Of a stretch of DNA of 64,000 nt, positions 1 to 64,000 are shown in pieces. A program made the position numbers and the translations under genes. Every line of letters starts with the position of its first letter. Position 1 is the first letter of the stretch. The stretch lies in assembly GCA_021769135.1 (NCBI GenBank), contig JAETTM010000003.1:62001-126000 (forward strand), written 5' to 3'. The notes under the pieces are model-generated. The model was not told the DNA's origin. It saw nothing but the letters and a program-made list of their open reading frames with translations, and ran no database searches. The DNA comes from Lachnospiraceae bacterium. GTDB taxonomy: Bacteria > Bacillota > Clostridia > Lachnospirales > Lachnospiraceae.

Positions 1-606
1 CGCGCTTTTTACCGACACTTTTTCATTGCTGTCGGTATATAGGGAAAAAGCCGCCGTCTGCATGCTTTGCCAATTATAATTCAAGGTTTTCGTATCGATA
101 GGCTTTGCTTTTTTTACCACTACAAACGGAAGCCCAAATAAATTCGCCAGGGAAGAATTCTGATAGCCGTTCTCCACCATGCGGATATGGGGTACCGATT
201 CCCCCGTCATGTGGAAAGCGGTCAGCTGTATCCCAAAGCTGTAATCCTTGATACGGTTAAAAACTGCGGCGGCTATTTGTTCCGCCGTATCGCCATAGGT
301 TCTCCCAGGGAACTGGCTGTTGATGTCTTCCCCTTCCACCCCAAAGAAATTAGTTCCAATATTCATGGAATAGCTGTTGACCACCGGGATTACCATCACT
401 TCCCTGCCCGAACAGATGCATCCGTTGGATTCCAGCTCCTTTAGCGTCTTTACCAGCTGAGAACAAATATACATCTGCTGTACGCCTTTTCCCCGCATGG
501 GCCCTATGATACATGCAGACTGCTCCCCTTTGCCGAAATGATATCCTTTCACCGACATGTCTTCCCTATACGGTGTGGAAAGCGTATAAATATCCTCCGC
601 GAACAT
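1..606 (-). CDS. Aspartoacylase/succinylglutamate desuccinylase-like protein without zinc ligands (3' part outside window)
   Basis: The reading frame starts with ATG at 606 and stays open to base 1, giving 202 codons without a stop, so the C-terminus is outside the window. It follows the stop codon of the upstream gene directly (TAA then ATG), and its ribosome binding site GGAGGGGGAG lies inside that gene. The protein aligns by eye with the upstream M14/AstE-AspA protein: MRGKGVQ (residues 37-43) sits where the neighbour has IHGDELE, and DINSQFPG matches DMNRMFPG. The zinc ligands His and Glu of HxxE are therefore replaced by Arg38 and Gly41, and the third ligand His by a residue near Thr129. 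It is probably a catalytically dead paralogue or partner subunit. A shifted alignment placing His132 as a ligand cannot be excluded. Confidence 0.75.
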   Translation of the reverse strand, partial: MFAEDIYTLSTPYREDMSVKGYHFGKGEQSACIIGPMRGKGVQQMYICSQLVKTLKELESNGCICSGREVMVIPVVNSYSMNIGTNFFGVEGEDINSQFPGRTYGDTAEQIAAAVFNRIKDYSFGIQLTAFHMTGESVPHIRMVENGYQNSSLANLFGLPFVVVKKAKPIDTKTLNYNWQSMQTAAFSLYTDSNEKVSVKSA

Positions 607-1557
607 TTACTCCCCCTCCTTTGTCTTTATGTCCGTCAATATCCTGGCTAACAGCGCTCCTTTGCTCACCATGGGATACTCTCTTAACGTAAATACGAGC
701 CCGTCCTTCTTGGCAACAATTTCCCTTTCCACCTTTCCTTCCACAGGTGTTATAATTTCCCCGATTTTATCCCCTTTTTTCACAAAATGGCTATGCTCAA
801 TGGCAGGAATGAACACCCCGCTGCAATCCGCCCGTATAAACTCCACCTCTCCATCTGTGGAAAGCACCGGATACTGAATATGCTTCGGCCTTTCTTTCCA
901 GATGCCCAATTCATACAGGAGATTAAAAATCCCTTCCGCCACCTGCCTGCCGTAGCTGCGGTTTACCCGCATGCCAAGCCCCATCTCCACTACCAGCGTA
1001 GGTACCCCCATGGAATTCATGGCATGGGCCAATGTGGCCTCATGCACGGTTTCTGTGGCATTGGTCCATATCATATCCACATTCATATGCCTGGCATAAG
1101 AAATCAGCTTTTCGGAAAATTCTTCACAGAGCCGTACCTGGGGTATTTCTTTTACAAACCGGTTGCTGGCATGGACATCAATGCACAAGTCGGCCCCTGC
1201 CAAATCCTGGACAATAGCGGCAGCCACCCTTTCAAAAGAGGTTCCATTTTCGTCTCCCGGAAACATACGATTCATATCCATATCCAATTTGGGTATCATA
1301 CGGTTCGCTACCGTTATCCCCACCGGGTTCAATGCCGGATATACATCCACCACTCCATTCAGGAGCTCCGGCCTTTCTTTTATCCGCCTTACCATCTCGT
1401 AGCAGACATACTGCCCTTCCAGTTCATCCCCGTGGATTCCCGTTACAATAGCGACCTTTTTCCCCTTTCCATGGCCCCCTGTACCTTCCAGCCGGTTCTT
1501 TTTAATTACTAAATTTTCCCCTGTGGACAAGCCTATAGAAAATACAGTTTTCACCAT
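607..1557 (-). CDS. Succinylglutamate desuccinylase/aspartoacylase (M14) family metal-dependent hydrolase
   Basis: 316 residues. The family removes acyl groups from N-acyl amino acids or cleaves C-terminal residues with a catalytic zinc. The expected ligands are visible: His42 and Glu45 in GIHGDELEG, and His129 in IDVHASN. Glu191 in VEMGLG sits where the general base is expected. The last 80 residues (FIRADCSGVFIPAIEHS onward) look like the beta-barrel, biotin-carrier-like C-terminal domain of AstE/AspA proteins. The gene lies 98 bases after a TetR regulator and its stop abuts the start of a degenerate paralogue, so the two proteins are probably co-translated. The substrate cannot be told from the sequence: no arginine-succinyltransferase pathway genes are nearby, so an AstE role is unlikely. 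Confidence 0.85.
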   Translation of the reverse strand: MVKTVFSIGLSTGENLVIKKNRLEGTGGHGKGKKVAIVTGIHGDELEGQYVCYEMVRRIKERPELLNGVVDVYPALNPVGITVANRMIPKLDMDMNRMFPGDENGTSFERVAAAIVQDLAGADLCIDVHASNRFVKEIPQVRLCEEFSEKLISYARHMNVDMIWTNATETVHEATLAHAMNSMGVPTLVVEMGLGMRVNRSYGRQVAEGIFNLLYELGIWKERPKHIQYPVLSTDGEVEFIRADCSGVFIPAIEHSHFVKKGDKIGEIITPVEGKVEREIVAKKDGLVFTLREYPMVSKGALLARILTDIKTKEGE

Positions 1558-1655
1558 AACCGTTTCCTCCTCATGTCAACGCGTACTTTTCCATGCTGAT
1601 TCGGATGTTAAAAGCCTTGGCCATGGAGGCGCTTGGCATTCGAATCCCAACGCCC

Positions 1656-2243
1656 CTACTCTTCCTCAATTACAAGCCCCTGCATAATATACAGCACTTC
1701 CCGGTCTACCATTTCTTCCGTAATACCCCTCGTCTGAGAAGCGATTTTCAGCCCCTCCAGCACATACATAATATTCCGTGCCGCGCCCTTTGCATCTTCA
1801 CAATAAAATTCCCCCACTTCGATGCCCGCCTCTATCAGCTTCTCAATAATTTTTACGGCGGCATCGAACTGCTGCTTTAACGGATTTTCCTTTTTGGGAA
1901 CTTCCTTCTCAAAATAATATTCGTAGACAGCTTTCGTTAAGCTGTTCTTCTTCAACAGCATTTCCCTTTTCTGTTCTTTCAAAAAGAGGGCGAGAATATC
2001 GGAAGGCGAAGCGTCCTCCCTAACCTTCCCCGCAAACACGTCATCCGCTTCCTCCGCCTCCATCTTCAACACGTCCATAAACAACTCTTCCGTACTGGAA
2101 AAATATAAATACAGGCCGCCCCTGCTTATTCCGCATGCATCCACGATATCTTTCATCGTCACGTCCTTGTATCCTTTTTGCACAAATACCCCTCTTGCTG
2201 TTTCTACAATATATTTTCTCTTTTGCGCCGACTTCTCACCCAT
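1656..2243 (-). CDS. TetR/AcrR family transcriptional regulator
   Basis: 195 residues. The N-terminal 50 residues form a typical TetR helix-turn-helix: an AR..F...GY..VTMKDIVDACG core followed by SRGGLYLYFSSTEELF. The rest is the variable ligand-binding and dimerisation domain and gives no hint of the ligand. It reads toward the two M14-family genes and is the nearest candidate regulator for them. The 98-base gap that follows (1558-1655) has no convincing terminator, so read-through transcription is possible. Start chosen at ATG 2243, giving the usual short N-terminal tail before the helix-turn-helix. Confidence 0.9.
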   Translation of the reverse strand: MGEKSAQKRKYIVETARGVFVQKGYKDVTMKDIVDACGISRGGLYLYFSSTEELFMDVLKMEAEEADDVFAGKVREDASPSDILALFLKEQKREMLLKKNSLTKAVYEYYFEKEVPKKENPLKQQFDAAVKIIEKLIEAGIEVGEFYCEDAKGAARNIMYVLEGLKIASQTRGITEEMVDREVLYIMQGLVIEEE

Positions 2244-2283
2244 CTATGTAACCCCTTGCTCTTAACCCCATATCCGGCCAAAC

Positions 2284-2778
2284 TCATCTTTGAAACCACA
2301 TTTTACCCGCCGCAGTCGCATGCATAGGCTTATCCCAATACTCCAGTATCTCTTTCATCTTAAGAATCACTTTCAATATGGATCCGTTGCTCACGCCCTC
2401 CGACCAGATTTTCCCTTTTGTCATCCCCCCCAAAATATATTTTGACAAAATCCCTTTTAGGATATCCCATTCCTGCAAGGTGGCCTGCTCAATCAGCTTA
2501 TGCTCGTCTTCCACGGTCCGTATTCTTTTCCTCGTGTATATATACACATAATTCCTGTCCAGCAGCTGCGTCCGCTTTACATCCTGCACCAGGCTCATCA
2601 ATGTGCTGTCATATACGGGGAAAGATATAGAATGGTCTTTAATCCCATTCTCCTGATAAAACTTTGAAACATCCCCTCCCGCCTTCGACTCCAGCCAAGG
2701 GATATAACGTATCAGCCGTTCCACGTCGGGCCGGTAACCATTTGCAACCTCCTGCATATAAAGCATATCTTTTTCCAT
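2284..2778 (-). CDS. Conserved hypothetical protein, DUF6508-like
   Basis: 164 residues from the ATG at 2778, which has GAGG five bases upstream; an upstream ATG at 2832 would add 18 residues without a good ribosome binding site. The protein is soluble and shows LIRYIPWLESKAGG, then SFPVYDSTLMSLV, then EWDILKGILSKYILGGMTKG and a C-terminal KMKEILEYW. This pattern matches my memory of the uncharacterised DUF6508 family, common in Lachnospiraceae; the match was not checked by a search. No function is known. It is divergent from the cyclic-nucleotide-binding-domain gene that starts at 3065. Confidence 0.75.
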   Translation of the reverse strand: MEKDMLYMQEVANGYRPDVERLIRYIPWLESKAGGDVSKFYQENGIKDHSISFPVYDSTLMSLVQDVKRTQLLDRNYVYIYTRKRIRTVEDEHKLIEQATLQEWDILKGILSKYILGGMTKGKIWSEGVSNGSILKVILKMKEILEYWDKPMHATAAGKMWFQR

Positions 2779-2970
2779 AAATTCCTCATTTCTGCGCTGC
2801 TTTTCCAACCCCGGTTTGCCGGAATTGCCCAATTTTATCGAAACCGTCCGAATTTACCGGACAATACATGTAAAACATATAAACAACTTTGTGCCGGACA
2901 GCGCGCAGGCACAAACCGCCAGAACCAATACATAAAGTATAGCATAAAATGAAAAAATGTACAGCAACAC

Positions 2971-3000
2971 TTGAAAAAGCTTTTAGAATGGCTTTATAAT
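2971..3000 (+). promoter_or_regulatory. Sigma-A promoter for the CNBD protein gene
   Basis: TTGAAA at 2971-2976 and TATAAT at 2995-3000 are separated by 18 bases. Transcription would start near 3007 and leave a leader of about 58 bases before the AGGAGG site at 3057-3062. The rest of the 286-base gap between the divergent genes (2779-2970) shows no other clear structure. Confidence 0.75.
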
Positions 3001-3064
3001 AAACTTAATTCGGTTTACCCAATAACAGGTGCCGTATATTATAATTTTACCATTTTAGGAGGAT

Positions 3065-5338
3065 ATGATGGCAAAAGAAATAGAAGCCGGAACGGTTATA
3101 TGCCAAAACGGGCAAACGGCCGATTCCATTTACTTAATTATGAGCGGAACAGTCCGCGTCACCTATTCATCGGGGGAATTCTTTCTGGAAAAGGGCGATA
3201 TTATCGGCCTATGCGAAGTTTACCGTGAAAAATATCATTTTTCTTACACTGCATTGGACGATGTTACCATTGCTTCTTTCCCTTATCAAATAGATTCCCT
3301 GACCGCTTTGTTTGACAGGAAACCGGAATTTGCCCAGTATGCGGCAAAATCCTGCTTTAAACAGCTGAAAAGCCTTTTGGAAATCTATGAACTTATCAAA
3401 TACGACTGCAGCGTCCTTTATCAATATGTCGAGGACTGCCATGACGACTATTGCAGCTTATGCAATCGCCATAATATTGTCCCCCGACAGCTGGAGCAGC
3501 TGGAAACGCTTAAGCCTTTGGAGTGCGAAGAAGATATCCCCCAGTGGCTGGGCAGTTATTATGAAAATATGGTTGCCGTCCTCAAACAGGTGCTTCCTGG
3601 CTGTACCATATCTTTCCATAATTTTATCAACGGCCTTCTGATGAAAACGTGCCAGGATATTTCCAGCGTCATTTCCCTCTGCCATTCCATGAACCAGTAC
3701 AAAGCGGACATCGCCCAGATAATAATGAACAAAGACCGTCTGGATTTATTTGATTTGTACACTTCCCTGCTCTTCCGCCTGCAACCGGAAGAAGATGACT
3801 TTACCGCTGTCACTGCGGCCATCAGCCGGATGATGATCCATCTGGAAGATATCCGCTCTATTGACCAGGAGCTTTATGGAAGCAGGGTGCAGGAATATAA
3901 AAATAAGCTGGCCATTATTGAAGAAAAGGGGCTGGATGCCTTGTCGGAATCCTCTGCTGCTATGCTGGAAGCAGAACAGCTCCGGGGTTCCATACATACG
4001 ATTCTGGATTATTCGGGATGCGAGAAGGACATTTGCAATGACTTCCGCCAATATATCGAGGAATGGAAAGCCCAGCCGGATAAAAGCGGAACTGATGACC
4101 ATAGCCGCAAGCTCCGCCTTAGCATAAGCAAATTATTTTATAAGATTTACGCAGCCGCTTTTGAAAGAAGCCTTCAGGATGACAATATACCCATTATTTT
4201 AAAGATGTTTTTCCTGTTCGGCTATGTGGATGAAGAATTGGCCGGAATGGAAAATGCTTCCTACCTCAGCACGCTTGCAGGAAATTTCCCCTCTTCCCCC
4301 GAGCAGCATGTATACACGGTTTACGAATGGATGAAAGCCATCTACAACGGGGAAAAGGAACCCAGCAGGAATGAATTCGATGCCGATTTCCCCGCTTATG
4401 TCCACGAGCTGAAAACCTCCGGCAAAATCACTGCTCAAATGGAAAAGGAAATGGCGGACGACAACAGGGAAAAATTGTTGTTTGAACTGAACAACATGTT
4501 CCCTCTGGTCAATAAAATGACCTTTGGCCGCATTTCCGCTTTTTGCCCTGTCTTCTCTGAGCACAATATATTGAAGGATTTGGGAAAGAGCCTTGTGACA
4601 GCCCAGAAAATCACGGAAGCTTTGGACGGAATACGTGCGGTAGACTTCGGGGCATTTTACCGGGAAACCCTCTATACCAACCCTGACATAGGCATCCAAC
4701 GGGAATATTTAAATGTAGAGGTGCTTCCCGACATCATCCTCATGCCCAACATGGGGAACCGCGGCGTTATGTGGCAGGAAATCGAAGGAAGACGCCGTAC
4801 CACACCGTCCCGCATGATGGTTTCCATTTTCCTCACAGAGGACTTAAATGCAATCATCACCCGGCTCACCGGCGAATTCCGCTGGGAAATGTGCCGCAGA
4901 ATACAAGGCCCCAGATGGAATGTTTCTTCTGAGCCCTCCCTTACAAGCGAATATTTCGATTATATCCAATTTTACAAAAAGAATCATGACCTTACAGCAG
5001 ACGCCAAGGAAAAAATCAAGTCCGCCATGCAAAAAGCCAAAAACAGCTATAAGGAAATGTTTATCGGCGACTACATTACATGGATACTATATGAGGGAGC
5101 CGGCTCCCCCCGCCTGAATAAAATAGCCAGGGCCATCATTTCCACATATTGTCCATTCGCCAAGGAAATCCGGACTCGGCTGGGCAGCAACCCGATGTAC
5201 AAGGAAATTCTGGAAAAATACGAGTTAAAGACTTCCCAGAAGCTCCATCACATGGACACTTTATGCCAAAAGTTGGAAAAAGGAGGCATTTCCCTCCCCG
5301 ACGAATTGCTCGCCCAGAAAAAATTCCTGGAAAGCTAG
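3065..5338 (+). CDS. Large protein with N-terminal cyclic-nucleotide-binding-like domain
   Basis: 757 residues. AGGAGG at 3057-3062 precedes two adjacent ATGs; the second (3068) has the better five-base spacing. Residues 1 to about 95 look like a Crp/cNMP-binding beta-roll: an EIEAGTVICQNGQTADSIYLI opening (first 20 residues considered), then MSGTVRV, then FLEKGDIIGL. I do not see the usual DNA-binding helix-turn-helix after it. Residues 100-757 are a long, mostly helical, charged region that I do not recognise, with three cysteines near residues 123-138 (DCHDDYCSLC). There is no signal peptide or membrane segment. It is transcribed alone from its own promoter. It could be a cytosolic sensor whose effector part is undescribed; whether it still binds a nucleotide is unknown. 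Confidence 0.8.
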   Translation: MMAKEIEAGTVICQNGQTADSIYLIMSGTVRVTYSSGEFFLEKGDIIGLCEVYREKYHFSYTALDDVTIASFPYQIDSLTALFDRKPEFAQYAAKSCFKQLKSLLEIYELIKYDCSVLYQYVEDCHDDYCSLCNRHNIVPRQLEQLETLKPLECEEDIPQWLGSYYENMVAVLKQVLPGCTISFHNFINGLLMKTCQDISSVISLCHSMNQYKADIAQIIMNKDRLDLFDLYTSLLFRLQPEEDDFTAVTAAISRMMIHLEDIRSIDQELYGSRVQEYKNKLAIIEEKGLDALSESSAAMLEAEQLRGSIHTILDYSGCEKDICNDFRQYIEEWKAQPDKSGTDDHSRKLRLSISKLFYKIYAAAFERSLQDDNIPIILKMFFLFGYVDEELAGMENASYLSTLAGNFPSSPEQHVYTVYEWMKAIYNGEKEPSRNEFDADFPAYVHELKTSGKITAQMEKEMADDNREKLLFELNNMFPLVNKMTFGRISAFCPVFSEHNILKDLGKSLVTAQKITEALDGIRAVDFGAFYRETLYTNPDIGIQREYLNVEVLPDIILMPNMGNRGVMWQEIEGRRRTTPSRMMVSIFLTEDLNAIITRLTGEFRWEMCRRIQGPRWNVSSEPSLTSEYFDYIQFYKKNHDLTADAKEKIKSAMQKAKNSYKEMFIGDYITWILYEGAGSPRLNKIARAIISTYCPFAKEIRTRLGSNPMYKEILEKYELKTSQKLHHMDTLCQKLEKGGISLPDELLAQKKFLES

Positions 5339-5481
5339 TACGGCAATTGTAATTGCACGGCTTCATTTTTGCCTGAATCTTCGTCTGCTTAACAAGGATG
5401 CATTTATAAAGAAAAAATTAATTTTGTTTAAGAAATGCTTATTTTTCAGCAAATACTATTTTCATGGCAACGTAAAAAGCG

Positions 5482-5556
5482 TATACTCCATAATAACTTG
5501 CGGCTAATGCAATAACTTGTTGCTTATAAAAACCTACGGTTTATTATGGAGTATAT
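5482..5556. repeat. Perfect 15-bp inverted repeat with structured loop
   Basis: TATACTCCATAATAA at 5482-5496 is perfectly complementary to 5541-5555; a G-T pair adds one more position, and TTTTT follows. The 44-base loop holds two near-copies of AATAACTTG(CG/TT)GC (5493-5505 and 5511-5523), and GCAA/TTGC can form an inner hairpin. It lies in the 248-base gap between the CNBD gene and the VanZ-like gene, about 30 bases before the latter. The T tract would suit a terminator on the plus strand, but the stem is A+T rich and the loop long, so a leader regulatory structure is equally possible. Confidence 0.55.
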
Positions 5557-5586
5557 TTTTGTAAATTTGCAGACAATGAGAAAGGT

Positions 5587-6135
5587 ATGGTTATCACTAT
5601 GAAATATATACTATTATTCATCAAAAAAACATTGCGGTTTGTCCTCAAACCGCTTTCTTTCCTTCCTGCCATTTTGGTCATGTACATGATTTTTCGGCTT
5701 TCCGCCCAGGACGGCGTAACCAGCAGCCAGCTCAGCCTCAAGGTCAGCCAGAAAATAGTTGTGACTGCGGACAAAATCCTGGAGAAAGACCTTTCAGACG
5801 AACAGATTAAACACTATGTGAACCGGATTCACTATTATGTCCGAAAATTGGGCCATATTACGGAATACTTTATTTTAGCGGTATCCATTGCATTCCCCCT
5901 CTACGTCTACGGGCTTAGGGGCATTCCCCTTATGCTGGTGGCCGGCTTGTTCTGCGTAGGTTTCGCCGCTTTTGATGAATACCATCAATCCTTCGTAAGG
6001 GGCAGGGGGCCTTCCAAAAGGGATGTGGCCATTGACAGCATTGGGATTTTCATCGGGATTGTCCTTGTGCGAATCGTGGGATGGACAGGAAGAATGACCA
6101 TATTCCGCCCTCTTTCCAATCATAGGGGGAGGTAA
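5587..6135 (+). CDS. VanZ-like family membrane protein
   Basis: 182 residues with three to four membrane segments (about residues 22-38, 95-113, 117-135 and 153-170). The VanZ signature is clear: RKLGHITEYFILA near residue 89, then FDEYHQSFVRGRGPSKRDVAIDSIG near residues 132-156, read here as FDEYHQ, FVRGRGPS and DVAIDSIG. VanZ proteins are integral membrane proteins; VanZ itself gives low-level teicoplanin resistance, but most homologues have no known role and nothing here points to glycopeptide resistance. Start at 5587 follows GAGAAAGG; a second ATG at 5599 is possible. Confidence 0.85.
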   Translation: MVITMKYILLFIKKTLRFVLKPLSFLPAILVMYMIFRLSAQDGVTSSQLSLKVSQKIVVTADKILEKDLSDEQIKHYVNRIHYYVRKLGHITEYFILAVSIAFPLYVYGLRGIPLMLVAGLFCVGFAAFDEYHQSFVRGRGPSKRDVAIDSIGIFIGIVLVRIVGWTGRMTIFRPLSNHRGR

Positions 6136-6159
6136 AGCAGATAAAATTTTTTTTAATAC

Positions 6160-6188
6160 TTGCCATCCTCCCCGCATTATGCTATAAT
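6160..6188 (+). promoter_or_regulatory. Promoter for tRNA-Trp (and possibly lspA)
   Basis: TTGCCA at 6160-6165 and TATAAT at 6183-6188 with a 17-base spacer. The transcript would start near 6195, about 60 bases before the mature tRNA. The leader carries a small hairpin around 6208-6235 (GCAAA...TTTGC), as often seen in precursor tRNA. Confidence 0.7.
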
Positions 6189-6256
6189 AATTTTCGGCGG
6201 TTAAGAACTGCAAACAAATTTCGTTTGTAAAATTTGCAAGCAGAATCTTCTTAGTT

Positions 6257-6327
6257 AGGGGCATAGTTCAAAGGTAGAACAGTGGTCTCCAAAACCATCG
6301 ATGTGGGTTCGATTCCTACTGCCCCTG
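6257..6327 (+). tRNA. tRNA-Trp (anticodon CCA)
   Basis: 71 bases with a complete cloverleaf. The acceptor stem AGGGGCA (6257-6263) pairs with TGCCCCT (6320-6326), discriminator G6327. The anticodon arm GTGGT/ACCAT (6282-6286 with 6294-6298) encloses CTCCAAA, with anticodon CCA at 6289-6291. The T loop GGTTCGATTCC is typical. The 3' CCA is not encoded. Confidence 0.97.
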
Positions 6328-6336
6328 TTTTATGAC

Positions 6337-6373
6337 AAGGCACTGATAAATTGATTTTGTCAGTGCCTTTTTT
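6337..6373 (+). terminator. Rho-independent terminator after tRNA-Trp
   Basis: AAGGCACTGA (6337-6346) pairs perfectly with TCAGTGCCTT (6360-6369) around a 13-base loop and is followed by a run of T to 6373. It lies between the tRNA and lspA, so it ends the tRNA transcript and may reduce read-through into lspA. Confidence 0.85.
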
Positions 6374-6398
6374 ATCTATTTGTAAAGGAGAACAACCC

Positions 6399-6911
6399 AT
6401 GAAAAATACAGGAAAAAAAATAATCCCTTTTGCCATAGCTATACTGCTTATTTTCATCGACCAGGCCGTCAAATCCCTTGCGGTCAGCCATTTAAAAGGC
6501 AGGCCCGACTACCCTCTCCTTGCGGGCATCCTGGAATTCTCCTATCTGGAAAATACAGGGGCCGCTTTCAGTTCTTTTATGGGTAAACAAGGTTTTCTCA
6601 TTACATTGACTGTTTGTGCCATGTTATTTCTTATTATAAAATATATTCAGATTCCCAAACGGGAAACCTGCCGTTATTTCCCCATGAAATCTGCCCTTAT
6701 CCTTATTATCAGCGGGGGCATCGGGAACCTCATCGACAGGCTTTGCAATGGATACGTAGTCGATTTTATATACTTCGTACCCATTGATTTCCCGAAATTC
6801 AATATTGCGGACTGCTATGTTTGTATTGGGATGGCATTTTTCGCTTTCCTGTGTTTCTTTTACTATAAAGATGAAGAACTGGATTTCCTGTTTACTTTCA
6901 GGACAAAATAA
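6399..6911 (+). CDS. lspA: Lipoprotein signal peptidase (signal peptidase II)
   Basis: 170 residues from the ATG at 6399, which has AAAGGAG eight bases upstream. LspA is the membrane aspartic protease that cuts the signal peptide from diacylglyceryl-modified prolipoproteins. Four membrane segments are visible. The family motifs are present: IDQAVK near residue 20, LENTGAAFS near residue 50, GGIGNLIDRL with the first catalytic Asp, and FNIADCYVCIG with the second catalytic Asp. Two putative substrates in this window (the TPR lipoprotein at 32-33 kb and PotD) carry lipoboxes. It is convergent with the ABC exporter, with only 17 bases between the stops. Confidence 0.95.
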   Translation: MKNTGKKIIPFAIAILLIFIDQAVKSLAVSHLKGRPDYPLLAGILEFSYLENTGAAFSSFMGKQGFLITLTVCAMLFLIIKYIQIPKRETCRYFPMKSALILIISGGIGNLIDRLCNGYVVDFIYFVPIDFPKFNIADCYVCIGMAFFAFLCFFYYKDEELDFLFTFRTK

Positions 6912-6928
6912 TTTCTTAGTTTAGGCAT

Positions 6929-8677
6929 TCACACCGCAAACTGGCTGTTATACAATTCCGCATAAAACCCACCCTGGGCAAGGAGCGATTGATGGTTTCC
7001 CTGCTCAATGATGTTCCCGTCTTTCATCACAAGGATAATATCCGCCTCCTGAATCGTGGAAAGCCGGTGGGCCACAATAAAGCTGGTGCGCCCTTCCATC
7101 AGTTTTGCAAAAGCGTTTTGTATTTTCAGCTCTGTCCTCGTATCGATGGAGGACGTGGCTTCATCCAATATCAACATATCCGGCTGGCAGAGCATCACCC
7201 TGGTAATGCATAACAGCTGCTTCTGGCCCTGGGAAAGGTTTCCCCCGTCCTCCGCAATCACCGTATCGTACCCTTCCGGCAGACGTTTGATAAAGCTATG
7301 GGCATGGGCTGCCTTTGCGGCCGCAATCATTTCCTCTTCTGTGGCATCCGGCTTGCCCATCACGATATTTTCCCGTATGGTTCCCATTTTCAGCCATGTT
7401 TCCTGCAAAACCATGCCATAAGAAGTGCGCAGGCTTTTCCTCGTCACTTCCCGGATATCCCTATTTTCCACCAAGATGCATCCCCCATCCACATCATAAA
7501 ACCTCATCAGCAAATTGATAATTGTAGTCTTGCCGCACCCGGTAGGCCCTACGATGGCCACTCTCTGGCCCGGTTTCACCTGTAAATTAAATCCCTGAAT
7601 CAGCTTTTTATCCGGCACATACGAAAAAGAAACATCCCGAAGGGCCACATTCCCCTTCACGTTTTTAAGTATGACCGCGTTTTCCTTATCCGGTATCTGG
7701 GGCTCTTCTTCTATCAGTTCCAGTATCCTTCCCGCACAGGCAAGGGCATTCTGCAATTCCGTGATTACTCCCGATATTTCATTGAAAGGCTTGGTATACT
7801 GGTTTGCATAGGTTAAAAGGCAGGACAGCTTCCCCACGCTGATGCCTCCCCGGATGGCCAGGAATGCGCCGGTAATCCCTACCCCTGCATAAACAAGGCT
7901 GTTGACAAACCGGGTGGCCGGATTGGTAATGGATGAGAAAAAAATCGCTTTTAGCGAACACTCCTGCAGCCTCCCGTTGATTTCATCGAAGCGCTCCATG
8001 GCATTGTCCTCATATCCGAAAGCCTGCACCACCCGCTGGTTTCCTACCATCTCATCGATAAGGGCTGTCTGTTCCCCCCTTGTCTCCGATTGCATCTTAA
8101 ACATATGGTATGTTTTCTTAGCTATAAAATTGGCCACAAGGAATGAAACCGGCGTAATGCATACTACCACCGCCGTAATCCCTACATTTATGGTCAGCAT
8201 AATAGCCAATGTGCCGAAAATAGTTACAATGCCGGTAAACAGCTGGGTAAATCCCATCAAAAGCCCGTCGGCAAACTGGTCCACATCGGCAATCACGCGG
8301 CTGACCACTTCCCCGTAGGAATGGGAATCAATGTATTTTAGCGGCAGAATCTCCACCTTGCGGAAAGCTTCGTCGCGGATATCCCGCACAATGCCGTAAG
8401 TCATTTTATTATTGCATACGTTCATCAGCCATTGGGCCGCCGCAGTAAGCCCTATCGCCACAGCTATTTTTACAAGAATATCCCCAATCCCCTGAAAATC
8501 CACAAGGCCCTTATCGATAATCAGGTCGATGGCATCCCCGGTCAAAATCGGCACATAAAGGGTAAGGGCCACGGTAAATGCCGCCATCAATATGGATATC
8601 CCTAAATAAATCCAATATTTCCTTATATATCCCAGCACTTTGAAAAGAATTTCTTTTTGCCTGCCTTTGCCGCTCAT
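6929..8677 (-). CDS. ABC exporter half-transporter, catalytic-site subunit of a heterodimer
   Basis: 582 residues: six membrane helices in residues 1 to about 320 (type IV exporter fold), then an ATPase domain. Walker A is GPTGCGKTT, the signature is LSQGQ rather than LSGGQ, and Walker B ends in MLILDEATS with the catalytic Glu intact. Its start overlaps the stop of the upstream partner gene by four bases (ATGA), so the two are translationally coupled. This combination is what is seen in asymmetric heterodimeric exporters such as TM287/TM288, where the TM288-like subunit has LSQGQ and Glu. The substrate is unknown; relatives export drugs, lipids or peptides. Confidence 0.93.
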   Translation of the reverse strand: MSGKGRQKEILFKVLGYIRKYWIYLGISILMAAFTVALTLYVPILTGDAIDLIIDKGLVDFQGIGDILVKIAVAIGLTAAAQWLMNVCNNKMTYGIVRDIRDEAFRKVEILPLKYIDSHSYGEVVSRVIADVDQFADGLLMGFTQLFTGIVTIFGTLAIMLTINVGITAVVVCITPVSFLVANFIAKKTYHMFKMQSETRGEQTALIDEMVGNQRVVQAFGYEDNAMERFDEINGRLQECSLKAIFFSSITNPATRFVNSLVYAGVGITGAFLAIRGGISVGKLSCLLTYANQYTKPFNEISGVITELQNALACAGRILELIEEEPQIPDKENAVILKNVKGNVALRDVSFSYVPDKKLIQGFNLQVKPGQRVAIVGPTGCGKTTIINLLMRFYDVDGGCILVENRDIREVTRKSLRTSYGMVLQETWLKMGTIRENIVMGKPDATEEEMIAAAKAAHAHSFIKRLPEGYDTVIAEDGGNLSQGQKQLLCITRVMLCQPDMLILDEATSSIDTRTELKIQNAFAKLMEGRTSFIVAHRLSTIQEADIILVMKDGNIIEQGNHQSLLAQGGFYAELYNSQFAV

Positions 8678-10416
8678 GATACCCTGCCCTCCTTTTTAAA
8701 CTGGGAATCGTAAATTTCCCTGTAAACCCCGCAAGTTTCCAGCAGTTCTTCATGCGTTCCAATGCCTGCAATTTCCCCGTCATCCATCACGATAATGGAG
8801 TCCGCATACTGTATGGAGGAAGCCCTCTGGGATACGATAAACACTGTCAGCCCTTCCTCCATTTCCCTGATGGCTTTCCTCAGCCTGGCATCCGTAGCAA
8901 AATCCAGGGCGGAGGCGCTGTCATCCAGAATCAATATTTCGGGCTTGCGGATTAATGCCCGGGCAATGGTAAGCCGTTGTTTCTGCCCGCCGGAAAGGTT
9001 CTTCCCACCCTGGGCAACGAGCGTCTCCAGGCCATCCTTTTTCCCTTCCACAAATTCCTTTGCCTGGGAAATCTCCAACGCCCGCCACATCTCTTCTTCG
9101 GTGGCATCCTCTTTTCCCCATAACAGGTTTTCCCTCACTGTTCCTTTAAATAAAACAGCTTTCTGCATCACCATGCCGATTTTTGAGCGCAGTTCTTCCA
9201 GGGGATATTCTTTTACGTCTATGCCGTTTACCTTCACACTTCCCTTCGTGGCATCATAAAACCTCGGGATTAAATTGACAATGGAGGATTTCCCAGAGCC
9301 CGTTCCGCCGATGATACCGATTGTCTGGCCCTTTTTTACAGTAAAATGAATATCGGTCAAAGACTCCGCCCCCGCATTTTTGTAGGTCAGGCAGACATGC
9401 TGGAAGCTGACCGCTTCTTCTCCTTTTTCCCCTTCATGGAAGGGTTCCCCTGGCTCCGCTAGGGAAACAAGCCCCGGCCTGGTCTGAAATACCCCTTCGA
9501 TACGGTTCGCACAGGCAAAAGCCTTCGTCACTGTGATTATCAGGTTTGCCAGCTTAATCAGCTCCACCAATATCTGAGACATGTAATTGACTAAAGCCAC
9601 CACTTCCCCCTGGGTGATATACCCATTTTCCACACGGACCGCCCCTGTCCAGATTAGGGCAATCACCGCCCCGTTGATGATAATATATGTCACCGGGTTC
9701 ATCAGCGCGGAAATTTTTCCCACAAACATCTGCATCCCGGTCAAAGCTTCGTTGCCTTCTTTAAAACGAAGAATTTCCGTCTCTTCTTTATTGAATGCCC
9801 GCACCACCCTGGCCCCGGTCAGGTTTTCCCTGGTAATTCCCAATATCCTGTCCAGCCCGGCCTGTACTTTTTTATACAAGGGCATGCTAATCAGCATAAT
9901 GCCAAATACCACAAGGCAAAGGAGGGGGATGGTCACTACGAAAATCATGGCCGCCTTCCCATCAATGGTAAACGCCATTATCATCGCCCCGAAAACAATA
10001 AAGGGGGAGCGCAGAAACAGGCGCAGCACCAGGTTCACCCCCGACTGCACCTGGTTTACATCGCTGGTCATCCGGGTAATCAACGTGGATGTTCCTATGG
10101 TATCCATTTCCGAAAAGGACAGCGATTGGATATGGGCAAAAAGGGCGTGTTTTAACTTAGCCGCGAACCCTACCGCTGCTTTTGCCGCAAAAAACTGGGC
10201 GGTAATCGAACAGACAAGCCCTATAACCCCTAAAGATATTAGTATGAGCCCTACCTGAAAGATAATGCCCCTGTCTTTCCCGCTGATGCCCTGGTCAATC
10301 ATCCATGCCATTACAAGGGGAACCAACAGTTCAAAGGAAGCCTCCAGCATTTTAAAAAGAGGGGCAAGAACCGTTTCCTTTTTATAATCTTTCAAATATA
10401 CCAATAAATTCCTCAT
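8674..10416 (-). CDS. ABC exporter half-transporter, degenerate-site subunit of a heterodimer
   Basis: 580 residues from the ATG at 10416, which has GAGGAAAACGGG upstream; a longer frame begins at 10479. Six membrane helices are followed by an ATPase domain with Walker A GGTGSGKSS, signature LSGGQ and Walker B ILILDDSAS. The catalytic Glu is replaced by Asp, as in the non-canonical subunit of BmrC/BmrD and TM287/TM288. It is first in a two-gene operon with the partner at 6929-8677. Together they should form an exporter with one active and one degenerate ATP site. Confidence 0.93.
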   Translation of the reverse strand: MRNLLVYLKDYKKETVLAPLFKMLEASFELLVPLVMAWMIDQGISGKDRGIIFQVGLILISLGVIGLVCSITAQFFAAKAAVGFAAKLKHALFAHIQSLSFSEMDTIGTSTLITRMTSDVNQVQSGVNLVLRLFLRSPFIVFGAMIMAFTIDGKAAMIFVVTIPLLCLVVFGIMLISMPLYKKVQAGLDRILGITRENLTGARVVRAFNKEETEILRFKEGNEALTGMQMFVGKISALMNPVTYIIINGAVIALIWTGAVRVENGYITQGEVVALVNYMSQILVELIKLANLIITVTKAFACANRIEGVFQTRPGLVSLAEPGEPFHEGEKGEEAVSFQHVCLTYKNAGAESLTDIHFTVKKGQTIGIIGGTGSGKSSIVNLIPRFYDATKGSVKVNGIDVKEYPLEELRSKIGMVMQKAVLFKGTVRENLLWGKEDATEEEMWRALEISQAKEFVEGKKDGLETLVAQGGKNLSGGQKQRLTIARALIRKPEILILDDSASALDFATDARLRKAIREMEEGLTVFIVSQRASSIQYADSIIVMDDGEIAGIGTHEELLETCGVYREIYDSQFKKEGRVS

Positions 10417-10534
10417 CCCGTTTTCCTCACATCCCGCAATTTCATCACAACTCATCCTTCGGCTTTGCAGCAAGTGCAAAGTTCCGGACTGAACTATTAC
10501 ACAATTTCTTTCCTGTACATTATGAATCGTTGCA

Positions 10535-11911
10535 CTAAAGCAGCCCGATAGCGTCCTGTACCGAATTTACGCCGATAATCCGAATCCCGTCTATAGGGTT
10601 TAGCCCCTTCCTGCACACCGACGGCATCATACAGGAAGTAAAGCCCAGCTTTTTCGCTTCCTGCAGCCGCTGTCCTGCCATGCTCACCGCCCGCACTTCG
10701 CCGCTAAGGCCCACTTCCCCGAAAATAATCATCTTATCGTCCACAATACGGTTCTTGAAGCTGGACACAATGGCCATTACAACCCCCAGGTCAATGGCCG
10801 GCTCCGTAATCTTCATCCCTCCCGCCAGGTTCACATAGGCATCGCAGCCCGATAACGGGAGCCCTATCCTTTTTTCCAATACCGCCATCAGCAGATTGAC
10901 CCGGTTTAAATCCGTGCCGATAGCCTGTCTCCTGGGAATCCCGAAACTGCTGCTGCAGACAAGGGACTGGATTTCCACGAGGATAGGACGGGTTCCCTCC
11001 ATGGAACAGGCCACCACCGAGCCGCTGGCATTCTCCGGCTTCCCGTCCAGCATATATTCCGACGGGTTCTTCACCTCCCGCAGGCCCTCTTCCCGCATTT
11101 CAAATACGCCTATTTCGTTTGTCGAGCCGAATCTGTTCTTTACCCCCCGGAGAATACGGTAGGAAGCATGCCTGTCACCTTCAAAATAAAGCACCGTATC
11201 CACCATATGCTCCAGCACCCTGGGGCCCGCTACCGTGCCTTCCTTCGTTACATGCCCTACGATAAAAATAGAAATGTCCAGCCCTTTCGCAATCTGCAAA
11301 AAGATACCGGTAGATTCCCTCACCTGGGATACGCTCCCCGGGGCGGAAGCCACTTCCTCGCTATACATGGTCTGGATGGAATCGATTACTACGGCCTGTG
11401 GCCTAATCCGCTCTATCGCATCCTTTATCATATCCAGATTCGTCTCGCAAAGCAGCAGTAAGTAATCGCTGAATTCGCCAATCCGGTCCGCCCGGATTTT
11501 TATCTGCCTTAAAGATTCCTCACCCGAAATATACAATACCTTATGGCCGCTGCCAGCTAACTTCTGGCACACCTGCAGCAGAAGCGTGGACTTACCGATT
11601 CCCGGGTCTCCCCCTACCAGTGTGAGCGAACCGGGAACAATGCCGCCTCCCAATACCCTGTCCAGTTCTTCTATGCCCGTGCCGATTCTCTCTTCTTTCT
11701 CCATAGATACCTGGGAAAGCCTGGACGGCTCCCTCTTTTCCCCGGCCTGCCCCGGCCTGGACGGCAGGCCCATCTTTTTGCCCCCGGTAACTGCCCGCTC
11801 CTCCACCATCGAATTCCACGCCTTACATCCAGGGCACTGCCCCATCCATTTTGCCGATTCATACCCGCATTCCTGACAAAAAAACGCGGTCATGCTCTTT
11901 CCTTTTGCCAC
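10535..11911 (-). CDS. radA: DNA repair protein RadA (Sms)
   Basis: 458 residues. Domains in order: N-terminal C4 zinc finger (CQECGYESAKWMGQCPGCKAW, both CxxC pairs seen), RecA-like ATPase with Walker A GDPGIGKST, the RadA-specific KNRFGSTNE motif, and a C-terminal Lon-protease-like domain. RadA helps branch migration and recombination intermediates. The first codon is GTG at 11911, with GAGGAATATAAA upstream; an ATG at 11893 with AAAGGA is an alternative. In Bacillus radA follows ctsR-mcsA-mcsB-clpC; here it lies downstream of gntR-clpC with one small gene between, so the synteny is partly kept. Confidence 0.95.
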   Translation of the reverse strand: MAKGKSMTAFFCQECGYESAKWMGQCPGCKAWNSMVEERAVTGGKKMGLPSRPGQAGEKREPSRLSQVSMEKEERIGTGIEELDRVLGGGIVPGSLTLVGGDPGIGKSTLLLQVCQKLAGSGHKVLYISGEESLRQIKIRADRIGEFSDYLLLLCETNLDMIKDAIERIRPQAVVIDSIQTMYSEEVASAPGSVSQVRESTGIFLQIAKGLDISIFIVGHVTKEGTVAGPRVLEHMVDTVLYFEGDRHASYRILRGVKNRFGSTNEIGVFEMREEGLREVKNPSEYMLDGKPENASGSVVACSMEGTRPILVEIQSLVCSSSFGIPRRQAIGTDLNRVNLLMAVLEKRIGLPLSGCDAYVNLAGGMKITEPAIDLGVVMAIVSSFKNRIVDDKMIIFGEVGLSGEVRAVSMAGQRLQEAKKLGFTSCMMPSVCRKGLNPIDGIRIIGVNSVQDAIGLL

Positions 11912-11956
11912 TTTATATTCCTCACGTTTATTTTCTAACTAATACTCTCCTATACG

Positions 11957-11996
11957 GTAAAAAACGGAACTTTCATATAGATGATTGTTCCGTTTT
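11957..11996 (-). terminator. Rho-independent terminator after the 136-residue protein gene
   Basis: On the minus strand AAAACGGAAC (complement of 11987-11996) pairs perfectly with GTTCCGTTTT (complement of 11961-11970) around a 16-base loop and runs into TTTTTTA. It lies 8 bases after the stop of the gene at 12004-12414 and should separate it from radA. Confidence 0.8.
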
Positions 11997-12003
11997 CGTC
12001 TTC

Positions 12004-12414
12004 CTATTTTACTATTTTGACGTCCACTCCTCCGGCCTCGGCAAGCTCCACGCTTAAATTCAGCTTTCCTCCCAGATTCGTGCGCATCTTTCCGATGCTT
12101 TCGCTATTAATAAACACTTCATATTCTGTTTCGTCCTGCAGCCCTACGGTAATCTGCGCATCCTCGCTTCCCTCTACCGTAAAACTGATGCCGTCCTGCG
12201 TTTCCGTAAAATGATTCACACTGGTTCCCGGTACCGACTCATAAACAAACATGCCGTTCTTCTCCAGCTTTGTCATCGTCTTATAAGTCTTCACCTTCCA
12301 TAAATCCCCGCCAAACTCAAAGTCCACCAGTTTCGCCTTCGTTTCCAGTTTGTGGTTGCCAAAACTGATTGCCCCTCCATCTTCTCCACGGAGTAATTCT
12401 TCCACCACTGCCAT
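12004..12414 (-). CDS. Small conserved hypothetical protein
   Basis: 136 residues, soluble, mostly beta by its alternating pattern, with no cysteines. It opens MAVVEELLRGEDGGAISFGN and has VYESVPGTSVNHF in the middle and a C-terminal NLGGKLNLSVELAEAGGVDV segment. I remember near-identical proteins in Lachnospiraceae that carry the automatic label endosialidase; I see no basis here for a sialidase activity. It has AGGAGG six to eight bases before ATG 12414 and its own terminator. It sits between clpC and radA. Confidence 0.7.
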   Translation of the reverse strand: MAVVEELLRGEDGGAISFGNHKLETKAKLVDFEFGGDLWKVKTYKTMTKLEKNGMFVYESVPGTSVNHFTETQDGISFTVEGSEDAQITVGLQDETEYEVFINSESIGKMRTNLGGKLNLSVELAEAGGVDVKIVK

Positions 12415-12535
12415 TTTTTATATCCTCCTGCCACTTTTATGGGGGTATCCCCATCGTTTACGGCTTTGCCCTATTCTTGTATTTACGGCTGCCGCGAAGT
12501 ATTTATACTAATACAGTATAATATATTTTTCCTAT

Positions 12536-14992
12536 TTAATCCACTAGTTTTTTATTGTGGAAAACCACTTTTTTATCCCGAACCCCTACGCTTACCTGAT
12601 CGCCCGGTTTTATCCGCCCCGCAAGTATTTCCTCCGCCAGAGCGTCCTCCACTACCGTCTGTATCGCCCTCTTTAAGGGCCGCGCCCCCATCTTATGATC
12701 CGCATGCTCTTCTACTAGGAATTCTTTCAAGGATGAGGTCAGCGTAAGGCTAATATCCATCTGCTCCTTGCACCGTCTCGTTAAGTTCTTTGCAAGCAAT
12801 GCAACAATCTGCTTCATATCCTCCTTATTCAAAGGATGGAATACCATGATTTCGTCAATACGATTAATGAATTCCGGCTTGAACAGCCGTTTTACCTCTT
12901 CCATTACCCCGGATTTCATCTTATCATAATCCTTCTGTTCATCCGCCTGAACCGCAAACCCCAGGTTTTTGGGATCCACAATTCTCTGCGCGCCCGCATT
13001 GGAAGTCATGATTAAAATCGTGTTTTTGAAATTCACCTTCCGTCCCTTGGAATCCGTAATATGGCCGTCATCCAATACCTGGAGAAGGATATTGAATACA
13101 TCAGGGTGGGCTTTTTCAATTTCATCAAAGAGCACAACGGAATAGGGATTGCGCCTTACTTTCTCGCTCAGCTGCCCTCCTTCGTCGAACCCTATATATC
13201 CTGGAGGGGAGCCTATCATCTTGGATACGGAATGCCCTTCCATATATTCCGACATATCCACGCGGATTAGGGCATTTTCCGAACCGAACATGGCTTCTGC
13301 AAGCGCTTTGCTAAGCTCCGTTTTTCCAACTCCGGTAGGGCCTAAGAAAAGGAAGGAGCCGATGGGCCTGTTCGGATCCTGCAGCCCCACGCGGCCTCTG
13401 CGCATCGCCCTGGCTACAGCGGATACCGCTTCTTCCTGCCCGATGACCCGTTTATGCAGGATGGACTCCAGTTTTAACAGGCGCTCGCTCTCCTTTTCCG
13501 CCAGCTTCTTAACCGGTATCTTCGTCCACATCGCCACTACTTCCGCTATTTCATTTTCCCCTACCACATATTTGCGTTCCCTTTGGTTTTTATCGAACTG
13601 CCGCTTCATTTTATCGTATTTCTTTATGAGCGCATCCTGATTGCGCTTCAACTCCCCGGCCTGGCTGAACGCCTCCATACGGATGGAACGCTCAATCTGC
13701 ACATCGATTTTTGCAATCTGCTCAGCCGCCTCCTTCATTTTATCGGGCATATGCATCGTTTTCAGCCGCAGGGCCGCCGATGCTTCATCGATTAAATCAA
13801 TCGCCTTATCCGGCAGGTTCCTGTCATTGATATACCGGGCGGAAAGCTTTACCGCCGCCTCGATGGCTTCTTCCGTAATCAGCACATGATGATGCTCTTC
13901 ATATCTCCCCGCAATCCCCTTTAAAATGCGGATTGCCTCTTCCTCGGACGGTTCCTCCACATTCACCGGCTGAAAACGCCGTTCCAAAGCGGCATCCTTC
14001 TCCACATACTTGTGGTATTCGGCAATTGTCGTGGCTCCAATCAGCTGGATTTCCCCCCTTGCCAGGGAAGGCTTTAAAATATTGGATGCGTCAATCGCCC
14101 CTTCTGCCCCTCCGGCCCCGATAATCGTATGCATTTCATCCACAAACAAGATTACATTGCCATCGGTGATTACTTCTTTAATGACCTTCTTAATCCTTTC
14201 TTCAAATTCCCCCCGATATTTGCTTCCCGCCACCATTTCGGACAAGTCCAGCGTCAGCACCCGCTTATCCTGTACCGTAAAAGGCACATCTCCATTGACA
14301 ATCCGCAAAGCGAGCCCTTCCACCACCGCAGTTTTCCCTACTCCCGGTTCTCCAATCAGGCAAGGGTTATTCTTTGTCCGCCTGCTCAATATCTGGATAA
14401 CGCGTCCGATTTCATCTTCCCTTCCAATGACCGGATCTAGCTCCCCTTTCTTTGCAAGGGCCGTCAAGTCGCGGCTATACTGATCCAATACGGAAGCACC
14501 GCCCCTTTTCCTTCCTCCCTGTTTTTTTGCCAAATCCTCTTTATACAACGCCCCGTCCTGGCCCATAGCAATCAAAGTATCCACATAGATTTTTTGCAAA
14601 GATATCTCTAATGTGTTCAGCAGTCTGACCGCCACATTTTCCCCTTCCTTAATCAGTGCCAAAAGGATGTGTTCCGTACCCGTCTTTCCCGACTCGAAAC
14701 GCTCCGCCTGACGGTGGGCCTCCGCCAAGACTTTCATCGCCCTGGGCGAATAGCCGTCCCTGTCCTTAGCCAAAACCCCTGTTTCCGGCGTAATCAAATC
14801 TTTAATCATTTCCAAAAGCCGGGTTTCCTCCAAACCGTTTTCTGCGAGCACTCTGGCGGCAACCCCAGTCCTCTCCCGCAGCAAACCTGCCAAAATATGC
14901 TCCGTCCCTATATACCCCTGCTTTAACGCGGAAGCTGTTTTTTCCGCCAGCAGCAGCGCTGTCCTTGCTTTTTCTGTAAACTGTTGCTGCAT
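12536..14992 (-). CDS. clpC: ATP-dependent Clp protease ATP-binding subunit ClpC
   Basis: 818 residues. It is the Hsp100 unfoldase that feeds ClpP. Visible parts: two Clp N-domain repeats (TEKARTALLLAEKTA and GYSPRAMKVLAEAHRQAE), first AAA module with Walker A GEPGVGKTA, a short middle coiled-coil, and a second module with Walker A GPTGVGKTELSK. The start overlaps the stop of the GntR gene by one base (TGATG), so the two are coupled. No mcsA, mcsB or ctsR is present, unlike Bacillus, so adaptor and stress control must differ. Confidence 0.96.
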   Translation of the reverse strand: MQQQFTEKARTALLLAEKTASALKQGYIGTEHILAGLLRERTGVAARVLAENGLEETRLLEMIKDLITPETGVLAKDRDGYSPRAMKVLAEAHRQAERFESGKTGTEHILLALIKEGENVAVRLLNTLEISLQKIYVDTLIAMGQDGALYKEDLAKKQGGRKRGGASVLDQYSRDLTALAKKGELDPVIGREDEIGRVIQILSRRTKNNPCLIGEPGVGKTAVVEGLALRIVNGDVPFTVQDKRVLTLDLSEMVAGSKYRGEFEERIKKVIKEVITDGNVILFVDEMHTIIGAGGAEGAIDASNILKPSLARGEIQLIGATTIAEYHKYVEKDAALERRFQPVNVEEPSEEEAIRILKGIAGRYEEHHHVLITEEAIEAAVKLSARYINDRNLPDKAIDLIDEASAALRLKTMHMPDKMKEAAEQIAKIDVQIERSIRMEAFSQAGELKRNQDALIKKYDKMKRQFDKNQRERKYVVGENEIAEVVAMWTKIPVKKLAEKESERLLKLESILHKRVIGQEEAVSAVARAMRRGRVGLQDPNRPIGSFLFLGPTGVGKTELSKALAEAMFGSENALIRVDMSEYMEGHSVSKMIGSPPGYIGFDEGGQLSEKVRRNPYSVVLFDEIEKAHPDVFNILLQVLDDGHITDSKGRKVNFKNTILIMTSNAGAQRIVDPKNLGFAVQADEQKDYDKMKSGVMEEVKRLFKPEFINRIDEIMVFHPLNKEDMKQIVALLAKNLTRRCKEQMDISLTLTSSLKEFLVEEHADHKMGARPLKRAIQTVVEDALAEEILAGRIKPGDQVSVGVRDKKVVFHNKKLVD

Positions 14993-15369
14993 CAGTCGAT
15001 TCCTCCATAATCTTCATATATTTCATCAATAAGAGCATGCACTTCTTCCCTGGAAATATTCTTACAGCTTACCTTTGCAATAATCATCTGTAATTCCTTG
15101 CGAAGTTCCCTTATCGTCTTCATCCGGTCCACATCGATGGAAATAATGGCGCCTTTGCGCCGATCCACCTTTACAAAACCTTCCTGCTTAAGAACAGCAT
15201 ATGCTTTATTCACCGTATGCATGTTAATGCCGATATCCCCGGCCAGCTGCCTTACCGAAGGCAGTTCATCCCCTTCTCTTATCCTGGAAGTGGCTATGCC
15301 AAGGATTATTTGGTTCCTAAGCTGTAAATACAGCGCTTCATCGCTGTTGAAATCAATTTCTATTATCAT
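14992..15369 (-). CDS. GntR family (YtrA-type) regulator, first gene of the clpC operon
   Basis: 125 residues. The N-terminal 70 residues are a GntR winged helix (DEALYLQLRNQIILGIATSRI then GDELPSVRQLAGDIGINMHTV, each read in parts of under 20 residues). The short C-terminal tail of about 50 residues, without a ligand domain, is the YtrA subfamily layout. It is co-transcribed with clpC and has its own promoter with an inverted repeat over the -10 region, so autoregulation together with clpC is likely. It probably takes the place that CtsR holds in Bacilli; this is inference from position. Confidence 0.9.
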   Translation of the reverse strand: MIIEIDFNSDEALYLQLRNQIILGIATSRIREGDELPSVRQLAGDIGINMHTVNKAYAVLKQEGFVKVDRRKGAIISIDVDRMKTIRELRKELQMIIAKVSCKNISREEVHALIDEIYEDYGGID

Positions 15370-15428
15370 ACATAAACTCTACTTTCTTTCTGTCAGGCCA
15401 AAAGTTCGTTTTCCTCATTCCCCAATTA

Positions 15429-15468
15429 TTGTTATACACATATTATAACAACGAAAGCATTCTGTCAA
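15429..15468 (-). promoter_or_regulatory. Promoter and inverted-repeat operator of gntR-clpC
   Basis: On the minus strand TTGACA (complement of 15463-15468) and TAATAT (complement of 15440-15445) are 17 bases apart. TTGTTAT (15429-15435) and ATAACAA (15445-15451) form a perfect 7-base inverted repeat with a 9-base centre that covers the -10 region. This is the natural candidate operator for the GntR protein. There is no CtsR-type tandem heptad (GGTCAAA) repeat. Confidence 0.65.
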
Positions 15469-15497
15469 CGTTTGGGATGTGGGCGTTTTGGGGTTTG

Positions 15498-17090
15498 TCA
15501 GATGTTTGCTTTTGCATACTCTTCAATTATGCATGTATGTCCTTTCTTTTCATCATAGTTAATCGCTACTAAAAGTATTTTTCCTGTATATTCTTCAACC
15601 CAGGACGCATACCGGCGTTCCTTTATCTGGTCAATGGCGCCTTGTGCTGACTTATTCCATTTCAATTCTATGACCAATGCCGGCCTGTCTACATTTCTTC
15701 GCGGTAAATACACTACATCAGCAAACCCTTTCCCAGAAGGCATTTCCATCATTGGGTTCATATAATAAGTTTTAGCGCTGTAATATGCCATTAAAATTGT
15801 ACATGTAAGCGAATTCTCATTATTATACTTTAATATGGATGCTGTCTCATTATGAATAGCCGCTAATCCCTCTGCAACTGCATTTCCATCCAATGCCCAA
15901 GTATATCTTAGCAACTGCTCAGAACGGTTCAATGCTTGTGCAAGTCCGCTCCAACCGGAAGGGCCTCCCACTGCATTCAGAAACTCCAGCGATATTTCCT
16001 TATTAGGAACAAATGTTACGCCTTCTCTTTTATCATAAGTCAAATACCCCAAATGTATCAAAAGGGTTAGCACATCATCTTTTGTTTTAAAAGTAGTCAT
16101 ATCATTTTGAAATTGCCGGATATTAATTTTACAGCGGCCTCCTCCCAGCATTTCAATTACCGCCTCCTTAAGCCCGTCGAAATTCATATCAATATACACT
16201 TTCAAAGCTTCATAGGTTTCTGTTCCTGTCCAATAATTTTGAAATTCCTTCCAAATCAAAGCATCGACTACCGATTTAGGGTTATAAATATGAAATGTAC
16301 CCAAACAATATCCATCATACCAAGTTTCCATCTCGGCATCATCCACTCCATATTTCCTGCATTGCTCATACACTTCTTCTTTTGTAAAACCAAAATATTT
16401 CCCCAGGCTTTTTGGGTCAACCATAGAATACTCGTCAAACATGTTAATAGCTGAATGCTCCCCATATTTTTTTATAGGGAGAATTCCTGTCATATAAGCC
16501 AACTCCACATATTCTGCGCCCTTAAAAAGCCCCCGCAGAAAATCCAGATAGTTCTTTTGTATATCTTCTTTTTCTTTCGCCATTCGAAAAACACAATCCC
16601 ACTCATCAATAATAAAAATAAATCCTTTTCTTGTCTGTATAAATATCCTGTCCAAAACATCTTTCAGCCTGTCATTGGTTCCCATACCGCCGCATTGCGG
16701 AAATTCTTCTCTTAATTCGGCAACAACCCTGCTCTCCATTTTGTCAATAAAAGTTTCCAAATCCTTCCTTGTTTCCAAAAAACGCTGAACATCTATACGA
16801 ATCACATAATGTTTGTTCAAATGAAGATTATAAGTTATTTCTTTTTCCGCTTCCAGCCCTGCAAAAAGTTTACTGGAATCACATCCCTTGCTGTAATATG
16901 CCACAAGCATGTCTGCCGCCATAGATTTTCCAAACCTTCGCGGACGGCTAACACACAAATTTTTCTGTTTTGTATTCAAAACTCCGTTAGTATAGGCAAT
17001 AAGTCCGCTTTTATCTACATAAATCATAGAATTCAAAGCTTCCTTGAATGCGGTATTCCCAGGGTTTACATAGATTCCCATAAATTCCAT
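15498..17090 (-). CDS. AAA-ATPase-like protein with PD-(D/E)XK nuclease-like C-terminal domain
   Basis: 530 residues. The N-terminal part is the AAA-ATPase-like domain (PF09820 type): it opens with an IYVDKSGLI motif and has a Walker A variant SRPRRFGKSM near residues 48-57, and FIFIIDEWDCVF near residues 160-170 as Walker B. The C-terminal 100 residues (GKGFADVVYLPRR then ALVIELKWNKSAQGA) match the PD-(D/E)XK nuclease-like domain (PF08011 type). Such proteins occur in many copies in gut anaerobes; their role is unknown. Codon use is visibly more A+T rich than in the neighbours, which suggests horizontal acquisition. ATG 17090 has GGAAAGGG upstream. Confidence 0.85.
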   Translation of the reverse strand: MEFMGIYVNPGNTAFKEALNSMIYVDKSGLIAYTNGVLNTKQKNLCVSRPRRFGKSMAADMLVAYYSKGCDSSKLFAGLEAEKEITYNLHLNKHYVIRIDVQRFLETRKDLETFIDKMESRVVAELREEFPQCGGMGTNDRLKDVLDRIFIQTRKGFIFIIDEWDCVFRMAKEKEDIQKNYLDFLRGLFKGAEYVELAYMTGILPIKKYGEHSAINMFDEYSMVDPKSLGKYFGFTKEEVYEQCRKYGVDDAEMETWYDGYCLGTFHIYNPKSVVDALIWKEFQNYWTGTETYEALKVYIDMNFDGLKEAVIEMLGGGRCKINIRQFQNDMTTFKTKDDVLTLLIHLGYLTYDKREGVTFVPNKEISLEFLNAVGGPSGWSGLAQALNRSEQLLRYTWALDGNAVAEGLAAIHNETASILKYNNENSLTCTILMAYYSAKTYYMNPMMEMPSGKGFADVVYLPRRNVDRPALVIELKWNKSAQGAIDQIKERRYASWVEEYTGKILLVAINYDEKKGHTCIIEEYAKANI

Positions 17091-17139
17091 CCCTTTCCTG
17101 CAAAATGTAACACATCAATCACTAAGTAACAGTGTCCTT

Positions 17140-17223
17140 GCGCAATTCATTATACCATATGTCACCAATTTCCACAGGAAATTGATGACCTGCTTGCGCA
17201 TCAGCGCAATTCATTATACCATA
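17140..17223 (-). promoter_or_regulatory. Duplicated 20-bp repeat with extended -10 promoters flanking a hairpin
   Basis: A 20-base sequence GCGCAATTCATTATACCATA occurs at 17140-17159 and again, identically, at 17204-17223. On the minus strand each copy reads TATGGTATAATG, an extended -10 element (TGG-TATAAT) aimed at the AAA-ATPase gene. Between the copies, 17161-17189 forms a hairpin: GTCA-C-CAATTTCC, loop ACA, GGAAATTG-A-TGAC. No good -35 box is seen for either copy. Confidence 0.5.
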
Positions 17224-17242
17224 ATTATTATGCACAGGGAAC

Positions 17243-17271
17243 TTGACAAATCCGAAAAATCCCAGTATAAA
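17243..17271 (+). promoter_or_regulatory. Promoter for the MGMT-family gene
   Basis: TTGACA at 17243-17248 and TATAAA at 17266-17271 with a 17-base spacer, about 75 bases before the ATG at 17348. This near-consensus promoter overlaps what would be an N-terminal extension of the reading frame, which supports the downstream start. Confidence 0.8.
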
Positions 17272-17347
17272 TATAAATATTATTTACTGTTTTGTTCCAA
17301 TACAGGTGAAAATTCGGGAAAATATCAGATTGGGAAGGAGAATTCCG

Positions 17348-17656
17348 ATGCCCGCGGTTCTTACTGAAGATTTTATTTATGAAATACTTTCCGTAGTAGA
17401 GGAAATACCCGAAGGGAAAGTGGCCTCCTATGGCCAGATTGCCCGGCTGGTGGGCAGGGATAAAAATTCCCGGCTGGTAGGCAGAGTCTTGAGCATGGCC
17501 GAATATTACGGGGAATATCCATGCCATCGGGTGGTAAACCATGCCGGAAGACTAGCGCCCCATTTTTATGAGCAAAAGAACCTTTTGCTGGAAGAGGGCG
17601 TGGGATTCAAAGATGATGTCCATGTGGATATGAAGAAATATCTATGGAATTGTTAA
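17348..17656 (+). CDS. Short MGMT family protein (alkyltransferase domain only)
   Basis: 102 residues from ATG 17348, which has GGGAAGGAG seven bases upstream; the open frame extends back to 17243 but that part overlaps the promoter. It contains only the DNA-binding/methyltransferase domain of O6-alkylguanine-DNA alkyltransferases: EEIPEGKVASYGQIARLVG (helix-turn-helix region) and EYPCHRVVNHAGRL. The acceptor cysteine in PCHRV is present; alkyltransferase-like (Atl) proteins have Trp there. It may thus be a minimal active alkyltransferase or a lesion-sensing protein. It is alone on the plus strand. Confidence 0.85.
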   Translation: MPAVLTEDFIYEILSVVEEIPEGKVASYGQIARLVGRDKNSRLVGRVLSMAEYYGEYPCHRVVNHAGRLAPHFYEQKNLLLEEGVGFKDDVHVDMKKYLWNC

Positions 17657-17680
17657 AACGGCAGTGCAGCGGACAATATA

Positions 17681-17718
17681 AAGCCAGGGTGGACTGTTAC
17701 AATATTTCCCCCTGGCTT
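17681..17718. terminator. Convergent terminator hairpin
   Basis: AAGCCAGGG (17681-17689) pairs with CCCTGGCTT (17710-17718) around a 20-base loop, between the stop of the MGMT gene and that of the SH3b gene. On the minus strand it is followed by TTTATATT, on the plus strand by CTTATTA, so it may work in both directions but weakly. Confidence 0.6.
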
Positions 17719-17738
17719 CTTATTACTGTTCCCCGCTA

Positions 17739-19106
17739 TTACCTGTCGTCCATATTTAAAAATTCAAATTCAAATTCGTCATCATCAATCAGGAAGTTCT
17801 TCGCCTTCCTCTTAGGCTGAGGTTTTGACACCACGGATTTCCCCGGTTCGAAAGGCTCCTCCTCCGGAATGTATTCCACATTTTTCATCGTAATGGAGCT
17901 TCTTTCTTTTTCCCTGGCCACCTTCACCGAACCGGCATTGCTCACCGCTTTCAGGTTATCGGACATTGATTTTTTCCTCGGCCTTACTTCTTCCTCTTCC
18001 TCATCATCCTCGTCTTCGTCCTCATCGTCATCTTCTTCATCATCATCTTCATCGTCATCATCATCGTATTCATCATCGCTGTAAGCATCCTTTATTTTAA
18101 ACAGCAGTATGACCACCGTTACGGCCAGAATAGCTGCCAATACCCCTAAGGCAATAATGATAATTTTCTGAGTGGTAAGTTCCCCCTCGTTATCCTCCGC
18201 CGCTCTGCTGGCGCCTGCTTCCGCTGCAGCATAAAGATTGGACAGGGCCTGCCTCGTTCCATTAATATTGTCATACAAAAACCATTCTTCCACGCCCTCG
18301 TCATTCTGGGTAAACACCATTTCATAATCGGGCTTCACCTGGGGTTCTTCCGGAACCGGAACTTCTGCCGGAGCCTCTACCGGGACCTCTTCCCCTCCTT
18401 CTGCTGGAACCTCGCCGTTTTCTGCCGCCTCGCCCCCCTCTTCAAGGGTCTCTTCTCCCCCTTCTGCCGGGGTCTCTTCCGCTGCCGCCGCTGCCGGAGG
18501 CTCTCCTACTGTGAGCAAATCCCCGCGGACAAAGCCCACCACTTCTCTCCCCGACTGGTTCGTATATCTGATTTGATACCATTTTCTCCCATTGCTCGCA
18601 TTCGCTTCGCCGGTAATAATCACAGGGGTATTTTCCACCACCGAGCCAAGTATCTCATGGTCCGTGGAAGCGCCCTGACGCACTACTACGCTTTTATAGT
18701 TTACATATGCCTTTGTTTCCGCAATCTGTGTCACAGAGGTAGCCGCCGGTTTACTAGAGGTTGTCTGTGCCGTCACCGTCTGGGTCGTAGCAGTTGTAAC
18801 CGCCCCTTTAATAAGCAAATCGGACCGGATATACCCTGTGCTGTTTTCAAAGCTTACTTTATACCATTTAGAGCCCGAACTGTCCGTTACCTCATCCGTA
18901 ATAAGGACGCTGCTGCCCTTTAATACGCTTCCCACCACGTCGCTGCTTGTGCTCGGCTCTTTTCTTACTTTGGCTGCAGCGGTAGAAACAATTCCCGTAG
19001 CGGACTGATATGCCATGCCTACCGCCGGTGTTCCTATAAAAAGAACAACCGCAAAAACGATACCTGACATAATAATCATCCATTTTCTTTCCAATAGTGT
19101 CCTCAT
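17739..19106 (-). CDS. Membrane-anchored SH3b-domain protein with acidic cytosolic tail
   Basis: 455 residues. An N-terminal hydrophobic segment (residues 10-30) is a signal or anchor. Two bacterial SH3 (SH3b) domains follow at about 38-102 and 132-200, each with a VR.G.ST..D..GSV core and a GYIRSDLL or GFVRGDLL end. Then comes a Pro/Glu/Ala-rich stretch (about 202-260), a short region, a clear membrane helix (about 314-338) and a run of some 30 Asp/Glu residues (about 344-373), ending in a charged tail. SH3b domains often bind peptidoglycan, so an envelope role is probable. ATG 19106 has GGAGAGG upstream. The acidic tract is low-complexity GAT/GAC/GAA repeats. Confidence 0.75.
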   Translation of the reverse strand: MRTLLERKWMIIMSGIVFAVVLFIGTPAVGMAYQSATGIVSTAAAKVRKEPSTSSDVVGSVLKGSSVLITDEVTDSSGSKWYKVSFENSTGYIRSDLLIKGAVTTATTQTVTAQTTSSKPAATSVTQIAETKAYVNYKSVVVRQGASTDHEILGSVVENTPVIITGEANASNGRKWYQIRYTNQSGREVVGFVRGDLLTVGEPPAAAAAEETPAEGGEETLEEGGEAAENGEVPAEGGEEVPVEAPAEVPVPEEPQVKPDYEMVFTQNDEGVEEWFLYDNINGTRQALSNLYAAAEAGASRAAEDNEGELTTQKIIIIALGVLAAILAVTVVILLFKIKDAYSDDEYDDDDDEDDDEEDDDEDEDEDDEEEEEVRPRKKSMSDNLKAVSNAGSVKVAREKERSSITMKNVEYIPEEEPFEPGKSVVSKPQPKRKAKNFLIDDDEFEFEFLNMDDR

Positions 19107-19138
19107 CCGTATTTCCTCTCCAATTGTATTTAAATCTT

Positions 19139-19624
19139 TTATTCTCCGCGAAGGAATCGCTTTTCTCCCTTATTGTTGCGGTTCCTTCTTTCTTCTTCGC
19201 TTTCCAGGCCGAACCCTTTCATGTTTTCCCTCATCTGGCTTTCTTTCTTCCTATGGTAAGTTACCTCGCAGGCCGGGCAGAACCTGCCGCTGCGGATTTC
19301 CGCTCCACAGAGCTCACACCTCATAAATGCCACCGAATCCGCCGTAATCTCCAGCCTTGACTCCTTTAGCATCTGCCTGATTGCCTTCTGGCTTACCCCC
19401 GTCTTGGATTCGATTTCCGCTGCATTTGCCCCCTGGTTCTGCTCGATATAATTCCTTACTTTTCCATAATCGTCATAGTCCTTTGTACGGCAGTCCTCAC
19501 AGGCATATTCCCCGCATCCCTTAAACACCATAACACCGCCGCATTTCTTGCAAACATACGGCCTGTTGTAGCTGACAACGCCAAACGCATCCATTTTCAG
19601 TGTATCCTTTCCTGTAGTATCCAT
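19139..19624 (-). CDS. Zinc-ribbon/helix-turn-helix protein resembling YvyF (flagellar operon protein)
   Basis: 161 residues. Two zinc ribbons (YVCKKCGG...CEDC near residues 24-45 and RCELCG...CPAC near 102-119) flank a short HTH-like segment (NYIEQNQGANAAEIESKTGV then SQKAIRQMLKESRLE). This arrangement resembles the YvyF/TIGR03826 family, which in Bacillus lies in a flagellar operon and binds FlgM mRNA/protein partners only by suggestion. No flagellar gene is nearby. AGGAGG is ten bases before ATG 19624. It follows purD by four bases and so belongs to the end of the purine operon transcript. Confidence 0.7.
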   Translation of the reverse strand: MDTTGKDTLKMDAFGVVSYNRPYVCKKCGGVMVFKGCGEYACEDCRTKDYDDYGKVRNYIEQNQGANAAEIESKTGVSQKAIRQMLKESRLEITADSVAFMRCELCGAEIRSGRFCPACEVTYHRKKESQMRENMKGFGLESEEERRNRNNKGEKRFLRGE

Positions 19625-19628
19625 GCTT

Positions 19629-20900
19629 CTATACCTCCTCGATTGCCTTTCCTATATCGCTGCGCATATACTTATTTTCAAATGTGGCCCATTCGACCGC
19701 TTTATACGCATTAGCCCTGGCTTCTCTCAAATCCTTTCCTTTCGCAGTGATACCCAAAACCCTTCCCCCGTTTGTTACGATACCTTCTTCCGTTTTCTTC
19801 GTACCTGCATGGAAGCAATAATAGCCTTCTTTCCCTTCAAATTCCTCCAATCCGTGTATCACGTAACCTTTTTCATACTTCACCGGATACCCTTTCGATG
19901 CAAGAACTACACAAACCGCCGCATTGTCTTCAAACTGCAGCTCGATTTCATCCAGCTTTCCGTCAATACAGGCCTGCGCCACCTCCACAATATCATTTTT
20001 CATCCTGGGCAGTACCACCTGTGCCTCCGGGTCGCCAAACCTGGCATTATACTCCAATACCTTAGGCCCCTTTTCCGTCAGCATTAGGCCGAAGAATATA
20101 ATCCCTTTAAACTCCCTTCCTTCCGCCGCCATCGCATCCACCGTAGGCTGGTAAATATATTTCTGGCAGAATTCATCCACCTCTTTAGTATAAAATGGGC
20201 TTGGGGAAAAAGTCCCCATCCCTCCCGTATTCAATCCCTGATCCCCGTCCATCGCCCGCTTATGATCCTGGGCCGAAGTCATAGTCTTAATGGTTTTCCC
20301 GTCCACAAAAGAAAGCACTGACACTTCCCTTCCTGTCATAAATTCCTCAATTACCATCTGATTGCCGGCTTCACCGAATTTCTTATCCAGCATAATGGAC
20401 TTTACCCCTTCTTTTGCCTCTTCCAGATTTTTGCAGATAAGCACGCCTTTACCCAAGGCAAGCCCATCCGCTTTCAGCACAATGGGAAACTGGGCCTTCT
20501 CCAGATAAGCTTCCGCATCCTGCGGATTATCAAAATTTTCGTAGGCGGCTGTAGGAATCTTATATTTTTTCATCAAATCCTTGGAAAAGGCCTTGCTCCC
20601 CTCCAAAATAGCCGCATTCTTCCTTGGTCCAAATGCCCTCAGCCCTGCCGCTTCCAGTTCATCCACAAGTCCGCCCACCAACGGATCGTCCATCCCTACA
20701 ATTGTCAAATCAATCTTCTTTTCCTTTGCAAAAGCAACGATTTTTTCGAATTCCATAGCCCCTATGGGCACACACTGGGCTATCGCACCGATACCTGCAT
20801 TGCCCGGCGCACAATAAATCTCATCCACTATACTGCTCTTGGCAACACTGGCGGCTATTGCATGTTCTCTTCCGCCGCTTCCTACAATTAATACCTTCAT
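19629..20900 (-). CDS. purD: Phosphoribosylamine-glycine ligase
   Basis: 423 residues. Second step of purine synthesis: ATP-dependent joining of glycine to phosphoribosylamine to give GAR. It begins with MKVLIVGSGGREHAIAASVA, and the ATP-grasp core shows LKADGLALGKGV, EEFMTGREVSVL, NTGGMGTFSPSPF and EYNARFGDPEAQ. Full length for the family. Last of purE-purM-purN-purD; 61 bases separate it from purN. Confidence 0.97.
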   Translation of the reverse strand: MKVLIVGSGGREHAIAASVAKSSIVDEIYCAPGNAGIGAIAQCVPIGAMEFEKIVAFAKEKKIDLTIVGMDDPLVGGLVDELEAAGLRAFGPRKNAAILEGSKAFSKDLMKKYKIPTAAYENFDNPQDAEAYLEKAQFPIVLKADGLALGKGVLICKNLEEAKEGVKSIMLDKKFGEAGNQMVIEEFMTGREVSVLSFVDGKTIKTMTSAQDHKRAMDGDQGLNTGGMGTFSPSPFYTKEVDEFCQKYIYQPTVDAMAAEGREFKGIIFFGLMLTEKGPKVLEYNARFGDPEAQVVLPRMKNDIVEVAQACIDGKLDEIELQFEDNAAVCVVLASKGYPVKYEKGYVIHGLEEFEGKEGYYCFHAGTKKTEEGIVTNGGRVLGITAKGKDLREARANAYKAVEWATFENKYMRSDIGKAIEEV

Positions 20901-20961
20901 GAAATATCCCTGTCCTTTCTATCCGCTATAGAAAATGCCATAAATGTTTTCCTTATAACAT

Positions 20962-21588
20962 TTATGATAAAAACCTGCATCTGCCTTCTTTCACTTCTAT
21001 CATCCCATTGGCAATCCAATCGATGGCCTGGGGCAATATTATCCATTCCGCTTCTTCCATCACCCGCTTTTGCAGCGTCTCCGGCGTATCGTCCTCCTTT
21101 ACCTGCACCGGCTTCTGTGCGATAATCGGTCCTGTATCCGTTCCCTCGTCCACAAAATGTACCGTTGCCCCCGTAATTTTTACTCCCCGCTCCAGCGCCT
21201 TTTCATGTACCTTTAGGCCATAAAACCCTGTTCCGCAAAAAGAGGGGATTAAGGACGGATGAATATTGATAATCCGGTTCTTATATTCCTTTATCATTTC
21301 CTCGGGGAGGACCACCAGGAACCCAGCCAATACGATTAAATCCGGGGCCGCTTCCCTTAAAGCATCCAAAAATGCCCTGTGAAACTCATCCCTGCTCCCA
21401 TAATCCTTCGGGCAAATACATGTGCCCGCTATCCCGTTTTCTTTGGCCCGTTCCAATGCATAAGCGTTTTTATTGTTGCTGATAACACGGACAATCTCCG
21501 CGTTTCTGATGCGTCCGTCCTTTATGCTGTCGATGATTGCCTGCAGATTCGTTCCCCCTCCGGAAACGCAAACCAATACTTTTAACAT
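20962..21588 (-). CDS. purN: Phosphoribosylglycinamide formyltransferase
   Basis: 208 residues. It transfers a formyl group from 10-formyl-THF to GAR. Visible motifs: [14 protein letters not shown] at the start, the catalytic-loop equivalent of the Asn-His-Asp triad with Asn in [15 protein letters not shown] (His of IHPSL) and Asp in [13 protein letters not shown]. Its ATG lies inside the last codons of purM (7-base overlap), so the two are coupled. Confidence 0.96.
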
Positions 21589-22607
21589 ATTGCAACTCCC
21601 TTTTCCCCTGCCTCTACATAACCTGCCAAATAAGGGGTCTCACCGGCAGCGCGTATGGATTCCATGGCCTTTTTCGCATCCCCTTCGTCCAAAGCCAGCA
21701 CCATGCCCAGCCCCATGTTGTACGTATTGTACATCATCTTCTCTTCCAAGCCGCCTTTTTCCTGCAATAGCCTAAATATAGCCGGCACTTCATAGCTGTC
21801 CTTTTTTATCACGGCGCACACACCCTCAGGAAGCATCCTGGGGATATTTTCGTAGAAACCTCCCCCCGTAATATGGCTGCAGCCTTTCACTGTAATCCCG
21901 GCATCTTTTACCGCTTTTAGCGCTTTTACATATATTTTTGTCGGGGCAATAAGCGCTTCCCCTAAGGTCTTGCCCAGCTCCCCATAATATGTATCCAATC
22001 CTTCCTTCGTCATGTCGAATACTTTTCTCACCAGGGAGAAACCATTGCTATGTATGCCGGAGGATGCGATTCCTACCAAAACATCGCCCGGCTTTATATC
22101 CTTTCCTGTTATCAAGTCCTTTTCGTCCACGACGCCTACCGCAAATCCGGCCAAATCATATTCGTCCTCCGGATAAAAACCGGGCATTTCCGCCGTCTCG
22201 CCGCCAATCAACGCGGCGTTGGACTGCTTGCATCCCTCCGCCACCCCTTTTACTATAGTGGCTATCTTTTCCGGATAATTCTTGCCGCAGGCTATGTAAT
22301 CCAGGAAAAATAATGGTTCGCCTCCTGCACAGGCAATATCGTTCACGCACATGGCCACACAGTCAATGCCTACCGTATCATGCTTATCCAGCAAAAATGC
22401 CAGCTTCAGCTTCGTTCCCACGCCATCCGTTCCCGATACAAGAGTAGGGTTCTCCATATTTTTTATCGCCGAAAGGGAAAATGCCCCGGAAAATCCGCCC
22501 AGGCCCCCCAATACTTCCGGCCTCATCGTTTCCTTCACATATTTTTTCATCAATTCTACCGATTTATATCCCGCTTCAATATCCACGCCCGCTTTTTTAT
22601 AATCCAT
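21582..22607 (-). CDS. purM: Phosphoribosylformylglycinamidine cyclo-ligase
   Basis: 341 residues from ATG 22607 (AGGAG upstream); a longer frame begins at 22646. AIR synthetase. Motifs: [64 protein letters not shown] and [16 protein letters not shown]. Full length. It lies 35 bases after purE and overlaps purN by 7 bases. Confidence 0.97.
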
Positions 22608-22642
22608 TTTGAACCATACTCCTTTCCCTATAGACGGCTCCA

Positions 22643-23143
22643 TCAATAATTTTTGTAGCCCACATTCTGCAGCCTTTCATCCTTTGCCTGTACGCTTTCC
22701 TTCAAAGAATTGGTATAATCCTTCAGGCGCTTTAACAGCTCCCCGTCGGATACGGCGAGAATCTTGGCCGCCAGAATCCCCGCATTTGCACCCCCGTTAA
22801 TAGCTACCGTAGCTACCGGTATACCCGACGGCATCTGGACGATAGAATAGAGGGAATCCCTTCCCCCTAAGGAAGTGGTATGCATAGGTATGCCGATTAC
22901 CGGCATTGGAAAAATCGCCGCACACATGCCCGGCAAATGGGCCGCCATACCCGCACCGGCAATGATTACCTTAAATCCCTTTTCTTCCGCTGTTTTCGCA
23001 TATTCATAAAATACATCCGGCTCCCTGTGCGCCGAAATAATCCTCATCTCATAAGAAATCCCCAATTCCTCCAAAATAGCCGCGGCTTTTGCCATAACTG
23101 GCATATCAGAGTCGCTCCCCATTACAATTCCTACTTGTGCCAT
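22643..23143 (-). CDS. purE: 5-(carboxyamino)imidazole ribonucleotide mutase
   Basis: 166 residues from ATG 23143; an in-frame ATG at 23152 lies only one base after the AGGAG site, so the second ATG is preferred. PurE motifs: [54 protein letters not shown] and [14 protein letters not shown]. It is the first gene of a four-gene purine operon (E-M-N-D). No purK is adjacent, so this could be either the class I enzyme (with purK elsewhere) or the class II type; the sequence near the active site was not resolved further. Confidence 0.95.
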
Positions 23144-23176
23144 TATCGCCATTCTCCTTTTGTACTTGTTATCTCA

Positions 23177-23209
23177 TTTTAGTTTACTAAAAAAAATTTC
23201 AATACGCAA
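23177..23209 (-). promoter_or_regulatory. purE promoter with overlapping palindrome
   Basis: On the minus strand TTGCGT (complement of 23204-23209) and TAAACT (complement of 23181-23186) are 17 bases apart. A perfect 16-base palindrome TTTTAGT-TT-ACTAAAA at 23177-23192 covers the -10 box. The leader is only about 30 bases, so there is no room for a purine riboswitch; control by a repressor at the palindrome is plausible. Confidence 0.5.
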
Positions 23210-23246
23210 GTATCTTTCTATATTCTTATAACAATTCAGCCAGACC

Positions 23247-25391
23247 TCATTTGTTCGGCAAATCGTGCTTGCACGAAAATGCGGCATTCAAGCCTTCGCA
23301 TCCTTCCAGGACAAACCGCCCTTCCCGGATGATATCCTTCCTTTCCCCGTCCTTCATTACCGCCGACAGTCCTCCCAGCTCATCGTAAGGAATAGTAATA
23401 TCCGTATGGCAGTTAAAGTAAGCTTTCTCCCTGTCCACACGGCGCAGAGCCGATACCTCGTTATCCCTGGCAATAATCGCCTTGCCGTCAGGATTAAAGG
23501 ACTGCATATCTTCTTCATGGGAATAGCAGGTATCCCCTACTGCAAAATGGGGCCCCATCTTCTCCGCAATAAGTATCGGCAGTTTATCCCCGATTCCATA
23601 GCGTTTCGCCATCATATAAGCCACAGTATTCGTTCCGATAGCGAATTCCCCCATGGGCAGCGTATCATGGCAAAACATCACATTGTCTTTTATATATTTC
23701 CTGTTTTCTTCCTTTGAAGGAAAATTCCCGCACCGGTAGTCCGCTATCATCCCGTCCGCAAAAGTTAATTCCAAATCTTTATACTCCAGCCCGTTCAGGA
23801 AAACGCGGCTCACATGCAGCACCCCATTTGTTCCTTTTAACAGGGGAGAAGTGAAAACTTCCCCTACCGGAATATTCACATCGGCAACGCAGTTTTCGAA
23901 ATTAGTCTCTTTATCCGGCTCCTTCAGTTCGTGAAGCTTCACCTTCAAATCGGTCCGATTGGCCCCCATCCCCTTTATCTCCACATAATCCGCCAAATCC
24001 AAGGCATCTATAAGCCTTTGCTGGATGCTTTGGTACAGCTTGTAATCCAGAGTATTAATCTTCACCGTCTCACGGAAAATCTCCTCATACTTTTCGCCGA
24101 TATCCGGCACTGGAAAAGCGATAATGGTAAAGCTCCGTTCCTCGCCCTTAATATATTCATTCTGCAAATCCCCTGCCGCCGACCTGTATCCCACTTCCAG
24201 CTTCTGCTGCTTTTCCGATAGCTTGAGCGTTTCTTCCTTCGTCTCCGGAACAAAGGGCTCCTCCCCAAACGTTTCCGCTACCGCCGGCCCCCCAAACAAA
24301 GACGCCTCCGTTTTCAAACTCTCATAGGCTTCCCCCATGACCTCCAGCTTACGGTTCACATATTGTTTATCCAGATAAAGAGCCTCGTCCTCTTTATGGT
24401 CATATTCATATTGCTTATTGGCATCCGCCCCGTAAAAGCCCCTCTTACGGATACTTTTCCCCTGCAGCACACTGCTTGCTGCCCTATATATGGTAGGCCT
24501 CATACCTATCCTGGCAAAATTATCCACCGAAGCTCTTATCATCCGTTCAAAGCCCAGACGGTACTGGATATTCACCGTCTTTTTCTTCGAAATATCCTTA
24601 TTGCACACTTCAAAGCCGATGCGGTAGCCTTCCGTATACGTATCCGCTATCCGCCTGACTTCCTCTTCCGTCATCCCACTTAAGTAACTGGCCGTTTTCA
24701 GCTCGCTTTCCGAAATATATTCCCCGAAATAATACAGGTACCTCAAATCGTCCAAATCGCTGCCCATAATAATCCTCAATGCAAAATCCTCTTCCGGGCA
24801 AAGCATCTCCCTCAGCCTTTTTTCCGAAGCATTCTCCGAATAATCGCTGACAAACCAATAAATAATCTGCCTCAATTCTTCATATTCCGGTTTTCCCTTC
24901 CCCTCTTCCAGGGCGCATGCAAACGAGTTGTATATTTCCAGGAAAAGCTCCATCCGGATAACCAGCTGCTCACAGTCCTTTTCAAAAGCGGGCGCAATCA
25001 TCGCCCTCAATTCCGCATATAAAAAGGACAACAGCTGTCCAAAGCCTTCCCCTAACATCTTCACCGCATAAGCAGGGTTCCCATAGCTCGTTCCATAATT
25101 TTCCGGAAAAATATCCGCATACAGCTCCCTGTTCCTCCCCTGCAGTTCCTCCAAGGAAGCCTCATACATTTCCCCGCCTTTCGCCCACTCATAAGTTTTT
25201 ACCACCAAACTGACAAAAGATGCCGTCTTTCTAAAATAGCCATCATAAGGCGCCATCAACCCACTCTCTTCCCCAATCTCCAAAATCCGCCCCTTCGCCA
25301 GCCCATACCTCTCTTTTACGTTTTCATCCACACTTTCCATACGCTCTATTTCCTTTTCCATTTTTATAACCATAATCCGTACATAACGCAC
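23247..25391 (-). CDS. M29-type (aminopeptidase T-like) metallopeptidase with long N-terminal region
   Basis: 714 residues, read from a GTG at 25391 (AGGA close upstream); ATGs at 25373 and 25361 are alternatives. The C-terminal 280 residues carry the M29 aminopeptidase features: GTNGVLHVSRVFLNGLEY, then GEFAIGTN (Glu), AEKMGPHFAVGDT (Glu and His), and FNCHTDITIPYD (His and Asp) as metal ligands. M29 enzymes are normally about 400 residues; here some 330 N-terminal residues of unknown function are added, mostly helical and Glu/Tyr rich. It is probably a cytosolic peptidase. It is followed on the plus side by the palindromic element at 25.4 kb. Confidence 0.75.
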   Translation of the reverse strand: MRYVRIMVIKMEKEIERMESVDENVKERYGLAKGRILEIGEESGLMAPYDGYFRKTASFVSLVVKTYEWAKGGEMYEASLEELQGRNRELYADIFPENYGTSYGNPAYAVKMLGEGFGQLLSFLYAELRAMIAPAFEKDCEQLVIRMELFLEIYNSFACALEEGKGKPEYEELRQIIYWFVSDYSENASEKRLREMLCPEEDFALRIIMGSDLDDLRYLYYFGEYISESELKTASYLSGMTEEEVRRIADTYTEGYRIGFEVCNKDISKKKTVNIQYRLGFERMIRASVDNFARIGMRPTIYRAASSVLQGKSIRKRGFYGADANKQYEYDHKEDEALYLDKQYVNRKLEVMGEAYESLKTEASLFGGPAVAETFGEEPFVPETKEETLKLSEKQQKLEVGYRSAAGDLQNEYIKGEERSFTIIAFPVPDIGEKYEEIFRETVKINTLDYKLYQSIQQRLIDALDLADYVEIKGMGANRTDLKVKLHELKEPDKETNFENCVADVNIPVGEVFTSPLLKGTNGVLHVSRVFLNGLEYKDLELTFADGMIADYRCGNFPSKEENRKYIKDNVMFCHDTLPMGEFAIGTNTVAYMMAKRYGIGDKLPILIAEKMGPHFAVGDTCYSHEEDMQSFNPDGKAIIARDNEVSALRRVDREKAYFNCHTDITIPYDELGGLSAVMKDGERKDIIREGRFVLEGCEGLNAAFSCKHDLPNK

Positions 25392-25416
25392 TCTTCCTAT
25401 CTCTCTCCGTTAGCCA

Positions 25417-25620
25417 TTTGCGAAGCCGATAACCTTGCTGAATATTCTGGCAATATATTCTGTGCAAAGCCCTTTTGTGCCGCGGAATCAAGACCATAAA
25501 TCATGGAGGCGCTATCGCCGACATGATTTCGCTTTACTGGGCTTGATGCAGCGTCCGGCACAATGGGATTTGCGCGGAATATATTGACAGAATATTCTCA
25601 CAGCCCAATCCCTTCGCAAT
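25417..25620. repeat. About 200-bp imperfect palindromic element (cruciform or structured RNA)
   Basis: The 240-base gap between two minus-strand genes is almost all palindrome. TTGCGAAG (25418-25425) pairs with 25612-25619. The 21-base block 25440-25460 pairs with 25577-25597 with one mismatch. Complementarity continues through 25461-25482 with 25555-25576 (a few mismatches, one extra T). The centre is a nested hairpin: AAATCATG (25498-25505) with CATGATTT (25522-25529), then GA opposite GA, then GGCG/CGCC closing a CTAT loop. It contains no open reading frame. It could be a miniature inverted-repeat element or a structured RNA; the strand is not determined. Confidence 0.75.
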
Positions 25621-25631
25621 TGCCACCCACA

Positions 25632-25973
25632 TCACCCAATCCCCGCATACAATATAAAGCTGACCGCCCCAAGGCTAAGCACATTCAGCCCAATCCCGAG
25701 ATGAGGAAACAAATAATAATTATCTTTTTCTATTCTTGACAATATGCCGAGTATCAGCCCTGCCAAAGAAAAAAGGGTAACGAGAAATACAGCCGCCCCA
25801 TACTGAGGCTTGGCATCCCCCCCCTGCCTGTAAGTCAAATAGACTGCCGCGCCTATGGAAACAAGCGAAAGCATTCCCAGTATCGCTGACATAATCCCCT
25901 TCTCCGGATGTTTTCTCACCGTGAATATATAGCCGCCTTTTCTTCCGCCCTTATGGTTTTCTTTATGGAACAT
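25632..25973 (-). CDS. Small membrane protein, DUF6142-like
   Basis: 113 residues from ATG 25973, six bases after GGAGG; the frame extends upstream to 26024 without support. After a basic N-terminus (HKENHKGGRKGG) there are three membrane segments (about 27-47, 56-76 and 88-108), ending in YAGIG. The layout matches my memory of DUF6142 proteins in Lachnospiraceae (unverified). No function known. It is next to a 50-residue membrane protein on the same strand. Confidence 0.65.
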   Translation of the reverse strand: MFHKENHKGGRKGGYIFTVRKHPEKGIMSAILGMLSLVSIGAAVYLTYRQGGDAKPQYGAAVFLVTLFSLAGLILGILSRIEKDNYYLFPHLGIGLNVLSLGAVSFILYAGIG

Positions 25974-26050
25974 TTCATACCTCCGAATTTTCGGTAAAAC
26001 ACGCTCTAACCTCTGAATGGGCATTCCTCAGCAAGGAATGCCCACTCTCC

Positions 26051-26203
26051 TTAAAACAATATCTTTGATTTGCTGGATAGCAGCTTTGCCCCGCTTATAA
26101 TAAGCAGAACCCCTCCTGTAATCCCTGCTACCAGCGTGACCACTCCGACCACAATGTTTAAAGCCCCTGAACCGCTCATCGTTTTATATATTTTCTCTTC
26201 CAT
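26051..26203 (-). CDS. 50-residue membrane protein, hypothetical
   Basis: From ATG 26203: a short polar start (MEEKIYKTMSGSGALN), one hydrophobic hairpin (about residues 17-38, with VVGVVTLVAGITGGVLL) and a basic end. The ribosome binding site is weak (GGAAAGGG about 13 bases upstream). Such small membrane proteins next to a DUF6142-like gene are plausible but this one is hard to confirm; it lies only 48 bases after the pyrE stop. Confidence 0.5.
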   Translation of the reverse strand: MEEKIYKTMSGSGALNIVVGVVTLVAGITGGVLLIISGAKLLSSKSKILF

Positions 26204-26251
26204 ACAAATACCCATGCCCTTTCCGCAGCCTGCCGTTTTATGTTGCATCCT

Positions 26252-26932
26252 TTACATGCTCTTTGCCCCATACTGTTCATAATATGCGTCAATTGCAGAT
26301 TTACATGCATCATCAATATAAATTTTACCACGATACGGTTTATTATACAAATATTCCACAACTTCTTCCATTGTCACAATCGCATTCGCGTCAAACCCAT
26401 AGTTTTCCTTTATTTCGCTCAATGCGCTTTTTTCCCCCCGGCCCTTTTCCATCCGGTTTAAAGATACCATAAGCCCTTTGATATCCACATCCGCCTGTGC
26501 CTTCAATATGGGGAACGTCTCTTCAATAGATTTACCGGAAGTCGTCACATCCTCAATGATAATTACCCTATCCCCGTCTTTTAGCCTGCTGCCCAGCAGG
26601 ATTCCCGTATCCCCATGGTCTTTTTCCTCTTTCCGGTTAGAGCAGTAACGCACTTCCTTCCCATAAAGTTCGCTAAGCGCCATAGTAGTCGCCACGCTTA
26701 AGGGGATTCCTTTATAGGCAGGGCCGAATAATACATCGAAATCCAGCCCATAGCTGTCATAAATCGCTTTAGCATAAAATTCTCCCAGCTTCCGCAGCTG
26801 CGCGCCCGTTACGTAACCTCCTGCATTCATAAAGAAAGGGGATTTCCTGCCGCTTTTTAAAATAAATTCCCCGAACTTTAACACCTGGCTGTCTATCATA
26901 AACTCTATAAATTGTTTCTTATAATCTTCCAT
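26252..26932 (-). CDS. pyrE: Orotate phosphoribosyltransferase
   Basis: 226 residues from ATG 26932 (AAGGGG upstream); the open frame begins at 27019. It makes OMP from orotate and PRPP. Motifs: LKSGRKSPFFMNAG, GPAYKGIPLS, RKEEKDHG (flexible loop) and the PRPP-binding VIIIEDVTTSGKSIEE. It is part of a pyrF-(response regulator)-pyrE cluster, 35 bases after the regulator. Confidence 0.95.
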   Translation of the reverse strand: MEDYKKQFIEFMIDSQVLKFGEFILKSGRKSPFFMNAGGYVTGAQLRKLGEFYAKAIYDSYGLDFDVLFGPAYKGIPLSVATTMALSELYGKEVRYCSNRKEEKDHGDTGILLGSRLKDGDRVIIIEDVTTSGKSIEETFPILKAQADVDIKGLMVSLNRMEKGRGEKSALSEIKENYGFDANAIVTMEEVVEYLYNKPYRGKIYIDDACKSAIDAYYEQYGAKSM

Positions 26933-26967
26933 ATGCCTACCCCTTCCCTGCCCGATGCCGTCCGTTC

Positions 26968-27927
26968 CTATTGCTTTGTTCCCGGTTGAGTATTCCCATT
27001 GCTGGGCTTTTCCTGCCACAGCCGCATCTTATTATCGCACCACACCACCTGGTTCCTTCCAAAACGCTTGGCGTCATACAGCATGCTGTCCGCGATTTTT
27101 AAAAAGGCACTATAATCGTCATTCCGTTTAGGAATCACGGTAACTCCGCCCACGCTCACCGTAACCCATTCGCCCACATCCTTGGCATGGGGAATATGGA
27201 GTTTTTCTATTTCCTGCCTCACCTTTTTAATATGGCTGAAGGTAGACTGGGAACCGCCCCCCAAAATAATAGCCACGAATTCTTCCCCTCCATAGCGGGC
27301 AACAAAATCCGTCGTACGCCTTAAGCGGAGCGTAAGGGTTTTCGCAATCGCTGCTATTACCTTATCTCCCGCCGGATGGCCGAAAGTGTCATTGTATACC
27401 TTGAAATGGTCGATATCAAACATACAAATGGAAAATGGAATCTGCAAACGGGTTGCTTCCTGCCATTTTATAATACTGTAACGTTCATACCGCCGTCTGT
27501 TTGCAATTCCTGTCAGCTGGTCGGTCATGGATTGCTGTTCCACCTGCTTGCGGTATCTATACAGTTTAATGTGCGTATTGACCCTTGCTTTTACAATTAA
27601 AGGATGGAACGGTTTTGTAATATAATCCACCGCCCCTAATGTAAGGCCCCGCTGTTCGTCCTGTATGTCCGAAAGGCTTGTAATCAAAATTACAGGAACG
27701 CTTTGGGTGATAATCTCCTCCTGCAATTTTTTCAACAGCGTAAAGCCATCCATTCCAGGCATAATTACATCCAGCAAAATCAGTGAAAAATTCCCGGCGC
27801 TGGCATAACGGAGCCCATCCTCCGCCGTTTGGGCAACAGTAATCTCGTAATCGTCATCCAGGATGGCTTTTAACTGAGCCGCCTGCAATGCACTATCATC
27901 AACAATCAGTATCTTTTCGTTTTCCAT
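26968..27927 (-). CDS. Response regulator with GGDEF domain (diguanylate cyclase)
   Basis: 319 residues from ATG 27927, seven bases after GGAG; ATG 27933 is too close to the site. Residues 1-120 are a receiver domain (KILIVDDSALQ, LILLDVIMPGMDGF with the phospho-Asp, and a conserved Lys in YITKPF). Residues 150-300 are a GGDEF domain with FVARYGGEEFVAIIL, so the active-site motif GGEEF is intact; an RxxD inhibitory site (RTTD) precedes it by five residues. It should make cyclic di-GMP in response to a phosphorelay. It lies between pyrF and pyrE with gaps of 19 and 35 bases, so it is probably co-transcribed with them. Confidence 0.92.
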   Translation of the reverse strand: MENEKILIVDDSALQAAQLKAILDDDYEITVAQTAEDGLRYASAGNFSLILLDVIMPGMDGFTLLKKLQEEIITQSVPVILITSLSDIQDEQRGLTLGAVDYITKPFHPLIVKARVNTHIKLYRYRKQVEQQSMTDQLTGIANRRRYERYSIIKWQEATRLQIPFSICMFDIDHFKVYNDTFGHPAGDKVIAAIAKTLTLRLRRTTDFVARYGGEEFVAIILGGGSQSTFSHIKKVRQEIEKLHIPHAKDVGEWVTVSVGGVTVIPKRNDDYSAFLKIADSMLYDAKRFGRNQVVWCDNKMRLWQEKPSNGNTQPGTKQ

Positions 27928-27946
27928 ATCCATGCTCCTGTTTGGG

Positions 27947-28879
27947 TTATTTATTTTTCCCTTTTAAAGCCGATACAATATCATCCCTCATATCCTCTAC
28001 CGCCGCACGGGCTGCCTCCCCAAAGCATTTTTCCCCGAACTTCGAATATTTTTCCTGCTGGTATGCCGCGATGATTCCCCTTGAAGAGTTTACAATCGCC
28101 CCCAGCCCGTCTTCATTGAAAAAGTTGACGAGATCCGCCCCTTTTCCTCCCTGTGCCCCATAGCCCGGAACAAGGATATATGCTTTCGGCATGATTTTTC
28201 GAAGGATTTTTCCCATTTCGGGATAGGTGGCCCCTACAACAGCGCCTACATAACTATATGAATCCCCCATAAAGGTTTCCCCCCACTGGGCTACTTTTTC
28301 CCCTACAATTTCATACAACGGGCGCCCATCCACTAGCCGATCCTGAAATTCCCCGCTGCTGGGGTTGGATGTTTTTACCAAAACAAAAATCCCTTTCTTT
28401 TCCTGCCTGCATACATCGATAAAGGGCTTCACCCCATCGCTTCCTAAATAGGGGTTCACCGTAGCGAAATCCTCATCGAATCCGGCATATGACCGGCTTC
28501 CGACTTCCACCCTTCCCAGATGCCCAACGGCATATGCTTCGGAAGTAGAGCCGATATCTCCCCGCTTCACATCGCCGATGACTATCAAATCCTTCTCTTT
28601 ACAATAGTCCAGCGTTCTCTTAAATACTTTCAGCCCTTCCAGCCCAAACTGCTCATACATGGCAATCTGAGGCTTTACGGCAGGTATTAAATCAAAGGTA
28701 TTATCGATAATCCCTTTGTTGAACTGCCATATTGCCTCCGCTGCCCCTTCCAGGGTTTCGCCGAATTCCCCATATGCTTTCTCTACAATATGGCTAGGAA
28801 TATATTTTAACATAGGATCCAAGCCCACAACAATAGGGGCCTGCGTTTTTTTTATTTTTTCTATTAATTTATGAATCAT
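27947..28879 (-). CDS. pyrF: Orotidine 5'-phosphate decarboxylase (type 2)
   Basis: 310 residues. It decarboxylates OMP to UMP. Features: APIVVGLDPMLKYIP at the start, the catalytic motif VIGDVKRGDIG with Lys and Asp, TVNPYLGSDGVKPF, and LVPGYGAQGGKGAD near the end. The length and the TVNPYLGxDG motif mark the long (type 2) form. First gene of the pyrF-regulator-pyrE group. Confidence 0.95.
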   Translation of the reverse strand: MIHKLIEKIKKTQAPIVVGLDPMLKYIPSHIVEKAYGEFGETLEGAAEAIWQFNKGIIDNTFDLIPAVKPQIAMYEQFGLEGLKVFKRTLDYCKEKDLIVIGDVKRGDIGSTSEAYAVGHLGRVEVGSRSYAGFDEDFATVNPYLGSDGVKPFIDVCRQEKKGIFVLVKTSNPSSGEFQDRLVDGRPLYEIVGEKVAQWGETFMGDSYSYVGAVVGATYPEMGKILRKIMPKAYILVPGYGAQGGKGADLVNFFNEDGLGAIVNSSRGIIAAYQQEKYSKFGEKCFGEAARAAVEDMRDDIVSALKGKNK

Positions 28880-28936
28880 TTTTCCTCATTTCCGGCTAGG
28901 TTTCCATAGGCAGCCCGGCATCATATGGGCCGCGGC

Positions 28937-29335
28937 CTAAAGTCCTGCCCTTTCCAGATCTTTCAATATATATCTGTTTTCAATATAATCCGGGAACTTC
29001 TCCTTTTCCACCCATTCCCATCCGTCATATTCTTCCCCTAATACAATATTCCCCTCATTCTCAATAGAACATATATAAGCGATGCCAACGCACTGGGAAT
29101 CCCCAAGCAAGCTGGACCATGTATAAACGATACGCTCTATCTCGCCTTCCACGGAAAGGATTTCTTCCATCGCCCGCAGCATCGCTTCATCCGGCGACTC
29201 GCCGAAATTCACTTCCGCATCCACGAATTCCCATACGAAAGGATCCGGAATCCTGTCATCCATCCACCTTTTAACCAAAAGGTATTTTCCGTCCTTCTCG
29301 ATAATCCCCTTTACCCTCAGATAAACATCTCCCAT
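28937..29335 (-). CDS. Nudix-fold protein with degenerate Nudix box
   Basis: 132 residues with the N-terminal Nudix strand pattern (GIIEKDGKYLLVKRW) and a box region VDAEVNFGESPDEAMLRAMEEIL. Against the consensus G-x5-E-x7-RE-U-x-EE-x-G, the first Gly is Ala, the second Glu of RE is Ala and the last Glu of EE is Ile; only E7, R15 and E19 remain. Two metal ligands are thus missing, so it is probably not a standard hydrolase. It lies 84 bases after nrdD; no clear link is seen. Confidence 0.75.
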   Translation of the reverse strand: MGDVYLRVKGIIEKDGKYLLVKRWMDDRIPDPFVWEFVDAEVNFGESPDEAMLRAMEEILSVEGEIERIVYTWSSLLGDSQCVGIAYICSIENEGNIVLGEEYDGWEWVEKEKFPDYIENRYILKDLERAGL

Positions 29336-29419
29336 TTTGAACTCTTACCCCTTTTCCCTGTTAGTACTCCCATCGGAATTCCTCGAGCAAATATCCGGAT
29401 GCAGAGTACTTGATATCTT

Positions 29420-31834
29420 TCAAACGTTTCCTGCGACAGCGTAAACAGCGCCTGATTTCATATGCCCATCCGCATATTTGCGTATATTAGAAGCATTTAC
29501 ATACTTTTTCACGGATTCACCATTCACAACCACCAGCGTAGGCGCCTGCATAACGCCATATTTCCCCGCCAATTCCATATTTTCCTCCGCATCGATCGCT
29601 ATGTATTGCTCTCCCTTCAAATATTCCCTTGCCAACCTGCAGTTCGGACATGTCTTTGTAGTAAAAAGGTAACTCACCGTTTCCGGCTTTTCCACCCTTA
29701 TCCTTCCGTCCTTGTCCTGCCCCGATAATGTCACCATACTAATCATCGGCCGCTTCAGGCTGGAACTTTGCACATCATATTCCGTCCTGTTGGCATATTC
29801 CTGCAGCTTCCCGTCATTCCAATTCTGAACCGGCCTGTAATATCCGGTAATCCTGCTGTAAACCTCCGTTGCCTTGCCGCAATGGGGGCATATCTTCTTC
29901 TCCCCGGCCAGATACCCATGCTCCTTACAAATAGAATATGTGGGGGATAAAGTATAATAAGGCAGCCTGTAATTTTCCGCAATCGTCCGCACCAGATTGG
30001 CCGCCGCTTTCCAGTCGGGCAGCTTTTCGCCTAAAAACGCATGGAATACCGTTCCCGACGTATAAAGCGTCTGCAATTCGTCTTGAATATCCAGCGCATC
30101 GAAAATATCCACCGTATAATCTACGGGCAAATGGGAAGAATTGGTATAATAAGGCGTATCCCCCTGGTTGCCCGCCGTTTTGATTGCAGGCCACTTCTCT
30201 TTATCGTGCTTTGCCAGACGGTAAGTCGTGCTTTCCGCAGGCGTCGCCTCCAGATTGTACAAATCCCCATACATCTCCTGGTAATCGGAGAGGCGGTTCC
30301 TCATATGGTTCAGCACTTCTTTTGTGAATTCCTGCGTCTTTTTGCTGCTTAAATCCGCCCTTAACCAATTGGCATTCAGCCCCACCTCATTCATTCCGAT
30401 AAGCCCTATGGTGGAAAAATGATTGTCAAAGTTCCCCAGATACCGTTTTGTATAAGGATAAAGCCCTTCCTCCAAAAGCTTGGAAATCACTCCCCTTTTA
30501 ATTTTCAGGGAACGGGCCGCAATATCCATCATCCGGTTCAGCCTCCGGTAAAAATCATCCTTGTTGGCGGATAAATAGGCAATCCTGGGCATATTTATCG
30601 TAACTACGCCCACGCTCCCCGTGCTTTCCCCCGAACCGAAAAAACCGCCGGTCTTTTTTCTAAGTTCCCGCAAGTCCAGGCGCAGCCTGCAGCACATGCT
30701 GCGCACATCCCCGGGCTCCATATCCGAATTAATATAATTGGAAAAATAAGGGGTTCCGTACTTCGCCGTCATTTCAAACAGCAGCCTGTTGTTTTCATTA
30801 TCCGACCAGTCAAAATCCCTGGTAATGGAATAAGTAGGAATCGGATACTGGAATCCCCTGCCGTTGGCATCCCCTTCAATCATCGTCTCGATGAAGGCTT
30901 TATTTACCATATCCATTTCCGTTTTGCAGTCTTTATATTTGAAATCCATCTCCTTGCCGCCAACAATAGCCGGAAGCTCTGCCAAATCATCCGGTATCGT
31001 CCAGTCCAAAGTAATATTGGAAAAAGGCGCCTGGGTTCCCCAGCGGCTGGGCGTATTCACGCCGTAAATAAATGCCTCGATGCACTTTTTCACCTCAGGG
31101 TAGCTCAAACGATCCGCCTTCACAAAGGGGGCAAGGTATGTATCGAAGGACGAAAAAGCCTGTGCGCCCGCCCATTCGTTCTGCATAATCCCCAGGAAAT
31201 TAACCATCTGGTTGCATAAAACGGAAAGGTGCGCGGCCGGCGCAGATGTAATCTTGCCCGTAATCCCCCCAAGCCCTTCCTTAATCAGCTGCTTTAAAGA
31301 CCACCCTGCGCAATACCCTGTCAGCATGGACAAATCATGAATATGGATATCCGCATTCCTATGGGCATCCGCAATCTCGGAATCATAGATTTCCGACAGC
31401 CAGTAATTCGCCGTAACCGCACCGGAATTGCTTAAAATCAGCCCGCCTACCGAATATGTCACGGTAGAATTTTCCTTCACCCGCCAGTCTTCTATTTTCA
31501 CATAACTGTTTACCACATCCTTATAATCCAGGATAGTAGACTTCATATTTCGCATTTTTTCCCGCTGCTTACGGTACAAAATAAACGCCTTGGCCGGTTC
31601 CGCATATCCTGCCTGTTCCAGCACCTTCTCCACGCTGTCCTGGATATCCTCCACATGGACTTTCCCGTCCTTTACTTTGCTTTGGAATTCCGCCGTTACG
31701 CGCAGCGCCAGCAAATCTATGATATCGTTATTGTACTGTATATCCGTCGCGTTAAATGCCTTCATTATAGCATCGTTAATCTTCACCAACGTGAAATCTG
31801 CAATTTCCCCATCCCGTTTAATTACCTGAAACAT
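29420..31834 (-). CDS. nrdD: Anaerobic (class III) ribonucleoside-triphosphate reductase with C-terminal thioredoxin-like domain
   Basis: 804 residues from ATG 31834 (GGAGG upstream). It makes dNTPs in the absence of oxygen using a glycyl radical. An ATP-cone domain (VIKRDGEIADF) opens the protein; the C-terminal zinc site (CKEHG...CPHCG) and the radical loop RITGYYRPV with Gly664 are present. A further 100 residues follow: YLFTTKTCPNCRLAREYL with a CPNC redox pair and a PTLVVVNG segment, i.e. a thioredoxin/glutaredoxin-like domain. The activating enzyme NrdG is not adjacent and not seen in the window. A strong promoter and a palindrome lie upstream. Confidence 0.93.
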   Translation of the reverse strand: MFQVIKRDGEIADFTLVKINDAIMKAFNATDIQYNNDIIDLLALRVTAEFQSKVKDGKVHVEDIQDSVEKVLEQAGYAEPAKAFILYRKQREKMRNMKSTILDYKDVVNSYVKIEDWRVKENSTVTYSVGGLILSNSGAVTANYWLSEIYDSEIADAHRNADIHIHDLSMLTGYCAGWSLKQLIKEGLGGITGKITSAPAAHLSVLCNQMVNFLGIMQNEWAGAQAFSSFDTYLAPFVKADRLSYPEVKKCIEAFIYGVNTPSRWGTQAPFSNITLDWTIPDDLAELPAIVGGKEMDFKYKDCKTEMDMVNKAFIETMIEGDANGRGFQYPIPTYSITRDFDWSDNENNRLLFEMTAKYGTPYFSNYINSDMEPGDVRSMCCRLRLDLRELRKKTGGFFGSGESTGSVGVVTINMPRIAYLSANKDDFYRRLNRMMDIAARSLKIKRGVISKLLEEGLYPYTKRYLGNFDNHFSTIGLIGMNEVGLNANWLRADLSSKKTQEFTKEVLNHMRNRLSDYQEMYGDLYNLEATPAESTTYRLAKHDKEKWPAIKTAGNQGDTPYYTNSSHLPVDYTVDIFDALDIQDELQTLYTSGTVFHAFLGEKLPDWKAAANLVRTIAENYRLPYYTLSPTYSICKEHGYLAGEKKICPHCGKATEVYSRITGYYRPVQNWNDGKLQEYANRTEYDVQSSSLKRPMISMVTLSGQDKDGRIRVEKPETVSYLFTTKTCPNCRLAREYLKGEQYIAIDAEENMELAGKYGVMQAPTLVVVNGESVKKYVNASNIRKYADGHMKSGAVYAVAGNV

Positions 31835-31928
31835 CTTTACCTCCATGACGGCCCATAGCCTGATTTATATCCCGAACAGCCCTCTCTAAAAAACCCCTCG
31901 CAACATCCTGTCAACGCCGCATATTGGC

Positions 31929-31983
31929 ATTGTATCATCACAGAGTTAAAAAGTCAACAAAACATACTAGATATCATGTTGAC
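31929..31983 (-). promoter_or_regulatory. nrdD promoter and upstream palindrome
   Basis: On the minus strand TTGACT (complement of 31952-31957) and TACAAT (complement of 31929-31934) are 17 bases apart. Just upstream, AACAT-N10-ATGTT (31961-31980) and GTCAAC...GTTGAC (31953-31958 and 31978-31983) form an inverted repeat next to the -35 box. It only partly resembles the NrdR box (ACA-CTATATATAG-TGT type), so the bound protein is uncertain. Confidence 0.6.
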
Positions 31984-32033
31984 GTTTTTAAGTAAATACA
32001 ATATCTTGTGCCATTCCCGGGAAACGGCATAGG

Positions 32034-33143
32034 CTACCTTGTCTTTAAAAAAGTATACTCCCTTTTCGCCGCCTCGTCATCGGAATAAGTGGAAAGATAG
32101 CTGCTCATCAAGGTTGCCGCTGTCTGGTATTCCCCCAGCCTTTCATAGGTAATGATTTCATTGAATTTAAGCGTCTGCATAATATTGCAGTTCTCCACAT
32201 TCATCCCTGCCTGAAAAGCCGCCAGCGCTTCGTTATAAGCGCCCAGTTCCATCCTGCACAGCCCAAGGCGGTTGTATATGCCGGCATTGCTCTGATCCCC
32301 TTCGATAAAGCTGCTATATACGCTAATCGCATAATTGTAATCGCCCAGTTCCTCATATGTCTGCCCCAGCAGCATGACCGCTTCATACCCTTCCGTCTTT
32401 CTGGCCTTCTCCAAATAATTCCTGGCGCTGTCATAATCGCCCAGATAATAGTAAATCCTTCCCCTCTGATAGTCCGTCATCGACTTTGTGTCGCTCCCCA
32501 GGGCGGTCTGAAAATATTCCTGCCCCACTTCTTTATATCCATAGCGCTCCAGCACAAGATAAATATCTATCAGCTGGTCATAATCTTCCTTCCCCAACGA
32601 AATCGCCTGGTCGAAATCCGCCTTCGCCCTGTCATAATCGTTTGCTATCCGCACGCTCCCTCTTAGACGGTACGCCATCCTGTCCCTGGGGTTCATGGCG
32701 ATAATCGCGCTGTAAGCATCGATGCTGCTATTATAATCCCCCAGCTTATAATAAGCGGCGGCCAAATAATAATTGATGTCATAATCTATTTCATCCACAC
32801 GCCCGTTGCTGCTGCTTAAAGCCTTTTCAAATGCCGTGACCGCATCCTCGTACTGGGTCAGCCCCATATAGGCCAGGCCCTGTCCCCTATATAAAAGCCG
32901 CAAATCCTCCCCGTCCTCCATCGCCTTGTCAAAGCACTGCAAAGCCGTATTGTAATCCAGCGCCTCCACGGCCGCCATCCCTTCATCCACGGACGGAGTC
33001 CTGCTTCCCCCGCATCCGGCCAGCACCAGCCCGGCAAGGGCCGCTCCCAATATGGCGGCCGCCCCTCTTTTCTTTCTGTTTTTATTTCTATTTTTATCTA
33101 TATTTACATTTATATTTCGATTTTCCCTTTTGTTTTCCTTCAT
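32034..33143 (-). CDS. TPR-repeat lipoprotein
   Basis: 369 residues from ATG 33143 (GAGGACAGAGG upstream); the frame begins at 33188. After a very basic N-terminus (rich in Lys, Asn and Arg) comes a hydrophobic segment ending in a lipobox LVLAGC, so it should be processed by LspA and anchored outside the membrane. The mature part is a series of TPR units of about 34 residues: LDYNTALQCFDKAM, QYEDAVTAFEKAL, DYNSSIDAYSAII, DYDRAKADFDQAI, DYDSARNYLEKAR, DYNYAISVYSSFI, AYNEALAAFQAGM. It is a scaffold protein with unknown partners. Confidence 0.85.
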   Translation of the reverse strand: MKENKRENRNINVNIDKNRNKNRKKRGAAAILGAALAGLVLAGCGGSRTPSVDEGMAAVEALDYNTALQCFDKAMEDGEDLRLLYRGQGLAYMGLTQYEDAVTAFEKALSSSNGRVDEIDYDINYYLAAAYYKLGDYNSSIDAYSAIIAMNPRDRMAYRLRGSVRIANDYDRAKADFDQAISLGKEDYDQLIDIYLVLERYGYKEVGQEYFQTALGSDTKSMTDYQRGRIYYYLGDYDSARNYLEKARKTEGYEAVMLLGQTYEELGDYNYAISVYSSFIEGDQSNAGIYNRLGLCRMELGAYNEALAAFQAGMNVENCNIMQTLKFNEIITYERLGEYQTAATLMSSYLSTYSDDEAAKREYTFLKTR

Positions 33144-33219
33144 CCTCTGTCCTCTTTCCGCCATGCCATCCTTTGCTGCCCGCTGCATTATATTCTATTA
33201 TAAATGATTCTTCCGGGAA

Positions 33220-33864
33220 TTACCATATAAAATTTGGCAAAGGATCCGGGCCTTTGTAACAGTTCTGCCCGCTTTCATAAGGGGACAGTTCAAACCGGAT
33301 AAAATACCCCTTATCATGGTCGCAAACCGGACATTTCTCCGGCGCCTTTTCCCCTTCCAATACATAGCCGCAGTTTAAGCACATCCATGCCATCTTCACA
33401 TCGGATACGAATAGTTTCCCTTCCTCCAGCAGCGCGGCCAGCCGTCCAAAACGGTCCCCATGGATTTTCTCTATCTCCGCAATCTTGTGAAAGGAGGAAG
33501 CCACATTCAGAAATCCCTCTTCCTTTGCCCTATCCCCAAAAGCCTTATAAACCGGGTCGTGCTCTTCATATTCATTGTGCTGTGCCATGCGGAGAAGCTT
33601 TGCCATATCCCCGGAAAAATCCACCGGATACCCTCCGTCCACATGTATGGTTTCCCCGGCCAGTTCCTTCAAATGGTTATAAAAAACCTGGGCATGCTCC
33701 TTCTCCTGCTCCGCCGTATAGCGGAAAACGGCGCTGACCACGAACAGATTGTCCTTTTTCGCCTGTTCTGCCGCAAAAGTATACCGGTTCCTCGCCTGGC
33801 TCTCCCCGGCAAAGGCCCGCATCAGGTTATCCTTTGTTTCGCTGTTTTTAAAATCCACTCCCAT
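33220..33864 (-). CDS. Rubrerythrin
   Basis: 214 residues. A ferritin-like di-iron domain (NSETKDNLMRAFAGESQARN, then EQEKEHAQVF and IAEIEKIHGDRF with the Glu and His ligands) is joined to a C-terminal rubredoxin domain with MCLNCGYVLEG and CPVCDHDKGYF (two CxxC sites). It reduces hydrogen peroxide in anaerobes. ATG 33864 has AGGAGG upstream, and a hairpin GCCGCC/GGCGGC (33886-33891 with 33903-33908) lies just before that site. Confidence 0.95.
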   Translation of the reverse strand: MGVDFKNSETKDNLMRAFAGESQARNRYTFAAEQAKKDNLFVVSAVFRYTAEQEKEHAQVFYNHLKELAGETIHVDGGYPVDFSGDMAKLLRMAQHNEYEEHDPVYKAFGDRAKEEGFLNVASSFHKIAEIEKIHGDRFGRLAALLEEGKLFVSDVKMAWMCLNCGYVLEGEKAPEKCPVCDHDKGYFIRFELSPYESGQNCYKGPDPLPNFIW

Positions 33865-33931
33865 TCTGAACCTCCTGTATAGACTGCCGCCCTTTTTAAT
33901 CCGGCGGCCATTTTGAGTTTATACGGAAAAT

Positions 33932-33959
33932 GCCGCATACCGTAAAACCGGCATGCGGC
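33932..33959 (-). terminator. Possible terminator after the thioesterase gene
   Basis: GCCGCAT (33932-33938) pairs with ATGCGGC (33953-33959); the loop can pair further (CCG/CGG). On the minus strand it is followed by ATTTTCC, a short T run. It lies about 55 bases after the thioesterase stop and before rubrerythrin. Confidence 0.5.
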
Positions 33960-34014
33960 CCCTCCGAAGCCTATATACAGTCTGCCCATATTTTCTTTAT
34001 TTAATCGGCATTGC

Positions 34015-34452
34015 TTATTTTTCCTCTTTATTTTCCTCTTCATTCTTCCAGCCGATTTTCAGGACATTATCCAATTCGGGAAGCTGCTTGCGCAGAGCGA
34101 CCGGGCTTCCGTCCTCGCTTAAGAAACAATGCTTCGATTCCCCTACCGCCACAACGTTTTCCGTATAAATATCCTTCATGATGTACTTTAACGTCAGCTT
34201 AATGCCGTCGTATCCCTCCACTTCCATCTCTATCCGGATACGGTCATTAAAGGTGGTCGTTTTTTTGTAATCGCATTGGATACCCATTACCGGGGAAATA
34301 ATCCCCCGGTTTTCCATCTTTTCATATCCCCACCCAATCTGTTCCATAAAATCAATCCGCGCTTCCTCCATCCAGCGGATATAATTGGAATGATGGGTAA
34401 TGCCCATTTTATCCGTTTCATAATATTGTACTTTGTGAATATATGGTTTCAT
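34015..34452 (-). CDS. Acyl-CoA thioesterase, 4-hydroxybenzoyl-CoA thioesterase (YbgC/FadM-like) family
   Basis: 145 residues of the hot-dog fold. It opens HKVQYYETDKMGITHHSNYI, the usual V.Y.DTD..G..HH..Y pattern (Asp/Thr at ETDKMG, His-His at THHSNY), followed by RWMEEARIDFMEQIG. The C-terminal third is Lys/Glu rich. The probable reaction is hydrolysis of acyl-CoA or acyl-ACP thioesters; the substrate is not evident. It stands between rubrerythrin and the alpha-galactosidase gene without clear functional link. Confidence 0.85.
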   Translation of the reverse strand: MKPYIHKVQYYETDKMGITHHSNYIRWMEEARIDFMEQIGWGYEKMENRGIISPVMGIQCDYKKTTTFNDRIRIEMEVEGYDGIKLTLKYIMKDIYTENVVAVGESKHCFLSEDGSPVALRKQLPELDNVLKIGWKNEEENKEEK

Positions 34453-34534
34453 ATGAATAACATACCCTTTCTATTGTCCAAAAAATTTCATGTGTATATG
34501 CGTATCCGTTTTCCATCCGCCCCTGTAGGGCCAC

Positions 34535-34566
34535 TAGCAGCCGGACGGCAGAATCCGCCGCTGCTA
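34535..34566 (-). repeat. Hairpin downstream of the alpha-galactosidase gene
   Basis: TAGCAGC (34535-34541) pairs perfectly with GCTGCTA (34560-34566), and CGGA/TCCG extends the stem inside. It starts 7 bases after the stop of the alpha-galactosidase gene. No T run follows on the minus strand, so it may stabilise the mRNA end rather than stop transcription. Confidence 0.45.
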
Positions 34567-34572
34567 AACCAG

Positions 34573-36795
34573 TCATTCCACTGAGGAAATCACAAAAATT
34601 TTAGAGTCAAAGTCTCCCCTGTACCCATCCCATTCATTTTCCTCTCCGGCGGAATAGTCCGACATAAGCATTCCGATATTCATCAGTTCATCGCCGAAAT
34701 AGCTGCCTTCCCGGCCTGAAATTTTATAGCAAAAGTCTTCCTTCAGCCCTTGAAGGCGCATCCTTGCATAAGGGGCATTCACCCTGTTCAGCACCCGATA
34801 CCAGCCCACTACCGCCAGCGTCCGTTCTTCATTCACCGACATCCATGCCGTAATATTGCCTTCAAAAGGGCTGCACAGGCGGTAGAATGTACCGAACTGC
34901 AGCACTTCCCTATACTTTTTCATGAATCCGATCTGTTCCTTTACCTGGACGATTTCCTCCTCCGAAAGCTTGTTCAAATCCAGCTCGTAACCAAAGGTCC
35001 CAAAATATGCCACATTGGCCCTCGTATGCAGCGGCGTATTGCGGAATACCTGATGATTGGGCACTACGGATACATGGCTCCCGATACTGCTCACCGGATA
35101 GCAGAAAGTGGTTCCATACTGGATTTTCAGCCTTTCCACCGCATCCGAATCATCGCTTGCCCATCCCTGAGGCGCATAGTACAAAATTCCCGGATCGAAC
35201 CTGGCCCCGCCGCTGGCGCAGGACTCAAACAACACCTTAGGAAACTTTGTCACCAGCCTGTCATACAAATCATAAACCCCCAGGATATACCTATGGAACA
35301 CTTCCCCCTGACGGTCAGCCGGAAGCCCTTTGGAATAGCATTCCGTAATGCTTCGGTTCATATCCCATTTCACATAGGATACCTTAGCCCCGCCCAATAT
35401 TTTCTCCATCATCCCATAAATGGCATCCACCACTTCCTTTCGGGAAAAATCCAACACATATTGAAATCTTCCATGGGAACTGTGGCGTTCCGGCGTCTGG
35501 AGAATCCAGTCCGGGTGGGCACGGTAAAGTTCCGAATCCTTATTCACCATTTCCGGTTCGAACCATAGGCCGAATTTCATGCCCAGGTTTTCAATTTTCT
35601 CCGCCAGCCCTTCAATGCCGTCCGCCAGCCGCTCCGGATTGGCCACCCAGTCCCCCAGGCCCGCGCGTTCATGGCTTCTCTGCCCGAACCAGCCGTCATC
35701 CAGAACGAACAACTCCACGCCGCATTCCTTCGCTTTCCTTGCAATCTCCATCAGCCGCTCCTGGGTAAAATCAAAATAAGTCGCTTCCCAGTTATTGTTC
35801 AGAATCGGACGGACCCTATCCCTCCAATAACCCCTCGCCAGCCGTTTTTGATACAGCCTGTGGAACGTCCGGCTCATTCCGTTTAATCCTTCCGCCGAGT
35901 AAACCGCTACCGCCTCCGGCGTCTGGAAGCTTTCCCCGCTTTCCAGCTTCCAGTCGAAGCCGGAGGGATGGATCCCCATTAAAACCCTGGTCGAATCATG
36001 GGTATCCACTTCCGCCTGGGCCAGAAAGTTGCCGCTATATACCAGGCTAAACCCCATAGCCTCACCCTGAAATTCATCGGCTGCAGGACGCTTCAGCACA
36101 ATGAAAGGATTGTGCTCATGGGAAGAATGTCCCCGCATGCTGCCCACCGACGTAATCCCATGTTCCAGCTTCCGCACTTTCACATGCCGCTCCCGCGCCC
36201 ATGCCCCGGAAAGCTGTACCCAATCATAATTGCAGTCCGGCAAATCCAGGCAAAGGCTCATGGCCGTCAATAAATGCACCGTCCTTTCCCCTCTGTTAAT
36301 AATCCGTGCGCTTCTGGCAACGGCCCCCAATTCGAAAATGGTATATAAAAGTTCCAGGCCGACGCCGGTCACTTCGTCTTCCAGATAGACCGTCAGCGTC
36401 ATCGCTTCATCCTGTGATTCCGTATAGGTTGCCGGCAGCCCTTCCAGTCCGGGCTTGCCCTGGGAAATGGAATAATCCTTAAAACGGAAATCCGAAATCC
36501 TGCTGCCGTTTTCCTGCAGTATCTCCACCGCAGGCTGCCGGAAATCCGTAGTTCCATATACCCCATATTCCTGTTTGATATGTTCCAGGGAAAATAGTTT
36601 ACTGTCTTCGAAAACACATGCGGCCATCGGCCTGGGCACCATTTCCAGAAGGTAGGAATAATCCTTGCCCTCATGTACCCTTTTCCCGAAATACAGCTGT
36701 CCTAAGTGCCCGTTGGGCAGAACCGCCATAATATAGCTGATGGAATCATTATACAAATGAAATATTTTTTTCTCCTGCTGATATGTAATATGCAT
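34573..36795 (-). CDS. Alpha-galactosidase, glycoside hydrolase family 36
   Basis: 740 residues, the full length of GH36 tetrameric enzymes. It hydrolyses alpha-1,6-galactosides such as melibiose and raffinose. The nucleophile Asp478 lies in SYVKWDMNRSITE and the acid/base Asp548 in WASDDSDAVERL; these numbers agree with those known for the Geobacillus AgaN enzyme. EPEMVNKDSELYRAHPDW and LFVLDDGWFGQR are further family motifs. There is no signal peptide, so it is cytosolic and its sugar must be imported. No transporter or regulator is adjacent. ATG 36795 follows AAAGGAGAG. Confidence 0.95.
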   Translation of the reverse strand: MHITYQQEKKIFHLYNDSISYIMAVLPNGHLGQLYFGKRVHEGKDYSYLLEMVPRPMAACVFEDSKLFSLEHIKQEYGVYGTTDFRQPAVEILQENGSRISDFRFKDYSISQGKPGLEGLPATYTESQDEAMTLTVYLEDEVTGVGLELLYTIFELGAVARSARIINRGERTVHLLTAMSLCLDLPDCNYDWVQLSGAWARERHVKVRKLEHGITSVGSMRGHSSHEHNPFIVLKRPAADEFQGEAMGFSLVYSGNFLAQAEVDTHDSTRVLMGIHPSGFDWKLESGESFQTPEAVAVYSAEGLNGMSRTFHRLYQKRLARGYWRDRVRPILNNNWEATYFDFTQERLMEIARKAKECGVELFVLDDGWFGQRSHERAGLGDWVANPERLADGIEGLAEKIENLGMKFGLWFEPEMVNKDSELYRAHPDWILQTPERHSSHGRFQYVLDFSRKEVVDAIYGMMEKILGGAKVSYVKWDMNRSITECYSKGLPADRQGEVFHRYILGVYDLYDRLVTKFPKVLFESCASGGARFDPGILYYAPQGWASDDSDAVERLKIQYGTTFCYPVSSIGSHVSVVPNHQVFRNTPLHTRANVAYFGTFGYELDLNKLSEEEIVQVKEQIGFMKKYREVLQFGTFYRLCSPFEGNITAWMSVNEERTLAVVGWYRVLNRVNAPYARMRLQGLKEDFCYKISGREGSYFGDELMNIGMLMSDYSAGEENEWDGYRGDFDSKIFVISSVE

Positions 36796-36857
36796 CCTCG
36801 TCTTTACTCTCCTTTCAAAGATCCTTTCAATAAATAAATGTTGGTCATTTTACTAGC

Positions 36858-36863
36858 ATTATA
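36858..36863 (-). promoter_or_regulatory. Possible -10 box of the alpha-galactosidase gene
   Basis: The minus strand reads TATAAT (complement of 36858-36863) about 60 bases before the ATG. The matching -35 region is poor. The rest of the 184-base gap (36796-36979) shows no terminator for the upstream gene and no clear catabolite-repression site. Confidence 0.35.
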
Positions 36864-36979
36864 ACCATTTTTGCTCAGAATGCATAGTACAGCTTGTTTT
36901 GAAAAATATCGCAAACCATACAAAATGTTAAATTTTCGCCTCAGCATATGCGGCCGCCCTTTTGAAGCCTCACCTCCTT

Positions 36980-37219
36980 TTATGCCACCCCTTCCCCTGC
37001 GTTATCCACATGCCGGCGCAATATTTCCGTCACTTCCTCAAGGCTTAAGTTGGAACTGTCAATCAGTTCTTCAAGGCTTTCCAGCCTGGCTATCCTTTGT
37101 TCATTGATAAGAGCCTGCAGTTCTTCCCTTTCTTTCTGTATCCTGACTTCCAAAGCATCGATTACTTCCTGCTTATCCGCAATTTTCTCCTCTATGGATT
37201 TCCTAACTCCTCTTGCCAT
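36980..37219 (-). CDS. Small coiled-coil protein, hypothetical
   Basis: 79 residues from ATG 37219, five bases after GGAGG. Residues 5-40 are a charged coiled coil (KSIEEKIADKQEVIDALEVR), and a second helix (RLESLEELIDSSNLSLEEV) ends in TEILRRHVDNAG. No cysteines and no membrane segment. The gene is divergent from aroC. I do not recognise the family; the pattern of a basic tip followed by a coiled coil is common in small DNA- or ribosome-associated proteins, but this is only a resemblance. Confidence 0.65.
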   Translation of the reverse strand: MARGVRKSIEEKIADKQEVIDALEVRIQKEREELQALINEQRIARLESLEELIDSSNLSLEEVTEILRRHVDNAGEGVA

Positions 37220-37338
37220 AATCTCCTCCATTTCCACGCTCTGCCGCGCTTTTTTATTTTTGCTAATTTAAAGCAGAATTACTATATTATATGGACAAGG
37301 CTGCATTTTTATTCCCACGGTGCCTTTTAAAGACGATA

Positions 37339-37367
37339 TTGCTTCTCTTTATTTTTTCCTTTATAAT
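37339..37367 (+). promoter_or_regulatory. aroC promoter
   Basis: TTGCTT at 37339-37344 and TATAAT at 37362-37367 with a 17-base spacer. The leader to the ATG is about 90 bases and shows no T-box stem or specifier-loop structure that I can see. Confidence 0.7.
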
Positions 37368-37463
37368 GACTAAGTAATTGCTCAATTAATGGCCTGCGGA
37401 ATATACATAGCCTGGAATCCCGCATATGCCTTTCCATCGAAAGTTTAAAAAGGAGTCGATCAT

Positions 37464-38570
37464 ATGTCTGGTTCTACATTCGGTACATTTTTTAAAATAT
37501 CCACTTGGGGGGAATCCCATGGCAAAGCCCTCGGCGTAGTTATCGACGGCTGCCCTGCCGGCCTGCCCCTTATCGAAGATGACATCCAGGAATATTTAAA
37601 CCGGCGCAAACCCGGCCAAACCAAAATTTCCACCCCCCGCAGGGAGGATGACCTTGTGGAAATCCTTTCCGGCACTTTTGAGGGCCTTACCACCGGTACG
37701 CCCATCTCCCTTATTGTAAGGAATACTTCCCAGAAATCCCGGGATTACAGCGAAATCGCATCCTATTACCGCCCCGGCCACGCCGATTATACTTTCGACC
37801 AAAAATACGGTTTCCGGGATTACAGGGGCGGCGGCCGCTCCTCCGGCCGAGAAACTATCGGCAGGGTAGCCGCCGGGGCAGTGGCCGCCAAAATTTTAAA
37901 AGAACTGGGCATCGAATTGCTGGCCTATACGAAATCCATCGGCCCGGTGGAAATCAACGAAAGCGCTTTTGACAAAGGGGCCATCCGGCAAACCTCCACC
38001 TGTATGCCGGACTATAATGCGGACCAAAAAGCTGTGGAATATCTGGCTTCCTGTATGGCCGAAAAGGATTCCGCCGGCGGCATTATCGAATGCCGTATCC
38101 AAGGCGTTCCTGCCGGAATCGGGGAACCGGTCTTTGAAAAGCTGGATGCCAATCTGGCAAAAGCCATTATGTCCATCGGCGCGGTAAAAGCTTTTGAAAT
38201 CGGCGATGGCTGCCGGGTAAGCGCTGCCCACGGCTCTTCCAACAACGATAGCTTCGTTTCCGAAAAGGGAACCATTTCCAAAAAGACCAACCATGCGGGC
38301 GGTATTTTAGGCGGCATCAGCGACGGAGGCGAGATAATTTTCAGGGCCTATGTAAAGCCTACGCCTTCCATTTTCCAGGAGCAGGAAACGGTGAACAAGG
38401 ATGGGGAAAATATACGGATTTGCATCAAAGGCAGGCATGACCCCGTCATCGTACCCCGGGCCGTAGTGGTGGTGGAATCCATGGCTGCCCTTACCCTGGC
38501 GGATGCTATGATGGCGAATATGTGTTCCCGGATTTCTTATTTAAAAGGCTTTTATACCCATAGAAATTAG
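37464..38570 (+). CDS. aroC: Chorismate synthase
   Basis: 368 residues. Last shikimate-pathway step, EPSP to chorismate, needing reduced FMN. Motifs: the start GTFFKISTWGESHGKALG with the His of GESHG, GCPAGLPL, RPGHADYTFDQKYGFRDYRG, GGRSSGRETIGRVAAGAVA and GGILGGISDGGEI. AAAGGAG is eight bases before ATG 37464. It is a single gene; other aro genes are not in the window. It is convergent with the lactonase-like gene, with 39 bases between stops and no evident terminator. Confidence 0.96.
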   Translation: MSGSTFGTFFKISTWGESHGKALGVVIDGCPAGLPLIEDDIQEYLNRRKPGQTKISTPRREDDLVEILSGTFEGLTTGTPISLIVRNTSQKSRDYSEIASYYRPGHADYTFDQKYGFRDYRGGGRSSGRETIGRVAAGAVAAKILKELGIELLAYTKSIGPVEINESAFDKGAIRQTSTCMPDYNADQKAVEYLASCMAEKDSAGGIIECRIQGVPAGIGEPVFEKLDANLAKAIMSIGAVKAFEIGDGCRVSAAHGSSNNDSFVSEKGTISKKTNHAGGILGGISDGGEIIFRAYVKPTPSIFQEQETVNKDGENIRICIKGRHDPVIVPRAVVVVESMAALTLADAMMANMCSRISYLKGFYTHRN

Positions 38571-38609
38571 CTTAAAAAAGAATTGGCTGCGGAAGACGGA
38601 TACAGCATC

Positions 38610-39755
38610 CTATAAATCCACATACCTGGGTTTATACCGCTCTTTCATCCCTTTCTTCGCTTCCGCCACTATGTGCAGTTCCTTGGTGTCCTTCTCCGCT
38701 CCAAGTTTATGGAAAATAATGCAGTTAGGCTTCGCCACGGGGAGTTCCGGACCATTCATTACCAGAAGGCCTTTTTCCAAATCCACATTAAAGAAAGTAA
38801 GCGTATCCGATTCATGGTTTAACGATACCAGATGCCTGTTATCCGGGAAAAGTGCGGCATCCTTCGGATAGTCGCCGCTGATGGGCAGGCAGAACAGCTT
38901 CTCCAGCAGCCCGCTTTCATGGTTGATACGGTATACTACCACGCTGTTGTCCCCCGCATTGGAGCTTACCATATAATGGTAGTCCGTAGAAAAGTTCAGT
39001 GCGCTGGCCGCAGAGCCGGTGGCATGATAGTCGTTCAGCGTGGAAATGGTCTGCAGCTTTTCGAATTCCGGATTATCGTTGACTTCCCGGTAGCCGTATA
39101 CATCGATATAATTTTTCAGTTCATGCACAATATACAGCAGGCTGCCGTCCGGGGAAAACTTCAGATGCCTGGGTGCCGATTCCTGTTCGCTGCGGATAAC
39201 ATCCGCCAAAGACAAAGTTCCCTTTTCCTTGTCCAACCGATATACTTTCACATGGTCCATCCCCAAATCCGCCGCGCATAGATACTTATTATCCCTGGTC
39301 ATCTTTACGCAATTCACATGGGGCCTGAAATTCCTCTCCGCAACGCTTCCCAGGCCTTTATGGAAAATTTCGTCGGTTATCTCCCCTACCCCGCCGTCTT
39401 CCTTAAGCCTTAACACTGTAATCTTGCCATCATGATACCCGGCAACAAAAAGAAATTTATCTTCGTAATCCGTGGACAGATAACAGCCCCTCATCCCATT
39501 GATGGACGCATGGTCAATCAGCTCCAGCCCGCCGTCCGGCTGTATCCGGAAAGATTCCACGCCGAAGTCCGTAATAGAATAAAGGCGTTTCTTGTCATGG
39601 GATATTGTCACATAGGAAGAATTGGTAATTTCTACCTGGTCTTTTGCATATAATCTCCCATTTTCCATATCTACATCATAAATCTTTATTCCGTGCTTAT
39701 CTCCCTTTCCCATCGTATATGTTGAAACATATGCTATATATTTTTCCTTTTCCAT
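38610..39755 (-). CDS. Lactonase-family beta-propeller protein (6-phosphogluconolactonase-like)
   Basis: 381 residues from ATG 39755 (GGAGG upstream); the frame begins at 39824. Seven-bladed propeller repeats are seen as DNKYLCAADLGMDHVKVYRL, SPDGSLLYIVHELKNYIDVY, STDYHYMVSSNAGDNSVVVY and FPDNRHLVSLNHESDTLTFF. This is the YbhE/Pgl (PF10282) family; several members hydrolyse 6-phosphogluconolactone, but most are uncharacterised. The active-site residues were not identified here, so the enzymatic role is not certain. No pentose-phosphate gene is adjacent. Confidence 0.8.
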   Translation of the reverse strand: MEKEKYIAYVSTYTMGKGDKHGIKIYDVDMENGRLYAKDQVEITNSSYVTISHDKKRLYSITDFGVESFRIQPDGGLELIDHASINGMRGCYLSTDYEDKFLFVAGYHDGKITVLRLKEDGGVGEITDEIFHKGLGSVAERNFRPHVNCVKMTRDNKYLCAADLGMDHVKVYRLDKEKGTLSLADVIRSEQESAPRHLKFSPDGSLLYIVHELKNYIDVYGYREVNDNPEFEKLQTISTLNDYHATGSAASALNFSTDYHYMVSSNAGDNSVVVYRINHESGLLEKLFCLPISGDYPKDAALFPDNRHLVSLNHESDTLTFFNVDLEKGLLVMNGPELPVAKPNCIIFHKLGAEKDTKELHIVAEAKKGMKERYKPRYVDL

Positions 39756-39795
39756 GGAACCGCCCTCCTCCATAAACAGTATTGTATTTATAGGT

Positions 39796-39824
39796 ATTGT
39801 AACACAATTATTTTTTTTTGTCAT
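39796..39824 (-). promoter_or_regulatory. Promoter of the lactonase-family gene
   Basis: On the minus strand ATGACA (complement of 39819-39824) and TACAAT (complement of 39796-39801) have a 17-base spacer. It lies back to back with the pot promoter; the two -35 boxes are only seven bases apart. Confidence 0.6.
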
Positions 39825-39830
39825 TCCCTA

Positions 39831-39889
39831 TTGACATCTGTATCACACCTAGTATAATGGATATCAGCGTTTGTTTAGTAACAGTAAAC
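39831..39889 (+). promoter_or_regulatory. Promoter and possible operator of the pot operon
   Basis: TTGACA at 39831-39836 and TATAAT at 39853-39858 with a 16-base spacer. Just downstream, GTTTA-N7-TAAAC (39873-39877 and 39885-39889) forms an inverted repeat where a repressor would block elongation. It is the likely site of the XRE-cupin regulator encoded 40 bases further on. Confidence 0.6.
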
Positions 39890-39929
39890 TTTATGTTTAT
39901 TATCATTTAATTTCAGAGAAGCGGGCACG

Positions 39930-40472
39930 ATGAAAATAGGAAACAGATTAAAAGAATTGAGAATACAAAAAGGGCTTACCCAGGAAGAGCTGGCCGGACG
40001 CTGCGAATTGTCCAAAGGATTTATCTCCCAGCTGGAAAGGGATTTGACTTCCCCCTCCATCGCCACACTGGTGGATATCCTCCAATGCCTTGGTACGGAT
40101 ATCCAGGAATTTTTTTCCGAAAGCCCTAAGGATGAGCAAATTGTTTTCCATGATGCCGATTATTTTGAAAAGGTGGACGATGAGCTGGGCAATACGATAG
40201 AATGGATAATTCCAAATGCCCAGAAGAATATTATGGAGCCGATACGGCTCACATTAAAACCAGGCGGTTCCACTTATCCCGACAATCCCCACGAAGGGGA
40301 GGAATTCGGCTACGTATTGTCAGGCAGTATCACCATTGTCATGGGCAAGAAAAAAATACGGGCGAAAAAGGGGGAGTCCTTTTACTTCATCCCCAATACG
40401 ACCCATTACATAATTGCCGGTGCCAAAACAGGCGCTTCCTTATTATGGGTCAGTTCCCCCCCCAGCTTCTGA
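39930..40472 (+). CDS. XRE-family regulator with cupin sensor domain (putative polyamine regulator)
   Basis: 180 residues. Residues 3-58 are an XRE helix-turn-helix ([20 protein letters not shown] then [15 protein letters not shown]), and residues 105-178 a cupin ([45 protein letters not shown]). This layout is typical of PuuR-type regulators that sense small metabolites. It is directly upstream of potABCD on the same strand, 108 bases from potA, so it probably controls spermidine/putrescine uptake. Confidence 0.88.
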
Positions 40473-40579
40473 TGCGGTGCGCTAAGGCGAAGATGACAAC
40501 GCGCCGTCTGCTTTTCCTGCCGCAAAAGGCCGCAGGAATTGATTTACGTAAGATTACTTATATACCGGAGGTATTTGAG

Positions 40580-41653
40580 ATGAATAAAGAATTGATTAAT
40601 TTGGTGGATATATCCAAATCCTTTGACGGTGAAATGGTTCTGGACGAATTGAATTTAAATATTCATGAAAATGAGTTTCTTACCCTTCTGGGCCCAAGCG
40701 GCTGCGGGAAAACCACTACCTTAAGGATTCTGGGCGGCTTCGTCTCCCCCGATAAAGGGCGGGTAGTGTTTGACGGCAAGGATATCACCAATTTACCTCC
40801 CAACAAGCGCCAGCTCAACACCGTATTTCAAAAATACGCGCTTTTTTCCCATATGAATATTGCGGAAAATATAGCCTTTGGGCTGAAAATAAAAAACAAG
40901 CCGAAATCTTATATTGATGACAAAATAAAATATGCTTTGAAGCTGGTCAATCTGGAAGGATTCGAAAAACGCATGCCCGATTCCCTAAGCGGCGGCCAGC
41001 AGCAGCGCATAGCCATTGCAAGGGCCATTGTCAACGAGCCGAAGGTCCTTCTTTTGGATGAGCCTCTGGGAGCCCTTGATTTAAAACTAAGGCAGGATAT
41101 GCAGTATGAATTGATCCGCCTGAAAAATGAACTGGGCATTACTTTTATCTATGTGACCCATGACCAGGAAGAGGCCCTTACCATGTCCGATACCATCGTG
41201 GTCATGAACCAGGGCTATATCCAGCAAATCGGTACGCCGGAAACCATTTACAACGAACCGGAAAATGCTTTTGTCGCCGACTTCATCGGCGACAGCAATA
41301 TTATCGATGCCGTCATGCTGGAGGATAAGCTTGTTTCCATTCTTGGCACTAAGTTCCGGTGCGTAGACACCGGCTTTGGACGGAACAAGCCGGTGGATGT
41401 GGTCATCCGCCCGGAGGATGTGGAATTGGTGGCGCCGGAAACGGGCATCATCCAAGGAACAGTCACCCACTTGATTTTTAAAGGCGTCCACTATGAAATG
41501 GAAGTTACGGCCAACGGGTTCGAATGGCTGGTACATTCCACGGGCATGTTCCCGGTAGGCGCCGAAGTGGGAATAAAGGTGGATCCTTTCAATATCCAGA
41601 TTATGAACAAACCGGCATCGGAAGACGAGGAGGCGGCAGCAATTGAAGAATAA
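40580..41653 (+). CDS. potA: Spermidine/putrescine ABC transporter ATP-binding protein
   Basis: 357 residues from ATG 40580, eight bases after GGAGG; the open frame extends upstream to 40202 but overlaps the regulator gene. Walker [11 protein letters not shown]-loop [11 protein letters not shown], signature LSGGQQQR, Walker [13 protein letters not shown], then a C-terminal TOBE domain ([12 protein letters not shown]). It energises the PotBC channel. Its end overlaps potB by 11 bases. Confidence 0.95.
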
Positions 41654-42470
41654 CGGAATTGCAAGAAAACTACTTTCTGCCCCCTATATTGTCTGGGCTG
41701 CAATCTTCATTATCGTTCCTTTGGGAATGGTGTTTTATTACGGCCTGACAGATAAAACAGGGGCTTTTACTTTAGAAAACATAGCCGCTATCATGAGCGC
41801 GGAGCATGCCAAAGCATTGTGGATTTCCCTTGGCTTATCCTTAATAAGTACGGTTATCTGCTTCTTCCTGGCATACCCGCTGGCCATGATACTTGCCAAC
41901 ATGAATGTAAGCCAGCACAGTTTTATCGTGCTCATTTTCATCCTTCCCATGTGGATGAATTTCCTCCTGCGCACGTTGGCATGGCAGACTTTGTTGGAAA
42001 AAACGGGCGTTATCAACAACGTGCTCTCTTTCCTTCATCTTCCTGCCTTGAATATTATCAATACCCCTTATGCCATCGTTCTCGGTATGGTATATAATTT
42101 TTTGCCCTTTATGGTACTGCCCATCTACAATTCCCTAGTGAAAATCGACCCCAATGTGGTCAACGCGGCAAAAGACCTTGGGGCAAACGGGATACAGACC
42201 TTTTTTAAAATCACGCTGCCCCTGTCCGTGCCCGGCATTATCAGCGGGATTACCATGGTATTTATCCCCGCTTTGACCACTTTCGTCATCAGCAAGTTAT
42301 TGGGAGGCAGCAAAATACTTCTTATCGGAAATGTCATTGAAGAGGAATTCACCCAGGCGGGCAACTGGCATTTAGGAAGCGGCCTATCCATCGTGCTTAT
42401 GATTTTTATTATCGTCAACATGGTGGTGTCCGCCATATTCGATAAGGACGGGGAGGGAAGTTTTTTATGA
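41643..42470 (+). CDS. potB: Spermidine/putrescine ABC transporter permease
   Basis: 275 residues from a TTG start at 41643, which has GAGGAGG nine bases upstream inside the end of potA. Six membrane helices are visible. The permease EAA-like loop with [20 protein letters not shown] followed by [12 protein letters not shown] is present. It overlaps potC by four bases (ATGA). Confidence 0.95.
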
Positions 42471-43240
42471 TAAGGACCGTAGCGAGAAAAATATATATCA
42501 TACTGATTTTTATTTTCCTTTATGCCCCCATTGCCACATTGATGATCCTTTCCTTCAATGCCAGCCGTACCAGGGCAAAATGGGGGGGAGTAACGTTGCA
42601 TTGGTATATTTCCCTTTTCGATAACAGGGAAATCTTGCAGGCGTTGTGGAATACCCTTTTTATCGCTTTTATATCCTCATTTATCGCCGTTGTCATCGGT
42701 ACGGTGGCGTGTATTGCCATCAACTATATGGGAAAACATAAGAGGGCTATCGTAATGGGCATAACAAACATCCCCATGCTGAACGCCGACATCGTAACGG
42801 GGATTTCGCTGATGCTTCTTTTCATCAGCCTGGGGATAAAATTGGGGATGGGCACTATCCTTTTGGCCCATATCACTTTCAATATTCCTTATGTAATCCT
42901 ATGCGTCATGCCCCGGATGAAGCAGCTGAACCCCAGCACCTTCGAAGCCGCCCTGGATTTGGGCGCTTCCCCCGCCTATGCTTTTTTTAAAGTGGTTTTC
43001 CCGGACATCCTGCCCGGCGTATTGTCTGGATTTTTAATGGCTTTTACCATGTCCCTAGACGATTTCATCATTACCCACTTTACTAAGGGGGCCGGTGTGG
43101 ACACTTTGTCCACCAAGATTTACACGGAAGTAAAAAAAGGAATAAAGCCGGAAATGTACGCCTTATCGACCATCATTTTCGTCACTGTGCTGCTGCTTTT
43201 ATTCCTCATCAATAAAGCGCCAAAAGAAAAATTGGATTAG
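42467..43240 (+). CDS. potC: Spermidine/putrescine ABC transporter permease
   Basis: 257 residues, six membrane helices. The EAA loop reads TFEAALDLGASPAYAFFKVV followed by FPDILPGVLSG. FLYAPIATLMILSFNASRT at the N-terminus is characteristic of PotC. It overlaps the end of potB by four bases and lies 15 bases before potD. Confidence 0.95.
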   Translation: MIRTVARKIYIILIFIFLYAPIATLMILSFNASRTRAKWGGVTLHWYISLFDNREILQALWNTLFIAFISSFIAVVIGTVACIAINYMGKHKRAIVMGITNIPMLNADIVTGISLMLLFISLGIKLGMGTILLAHITFNIPYVILCVMPRMKQLNPSTFEAALDLGASPAYAFFKVVFPDILPGVLSGFLMAFTMSLDDFIITHFTKGAGVDTLSTKIYTEVKKGIKPEMYALSTIIFVTVLLLLFLINKAPKEKLD

Positions 43241-43255
43241 CAGGAGGATTTATTT

Positions 43256-44314
43256 ATGAAAAAAATATCTGTCTTAGCCATATGCCTGGCGGCCGTCTTC
43301 TCCTTCATGGGCTGCGACGGCTCCCCTTCCGGGGAAAACGGGGAAGTAATCGTTTATAACTGGGGGGAATATTTAGACCCGGAAACCATTGAATTATTTG
43401 AAGAAGAAACCGGCATCAAAGTAATCTATGATGAATTTGAAACCAACGAAATTATGTACCCCAAGGTGGAAGCCGGGGCATCGGAATATGATGTCATCTG
43501 CCCTTCCGATTATATGATACAGAAAATGCTGGAAAACGACCTTTTGGCGGAACTTAATTTCGATAACCTCCCCAATGCAAAAGCCAATATCGGCGCACAA
43601 TACTGGGAACAATCCAAAGAATTCGACCCGGAAAACAAATATTCCGTTCCCTATTGCTGGGGCACTGTAGGAATTTTGTACAATAAAACCATGGTAGATG
43701 ATGCCGTGGACAGCTGGAACATCCTCTGGAACGAAAAATATAAGGACAATATCCTGATGCAGGACTCTGTGCGTGACGCTTTCATGGTCGGCCTGAAACT
43801 GAACGGCTATTCCATGAACTCCACAAATACTGAGGAATTGGAAACCGCAAAGAATTCCCTCATCCAGCAAAAGCCTTTCGTTCAGGCCTATGTGGTAGAC
43901 CAGGTCAGGGATAAAATGATAGGCAACGAAGCCGCCATCGGCGTCATCTATTCCGGGGAAGCCATCTACACCCAAAGGGAAAACCCTGATTTAGAATACG
44001 TCATCCCAAAAGAAGGCACCAACGTATGGATTGACTCCTGGGTCATCTCAAAGAATGCGCCCAATAAAGAAAACGGTGAAAAATTCATCGACTTCATGTG
44101 CCGCCCGGAAATCGCCCTGATGAACTTCAACTTCATCACCTACTCCACCCCCAACGATGCGGCCAGAGAGTTAATCGAAGATGAAGACATCCGGAACTCC
44201 CCCATCGCCTTTCCCGATTTATCCCAATACGATAATCTGGAAACCTTCCAATATCTTGGGGAAGAAGCCGACAGAATATACAACGACCTCTGGAAAGAAG
44301 TAAAATCCGAATAA
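43256..44314 (+). CDS. potD: Spermidine/putrescine-binding lipoprotein
   Basis: 352 residues. An N-terminal signal ends in a lipobox-like FSFMGC, so the protein should be anchored by lipid outside the membrane. The mature part has the PotD pattern VYNWGEYLDPETIELFEEET, YDVICPSDYMIQKML, PYCWGTVGILYNKTMV and VIPKEGTNVWIDSWVI. It delivers polyamines to PotBC. AGGAGG is seven bases before the ATG. It is the last gene of the operon; the long palindromic element begins two bases after its stop. Confidence 0.95.
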   Translation: MKKISVLAICLAAVFSFMGCDGSPSGENGEVIVYNWGEYLDPETIELFEEETGIKVIYDEFETNEIMYPKVEAGASEYDVICPSDYMIQKMLENDLLAELNFDNLPNAKANIGAQYWEQSKEFDPENKYSVPYCWGTVGILYNKTMVDDAVDSWNILWNEKYKDNILMQDSVRDAFMVGLKLNGYSMNSTNTEELETAKNSLIQQKPFVQAYVVDQVRDKMIGNEAAIGVIYSGEAIYTQRENPDLEYVIPKEGTNVWIDSWVISKNAPNKENGEKFIDFMCRPEIALMNFNFITYSTPNDAARELIEDEDIRNSPIAFPDLSQYDNLETFQYLGEEADRIYNDLWKEVKSE

Positions 44315-44316
44315 CC

Positions 44317-44587
44317 AATGCCCTCTCTTCCTAGCTTTCCCTCCTGAAAAGCGTAGGAAGAGAGGGCATTCCCATCCGTTTCTGCTGCCTTGTTTTCTGC
44401 AGCGGTTTTGCTTAGCAGAATGACCAAAAACCCAGGGAAGCCGTGCCACGGACGGCACGGCTAGTCTGTATGCGGCACGGAAGCCGCTTACAGACGGCCC
44501 GGACGGCCGCCACAATCTTCCCATTCTGCTTAGCAAACCCCTGCAGAAAACCCGGCAGCAGAAACGGATGGGAATGCCCCCTCTTCC
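44317..44587. repeat. 271-bp multi-hairpin palindromic element between potD and proA
   Basis: Nearly the whole 278-base convergent gap is base-paired. (1) 44317-44333 pairs perfectly with 44354-44370 (17 bp, extended by GCTTT/AAAGC). (2) 44356-44389 pairs with 44554-44587 (33 of 34 positions), and 44393-44422 continues with 44522-44550, giving an imperfect stem of about 67 bp. Helices 1 and 2 compete for 44356-44370. (3) Inside are three hairpins: AGCCGTGCC/GGCACGGCT (44439-44462), GTCTGTA-GCGGC/GCCGC-TACAGAC (44464-44495) and CGGCC/GGCCG (44495-44509), whose loops all contain CGGA. There is no open reading frame and no T run typical of terminators. Confidence 0.8.
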
Positions 44588-44592
44588 GGCCT

Positions 44593-45846
44593 CTACCTTA
44601 TCTGCCCCTCCCCCTCAATCAAATACTTATAAGAAGTCAATTCCTTCACCCCCATAGGTCCCCTGGCGTGCATTTTCTGGGTACTGATTCCAATCTCCGC
44701 GCCAAATCCAAATTCAAACCCATCGGTAAAGCGGGTGGACGCATTGACATATACACAGGCCGCATCGATTTCGTTCAGAAACGTCTCGGCATTTTTCTTA
44801 TTTTCCGTTATAATGGCTTCGGAATGCTTCGTATTGTATTTATTGATGTGGGCAATTGCCTCTTCCATCGTTTCCACTGTTTTGATGGAGATAATATAAT
44901 CCAGGTATTCCTTCCCATAATCCTCTTCCGTTGCTTCCCTGGCATCCCCTATCAATCCGCATGCTATTTCATCCCCCCGCATCTCCACATTCCTCGATTG
45001 CAGGGCCTGCGCCAACTCAGGCAGGAAGCTGTCCGCTATGGCGCGATGGACGACTAAGGACTCACAGGCATTGCAGACGCCGATGCGCTGCGTTTTCGCA
45101 TTTATGATAATGGGCAGCGCTTTATTAAAATCCGCGTATTCATCCACGTAGATATGGCAATTTCCTGTTCCAGTTTCAATAACCGGAATTGTGCTGTTTT
45201 CCACCACGCTGCGAATCAGCCCGGATCCTCCCCTGGGAATCAGCACATCCACATATTGGTTCAATTTCATAAAACGGGAGGTCACCTCCCTGTCTGCGCT
45301 TTCAATCAGCTGGAGGGCATCCTGGCAAATGCCGTTCTTCCTCAAGGCGTTCCTGATGGAGGCAGTAATCGCCGCGTTGGATTTCAAGGCATCGCTGCCG
45401 CCCTTAAGTATAACCGCATTCCCCGCTTTAAAACAAAGCCCGAAGGCATCCGCCGTTACATTCGGACGCGATTCGTAGATAATGCCGATAACACCGAAAG
45501 GTACCCTTACTTTTCTGATTTTCAGCCCGTTAGGGCGCATGAATTCTTCCATGACTTCTCCTACCGGGTCAGCCAGCTCCGCTACCTGCTCCAGCCCTTC
45601 CGCCATGGCCGCTATCCGCTCTTTATTTAGCCGGAGCCTGTCCAGCATACCCGGAGGCATCCCATTTTCTTCCCCTTGTTTTATGTCTTTTGCATTCTCT
45701 TCTAAAATGATTGAACTATCGGCAATCAATTCCTTTGCCGCCGCCCTAAGCGCATGGCTTTTCTTCTCCGAGGTCAGCCTCTGCAGTTCATATTTTGCGG
45801 CTGCCGCCTTTTGTCCCATTCTAATTAAATCCATGTTTTTAACCAT
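44593..45846 (-). CDS. proA: Glutamate-5-semialdehyde dehydrogenase (gamma-glutamyl phosphate reductase)
   Basis: 417 residues. NADPH-dependent reduction of gamma-glutamyl phosphate, second step of proline synthesis. Motifs: [47 protein letters not shown], and the catalytic Cys in [16 protein letters not shown]. The first ATG (45846) is one base after AGGAG; a second ATG at 45834 is the other choice. It ends the proB-DUF896-fthC-proA group. Confidence 0.96.
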
Positions 45847-45883
45847 ACTCCTTTCAAAACCTTGATATTGAATTCACCCTTTA

Positions 45884-46462
45884 CTATATGATATCCCTTT
45901 CCGTTATTACCATATCCGCCTTTTTATCATAGCTGTCCGCAGGAATTCTTTTCTGCAGCTGGCATGAAAAACATACCCCTATTAATTTTATTTCCCCACA
46001 TCCATCCCCGTTTCTTTCCAAATATCTGTCATAATAGCCTTTTCCATAGCCCATCCGGTTTCTTTCTTCATCAAATGCACTTCCCGGCAGAATCATCAGG
46101 CACTTCCCGCCCCTGGCCAACCCTGGTACGAACTTCCTTTCCTTTTTCCCTTGAGGCTCCCTGATTCCGCAATACCCTTCCTCCACGTCCTGCATGGAAA
46201 AAATTTCATAGAAATTCATCTCATCGCCTTCCACCTTCGGGCAGTATACCTTTTTCCCTTGGGAAAGAGCATCCTGTATAAGGCTTTCCGTCTCCACCTC
46301 GCTCCTGTAGGATATATAGGCCAGGACTATATCCGCTTCCTTATACCATAACGTGTCCATCGCACGTGCCATAATTTCCTTGCTTTTCCTATATCGCTCC
46401 TTGCCTGTCATCGCATCCCGCAAGGCCAGAATTTCCCTTCTAATGCGTGCCTTTGTTTCCAT
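45884..46462 (-). CDS. fthC: 5-formyltetrahydrofolate cyclo-ligase
   Basis: 192 residues from ATG 46462 (GGGGGAAAGG upstream). It converts 5-formyl-THF to 5,10-methenyl-THF. Motifs: KARIRREILALRDAM, YISYRSEVETESLI, GKKVYCPKVEG, LPGSAFDEERNRMGYGKGYY and DRYL. Its start lies within the last 23 bases of the DUF896 gene. It is placed between two proline genes, a common mixed operon in Clostridia. Confidence 0.95.
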   Translation of the reverse strand: METKARIRREILALRDAMTGKERYRKSKEIMARAMDTLWYKEADIVLAYISYRSEVETESLIQDALSQGKKVYCPKVEGDEMNFYEIFSMQDVEEGYCGIREPQGKKERKFVPGLARGGKCLMILPGSAFDEERNRMGYGKGYYDRYLERNGDGCGEIKLIGVCFSCQLQKRIPADSYDKKADMVITERDII

Positions 46463-46667
46463 ACCTTTCCCCCAGATTCGTAACGGAGCCATCCTTTTCC
46501 TGAATATCGATATTATTCAGCTGCCCTCTAAGATTGGCGCGTATACTGGCGATATATTCGCTCCGCAGGGCTGCCTGCTCTTTCTTTTCTTCTTCCGTCA
46601 GCCCTTCCGCCTTAGATTTATGGTAAAGCTCATTAATCCGTGCTATCTTCTTTTCCATACTGTCCAT
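46440..46667 (-). CDS. DUF896 family protein
   Basis: 75 residues, all helical and charged. It begins EKKIARINELYHKSKAEGLT, then EEEKKEQAALRSEYIASIR and ends with a GxxLG-like tail. DUF896 (YnzC-type) proteins are small three-helix proteins; B. subtilis YnzC is SOS-linked by genome position only. The function is unknown. ATG 46667 is chosen; 46658 is an alternative. It overlaps fthC by 23 bases. Confidence 0.88.
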   Translation of the reverse strand: MDSMEKKIARINELYHKSKAEGLTEEEKKEQAALRSEYIASIRANLRGQLNNIDIQEKDGSVTNLGERYGNKGTH

Positions 46668-46795
46668 TGTCCGTTTTCCTCTCTTCCTTCCCAGAATTTC
46701 CTCCTGCCCTATCTTTGCGAAGAAATTCTATCCTTGTTCCTTTCCCCATGCTTTACTTCCGCATTCCAATCCATATTCCTGCTGTCGGCCCGTCC

Positions 46796-47680
46796 TTAGG
46801 AATGCATCTGTTCCACAAACCCCGGCAAATCAAAGTATGCATCCCGGCTTCCTACGAACAAGGTGCCGATATCCTGCCCGTCCAATATGCGGTGCAGTAC
46901 CTTAATATCTTTGCTATTGGCAATTACCATATCGATATGGGAGCTTGTAGCTATCTTGGCCGCTATCAGCTTCGTGTTCATCCCTCCGGTCCCCACATCG
47001 CTTCCCGTAGAAGGCTTGCCCATCTCCATCAATTCCTCGCTTAATTCTTCCACTATCCGAATAAACCGCGCATCTTTATTTTTTCTCGGATCGTCGGTGT
47101 ACAGCCCATCGATATCCGAAAGCAGTATGAGCAGATCCGCCTCCACCAGCGCTGCTACAATGGCTGAAAGGCTGTCATTATCGCCAAATTCTATCTCATA
47201 AGTAGCTACCGTATCGTTTTCGTTCACAATGGGGATAACGCCCAGTTTAAACAGCTCCGAGAAGGTATTATGGGCATTATAACGGTTCAGATTGTCCACA
47301 ATTGTATTCTTTGTCATCAATATCTGGGCCGCTACCTGATTGTATTCCGCAAAGATTTTCTGGTAAGTCATCATAAGCCTGGCCTGTCCTACTGCCGCGC
47401 ATGCCTGCTTTTCTGCAATTGCCCTTTCGCCTGCCTGCCCGAATTCCCTAAGATGGACCGCTTTCTTTCCCACCGCAATTGCCCCGGAAGTCACCAGCAC
47501 GACATCCTTTCCCCGGTTTCTCATATCGCAAAGTTCCCGTACCAGGACATCCAGTTTCGTGTAATCCAAATCCCCGGTTTCCGGGTGCTGCAGCGAAGAG
47601 GAACCAATTTTCACTACAATCCTCTTTTTATCCTTCAATCGTTTCCTATACTCTTCATGATTTCCATTTTTCTTCATCAC
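46796..47680 (-). CDS. proB: Glutamate 5-kinase, short form without PUA domain
   Basis: 294 residues. It phosphorylates glutamate, first step of proline synthesis. Motifs: RIVVKIGSSSLQH, LVTSGAIAVGKKAV, INENDTVATYEIEFGDND, LLILLSDIDGLYTDDP and GTGGMNTKLIAAKIA. The amino-acid kinase domain is complete, but the C-terminal PUA domain of many ProB proteins (total about 370) is missing. The start is GTG 47680 or the next codon ATG 47677. First of the proB-DUF896-fthC-proA group. Confidence 0.95.
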   Translation of the reverse strand: MMKKNGNHEEYRKRLKDKKRIVVKIGSSSLQHPETGDLDYTKLDVLVRELCDMRNRGKDVVLVTSGAIAVGKKAVHLREFGQAGERAIAEKQACAAVGQARLMMTYQKIFAEYNQVAAQILMTKNTIVDNLNRYNAHNTFSELFKLGVIPIVNENDTVATYEIEFGDNDSLSAIVAALVEADLLILLSDIDGLYTDDPRKNKDARFIRIVEELSEELMEMGKPSTGSDVGTGGMNTKLIAAKIATSSHIDMVIANSKDIKVLHRILDGQDIGTLFVGSRDAYFDLPGFVEQMHS

Positions 47681-47744
47681 AGTCAGCCCTGCTCCTTCGT
47701 TTTTTCATTTGTTTTTGCATAAAATCTGTTTTCGCCCTGCACTT

Positions 47745-49391
47745 CTATCCCTTAAACGGCTGATATTCCCTGGCAATCTGCTCTGCCGTCCGGATGCCGT
47801 CCATCGCCGCCGACATAATCCCGCCTGCGTAGCCGGCGCCTTCCCCGCAGGGAAAAAGCCCGCAGATTTCCGACTGCCCGTTTTCCCTCCGGCGGATTCT
47901 CACCGGGGATGAGGTCCTGCTCTCTATTCCCGATAGGACTACGCCGTCCGACCCAAATCCCGGAATCCTCCGGCCAAACTCCTCCATCCCTTCCACGAAT
48001 GCCCGGTTTAATGCGTCCGGCATAATGTTATGCACTTCCCCAAACTTCCATCCCCCTTTGATTTGCGGAATGCATTGCCCATATGTACTGTCATACTCCC
48101 TCATTTCTCCCCATACAGCCCTTTTAAAATCCCCGTAATATTCCACGGGCACCTTCCCGTTTCCAATTTCATATGCCCGTTCTTCCAGCCTGCGCTGAAA
48201 TTCTATCCCGCCTAGCGGATGGGAAGTTCCATAATCCTTTGGCGTCACCGATACAATAATCGCGCTATTGGCATTTCGCCCATCCCTCCTGCTGTAGCTC
48301 ATTCCATTTACAGCCAGCCGCCCTTCCTCGGAAGAGGCATTTACCACATAACCGCCCGGACACATGCAAAAGGAATACACGCCCCTTCCATCCTTCGCCT
48401 GAGCCGTCACTTTATAAGAAGCCGGAGGAAGGTATTCGGGCCGTTCCATTCCATATTGGGCCAAATCCACTAATTTTTGTGGATGTTCCGCCCTAAGCCC
48501 TACCGCAAAAGATTTCGCTTCCATAGGAACTTTCCTTTGATACAGCATTTCAAAAGTATCCCTGGCGCTGTGCCCGATAGCCAGTACCACCACATCTGTA
48601 TCTATCTTTGTTCCTTTTCCCTCATCTTCCCTTTTTTCAACTTCCAAAGCTTTTATTCTGCCATCCTCTATATATAAATCCGTTACTTTCGTATTAAAAT
48701 GCACTTCCCCCCCATGGGAAATAATGGTCTTGCGCATATTCCTTACCACATCCATCAAAATATCCGTTCCAATATGCGGTTTCCCATCATATAAAATATT
48801 TTCAGGCGCTCCTGCTGCCGCAAAGATAGATAATACTTCCCGGCTCCGCCCATCCTTGTCCTTCACTAACGTATTCAGCTTTCCGTCGGAAAACGTTCCG
48901 GCTCCCCCTTCCCCAAACTGTATATTGCATTCCCTGTCCAACCTGCCCGTCTTCCAAAACTCTTCCACCTTCTCATATCTGTGCTCCACATCCATCCCCC
49001 GTTCCAGCAAAATGGGCCGATATCCATGGAGGGCCAGCATATATCCGCAAAACAGCCCCGCCGGACCGGTCCCTATAATAACCGCCCTGTGCGTCATTTT
49101 TTCCCTGCCGGGAGAAGGGAAAACATATCCCACAGATTCCAGAACGCTCATTTGATTGCCGTCTGACCATTTTTTCTCTTCGCTTTCTTTCAGCCCTTTT
49201 ACATCCACAGTATAAGAATAAAAAATATCCGGCTTCTTTCTCGCATCCAAAGAGCGCTTAACGATTTGATAAGTGAACTCCTGCTTTTCTTTCAGCTTTA
49301 ACAGCCTTCGAATTTTATTTTTTAAAAGATCCCCTTCCCTTTCGGCCGTTTCCGGTCCGGCTTTTAACTTTATCTGGTTGATTCGAATCAT
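47745..49391 (-). CDS. FAD-dependent oxidoreductase (COG2509-like)
   Basis: 548 residues from ATG 49391, five bases after GGAGG. A Rossmann dinucleotide motif GTGPAGLFCGYMLALHG lies near residue 105, preceded by an N-terminal RNA-binding-like domain. QFGEGGAGTFSDGKL and VLAIGHSARDTFEMLYQ are typical of the uncharacterised NAD(FAD)-utilising dehydrogenases of COG2509. The end, SPVRIRRRENG then CGEGAGYAGGIMSAAMDG, matches this family. The substrate is unknown. It is followed by a second flavoprotein on the same strand. Confidence 0.85.
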   Translation of the reverse strand: MIRINQIKLKAGPETAEREGDLLKNKIRRLLKLKEKQEFTYQIVKRSLDARKKPDIFYSYTVDVKGLKESEEKKWSDGNQMSVLESVGYVFPSPGREKMTHRAVIIGTGPAGLFCGYMLALHGYRPILLERGMDVEHRYEKVEEFWKTGRLDRECNIQFGEGGAGTFSDGKLNTLVKDKDGRSREVLSIFAAAGAPENILYDGKPHIGTDILMDVVRNMRKTIISHGGEVHFNTKVTDLYIEDGRIKALEVEKREDEGKGTKIDTDVVVLAIGHSARDTFEMLYQRKVPMEAKSFAVGLRAEHPQKLVDLAQYGMERPEYLPPASYKVTAQAKDGRGVYSFCMCPGGYVVNASSEEGRLAVNGMSYSRRDGRNANSAIIVSVTPKDYGTSHPLGGIEFQRRLEERAYEIGNGKVPVEYYGDFKRAVWGEMREYDSTYGQCIPQIKGGWKFGEVHNIMPDALNRAFVEGMEEFGRRIPGFGSDGVVLSGIESRTSSPVRIRRRENGQSEICGLFPCGEGAGYAGGIMSAAMDGIRTAEQIAREYQPFKG

Positions 49392-49427
49392 ATTTGCCTC
49401 CATTTTTGCACGGCTTTTATCCCCTAA

Positions 49428-50696
49428 TCAGTGCAGCCCATGCTGATTTGCCGCGCTCATCCCTGCAATAAAACCGCTGGTCCATGCCCATTGCAGATTG
49501 TAGCCGCCGCATCTTCCATCCACATCCAGCATCTCCCCAGCAAAATATAACCCCGGAATTTTAACGGATTCCAGGTTTCCCGTCACTTCCTCCATATCTA
49601 TGCCGCCCGCTGTAACCTGCGCGTTTTCAAAGGAATTCGCCGCCAATATATGTACCTTCATCCTCTTATAAGAGCCCAAAAGCTTCTGCAGCCGCTCATT
49701 CCCCAATCGGGCCGCCCTATCTCCCGGTTTATATCCCGCTTCCTTTATCATCATCAGATTAACCTTTTTATTGGCCATGCCTAACAGAAATTCCTCCAAT
49801 GTCTTTTCGCCGGCTTTTTTTATCCTCAGCATGCACATCCTTTCAAAATCCGTTTCCCCCATTTGAGGCAGCAAATCTATCCGCACTTCCGCCCTTTTTC
49901 CCGCTTCAAGCAAATAAGCGGCATCGCGGCTTAACTGGAACACGGGGATGCCGGAAATACCGTAATTTGTAAACTGCAATTCCCCTATCTCTTCCGCTAT
50001 CGGGTTTTTTCCGTCCTCTTCGCTGTACAGCCTAAGCCTTGCCTCGCATCTGACGCCCGCTATCATCTTAAAAAAGCCGTCCTTGCATCTTAACTGGACC
50101 AATGCCGGAACAACCGGAACCACATGATGCCCTAATTTTTTTGCCAATGCCAATCCGCTGCCATCCGACCCCGTCTTAGGCGCCGCGCACCCCCCGCAGG
50201 CAAGTATGACTGTGTCATAGCTTTCTTTCCCTTTCCCCAATAAAGTATTGACGGCAAACGTTCCTGCCCGCCTATCCCTGACAATCCCGTCCACCTGCTC
50301 GGACAGCCTGACTGTTATTCCTGCACGTTCCATCTCCAGCCGTAATACGTCCAACACTGTAGAAGCCTGTTCCGACCAAGGATACAAATACCCGTGCTTT
50401 TCCTTCACCAGCATTCCCGCATCGGTGAAAAAATCCACCGCATCCTCCGGCGAAAATCTGGAAAAACATTCCTCCAGCTTTTGCACTCCCCCATGATAAT
50501 TTTCCCGGCCCAGATTCCTGTTTGAAAAATTACATTTTCCATTGCCTGTGGCCAGAATCTTTTTTCCGACCCTGTCATTCCTTTCATAGACCGTCACCAG
50601 TGCGCCGCATCTTCCGGCCGTTATCGCCGCCATCATCCCCGCCGCGCCCCCGCCGATTACCGCAACTTTCTTCACTGCATTTTCTTTCCTGTCCAT
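49428..50696 (-). CDS. BaiN/HI0933-like flavoprotein
   Basis: 422 residues from ATG 50696 (AAAGG upstream). The N-terminal FAD motif KVAVIGGGAAGMMAAITAGR is complete, followed by NDRVGKKILATGNGKCNFSN, which is diagnostic for the HI0933/BaiN family, and ends with GGYNLQWAWTSGFIAGM. The named member BaiN reduces bile-acid intermediates in one Clostridium, but most members have unknown roles; no other bai gene is present, so I do not assign that activity. It lies 36 bases before the other flavoprotein gene. Confidence 0.88.
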   Translation of the reverse strand: MDRKENAVKKVAVIGGGAAGMMAAITAGRCGALVTVYERNDRVGKKILATGNGKCNFSNRNLGRENYHGGVQKLEECFSRFSPEDAVDFFTDAGMLVKEKHGYLYPWSEQASTVLDVLRLEMERAGITVRLSEQVDGIVRDRRAGTFAVNTLLGKGKESYDTVILACGGCAAPKTGSDGSGLALAKKLGHHVVPVVPALVQLRCKDGFFKMIAGVRCEARLRLYSEEDGKNPIAEEIGELQFTNYGISGIPVFQLSRDAAYLLEAGKRAEVRIDLLPQMGETDFERMCMLRIKKAGEKTLEEFLLGMANKKVNLMMIKEAGYKPGDRAARLGNERLQKLLGSYKRMKVHILAANSFENAQVTAGGIDMEEVTGNLESVKIPGLYFAGEMLDVDGRCGGYNLQWAWTSGFIAGMSAANQHGLH

Positions 50697-50835
50697 CCCG
50701 CTTACCTTTCGCTTTCCTGCTTTCCATCCCATTATATCAATTCCCCCAGACTTTCCGCAAGACTTCCTTTATCCATTTCATTAGTGAAATCTGCTCCGCC
50801 GTACCGCCCTGGGCTGAACTGTTATCCTCCGAAGC

Positions 50836-51468
50836 TTAACTGGAATAAGACTCCAGGAAATTATAAAGCTCTTCCTCCGTAGCCACATATTTATTCTGTA
50901 TAATCTCCTGTTTCAACCCATCCGGCAGGGAATCCAGCGTAATGTTCGTATTCATATATACCGTTTTTAAATCATCGCAGTATACGACCACATAATTTTT
51001 TTCATTCACCAGATAAAAGCTAGTGCTCACCTCCTTGAAAATATAACTCTTGCGCACCACTACCCTTTCTTTGGAAAAAGAGGCCACTTCCACGCTGACA
51101 AATCCTAACTCCTGATCCTTCAGGGAAGGGGACTGCTGATACAGATCCATTTCCTTCACAAACTGCTGCCTGTCCATCCCTATATACTTATCCGGCACTT
51201 TCCATTTCGTTTCCACGGAAGTATTCTTCTTCAAATCCACTTCCTCGATAATATATTGGGTGTCCGCACCGATAACCTGTTCTTCTTCCCTGGCGGTAGG
51301 AATGATTTGAGGCTCCTCGCTCACCCCGCTGCTCCTTTCCTCTATCTCTACCGTCCTGAATTTCCCCGGATAAAATTCTTCCTGCAGCTTCATATGGGAA
51401 TAGAACCCCAATGTGTACATCCCCATAGGTAAAATAAAAAAAAGACTGATACGTTTTACAAATTTCAT
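50836..51468 (-). CDS. BofC C-terminal domain-like membrane-anchored protein
   Basis: 210 residues from ATG 51468 (GGAGAGG upstream). One N-terminal membrane segment (residues 5-22) is followed by an extracytoplasmic region. The C-terminal 60 residues (YVVVYCDDLKTVYMNTNITL, then SLPDGLKQEIIQNKYV, EEELYNFLESYSS) resemble the C-terminal domain of BofC, the forespore protein that restrains SpoIVB in sigma-K activation. The N-terminal BofC domain is not evident. It sits between a SpoVB-type flippase and a flavoprotein; a sporulation role is plausible but inferred. Confidence 0.65.
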   Translation of the reverse strand: MKFVKRISLFFILPMGMYTLGFYSHMKLQEEFYPGKFRTVEIEERSSGVSEEPQIIPTAREEEQVIGADTQYIIEEVDLKKNTSVETKWKVPDKYIGMDRQQFVKEMDLYQQSPSLKDQELGFVSVEVASFSKERVVVRKSYIFKEVSTSFYLVNEKNYVVVYCDDLKTVYMNTNITLDSLPDGLKQEIIQNKYVATEEELYNFLESYSS

Positions 51469-51541
51469 GGCAACCTCTCCTTTGTAAACAGTATCAGCCA
51501 AATCTTGTCGGTTTATTCTCCTTTTCCGTAGAAAACATCCT

Positions 51542-53191
51542 TTACATCAGATGCATTCTCTCCGCCAAGACAACAATCACGCTGCCTCCCGGTATATCTT
51601 CCAATTCATCTTCCCGCACCCCTTTTAACAAAATCAATGCTGCCAGATACACGATTATGCACAATATGAAACAAAGGATAAATGTTGCCGCGCTTCCTAT
51701 CAATGTAAGTAGCAATTTGCTTAAAAACCATCCTATCAGCCCGGATCCTGCTGCCGCAAGCGTAGTCACCCCGAATGTGCGTATCCAGTCTACGGAAAAA
51801 CGGATAGACTGCATCACCCCCGCAAATCCGGCAATACAGACCACCAGCCAAAATATCAGCAAGCCCAAAGCCACGGCTATAATCCCCAGCCTGGTACTGC
51901 CGATCAGCACCAGAAGGAAGATTAGATGAAGCACGAATGCCGCCAATCCGCCTAAAATCACTGTCCTTATTTTCCTTATCCTCTGTAAGATGGACATGAA
52001 AAAATAGGAGAAAGCAAACGCAATAATCACCCCTGAACCAGCCCTGACCAAATTTACAGCCATATCCATCTCCCCGGTAAACAGCATTCCTATCATAGGT
52101 TCCGCCAATGCCGCTGCCCATAATGCACAGGGAATCGTCAAAACAGCCAAACAGTGCACTTTGCTTTCTATCCGGTACTTCGCCTCCCCGTATTCCTGCT
52201 TTTCATACATTTGGACAATCTTCGGTATGCCGGAAGATACCGCCAGAACGCAGGCCACCCCAAAAATCCCGATTATCACACTGTATTTCCCGTAATAAAT
52301 CCCCCAATGGGCCACCCTGATGCTCCCTCTTTCCTGCCTGTTCATGGCATAGTTAAAGATTCTCTGATCGACCAGATAATTCATATTATAGAGCAGAGCG
52401 CATAGCACATAAGGCAGCGCCACCGAGAAAAACATGGATATCATCTGTCCGTTGGATTCCACATATTTAGACGTGTCCTTTGCAAGCTGCTGCTTAAAAG
52501 TTCCCGTATAAGCCAGCTTTATAAAAACCATATGAAGAACAGCCACCCCTCCCGCAATGGAAACGCCAATAGCCGCCCCCATAGCGCCATAAGCCGCCGC
52601 ATAGTCGTCATTCCGCAAAAGCGCCGCTACTTTCAGCCCATAGGTGTGCAATGCTGCCCCCAGCATAAGGCTTGCAAACAGCATAATGACTTTTTCCAGC
52701 AGCCTGGAATGTACCGTAGGCGTCATCGCCCCCATTCCCTGCAGATATCCCCGGATGACCCCCAGCAGCCCTGAAAGGATAATGGCCGGCGCTATTGCCA
52801 GCACCGCCAGATACCCCATATACTCCAAAATCAAAGTCTGGGCGATAAATTCCGCAAAGAAAAACACAAAGACCGCTGCCAGAACACTGAACACAAGGGT
52901 AAACAACAGGGCGCTGCGGTATACTTTTTTAGCGCTCCTGAACATATCCCGTTTCGCCCGGTATTTTACCAACACCATCACCGTCTTTGAAACCCCGTAG
53001 CAGAATATTGCGCTGAACAAAACCAGCAATTCCATTCCCGCCGCAAAAAAACCGAGCCCTTTATCCCCTATAATGCGGACAAGGGGAATGCGGATGATAA
53101 GGCCAATCAGATAAGCGATTAAGCCGGCCCCCAGCATCCATTCCTTTCTTTTTCCCCTGCCTGTACTTTTCCATTTTGTCTTCTGTTTCAT
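51542..53191 (-). CDS. SpoVB/MurJ-type polysaccharide flippase
   Basis: 549 residues with about 14 membrane helices over the whole length. It starts with a basic stretch and IAYLIGLIIRIPLVRIIGD, then GFFAAGMELLVLFSAIFCYG, typical of the MOP/PST flippase fold (RfbX, SpoVB). SRLLEKVIMLFASLMLG and GVIRGYLQGMGAMTPT are further family features. It could flip lipid-linked envelope precursors; the nearby sporulation genes suggest SpoVB-like action in spore cortex synthesis. It starts four bases before the ybeY stop. Confidence 0.82.
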   Translation of the reverse strand: MKQKTKWKSTGRGKRKEWMLGAGLIAYLIGLIIRIPLVRIIGDKGLGFFAAGMELLVLFSAIFCYGVSKTVMVLVKYRAKRDMFRSAKKVYRSALLFTLVFSVLAAVFVFFFAEFIAQTLILEYMGYLAVLAIAPAIILSGLLGVIRGYLQGMGAMTPTVHSRLLEKVIMLFASLMLGAALHTYGLKVAALLRNDDYAAAYGAMGAAIGVSIAGGVAVLHMVFIKLAYTGTFKQQLAKDTSKYVESNGQMISMFFSVALPYVLCALLYNMNYLVDQRIFNYAMNRQERGSIRVAHWGIYYGKYSVIIGIFGVACVLAVSSGIPKIVQMYEKQEYGEAKYRIESKVHCLAVLTIPCALWAAALAEPMIGMLFTGEMDMAVNLVRAGSGVIIAFAFSYFFMSILQRIRKIRTVILGGLAAFVLHLIFLLVLIGSTRLGIIAVALGLLIFWLVVCIAGFAGVMQSIRFSVDWIRTFGVTTLAAAGSGLIGWFLSKLLLTLIGSAATFILCFILCIIVYLAALILLKGVREDELEDIPGGSVIVVLAERMHLM

Positions 53192-53194
53192 ATT

Positions 53195-53716
53195 TTACCG
53201 TTCCTCGATTTCTATATCCTCTCTGGTAATCCCTAAATCCTCTAAAACCTTCCTCTGCTTTTCTTCCATGATTTGGGCTTCCGCCTCTTCCATATGGTCA
53301 TAGCCGCACAAATGGAGCATACTGTGGGCCACCAAAAAAGCGTATTCCCTTTTTCTGCTATGGCCATAGCTTTCCGCCTGCTCCCTTATCTTGTCCACAG
53401 AAAGGATAATATCCCCCAGCACCAGTTCCCCGCTGTCCGGGTCGAAACAATCCGCTTCCGCTTCTTCCGCTTGGGAGAAATCCGCCGGCCTGCCATATTC
53501 GATATTTGGGAAAGACAGCACATCCGTTGCCCGGTCCATCCCACGGTACTGCCTGTTATAGGCGCGGATTTCCTCATCCCCCGTAAGCAGGACGTTCACG
53601 GTTGCCTCATAAGGGCAGCCTTCCGTCTCAAGAACCGCTTCCATAATCCGCCTCACCAATTCTTCCTCATCGAAAGGAAAGGATATATCCGTTTCATTTT
53701 CTATATAAACCGTCAT
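53195..53716 (-). CDS. ybeY: Endoribonuclease YbeY (16S rRNA maturation)
   Basis: 173 residues from ATG 53716 (GAAGG upstream); the longer frame to 53779 is unlikely. The zinc motif H-x3-H-x5-H reads HSMLHLCGYDH, and RGMDRATDVLSFP plus LGDIILSVDKI are diagnostic. It takes part in 16S rRNA processing and ribosome quality control. It overlaps phoH by 23 bases, an arrangement conserved in Firmicutes. Confidence 0.96.
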   Translation of the reverse strand: MTVYIENETDISFPFDEEELVRRIMEAVLETEGCPYEATVNVLLTGDEEIRAYNRQYRGMDRATDVLSFPNIEYGRPADFSQAEEAEADCFDPDSGELVLGDIILSVDKIREQAESYGHSRKREYAFLVAHSMLHLCGYDHMEEAEAQIMEEKQRKVLEDLGITREDIEIEER

Positions 53717-54749
53717 TTTTCCTTCGTCTTCCCCTTTCCGGCATCCGGCTTTTTTCCGAAGCTTTTTCATACTCTTCATAAGCCATCACTATTTTCTGCA
53801 CCAAAGGATGCCTGACCACATCTTTGCTTGTCAGATTGCAGAACGCTATGCCGTCTATTCTTCCAAGCACCCTCACCGCCACATCCAGCCCCGATTTTAC
53901 ACCCGTCGCCAAATCCTTCTGGGAACGGTCCCCGGTTATGATGACTTTTGAGCCAAAGCCTATACGGGTTAAAAACATCTTCATCTGGGCCGGCGTAGTG
54001 TTCTGGGCCTCGTCCAAAATAATAAATGCATTGTCCAACGTCCTGCCCCTCATATATGCCAAAGGGGCCACCTCGATTAACCCCTTCTCCATATTTTTCA
54101 TAAAAGTCTCAGCGCCCATAATCTGGTGCAGCGCGTCATACAAAGGCCTTAAATAAGGGTCTACCTTACTCTGCAAATCGCCGGGCAGAAAACCAAGCTT
54201 CTCCCCTGCTTCGATAGCCGGCCTTGTCAATATAATCCGGCTTACCTCTTCTTTCTTAAAAGCCGTTATCGCCATGGCCATAGCCAGGTAAGTCTTCCCC
54301 GTTCCTGCGGGCCCCAGCCCGAAAACAATCATATTATCCCGGATGGCATCCACATACTGCTTTTGCCCTAACGTTTTCGGCTTGACCGGTTTCCCCATCA
54401 CCGTATGGCATATGCAGTCCTTATCTATTTCAACAAGTACGTCTTCCTTATTTTCCATTTCCATCATAATCGCATAATCCACATTCTGCTCCTGGATTAT
54501 ATTTCCTCTCTTCGATAATTCCGCCAGTTGCCGGACAATATTTTCCGCCCGGCGTACCGCCAGCTCTTCCCCCGTTATTTTTACGGAGCCATCCCTATCC
54601 ACAATCGTTACATTGAAATCCCCTTCCACTTTTCGGATGTGGTGGTCATAATGCCCGAAAATATTCCGCATATGCTCCGCCGGCACATCCACCCGTCTTA
54701 CCGTCTCTTCCATTTCCTGCAAACCCTTACCTGTATTATCTATTGCCAT
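53694..54749 (-). CDS. PhoH family ATPase
   Basis: 351 residues from ATG 54749; 54713 is an alternative and the frame opens at 54809. A KH-like N-terminal part is followed by the PhoH P-loop: GLGPAGTGKTYLAMAMAITA, then ILTRPAIEAGEKLGFLPGDL, FIILDEAQNTTPAQMKMFLT and VITGDRSQKDL. PhoH-like proteins are cytosolic ATPases with probable RNA-related work. The gene overlaps yqfD by about 14 bases and ybeY by 23, the same order as in Bacillus, but the pgpH (yqfF) gene expected between phoH and ybeY is absent. Confidence 0.93.
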   Translation of the reverse strand: MAIDNTGKGLQEMEETVRRVDVPAEHMRNIFGHYDHHIRKVEGDFNVTIVDRDGSVKITGEELAVRRAENIVRQLAELSKRGNIIQEQNVDYAIMMEMENKEDVLVEIDKDCICHTVMGKPVKPKTLGQKQYVDAIRDNMIVFGLGPAGTGKTYLAMAMAITAFKKEEVSRIILTRPAIEAGEKLGFLPGDLQSKVDPYLRPLYDALHQIMGAETFMKNMEKGLIEVAPLAYMRGRTLDNAFIILDEAQNTTPAQMKMFLTRIGFGSKVIITGDRSQKDLATGVKSGLDVAVRVLGRIDGIAFCNLTSKDVVRHPLVQKIVMAYEEYEKASEKSRMPERGRRRKNDGLYRK

Positions 54750-56007
54750 CCGGCTGCCGCTCTGTTGCCTGTGGAACAATCGGGATATTCTGCCCGGTCT
54801 TTTCCACAATCTGGAAATCCATATTCATCTGCCAATTTTTCTTATTCTTACTTATTGTAACATTTTTTTGAATTATTTGTACCCCTTTTTCCTCCAAACT
54901 TTCCATATATTTTATTAATTTTTCAGAAAAAATTGATTTTACCTCTTCTTTAGTATAGATATTGTCAGTCACCACATATTCCCTGTTCACGCTGCTGCCA
55001 AAATAAAGAGGCAAATAAAAATTCTCCAGCAGCTTTATCTGTTTCTTATCCGTAACCTTATCGAAGTTTTCGTACTTTATTTTTCCCATACGCAAAACCA
55101 GTTCTTTATCCATAAGGGATACCAGCACTTCCTTCTTTTCTTCCCCCGTATACTCCTTCTTTTCATATGTGAGCGGCAGCTCTTCCTTCTGTTTCAGCTG
55201 CCTGCGTATATATACATCCGCATCCGCATCATAGTACTGGTAATTTCTTATCGTCGTATCCTCATTATATACGGGTACGCTTCCCGATACAAGCACATCC
55301 CCCTTTTTTACTTCCATCCCCACATTCACAAGGGGAACGCCTTTTCTCGTTACCATGCTGACGATGATGCCGTCCTCCTGGGCAATCAGATTCGAACCGA
55401 ATTCGCTCCCTCCAATCTGGCTGCCGGCCGTCTCCCCGCCGCTCCGGCTCCCCCCGCCATCCTCGCCTATATCCACTTCGTTTTCCCGAATTTGTATTTC
55501 CAGCCTTGTTCCGTCGATTTTAGCGGATGTCCATGTGACAATCCCAAAATCCTGCCTTATCTTTTTCTCCAGTTCCTCAATATTCACTTCTTTTCTTTTC
55601 ATCCCCACATATACATTGTTTTCTTTTAAAAAATCCATGAAAACATCTTCAGAAATGGAATAGTTGCCGGAAATGTCCACCGCCCAGATAAAGGTTGACA
55701 TCCATACCCAAAAAAACAGGCTTCCTATAAGCCCCAGCAGAAAAATTTTCCTCCGCTTCATCCTGGGCGTAAAAAAAGGCAGTCCACAACGCTTTTGTAT
55801 GGCTACCTTCGTTCCCGTTTTCCTCACAATTCCTTTCAGCTGCTTAAATCCTTTGACCGTAATGCACATCGTATTGTATTCCCCATGATTTTCAATATTC
55901 CAAAGCAGGATATCATGGTTGCTGCACAAATTCATAAACCGTTCCGGGGAATATCCCCATACCCGGATACAGACATAGCCTTTTAAATATTGTATAAACT
56001 GAAGCAT
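54736..56007 (-). CDS. yqfD: Sporulation protein YqfD
   Basis: 423 residues. YqfD is a sigma-E controlled membrane protein of the mother cell. The N-terminal FIQYLKGYVCIRVWGYSPER region, the membrane helix near residue 92 (FLLGLIGSLFFWVWMSTF), and the SKIGTRLEIQIRENE-like segment fit the family. The exported part contains the ENNVYVGMKRKEVNIEELEK stretch. It follows yqfC by 116 bases, the usual order. Its presence is the best sign that the host makes spores. Confidence 0.9.
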   Translation of the reverse strand: MLQFIQYLKGYVCIRVWGYSPERFMNLCSNHDILLWNIENHGEYNTMCITVKGFKQLKGIVRKTGTKVAIQKRCGLPFFTPRMKRRKIFLLGLIGSLFFWVWMSTFIWAVDISGNYSISEDVFMDFLKENNVYVGMKRKEVNIEELEKKIRQDFGIVTWTSAKIDGTRLEIQIRENEVDIGEDGGGSRSGGETAGSQIGGSEFGSNLIAQEDGIIVSMVTRKGVPLVNVGMEVKKGDVLVSGSVPVYNEDTTIRNYQYYDADADVYIRRQLKQKEELPLTYEKKEYTGEEKKEVLVSLMDKELVLRMGKIKYENFDKVTDKKQIKLLENFYLPLYFGSSVNREYVVTDNIYTKEEVKSIFSEKLIKYMESLEEKGVQIIQKNVTISKNKKNWQMNMDFQIVEKTGQNIPIVPQATERQPDGNR

Positions 56008-56123
56008 GCTTCACCCCATTTCCACTTTTCATCGTCCAATTCTTTTACCATCCCCGCTCGCGCCTGGGGGCAGGCCCGGCTTTGCATGAACCGCTTTCAC
56101 GGGCATCCGCGTTTATCCCTTCA

Positions 56124-56423
56124 TTAATGATAGCGGACACACTCGATACAGCCCGTAATCTTCATGTCCTCATTGGTATAGTAGTCAATGGACATCCGCT
56201 TTCCTATAATGCTGATCTGACAGGTCTTTCCCTGCAGTACGATGGCCTCCTGGGAATATTCCAGGATTCCTTTATAGTTTTCCACAAAAACGTCCTGGTT
56301 CCCCGTCACAGTAACAATAGAAGCCCCCAGCACAGAATCCTTCGGGAGCTTTAAAGATTCCACGATAATTTCTTTTTTTCTCTCCAGTTTTTGTTTTCCG
56401 GTTAATTTCCTGTTTCTCATCAT
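56124..56423 (-). CDS. yqfC: Sporulation protein YqfC (YabP/YqfC family)
   Basis: 99 residues. After a basic N-terminus (KLTGKQKLERKKEIIVESL) it has LPKDSVLGASIVTVTGNQDV and VENYKGILEYSQEAIVLQG, the YabP/YqfC pattern. Known members are sigma-E-dependent and needed for spore formation. The start is the first of two adjacent ATGs. It precedes yqfD, as in Bacillus and Clostridium. Confidence 0.93.
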   Translation of the reverse strand: MMRNRKLTGKQKLERKKEIIVESLKLPKDSVLGASIVTVTGNQDVFVENYKGILEYSQEAIVLQGKTCQISIIGKRMSIDYYTNEDMKITGCIECVRYH

Positions 56424-56470
56424 GGAATAATATATGTTTCATCCTTGCAAAGAATACTACTTTTACCGTA

Positions 56471-56950
56471 TTATTTATGGTATGGCTCCCCACAGATGAT
56501 ACGGTAGCCCCGATATATCTGTTCCTCCAGCAGGACGCGCACCAGCTGATGGGGGAAAGTCATATCCGAAAAGCTGATTTTCTCATCCGCCCGCCCGGAA
56601 ACCATATCATGCAGCCCCAGGGAGCCTCCGATGACAAACTGGATATGGCTCGTTCCGTAAGTAGCCAGCTTTTCCAGCTTCCGCGCAAAGGAGACGGAAT
56701 CCATTTTCCGTCCCCCTATTTCCAACGTTATCAGATAAGCGTCCTCTTTTACATGTTTTAAAATACGCAGCCCTTCCTTTTCTTTAATCTGCAGTTCCAA
56801 AGCCTCACCCGCTTTATCAGGTGTCTTTTCGTCCTCTACTTCTATCACTTCCAGGCGGCAATATTTTCCAAGGCGTTTGCCATATTCCGATAGGGCATCC
56901 CTATAAAACTTCTCCTTCACTTTTCCTACCGCTATTATTGTTATCCTCAT
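56471..56950 (-). CDS. rlmH: 23S rRNA (pseudouridine1915-N3)-methyltransferase RlmH
   Basis: 159 residues, the full SPOUT-type enzyme. It begins MRITIIAVGKVKEKFYRDAL and has VIEVEDEKTPDKAG, the cofactor-binding knot FVIGGSLGLHD and SFSDMTFPHQLVRVLLEEQI, ending YRIICGEPYHK. It methylates the pseudouridine of helix 69. It overlaps the upstream zinc-ribbon gene by four bases (ATGA). Confidence 0.97.
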   Translation of the reverse strand: MRITIIAVGKVKEKFYRDALSEYGKRLGKYCRLEVIEVEDEKTPDKAGEALELQIKEKEGLRILKHVKEDAYLITLEIGGRKMDSVSFARKLEKLATYGTSHIQFVIGGSLGLHDMVSGRADEKISFSDMTFPHQLVRVLLEEQIYRGYRIICGEPYHK

Positions 56951-57762
56951 GCTTTTCCCGATTCCTGTTCAAAGACAGACGGGTAATAATCGTCTATGAA
57001 AGAATCCAAAAATCCATCGTCCAGGTTCATGAACTGATGGCATATCATCCCCTTCATCTTCTCGGCCCGCCTGAAATATTTCAATTCTTCCCCGCATTCT
57101 TCGTCTGCGAACAGCCCTTCGTCTATTTTTTCCGCGTCCATATTTTCCACGCACCATTTCTTTATCTCGCTGAACAGACTGTTTTCTTCTTCCGCTTTTT
57201 GAGAAAGCTCCTTATAGGACTTAATCGATAAAATTCCCATAACAAAAAACAGGGCGAACAATGCGCCCATAACCGCGCATACCATAAACTTGTTCGCCAT
57301 AGCCGCCGGAAGGCTCACCACATCGAAAAATACCAAAGCTGTCGCCACCAGCCCAAGGCCTCCCACGGACGTTAAAAGATATCCGGAAGAACGGTTTTCT
57401 TCGGCTTTCTGGGCGCTGTTTTGGTAAACCCCCCTGTATTCCCCCGCGCTCCTTTTCTTCCCGCCGGCGTCTTCCCACTGCCCTGTGCCGTCCATCCCAT
57501 CCTTCGCATCAGCATCCGCCTCCATGGGTATCCCATCATCATCCGATTCGCTTTCCCCTGCAGCCGATCCGCCCCCTCTTTTTTCAGCCGCTTCCTGCTG
57601 GAGGAAAACTTTTACCGCCAAAGAAGCTTTTTGCCTTTCTTCATCGCTTGCGGACAGTTCAAAAACCCCTTCTTCCAAGGTTTCCACCAACTCCATGCCG
57701 CAGTCGGCACAGACCTTCACACCCTCTATGTATTCATTTCTGCATTTCGGACACCACGGCAT
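56947..57762 (-). CDS. Zinc-ribbon membrane protein, hypothetical
   Basis: 271 residues. CPKCRNEYIEGVKVCADCG (residues 4-22) is a zinc ribbon at the very N-terminus. A charged linker rich in Gly, Asp and Glu is followed by two membrane segments (about residues 126-148 and 158-178) and a cytosolic tail. This zinc-ribbon plus membrane plan is common for small sensors in Clostridia, but no family name is recognised. It is translationally coupled to rlmH. Confidence 0.75.
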   Translation of the reverse strand: MPWCPKCRNEYIEGVKVCADCGMELVETLEEGVFELSASDEERQKASLAVKVFLQQEAAEKRGGGSAAGESESDDDGIPMEADADAKDGMDGTGQWEDAGGKKRSAGEYRGVYQNSAQKAEENRSSGYLLTSVGGLGLVATALVFFDVVSLPAAMANKFMVCAVMGALFALFFVMGILSIKSYKELSQKAEEENSLFSEIKKWCVENMDAEKIDEGLFADEECGEELKYFRRAEKMKGMICHQFMNLDDGFLDSFIDDYYPSVFEQESGKA

Positions 57763-57817
57763 ATCCTGTCATGCTCCTTTCTCCATTCCTTTGTAACCGC
57801 TTAACCAGGCCGTATCT

Positions 57818-58945
57818 TCACATGCCTGCCTTGGCTGCGGATATCAATCCTTTTACTCCCTGGTTCTTATTCTCCTTTTCATTCATCCATTGATAATTAT
57901 CTTCGTTGAACAAATCCACAATTACCGGGTACTGCCCGTTGGCATCCGATTTCCCTAAAGGCTGCCATACACCGTTTTTGGCGGTTCCGCTCCATTCCTT
58001 CGTATTGCCGTCTTTGGTGTAATTGGTAATATATATCTCCCCATGATACAGGCCATCCTTAAAGTTCCCGATAAAATTGCGGTTATATGCGGCTTCCGCT
58101 TCCAGGTTTTCATCAATAAAGTCATAATGCTCCGCCCCATCCCCGTTGGGCAAATCGTTGGCCCAGGAGCCGGAATAACTATGCTGCAGATAAATGCTGT
58201 CTTTCGCTTTGGCATTCTGGTCATACACATAATATTTAATCCACATTCCGTTTCCGCTTCTGGCTCCGTTTTTCCACTCACCATAATAATACTGGTTATC
58301 CGCATACATTGCAAGCCCTTTTCCATTGGGGCGTTTATTTCCGTCCGTATCTCCAAAATAATAATATTTCGTAGTTCCGCTCAGTTTTTCGGAAGCCGCG
58401 CGGTATCTGGGCAAATATGCCAAATCTTCCACCGCTTCCATATTCCTCGCTTCCCAATAGCCCTTCATTTCGGACATTTGCCTCGACAAATTGATTTCCA
58501 CTGCGGAAAGGTCTTCCCCCGCTTCCTTCTGCCATTTTGCTGTCGTCTTCTGTATGCCGGATTCTTCCTGCTTCACAGCCTCTTCTTCCATAATGGTAGT
58601 CGTCTGCGCATTTTCTTCTTCCTTTACCACCATAGCCTGTTCCTCCCCTGCTTCGGGCAAGACAGGTTCTTCCGCCTGTTCAAGCTGTTCCGGCTGTTCC
58701 GGTTCTTCCGGCTGCTCTGCACTTTCTTCCGGCTCATTTTCTTTCATAATCTCTTGGGCCGTTACGCTTTGCTCCTGGGAAGTACTGGCATAATTCATAA
58801 TATCATCCTGCAATGCCTGGTTCGTCTCCCTGTCGCTGCGCTTGTTCAAGGCATAAATTATCATGCTGATTCCGCAAATAATAAGAATCAGCACAACCGC
58901 AATCCCTAAAGTCAATAATTTCGCTTTATTGTTGTTTCCCTCCAT
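57818..58945 (-). CDS. Membrane-anchored MORN-repeat protein
   Basis: 375 residues. One membrane helix at residues 9-31 is followed by a long Glu/Pro/Gln-rich linker (about 60-150) and then a region with MORN units: RPNGKGLAMYADNQYYYGEW, KNGARSGNGMWIKYY, YSGSWANDLPNGDGAEHYDF and NFIGNFKDGLYHGEIY. MORN repeats mediate contacts with membranes or proteins. It is secreted side out. It lies upstream of the zinc-ribbon gene, 55 bases away. No partner is evident. Confidence 0.8.
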   Translation of the reverse strand: MEGNNNKAKLLTLGIAVVLILIICGISMIIYALNKRSDRETNQALQDDIMNYASTSQEQSVTAQEIMKENEPEESAEQPEEPEQPEQLEQAEEPVLPEAGEEQAMVVKEEENAQTTTIMEEEAVKQEESGIQKTTAKWQKEAGEDLSAVEINLSRQMSEMKGYWEARNMEAVEDLAYLPRYRAASEKLSGTTKYYYFGDTDGNKRPNGKGLAMYADNQYYYGEWKNGARSGNGMWIKYYVYDQNAKAKDSIYLQHSYSGSWANDLPNGDGAEHYDFIDENLEAEAAYNRNFIGNFKDGLYHGEIYITNYTKDGNTKEWSGTAKNGVWQPLGKSDANGQYPVIVDLFNEDNYQWMNEKENKNQGVKGLISAAKAGM

Positions 58946-59112
58946 AAATATGACCCTTCTCCTTTCAAAGTCCGGAGACTTTTATTTCTTTCCTGACGTT
59001 TTCTTCCCTGACGTGTAATCTATTATAGCATGCCCACGTTTAATTTAAAGGTATAAATTTTATTAATTATTCCTTAAGGCCTTCCAGAAAGCAAATTGCC
59101 TGCCCATAAAAC

Positions 59113-59179
59113 AAAGCCATACCTGAAACCTTAGCGAACAGGTTATTTCCCCATTCCGCCATTGCTTCAGGCTGGCTTT
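59113..59179 (-). terminator. Possible terminator after nfnB
   Basis: AAAGCCATACCTGAA (59113-59127) is largely complementary to TTCAGGCTGGCTTT (59166-59179), 12 to 13 pairs with one or two mismatches around a loop of 38 bases. On the minus strand the stem is followed by GTTTTA. The rest of the 267-base gap (58946-59212) shows nothing else clear apart from weak A+T-rich promoter-like stretches before the MORN gene. Confidence 0.4.
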
Positions 59180-59212
59180 TCATTATCAGATTCAAGCATT
59201 ATCTTCAAAAAG

Positions 59213-60604
59213 CTACTGCTTATTCTTCAAATATTCATCGATTCCTCTCGCCCCGGCTTTTCCCGCCCCCATAGCCAGAATCACCGTAGCCGCGCCGGTA
59301 ACGGCATCGCCGCCGGCATAAACGCCTTCCTTCGTCGTCTTTCCGAATTCCTCATCCGCCACGATACATTTCCATTTGTTCGTTTCCAAGCCGCTCGTTG
59401 TAGAGGAAATCAACGGGTTGGGGGAAGTACCCAGGGACATGATGACCGTATCCACCTCGATGACAAATTCGGAACCCGGCTTCACCACCGGCCTTCTCCT
59501 TCCCGATTCGTCCGGCTCCCCTAATTCCATCCTCACGCATTTCATCCCGCAGACCCAGCCGCTTTCATCGGCAAGGATTTCCACCGGATTGGTCAGCAGA
59601 TCAAAGATAATCCCTTCTTCCTTGGCATGGTGCACTTCTTCCACCCTGGCCGGAAGTTCTTCTTCGCTCCTCCTGTAAACAATATGAACTTCCGCCCCCA
59701 GACGCAGCGCCGTCCTCGCCGCATCCATTGCCACATTGCCGCCGCCTACTACCGCTACCTTTTTCCCTCTCATAATGGGCGTGGGGGATTCCTCATTGAA
59801 GGCTTTCATCAGGTTGCTCCTGGTCAGATACTCGTTAGCGGAAAATACTCCATTGGCCTGTTCTCCAGGTATCCCCATAAATTTGGGCAATCCTGCACCT
59901 GAACCAATGAATACCGCATCAAATCCTTCCTCTTCCAAAAGCTCATCAATAGTTACCGACTTGCCTACCACCACGTTGGTTTCTATCTTTACCCCTAAAG
60001 ATTTCACATTTTCGATTTCCTTGGCAACAACGTCTTCCTTAGGCAGACGGAATTCCGGAATACCATATACAAGCACGCCGCCGGGTTCATGAAGAGCTTC
60101 AAAAATAGTTACCTCATACCCCATCTTCGCCAAGTCGCCCGCACAGGTAAGGCCTGCCGGACCGGAACCGATGACAGCCACCTTTTTGCCGTTTTTCTCT
60201 TTTGCACCGGCCGGTTTTATCCCATTTTCCCTGGCCCAGTCCGCCACGAAGCGTTCCAGTTTGCCGATGGAAACCGGCTCACCTTTAATCCCCCGGATAC
60301 ATTTCCCCTCGCACTGGCTTTCCTGGGGACATACCCGCCCGCAGACTGCGGGGAGGGCGCTGGCTTCGCTAATCACCTGATAAGCGGCTTCCACATCCCC
60401 TTCCTTTACTTTCTCAATAAAACCCGGGATATTAATCGCTACCGGGCAGCCCTTAATACATTGGGCATTCTTGCAGTTAATGCATCGGCTCGCTTCTTCC
60501 ATCGCTTCTTCTTTATTATATCCAAGGCACACTTCCTCAAAATTAGCCGCGCGCACCTTCGCATCCTGTTCACGTACAGGCACCTTCTTCAATACGTCCA
60601 TCAT
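59213..60604 (-). CDS. NADPH-dependent glutamate synthase small-subunit-like flavoprotein, NfnB of NfnAB transhydrogenase
   Basis: 463 residues from ATG 60604, two bases after GGAGG (60601 has better spacing). The N-terminus has the two [4Fe-4S] clusters of the family (CINCKNAQCIKGCP and CGRVCPQESQCEGKCIRG), then VAVIGSGPAGLTCAGDLAKM for FAD and VVGGGNVAMDAARTALRLG for NAD(P). This matches GltD-like NfnB. It is preceded by a DHODH-type FAD/NAD subunit (NfnA), so the pair is better read as NfnAB, the electron-bifurcating NADH/ferredoxin:NADP oxidoreductase, than as glutamate synthase; no gltB is present. Confidence 0.9.
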   Translation of the reverse strand: MMDVLKKVPVREQDAKVRAANFEEVCLGYNKEEAMEEASRCINCKNAQCIKGCPVAINIPGFIEKVKEGDVEAAYQVISEASALPAVCGRVCPQESQCEGKCIRGIKGEPVSIGKLERFVADWARENGIKPAGAKEKNGKKVAVIGSGPAGLTCAGDLAKMGYEVTIFEALHEPGGVLVYGIPEFRLPKEDVVAKEIENVKSLGVKIETNVVVGKSVTIDELLEEEGFDAVFIGSGAGLPKFMGIPGEQANGVFSANEYLTRSNLMKAFNEESPTPIMRGKKVAVVGGGNVAMDAARTALRLGAEVHIVYRRSEEELPARVEEVHHAKEEGIIFDLLTNPVEILADESGWVCGMKCVRMELGEPDESGRRRPVVKPGSEFVIEVDTVIMSLGTSPNPLISSTTSGLETNKWKCIVADEEFGKTTKEGVYAGGDAVTGAATVILAMGAGKAGARGIDEYLKNKQ

Positions 60605-60699
60605 ATCCTCCGTTCTATCCAATTCCTTATATGTAATATGGGGCAACAGTTAGCAGTTCATCCAGCCACACGTGCATAAAACCGCTACAGAATCCGATA

Positions 60700-61578
60700 T
60701 CAGCCGCAGTTCCCGCATCCGCCGTGATGGGTATCCCCTTCCTCTTCCTTCAGGGCCGCCCTTCCTTCCGCCGTTTTATACATCTGCTGGCGCTTCATGG
60801 CCTGGTCGAAATCCACTTTATGGCCGTCGAATTCAGGCCCGTCCACACATGCAAACTTCACTTCCCCATCCACTGTCACACGGCAGGCGCCGCACATCCC
60901 CGTTCCGTCCACCATAATAGGATTTAAGCTCACTACCGTAGGAATACCCAGTTCCTTTGTCAGCTTGCAGACAAATTTCATCATAATCATAGGGCCGATA
61001 GCTATACACACATCGTAATGCTTCCCTTCCTCCACCAAGTCCTTCACCGTCTGTGTCACCATGCCGCTCCTTCCGTAGGAACCGTCATCAGTAGTCACGT
61101 AAAGGTTTCCAGCTACCGCTTCCATTTCCTTTTCTAAAATCAACAAATCTTTCGTTTTTGCCCCCACTATGACGTCCGCAGCCACGCCTTTTCCTTTCAA
61201 CCATTTTACTTGCGGATATACGGGGGCCGTACCCACGCCGCCTGCAACAAATAAAATACTTTTCTTCTTCAATTCTTCTTCCGGCTCATTCACAAGCTCC
61301 GACGCACAGCCCAAAGGCCCTACAAAATCGTGGAAATAATCCCCGGCTTGCAGCTTCGCCATTTTCTTTGTTCCAGCCCCTACTATCTGGAATACAATAG
61401 TAACCGTTCCTTTTTCCCTGTCATAGTCGCAAATCGTCAGCGGAATCCTCTCCCCCTCTTCGTCCGTCCTGACAATAATAAACTGCCCTGGTTGGCAGCG
61501 CTTCGCTATACGCTGCGCTTCCACCTCCATGAGGTAAATATTCGCCGCAAGTTCTCTTGCCTCTAAAATTTTATACAT
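60700..61578 (-). CDS. Sulfide/dihydroorotate dehydrogenase-like FAD/NAD-binding subunit, NfnA
   Basis: 292 residues. It has FAD and NAD domains of the ferredoxin-reductase fold (a RTDEEGERIPLTICD-type flavin loop; FVAGGVGTAPVYPQ for NAD) and a C-terminal cysteine cluster DGTGMCGACRVTVDGEVKFACVDGPEFDG, read in parts, that holds a [2Fe-2S] centre. This is NfnA, usually co-transcribed with the NfnB gene that follows after 95 bases. It exchanges electrons among NADH, NADPH and ferredoxin, which suits strict anaerobes. AGGAGG precedes ATG 61578. Confidence 0.9.
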   Translation of the reverse strand: MYKILEARELAANIYLMEVEAQRIAKRCQPGQFIIVRTDEEGERIPLTICDYDREKGTVTIVFQIVGAGTKKMAKLQAGDYFHDFVGPLGCASELVNEPEEELKKKSILFVAGGVGTAPVYPQVKWLKGKGVAADVIVGAKTKDLLILEKEMEAVAGNLYVTTDDGSYGRSGMVTQTVKDLVEEGKHYDVCIAIGPMIMMKFVCKLTKELGIPTVVSLNPIMVDGTGMCGACRVTVDGEVKFACVDGPEFDGHKVDFDQAMKRQQMYKTAEGRAALKEEEGDTHHGGCGNCG

Positions 61579-61634
61579 TTTGTACCTCCTAGTTAAAGTT
61601 ACGCACTTTTGCCACTATACAAACTATCCCTAAT

Positions 61635-61663
61635 ATCATACTGGAAAACGGCGAAAAGCGCAA
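61635..61663 (-). promoter_or_regulatory. Promoter of nfnAB
   Basis: On the minus strand TTGCGC (complement of 61658-61663) and TATGAT (complement of 61635-61640) are 17 bases apart. The leader to the ATG is about 50 bases and shows no clear operator repeat. Confidence 0.6.
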
Positions 61664-61712
61664 CTTATTTATAAAAATAATTCAGGCGGCACAGCCCTGG
61701 ACTGGACTTTTA

Positions 61713-63182
61713 CTAAATATCCACAAGCACAATCTGCCCCTGTTCATCGTATGTAATGCGGCAGGCCGTGCCGTCCTGGACATTGACGCCATAGATGCGC
61801 TCAGTCCTCGTCTGTATCCCGGTAGCATCCTCATAATATTCATAAATCACATAATAATCCCCATACTCTCCAATCCGTATCACCGAATTGAATTTGTAGA
61901 CATTATGCCCGCTCATACCGCGCATGTTTCCTTCCACATCCAACAGCACATCCGCATTAATCAAGGCATATACCACATTGGAAATTGCCACATCCACAGT
62001 GATTTCCGTATTCAACGACAGCCTATAAGTGCGGGCAATCACATCGCTGGCCACCCCTTCTTCGCTAATGGCCACAAACTTATAGACAGATTCGCCCAAT
62101 GGCATGGGAATGGCCGACGTATATAGAGTGCTGTCCTCCGTAGGTACGGTGCCGTCTGTAGTATAGTAAATCCTGCAGTCTTCCGCCGCCTGGGCCTCGA
62201 TGGAGTATGGCTCGTAATAATCCCCGCTGTATACGGATACCTCCGGCGGGGCAGGAACAAGCACATCAATCCTGTAAGTATTCGAAACGACATCGCTTTT
62301 TATCCCGTAATCATTGACAAAACAGGCCTTTACCGTATAAATCCCCGTTTCCAGAAAAATAGGGGCCGTATATACCTGGCTCTTTTTATCCGGCTCGCTT
62401 CCATCAAGCGTATAATAAATCGTTCCGGAAGTATTGGCGCTTAACTTCAGCGGAAGCACTTCCTCATAGCTTCCTTCCACATAGCTGAATTCCGGCGGTT
62501 TTGCCATATACTGCTGAAATAGGGATACGATATTCTCATCATCGCACTTTAACAGCAGCTCGTTAATCGACGTGTAATCTCCCATCTGATTATAAATAGA
62601 GATTATTTTATCATATGCATTCTCCAAATCCACACTGGAATACTCGCTTTTTTTCTCCACGATTTCCATCAATGTATAAACTGCCGGTTCATATTTTTCC
62701 TGAATATAATAATAGTCCGCCATCAAGAATAATATCTCCCCGTTTCCTTTATCCAGCTCATGGGCCCTTTCCAAATATATAATCGCCTGCCCATAGGCTT
62801 CCTGCATCGCGCATTCCTTTGCCCTTCCAATCTGATATGACACGGAATAATTTCTGTACCAGTAAATCCCCGCGATGCAAAAGACTGCTGCCACGATGCA
62901 AAAAAAAGTCGCCCCCATCAACCATCCTTTGTTCCATTTCCCCCTGAGCCGCTCCTTCGTCTTTCCTTTGATTCCCTTGGCACTTTTCTCCGGAAGCTTT
63001 TCCTTCCCATCCACTTCCGGCATTTCTTCCTGTGCCAGCTCCACAAAAAGGGTGGATAACGTCTCGTTCATCTCTTCTTCAATTTCAGGTTCAAAATCCG
63101 GCACAATCCGGAATTCCTCGCCGCAATTGTCACAATATAAATGACCTTCCTGCCACTCATACCCGCATTTTGGACATTTCAT
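61713..63182 (-). CDS. Zinc-ribbon, TPR and chitobiase-C-like protein
   Basis: 489 residues from ATG 63182 (AAAGGG upstream); the frame opens at 63269. In order: a zinc ribbon (CPKCG...CDNCG, residues 3-21), an acidic stretch, a membrane helix (about residues 88-109), TPR-like repeats (about 112-200; QAIIYLERAHELDKG and KYEPAVYTLMEIV), two chitobiase/beta-hexosaminidase C-terminal-like domains (about 235-310 and 315-395; SGTIYYTLDGSEPDKKSQVY and DCRIYYTTDGTVPTEDSTLY), and a small C-terminal domain. The repeats lie outside, the ribbon inside. It may be an envelope scaffold; the function is unknown. A zinc-ribbon/membrane plan is shared with the gene at 56947-57762. Confidence 0.8.
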   Translation of the reverse strand: MKCPKCGYEWQEGHLYCDNCGEEFRIVPDFEPEIEEEMNETLSTLFVELAQEEMPEVDGKEKLPEKSAKGIKGKTKERLRGKWNKGWLMGATFFCIVAAVFCIAGIYWYRNYSVSYQIGRAKECAMQEAYGQAIIYLERAHELDKGNGEILFLMADYYYIQEKYEPAVYTLMEIVEKKSEYSSVDLENAYDKIISIYNQMGDYTSINELLLKCDDENIVSLFQQYMAKPPEFSYVEGSYEEVLPLKLSANTSGTIYYTLDGSEPDKKSQVYTAPIFLETGIYTVKACFVNDYGIKSDVVSNTYRIDVLVPAPPEVSVYSGDYYEPYSIEAQAAEDCRIYYTTDGTVPTEDSTLYTSAIPMPLGESVYKFVAISEEGVASDVIARTYRLSLNTEITVDVAISNVVYALINADVLLDVEGNMRGMSGHNVYKFNSVIRIGEYGDYYVIYEYYEDATGIQTRTERIYGVNVQDGTACRITYDEQGQIVLVDI

Positions 63183-63246
63183 AATAGAATCCCTTTCTAT
63201 TTCGGCTCTTCCTAAAAACTTCGGCGCTTCATTAATGTCAACGGGG

Positions 63247-64000
63247 TCAGCATCCTGCGGATTCCACACAATTGTTCATCAGCATCGCTATCGTCATCGG
63301 GCCTACGCCTCCCGGCACTGGCGTAATCGCGCTGCATACCGGAAGCACGTCTTCATAATCCACATCGCCGCACAGCTTATTTCCTTCATTCCGGTGAATT
63401 CCTACATCGATAACAACCGCTCCTTCTTTTATATAATCCCTGGTTATCATTTTGGGTTTTCCTACCGCTACAATTAAAATATCCGCCCTCTTCGTCACTT
63501 CCTTTAAATCTTTTGTCCTGGAATGGGCTACCGTCACCGTTCCGTTCTCGCGCAGCAGCAGGAGCGCCATCGGTTTCCCCACAATATTGCTACGGCCGAT
63601 TACCACACATTCTTTTCCTTCTATTCCGATTCCCGAACGTTTAAGCAGCTGTATAATCCCCGCAGGGGTACAGGATACGAAGCCCTTCTGCCCAATGCAT
63701 AAGGCGCCCACGCTTTGAGGGTGGAATCCGTCCACATCCTTCCTGGGGGAAATGGCCCGAACCACCTTATCCTCGTCGATATGCCCCGGCAGAGGAAGCT
63801 GCACCAAAATGCCGTTCACATCATTCCTGCCGTTCAAATCTTCTATCAAAGCCAGCAATTCTTCCTGGCTGGTATCCTCTTCCAGTTCATAAGCCAAAGA
63901 CCGGATGCCAATATAAGCGCATGCCTTTTTCTTATTCCCCACATATACGCTGGAAGCGGCATCCTTCCCTACCTGAATCACAGCAAGGGTAACCTCTATT
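63247..64000 (-). CDS. folD: Methylenetetrahydrofolate dehydrogenase/methenyltetrahydrofolate cyclohydrolase (N-terminus outside window)
   Basis: The frame is open to the right edge: the codons before GTG 63981 continue as [16 protein letters not shown], so about 30-35 N-terminal residues are outside the window. Motifs: [13 protein letters not shown] (Lys of the active site in the family's YVxxK pattern), [21 protein letters not shown]-like [29 protein letters not shown] and [18 protein letters not shown]. FolD interconverts one-carbon THF forms and, with fthC and purN, belongs to the same folate metabolism. The zinc-ribbon/TPR gene follows after 64 bases. Confidence 0.95.

Follow-up and report, generated by a model that had tools for sequence, protein, structure and literature searches.

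The 271-bp palindromic element lying between a potD-like gene and proA is, on balance, best explained as belonging to a MITE-like family of palindromic repeats, dispersed in the genome, that has a TwoAYGGAY core and putative CsrA-binding loops. The core is almost certainly TwoAYGGAY (Rfam RF01731), and the element as a whole is very probably a mobile-type repeat. It occurs within a 64-kb window (the whole stretch of 64,000 nucleotides that was analyzed, to which all positions refer) and is a further member of a catalogued, poorly understood repeat. Seen in this way, an unexplained Rfam motif can be put to the test as a repeat of mobile type that bears the mark of protein binding. Among the three identities offered by the original prediction, which were a structured RNA 3' of potD, a mobile cruciform, and a two-way terminator of a new kind, the mobile cruciform is best supported, by the dispersed copies, the terminal inverted repeats and target duplications of a sister subfamily and the absence of a preferred orientation relative to genes.

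The core matches RF01731 in architecture and sequence over the whole model (Table 1), and the only other match at gathering level within the window is a tRNA. As first described, a 34-base stem with one A.C mismatch, together with its continuation, can be read directly from the sequence, as can three hairpins with GGA-containing loops (ACGGAC at 44448-44453, ACGGAA at 44477-44482, and CGGAC at 44500-44504). The third hairpin exists, but its stem is just 4 bp and it lies outside the Rfam consensus hairpin pair. The window copy differs from the catalogued motif in having an extra 5' hairpin and in its second loop, where GGA is kept but the final position does not fit AYGGAY. A distance of 29 nt separates the GGA motifs of hairpins 1 and 2, a spacing typical of the TwoAYGGAY family, and the CTTAGCAGAA-type sequence of the left inner arm is found again in other copies. 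The strong structure claimed for the element was confirmed: the RNA fold of 44300-44600 reaches -169.1 kcal/mol against a mean of -88.7 (SD, 5.3) for shuffled sequences, a z-score of -15, and none of 100 shuffles was as stable.

Table 1. Features of the element and its neighbors in the window
Feature	Positions	Strand	Basis
Left neighbor, solute-binding protein, potD-like by context	43256-44314	+	Pfam SBP_bac_8, 1.4e-30
Extra 5' hairpin: arm tip 44351-44370 and its inverted duplicate 44319-44337	44318-44370	+	
Left tip, GCGTAGGAAG	44351-44360	+	Common to L017 (own genome) and L294 (G205)
Left outer arm	44356-44389	+	Paired with 44554-44587, one mismatch
Core, TwoAYGGAY (RF01731) match, model 1-168	44389-44554	+	89.6 bits, gathering score 43
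Left inner arm, contains TTGCTTAGCAGAATG	44390-44424	+	Fold
Hairpin 1, loop ACGGAC (fits AYGGAY, CsrA-type loop)	44440-44461	+	Sequence, fold
Hairpin 2, loop ACGGAA	44464-44495	+	Sequence, fold
Small third hairpin, loop CGGAC, absent from Rfam consensus	44496-44508	+	
Right inner arm, contains CATTCTGCTTAGC	44519-44553	+	Fold; comparison with other copies
Right outer arm	44554-44587	+	Paired with 44356-44389
Right tip, CTTCCGGCCTC	44583-44593	+	Common to L294 (G205)
Right neighbor, proA	44593-45846	-	Pfam Aldedh, 2.1e-23
AA_kinase gene, proB-like, further on	46796-47680	-	

The element is not a one-off riboswitch. Its host is placed in the Lachnospiraceae by the nearest ProA sequences, and a search of the host genome (4.43 Mb in 152 contigs) shows 17 dispersed RF01731 matches; when the 271-bp sequence itself is the query, portions of other copies are recovered at 69 to 83% identity. 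One of these copies (L008, G000:C28:61458-61618) lies about 0.4 kb beyond the left end of the window, and the same contig thus carries two. Among the matches listed, the 16 genomes of the host genus have from 0 to 58 copies, with four genomes having none. RF01731 is carried by 35 of 200 genera sampled from the family, where at most 13 candidates were scored per genome, and by 28 of 291 genomes sampled from the class, which represent ten families and of which 20 exceed the curated cutoff. All 17 class-level loci inspected, 16 of them from eight other families, consist of a long stem around small hairpins. The 271-bp sequence had no match in the plasmid and phage collections, and carriage by either was rejected. 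In one genome, several copies are no more than about 25 bases away from the end of a contig (G143:C6, C7, C20, and C112), and assemblies thus seem to break at the repeat or its hairpin.

Copies show no preference for a side or strand of genes. The window copy sits between convergent genes, 3' of both, the potD-like gene being itself preceded by two BPD_transp_1 permease genes. The 140 copies that could be classified, by open-reading-frame heuristics rather than a gene finder, are distributed as 40 in sense and 47 in antisense to both neighbors, 25 between convergent genes, and 28 between divergent genes, and only 2 of 160 copies lie inside a long open reading frame. This random orientation argues against a role as terminator, untranslated region or attenuator; nor can every copy be assumed to have sense transcription, and many may never be transcribed in the motif sense. 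The potD-proA location of the window copy is incidental.

The evidence for mobility comes from a sister subfamily that is present in the same genomes and whose outer arms end in GGAAATCAATTTT. The counts of duplications, arms and loops are based on 118 plus 42 copies, or 160 in all, with L017, a partial copy at a contig end, excluded; in 34 of the 160 both ends are recognizable (6 of these copies belong to the window's genome, 27 to G202, and 1 to G037). Direct repeats flanking these 34 copies agree on average at 4.18 of 8 bases, compared with 2.06 when the two flanks are taken from different copies (z = 9.7), and in 8 of the 34 the agreement extends to 7 or 8 bases. These values are for offsets 4 and 3, one setting in a grid of lengths and offsets whose adjacent settings are equally strong. 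By eye, 8-bp direct repeats are perfect at L219b, L239, and L256 and match at 7 of 8 bases at L007 and L012, both in the window's genome. With up to 2 mismatches allowed, the end motif occurs 45 times in the window's genome (G000) and 93 times in G202, whereas its reversed pattern occurs 4 and 2 times. The sister subfamily ends in terminal inverted repeats, and its target duplications of 8 bp are established statistically over 34 copies; the family is therefore MITE-like.

The window copy belongs to another subfamily, which has conserved tips in L001, L017, and L294; both of its own tips, GCGTAGGAAG and CTTCCGGCCTC, are held in common with L294. The support from target duplications comes from the sister subfamily and not from that of the window copy, and these sequences give good support to a MITE-like origin of the family, which for the window copy itself is likely. 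The original prediction had named as its refutation many identical, unexpressed copies with target duplications. Dispersed copies were found, as were duplications in the sister subfamily, but the copies have diverged from one another. Inspection by eye of the sister-subfamily ends (CACGGAAATCAATTTT, with at most 2 mismatches) in G000 and G202 showed no inward-facing pair 1 to 3 kb apart, as an autonomous partner would have; many MITEs lack such a partner, and hence its absence is not decisive.

Bacterial MITEs such as the Correia elements are short, noncoding, and multicopy, with terminal inverted repeats and target duplications. The present family shares these traits, the last two of them seen in its sister subfamily, and it differs in its structured inner core, conserved loops, and arms that vary and yet remain complementary. 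TwoAYGGAY was described by Weinberg et al. in 2010 as a probable RNA that is not cis-regulatory, from taxa that include the Clostridiales, and the text found of that description mentions neither mobility nor terminal repeats nor target duplications (PMC2864571). No account of TwoAYGGAY as mobile was found in the literature searched, which took in few subscription papers.

Derivatives that lack the core, or have an altered one, also occur. L295 (G202:C1:1396341-1396723) has the same terminal repeats and long arms around another, A-rich core without GGA hairpins, and L305, L306, L307, and L308 are short coreless palindromes with terminal repeats alone, possibly collapsed copies. At L233, L253, and L308, the host sequence beyond the terminal repeats is itself palindromic, as if the element had entered a hairpin loop or the palindrome had grown outward.

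The arms differ more between copies than the core does, while continuing to pair. Among the 22 copies of subfamily A in G202, median identity is 0.90 in the core and 0.60 in the left arm (0.49 for random sequences under the same aligner), and despite this low identity the arms still pair within each copy. Over all 160 copies, 16,888 aligned arm columns comprise 14,407 Watson-Crick pairs, 423 G-U pairs, and 447 A-C mismatches. Comparisons of 127 pairs of similar copies, which are not independent and draw on 181 copies including L294 of G205, yielded 713 two-sided changes and, among one-sided changes, 255 to G-U, 224 to A-C, and 375 to other mismatches. An RNA helix under selection would be expected to have more G-U than A-C, and since no such excess is present, a DNA-level process probably keeps the arms paired. 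One arm may be corrected by the other during replication through quasipalindrome template switching, a process reported from E. coli (PMC7202029). In the window copy, the additional hairpin at the 5' side fits such a process. Six tRNAs used as a control gave 8 G-U and 0 A-C among 133 pairs, a sample too small to carry weight.

These counts bear on how covariation in this motif is to be interpreted. Covariation has been used in print to extend the TwoAYGGAY helix (PMC7657543, PMC11701678), and the original prediction had proposed covariation analysis as a check. The arm pairs do covary, but G-U equals A-C, and covariation in the TwoAYGGAY helix can stem from DNA-level copying between the arms of a palindrome; comparison of G-U with A-C tells selection on RNA from such copying.

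Unlike the stems, the loops are conserved in sequence, across ten bacterial families. Two GGA hairpins are present in 140 of the 160 copies, one in 14, none in 5, and three in 1, whereas a TCC hairpin was encountered only once. Among the 297 GGA hairpins, 221 have A two bases ahead of GGA and 237 have T directly after it, and the distance between GGA motifs has a median of 29 (quartiles, 28 to 29; range, 8 to 31). GGA is not absolute: of the 17 class-level loci, 12 have two GGA hairpins, one has three, three have one, and one has none. Loops of CGA type also occur (ACGAT, 8 times). The stems of the GGA hairpins have 22 G-U against 29 A-C; with no G-U excess there either, selection on RNA is visible in the loops at most.

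The Rfam model that yielded most copies favors GGA in its scoring, and elements were therefore also picked by their terminal repeats. Of nine such elements of full length, eight bear the GGA pair, although these eight may overlap with Rfam matches; L295 is the exception, and a shorter end-picked element, L304, has one GGA hairpin. GGA loops as a generic trait of hairpins were considered and rejected: 133 perfect hairpins in 913,100 bases contain GGA or TCC in 17 cases, a frequency like that of other triplets. One perfect 8-bp hairpin elsewhere in the window (5625-5660) has the loop TCCT, or AGGA on the opposite strand, in terminator-like surroundings.

Paired GGA motifs in hairpin loops are the signature of CsrA sites, and both the window copy and its family possess them. 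The host genome encodes a CsrA of its own, whose gene adjoins fliW. In the family sample, CsrA scores above the cutoff in 34 of 35 carrier genera and 74 of 165 noncarriers (P = 1.8e-9, Fisher test, sub-threshold matches in G003 and G036 having been dropped beforehand), and in the class sample it is present in 24 of 28 carriers and 71 of 263 others (P = 1.5e-9), with both P values treating genera or genomes as independent and ignoring phylogeny. Restricting the class sample to well-assembled genomes leaves CsrA in 21 of 22 carriers. The control family Y1_Tnp is found in 18 of 35 carriers and 98 of 165 noncarriers (P = 0.45). Flagellin, which is present in 35 of 35 carriers and 75 of 165 noncarriers, tracks the repeat at least as well as CsrA does, and motile ancestry may therefore explain the CsrA link. 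Within the genus the link fails, CsrA being present in 9 of 12 carriers and 3 of 4 noncarriers, and one carrier without a CsrA match is a 97% complete genome.

CsrA binding by TwoAYGGAY was predicted, and a sponge role proposed, in 2014 (PMC4333381). Binding of CsrA by transcribed copies is a prospect that we place slightly short of probable; it would be the most economical account of the loops, and it is the likeliest RNA-level role predicted for them. The sponge RNAs CsrB, CsrC, and RsmX/Y/Z likewise present paired GGA motifs in hairpin loops, but the present element, which is only putatively transcribed, has two sites in each copy, long palindromic arms, and dispersed copies that number up to 58.

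The preferred explanation, that of a MITE-like repeat with putative CsrA-binding loops, combines these observations as follows. The repeat is multicopy and intergenic, lacks an orientation preference, and has a sister subfamily with terminal repeats and 8-bp target duplications. Its arms, which diverge among copies yet stay complementary without G-U bias, point to upkeep of pairing at the DNA level, and template switching from arm to arm would maintain this complementarity. The A-N-GGA-U loops, some 29 nt apart, recur in copies with unrelated stems; were a copy transcribed in the motif sense, its two loops would bind a CsrA dimer, and the element would serve as a scattered CsrA-binding site or decoy. 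To our knowledge, FliW is the only established CsrA antagonist in such bacteria, and if CsrA does bind, Gram-positive CsrA would gain dispersed RNA antagonists besides FliW. A bolder version, which is speculative and rather improbable, is that TwoAYGGAY elements are transposable CsrA decoys spreading in motile Clostridia, with copy number tuning free CsrA. Each copy would then plant a paired CsrA site outside genes, up to 58 per genome, and its arms would be rewritten in concert by DNA template switching, the resulting covariation mimicking selection on RNA.

The strongest alternative, somewhat unlikely but to be taken seriously, is a purely selfish MITE whose RNA is inert and in which the GGA hairpins persist through common descent or because transposition requires them at the DNA level. 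The terminal repeats and target duplications of the sister subfamily, the parity of G-U and A-C in arms and hairpin stems alike, the random orientation, and the derivatives with a different core or none are all as expected of such an element. The persistence of the loop sequence over ten bacterial families in which stems are unrelated argues against it, as do the co-occurrence of CsrA with carriers and the fate of the orthologous site in a relative, L029. There, only hairpin 1 remains (23 of 25 bases identical), and it retains GGA though both adjoining loop bases have changed.

That L029 hairpin was the only match when the 271-bp sequence was compared with 80 ProA loci of relatives (blastn, E value of 0.01), and a conserved 3' element of potD was rejected on that basis. 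A short hairpin similar to the outer tips is found in L030, and L065 and L031 have other sequence at the site. From their sequences, the L029 and L030 sites are decayed or different, and with these remnants it appears that the window copy was not kept intact in its nearest relatives. At the proA-potD site of Lachnospiraceae bacterium 28-4 (L031:6300-6520) there is another long-stem palindrome, of about 220 bp, in which no TwoAYGGAY core was found.

A vertically inherited, structured regulatory RNA, either a CsrA-sponge small RNA or another, with its long stem under RNA selection, is very unlikely. TwoAYGGAY is an Rfam motif, and both helix covariation (PMC7657543, PMC11701678) and the proposal of a sponge (PMC4333381) are on record; these favor such an RNA, but the lack of a G-U excess, the range of 0 to 58 copies in one genus among the matches listed, the sister-subfamily target duplications, and the random orientation all oppose it. 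For the same family, the proposed structured RNA 3' of potD is borne out only by the match of the core to an RNA motif; copies are tied neither to potD nor to the 3' ends of genes.

The two-way terminator for convergent genes is extremely unlikely. The window copy does lie between convergent genes, and a long GC-rich stem could pause polymerase, but there is no T tract on either side of the stem, as the original prediction had itself remarked. Moreover, convergent placement, at 25 of 140 copies against 14 of 129 control gene pairs, is not significantly preferred (P = 0.12), and 28 of the 140 copies lie between divergent genes. The terminator was rejected because the T tract is missing and orientation is random.

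A riboswitch or attenuator that exchanges the long stem for the 5' hairpin is scarcely credible, although both pairings are possible. The competing pairings were confirmed: 44356-44370 has a perfect partner in 44319-44333 and another, one mismatch aside, in 44573-44587. The fold of lowest energy (-169.1 kcal/mol) contains the 5' hairpin, and when 44317-44337 is kept unpaired the best fold has -162.4 kcal/mol, so that two exclusive states are possible on paper for the window copy. The switch rests wholly on the extra 5' hairpin, an inverted duplicate of the arm tip, and a comparable local hairpin in flank or arm occurs in just 4 of 179 copies, the window copy included. The riboswitch reading was rejected, as hardly any other copy has the alternative partner; in addition, the element is 3' of both neighbors rather than upstream of a regulated gene, and its family has no orientation preference.

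Mobilization by a Y1 transposase, as a REP/IS200-like single-strand hairpin element, agrees with the strand-symmetric DNA hairpins and with head-to-head pairing that recalls BIMEs, but it is scarcely credible, and was rejected, given that Y1_Tnp is not associated with carriers (P = 0.45) and that terminal inverted repeats with 8-bp duplications, seen in the sister subfamily, are not known as a Y1 feature. REP and BIME elements are dispersed intergenic palindromes, some arranged in head-to-head pairs; the present repeat resembles them in both respects and differs in being far longer, in the target duplications of its sister subfamily, and in having no association with Y1 transposases. Among the matches listed, 12 pairs of copies lie less than 500 bp apart, of which 10 are head-to-head, 2 are tandem, and none are tail-to-tail (binomial P = 3.8e-5 for the head-to-head excess at an expectation of 1/4). 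Examples of such close pairs are G202:C3:653045-653596 (L219), G202:C1:1195130-1195730 (L221), and G212:C149:9184-9740 (L275).
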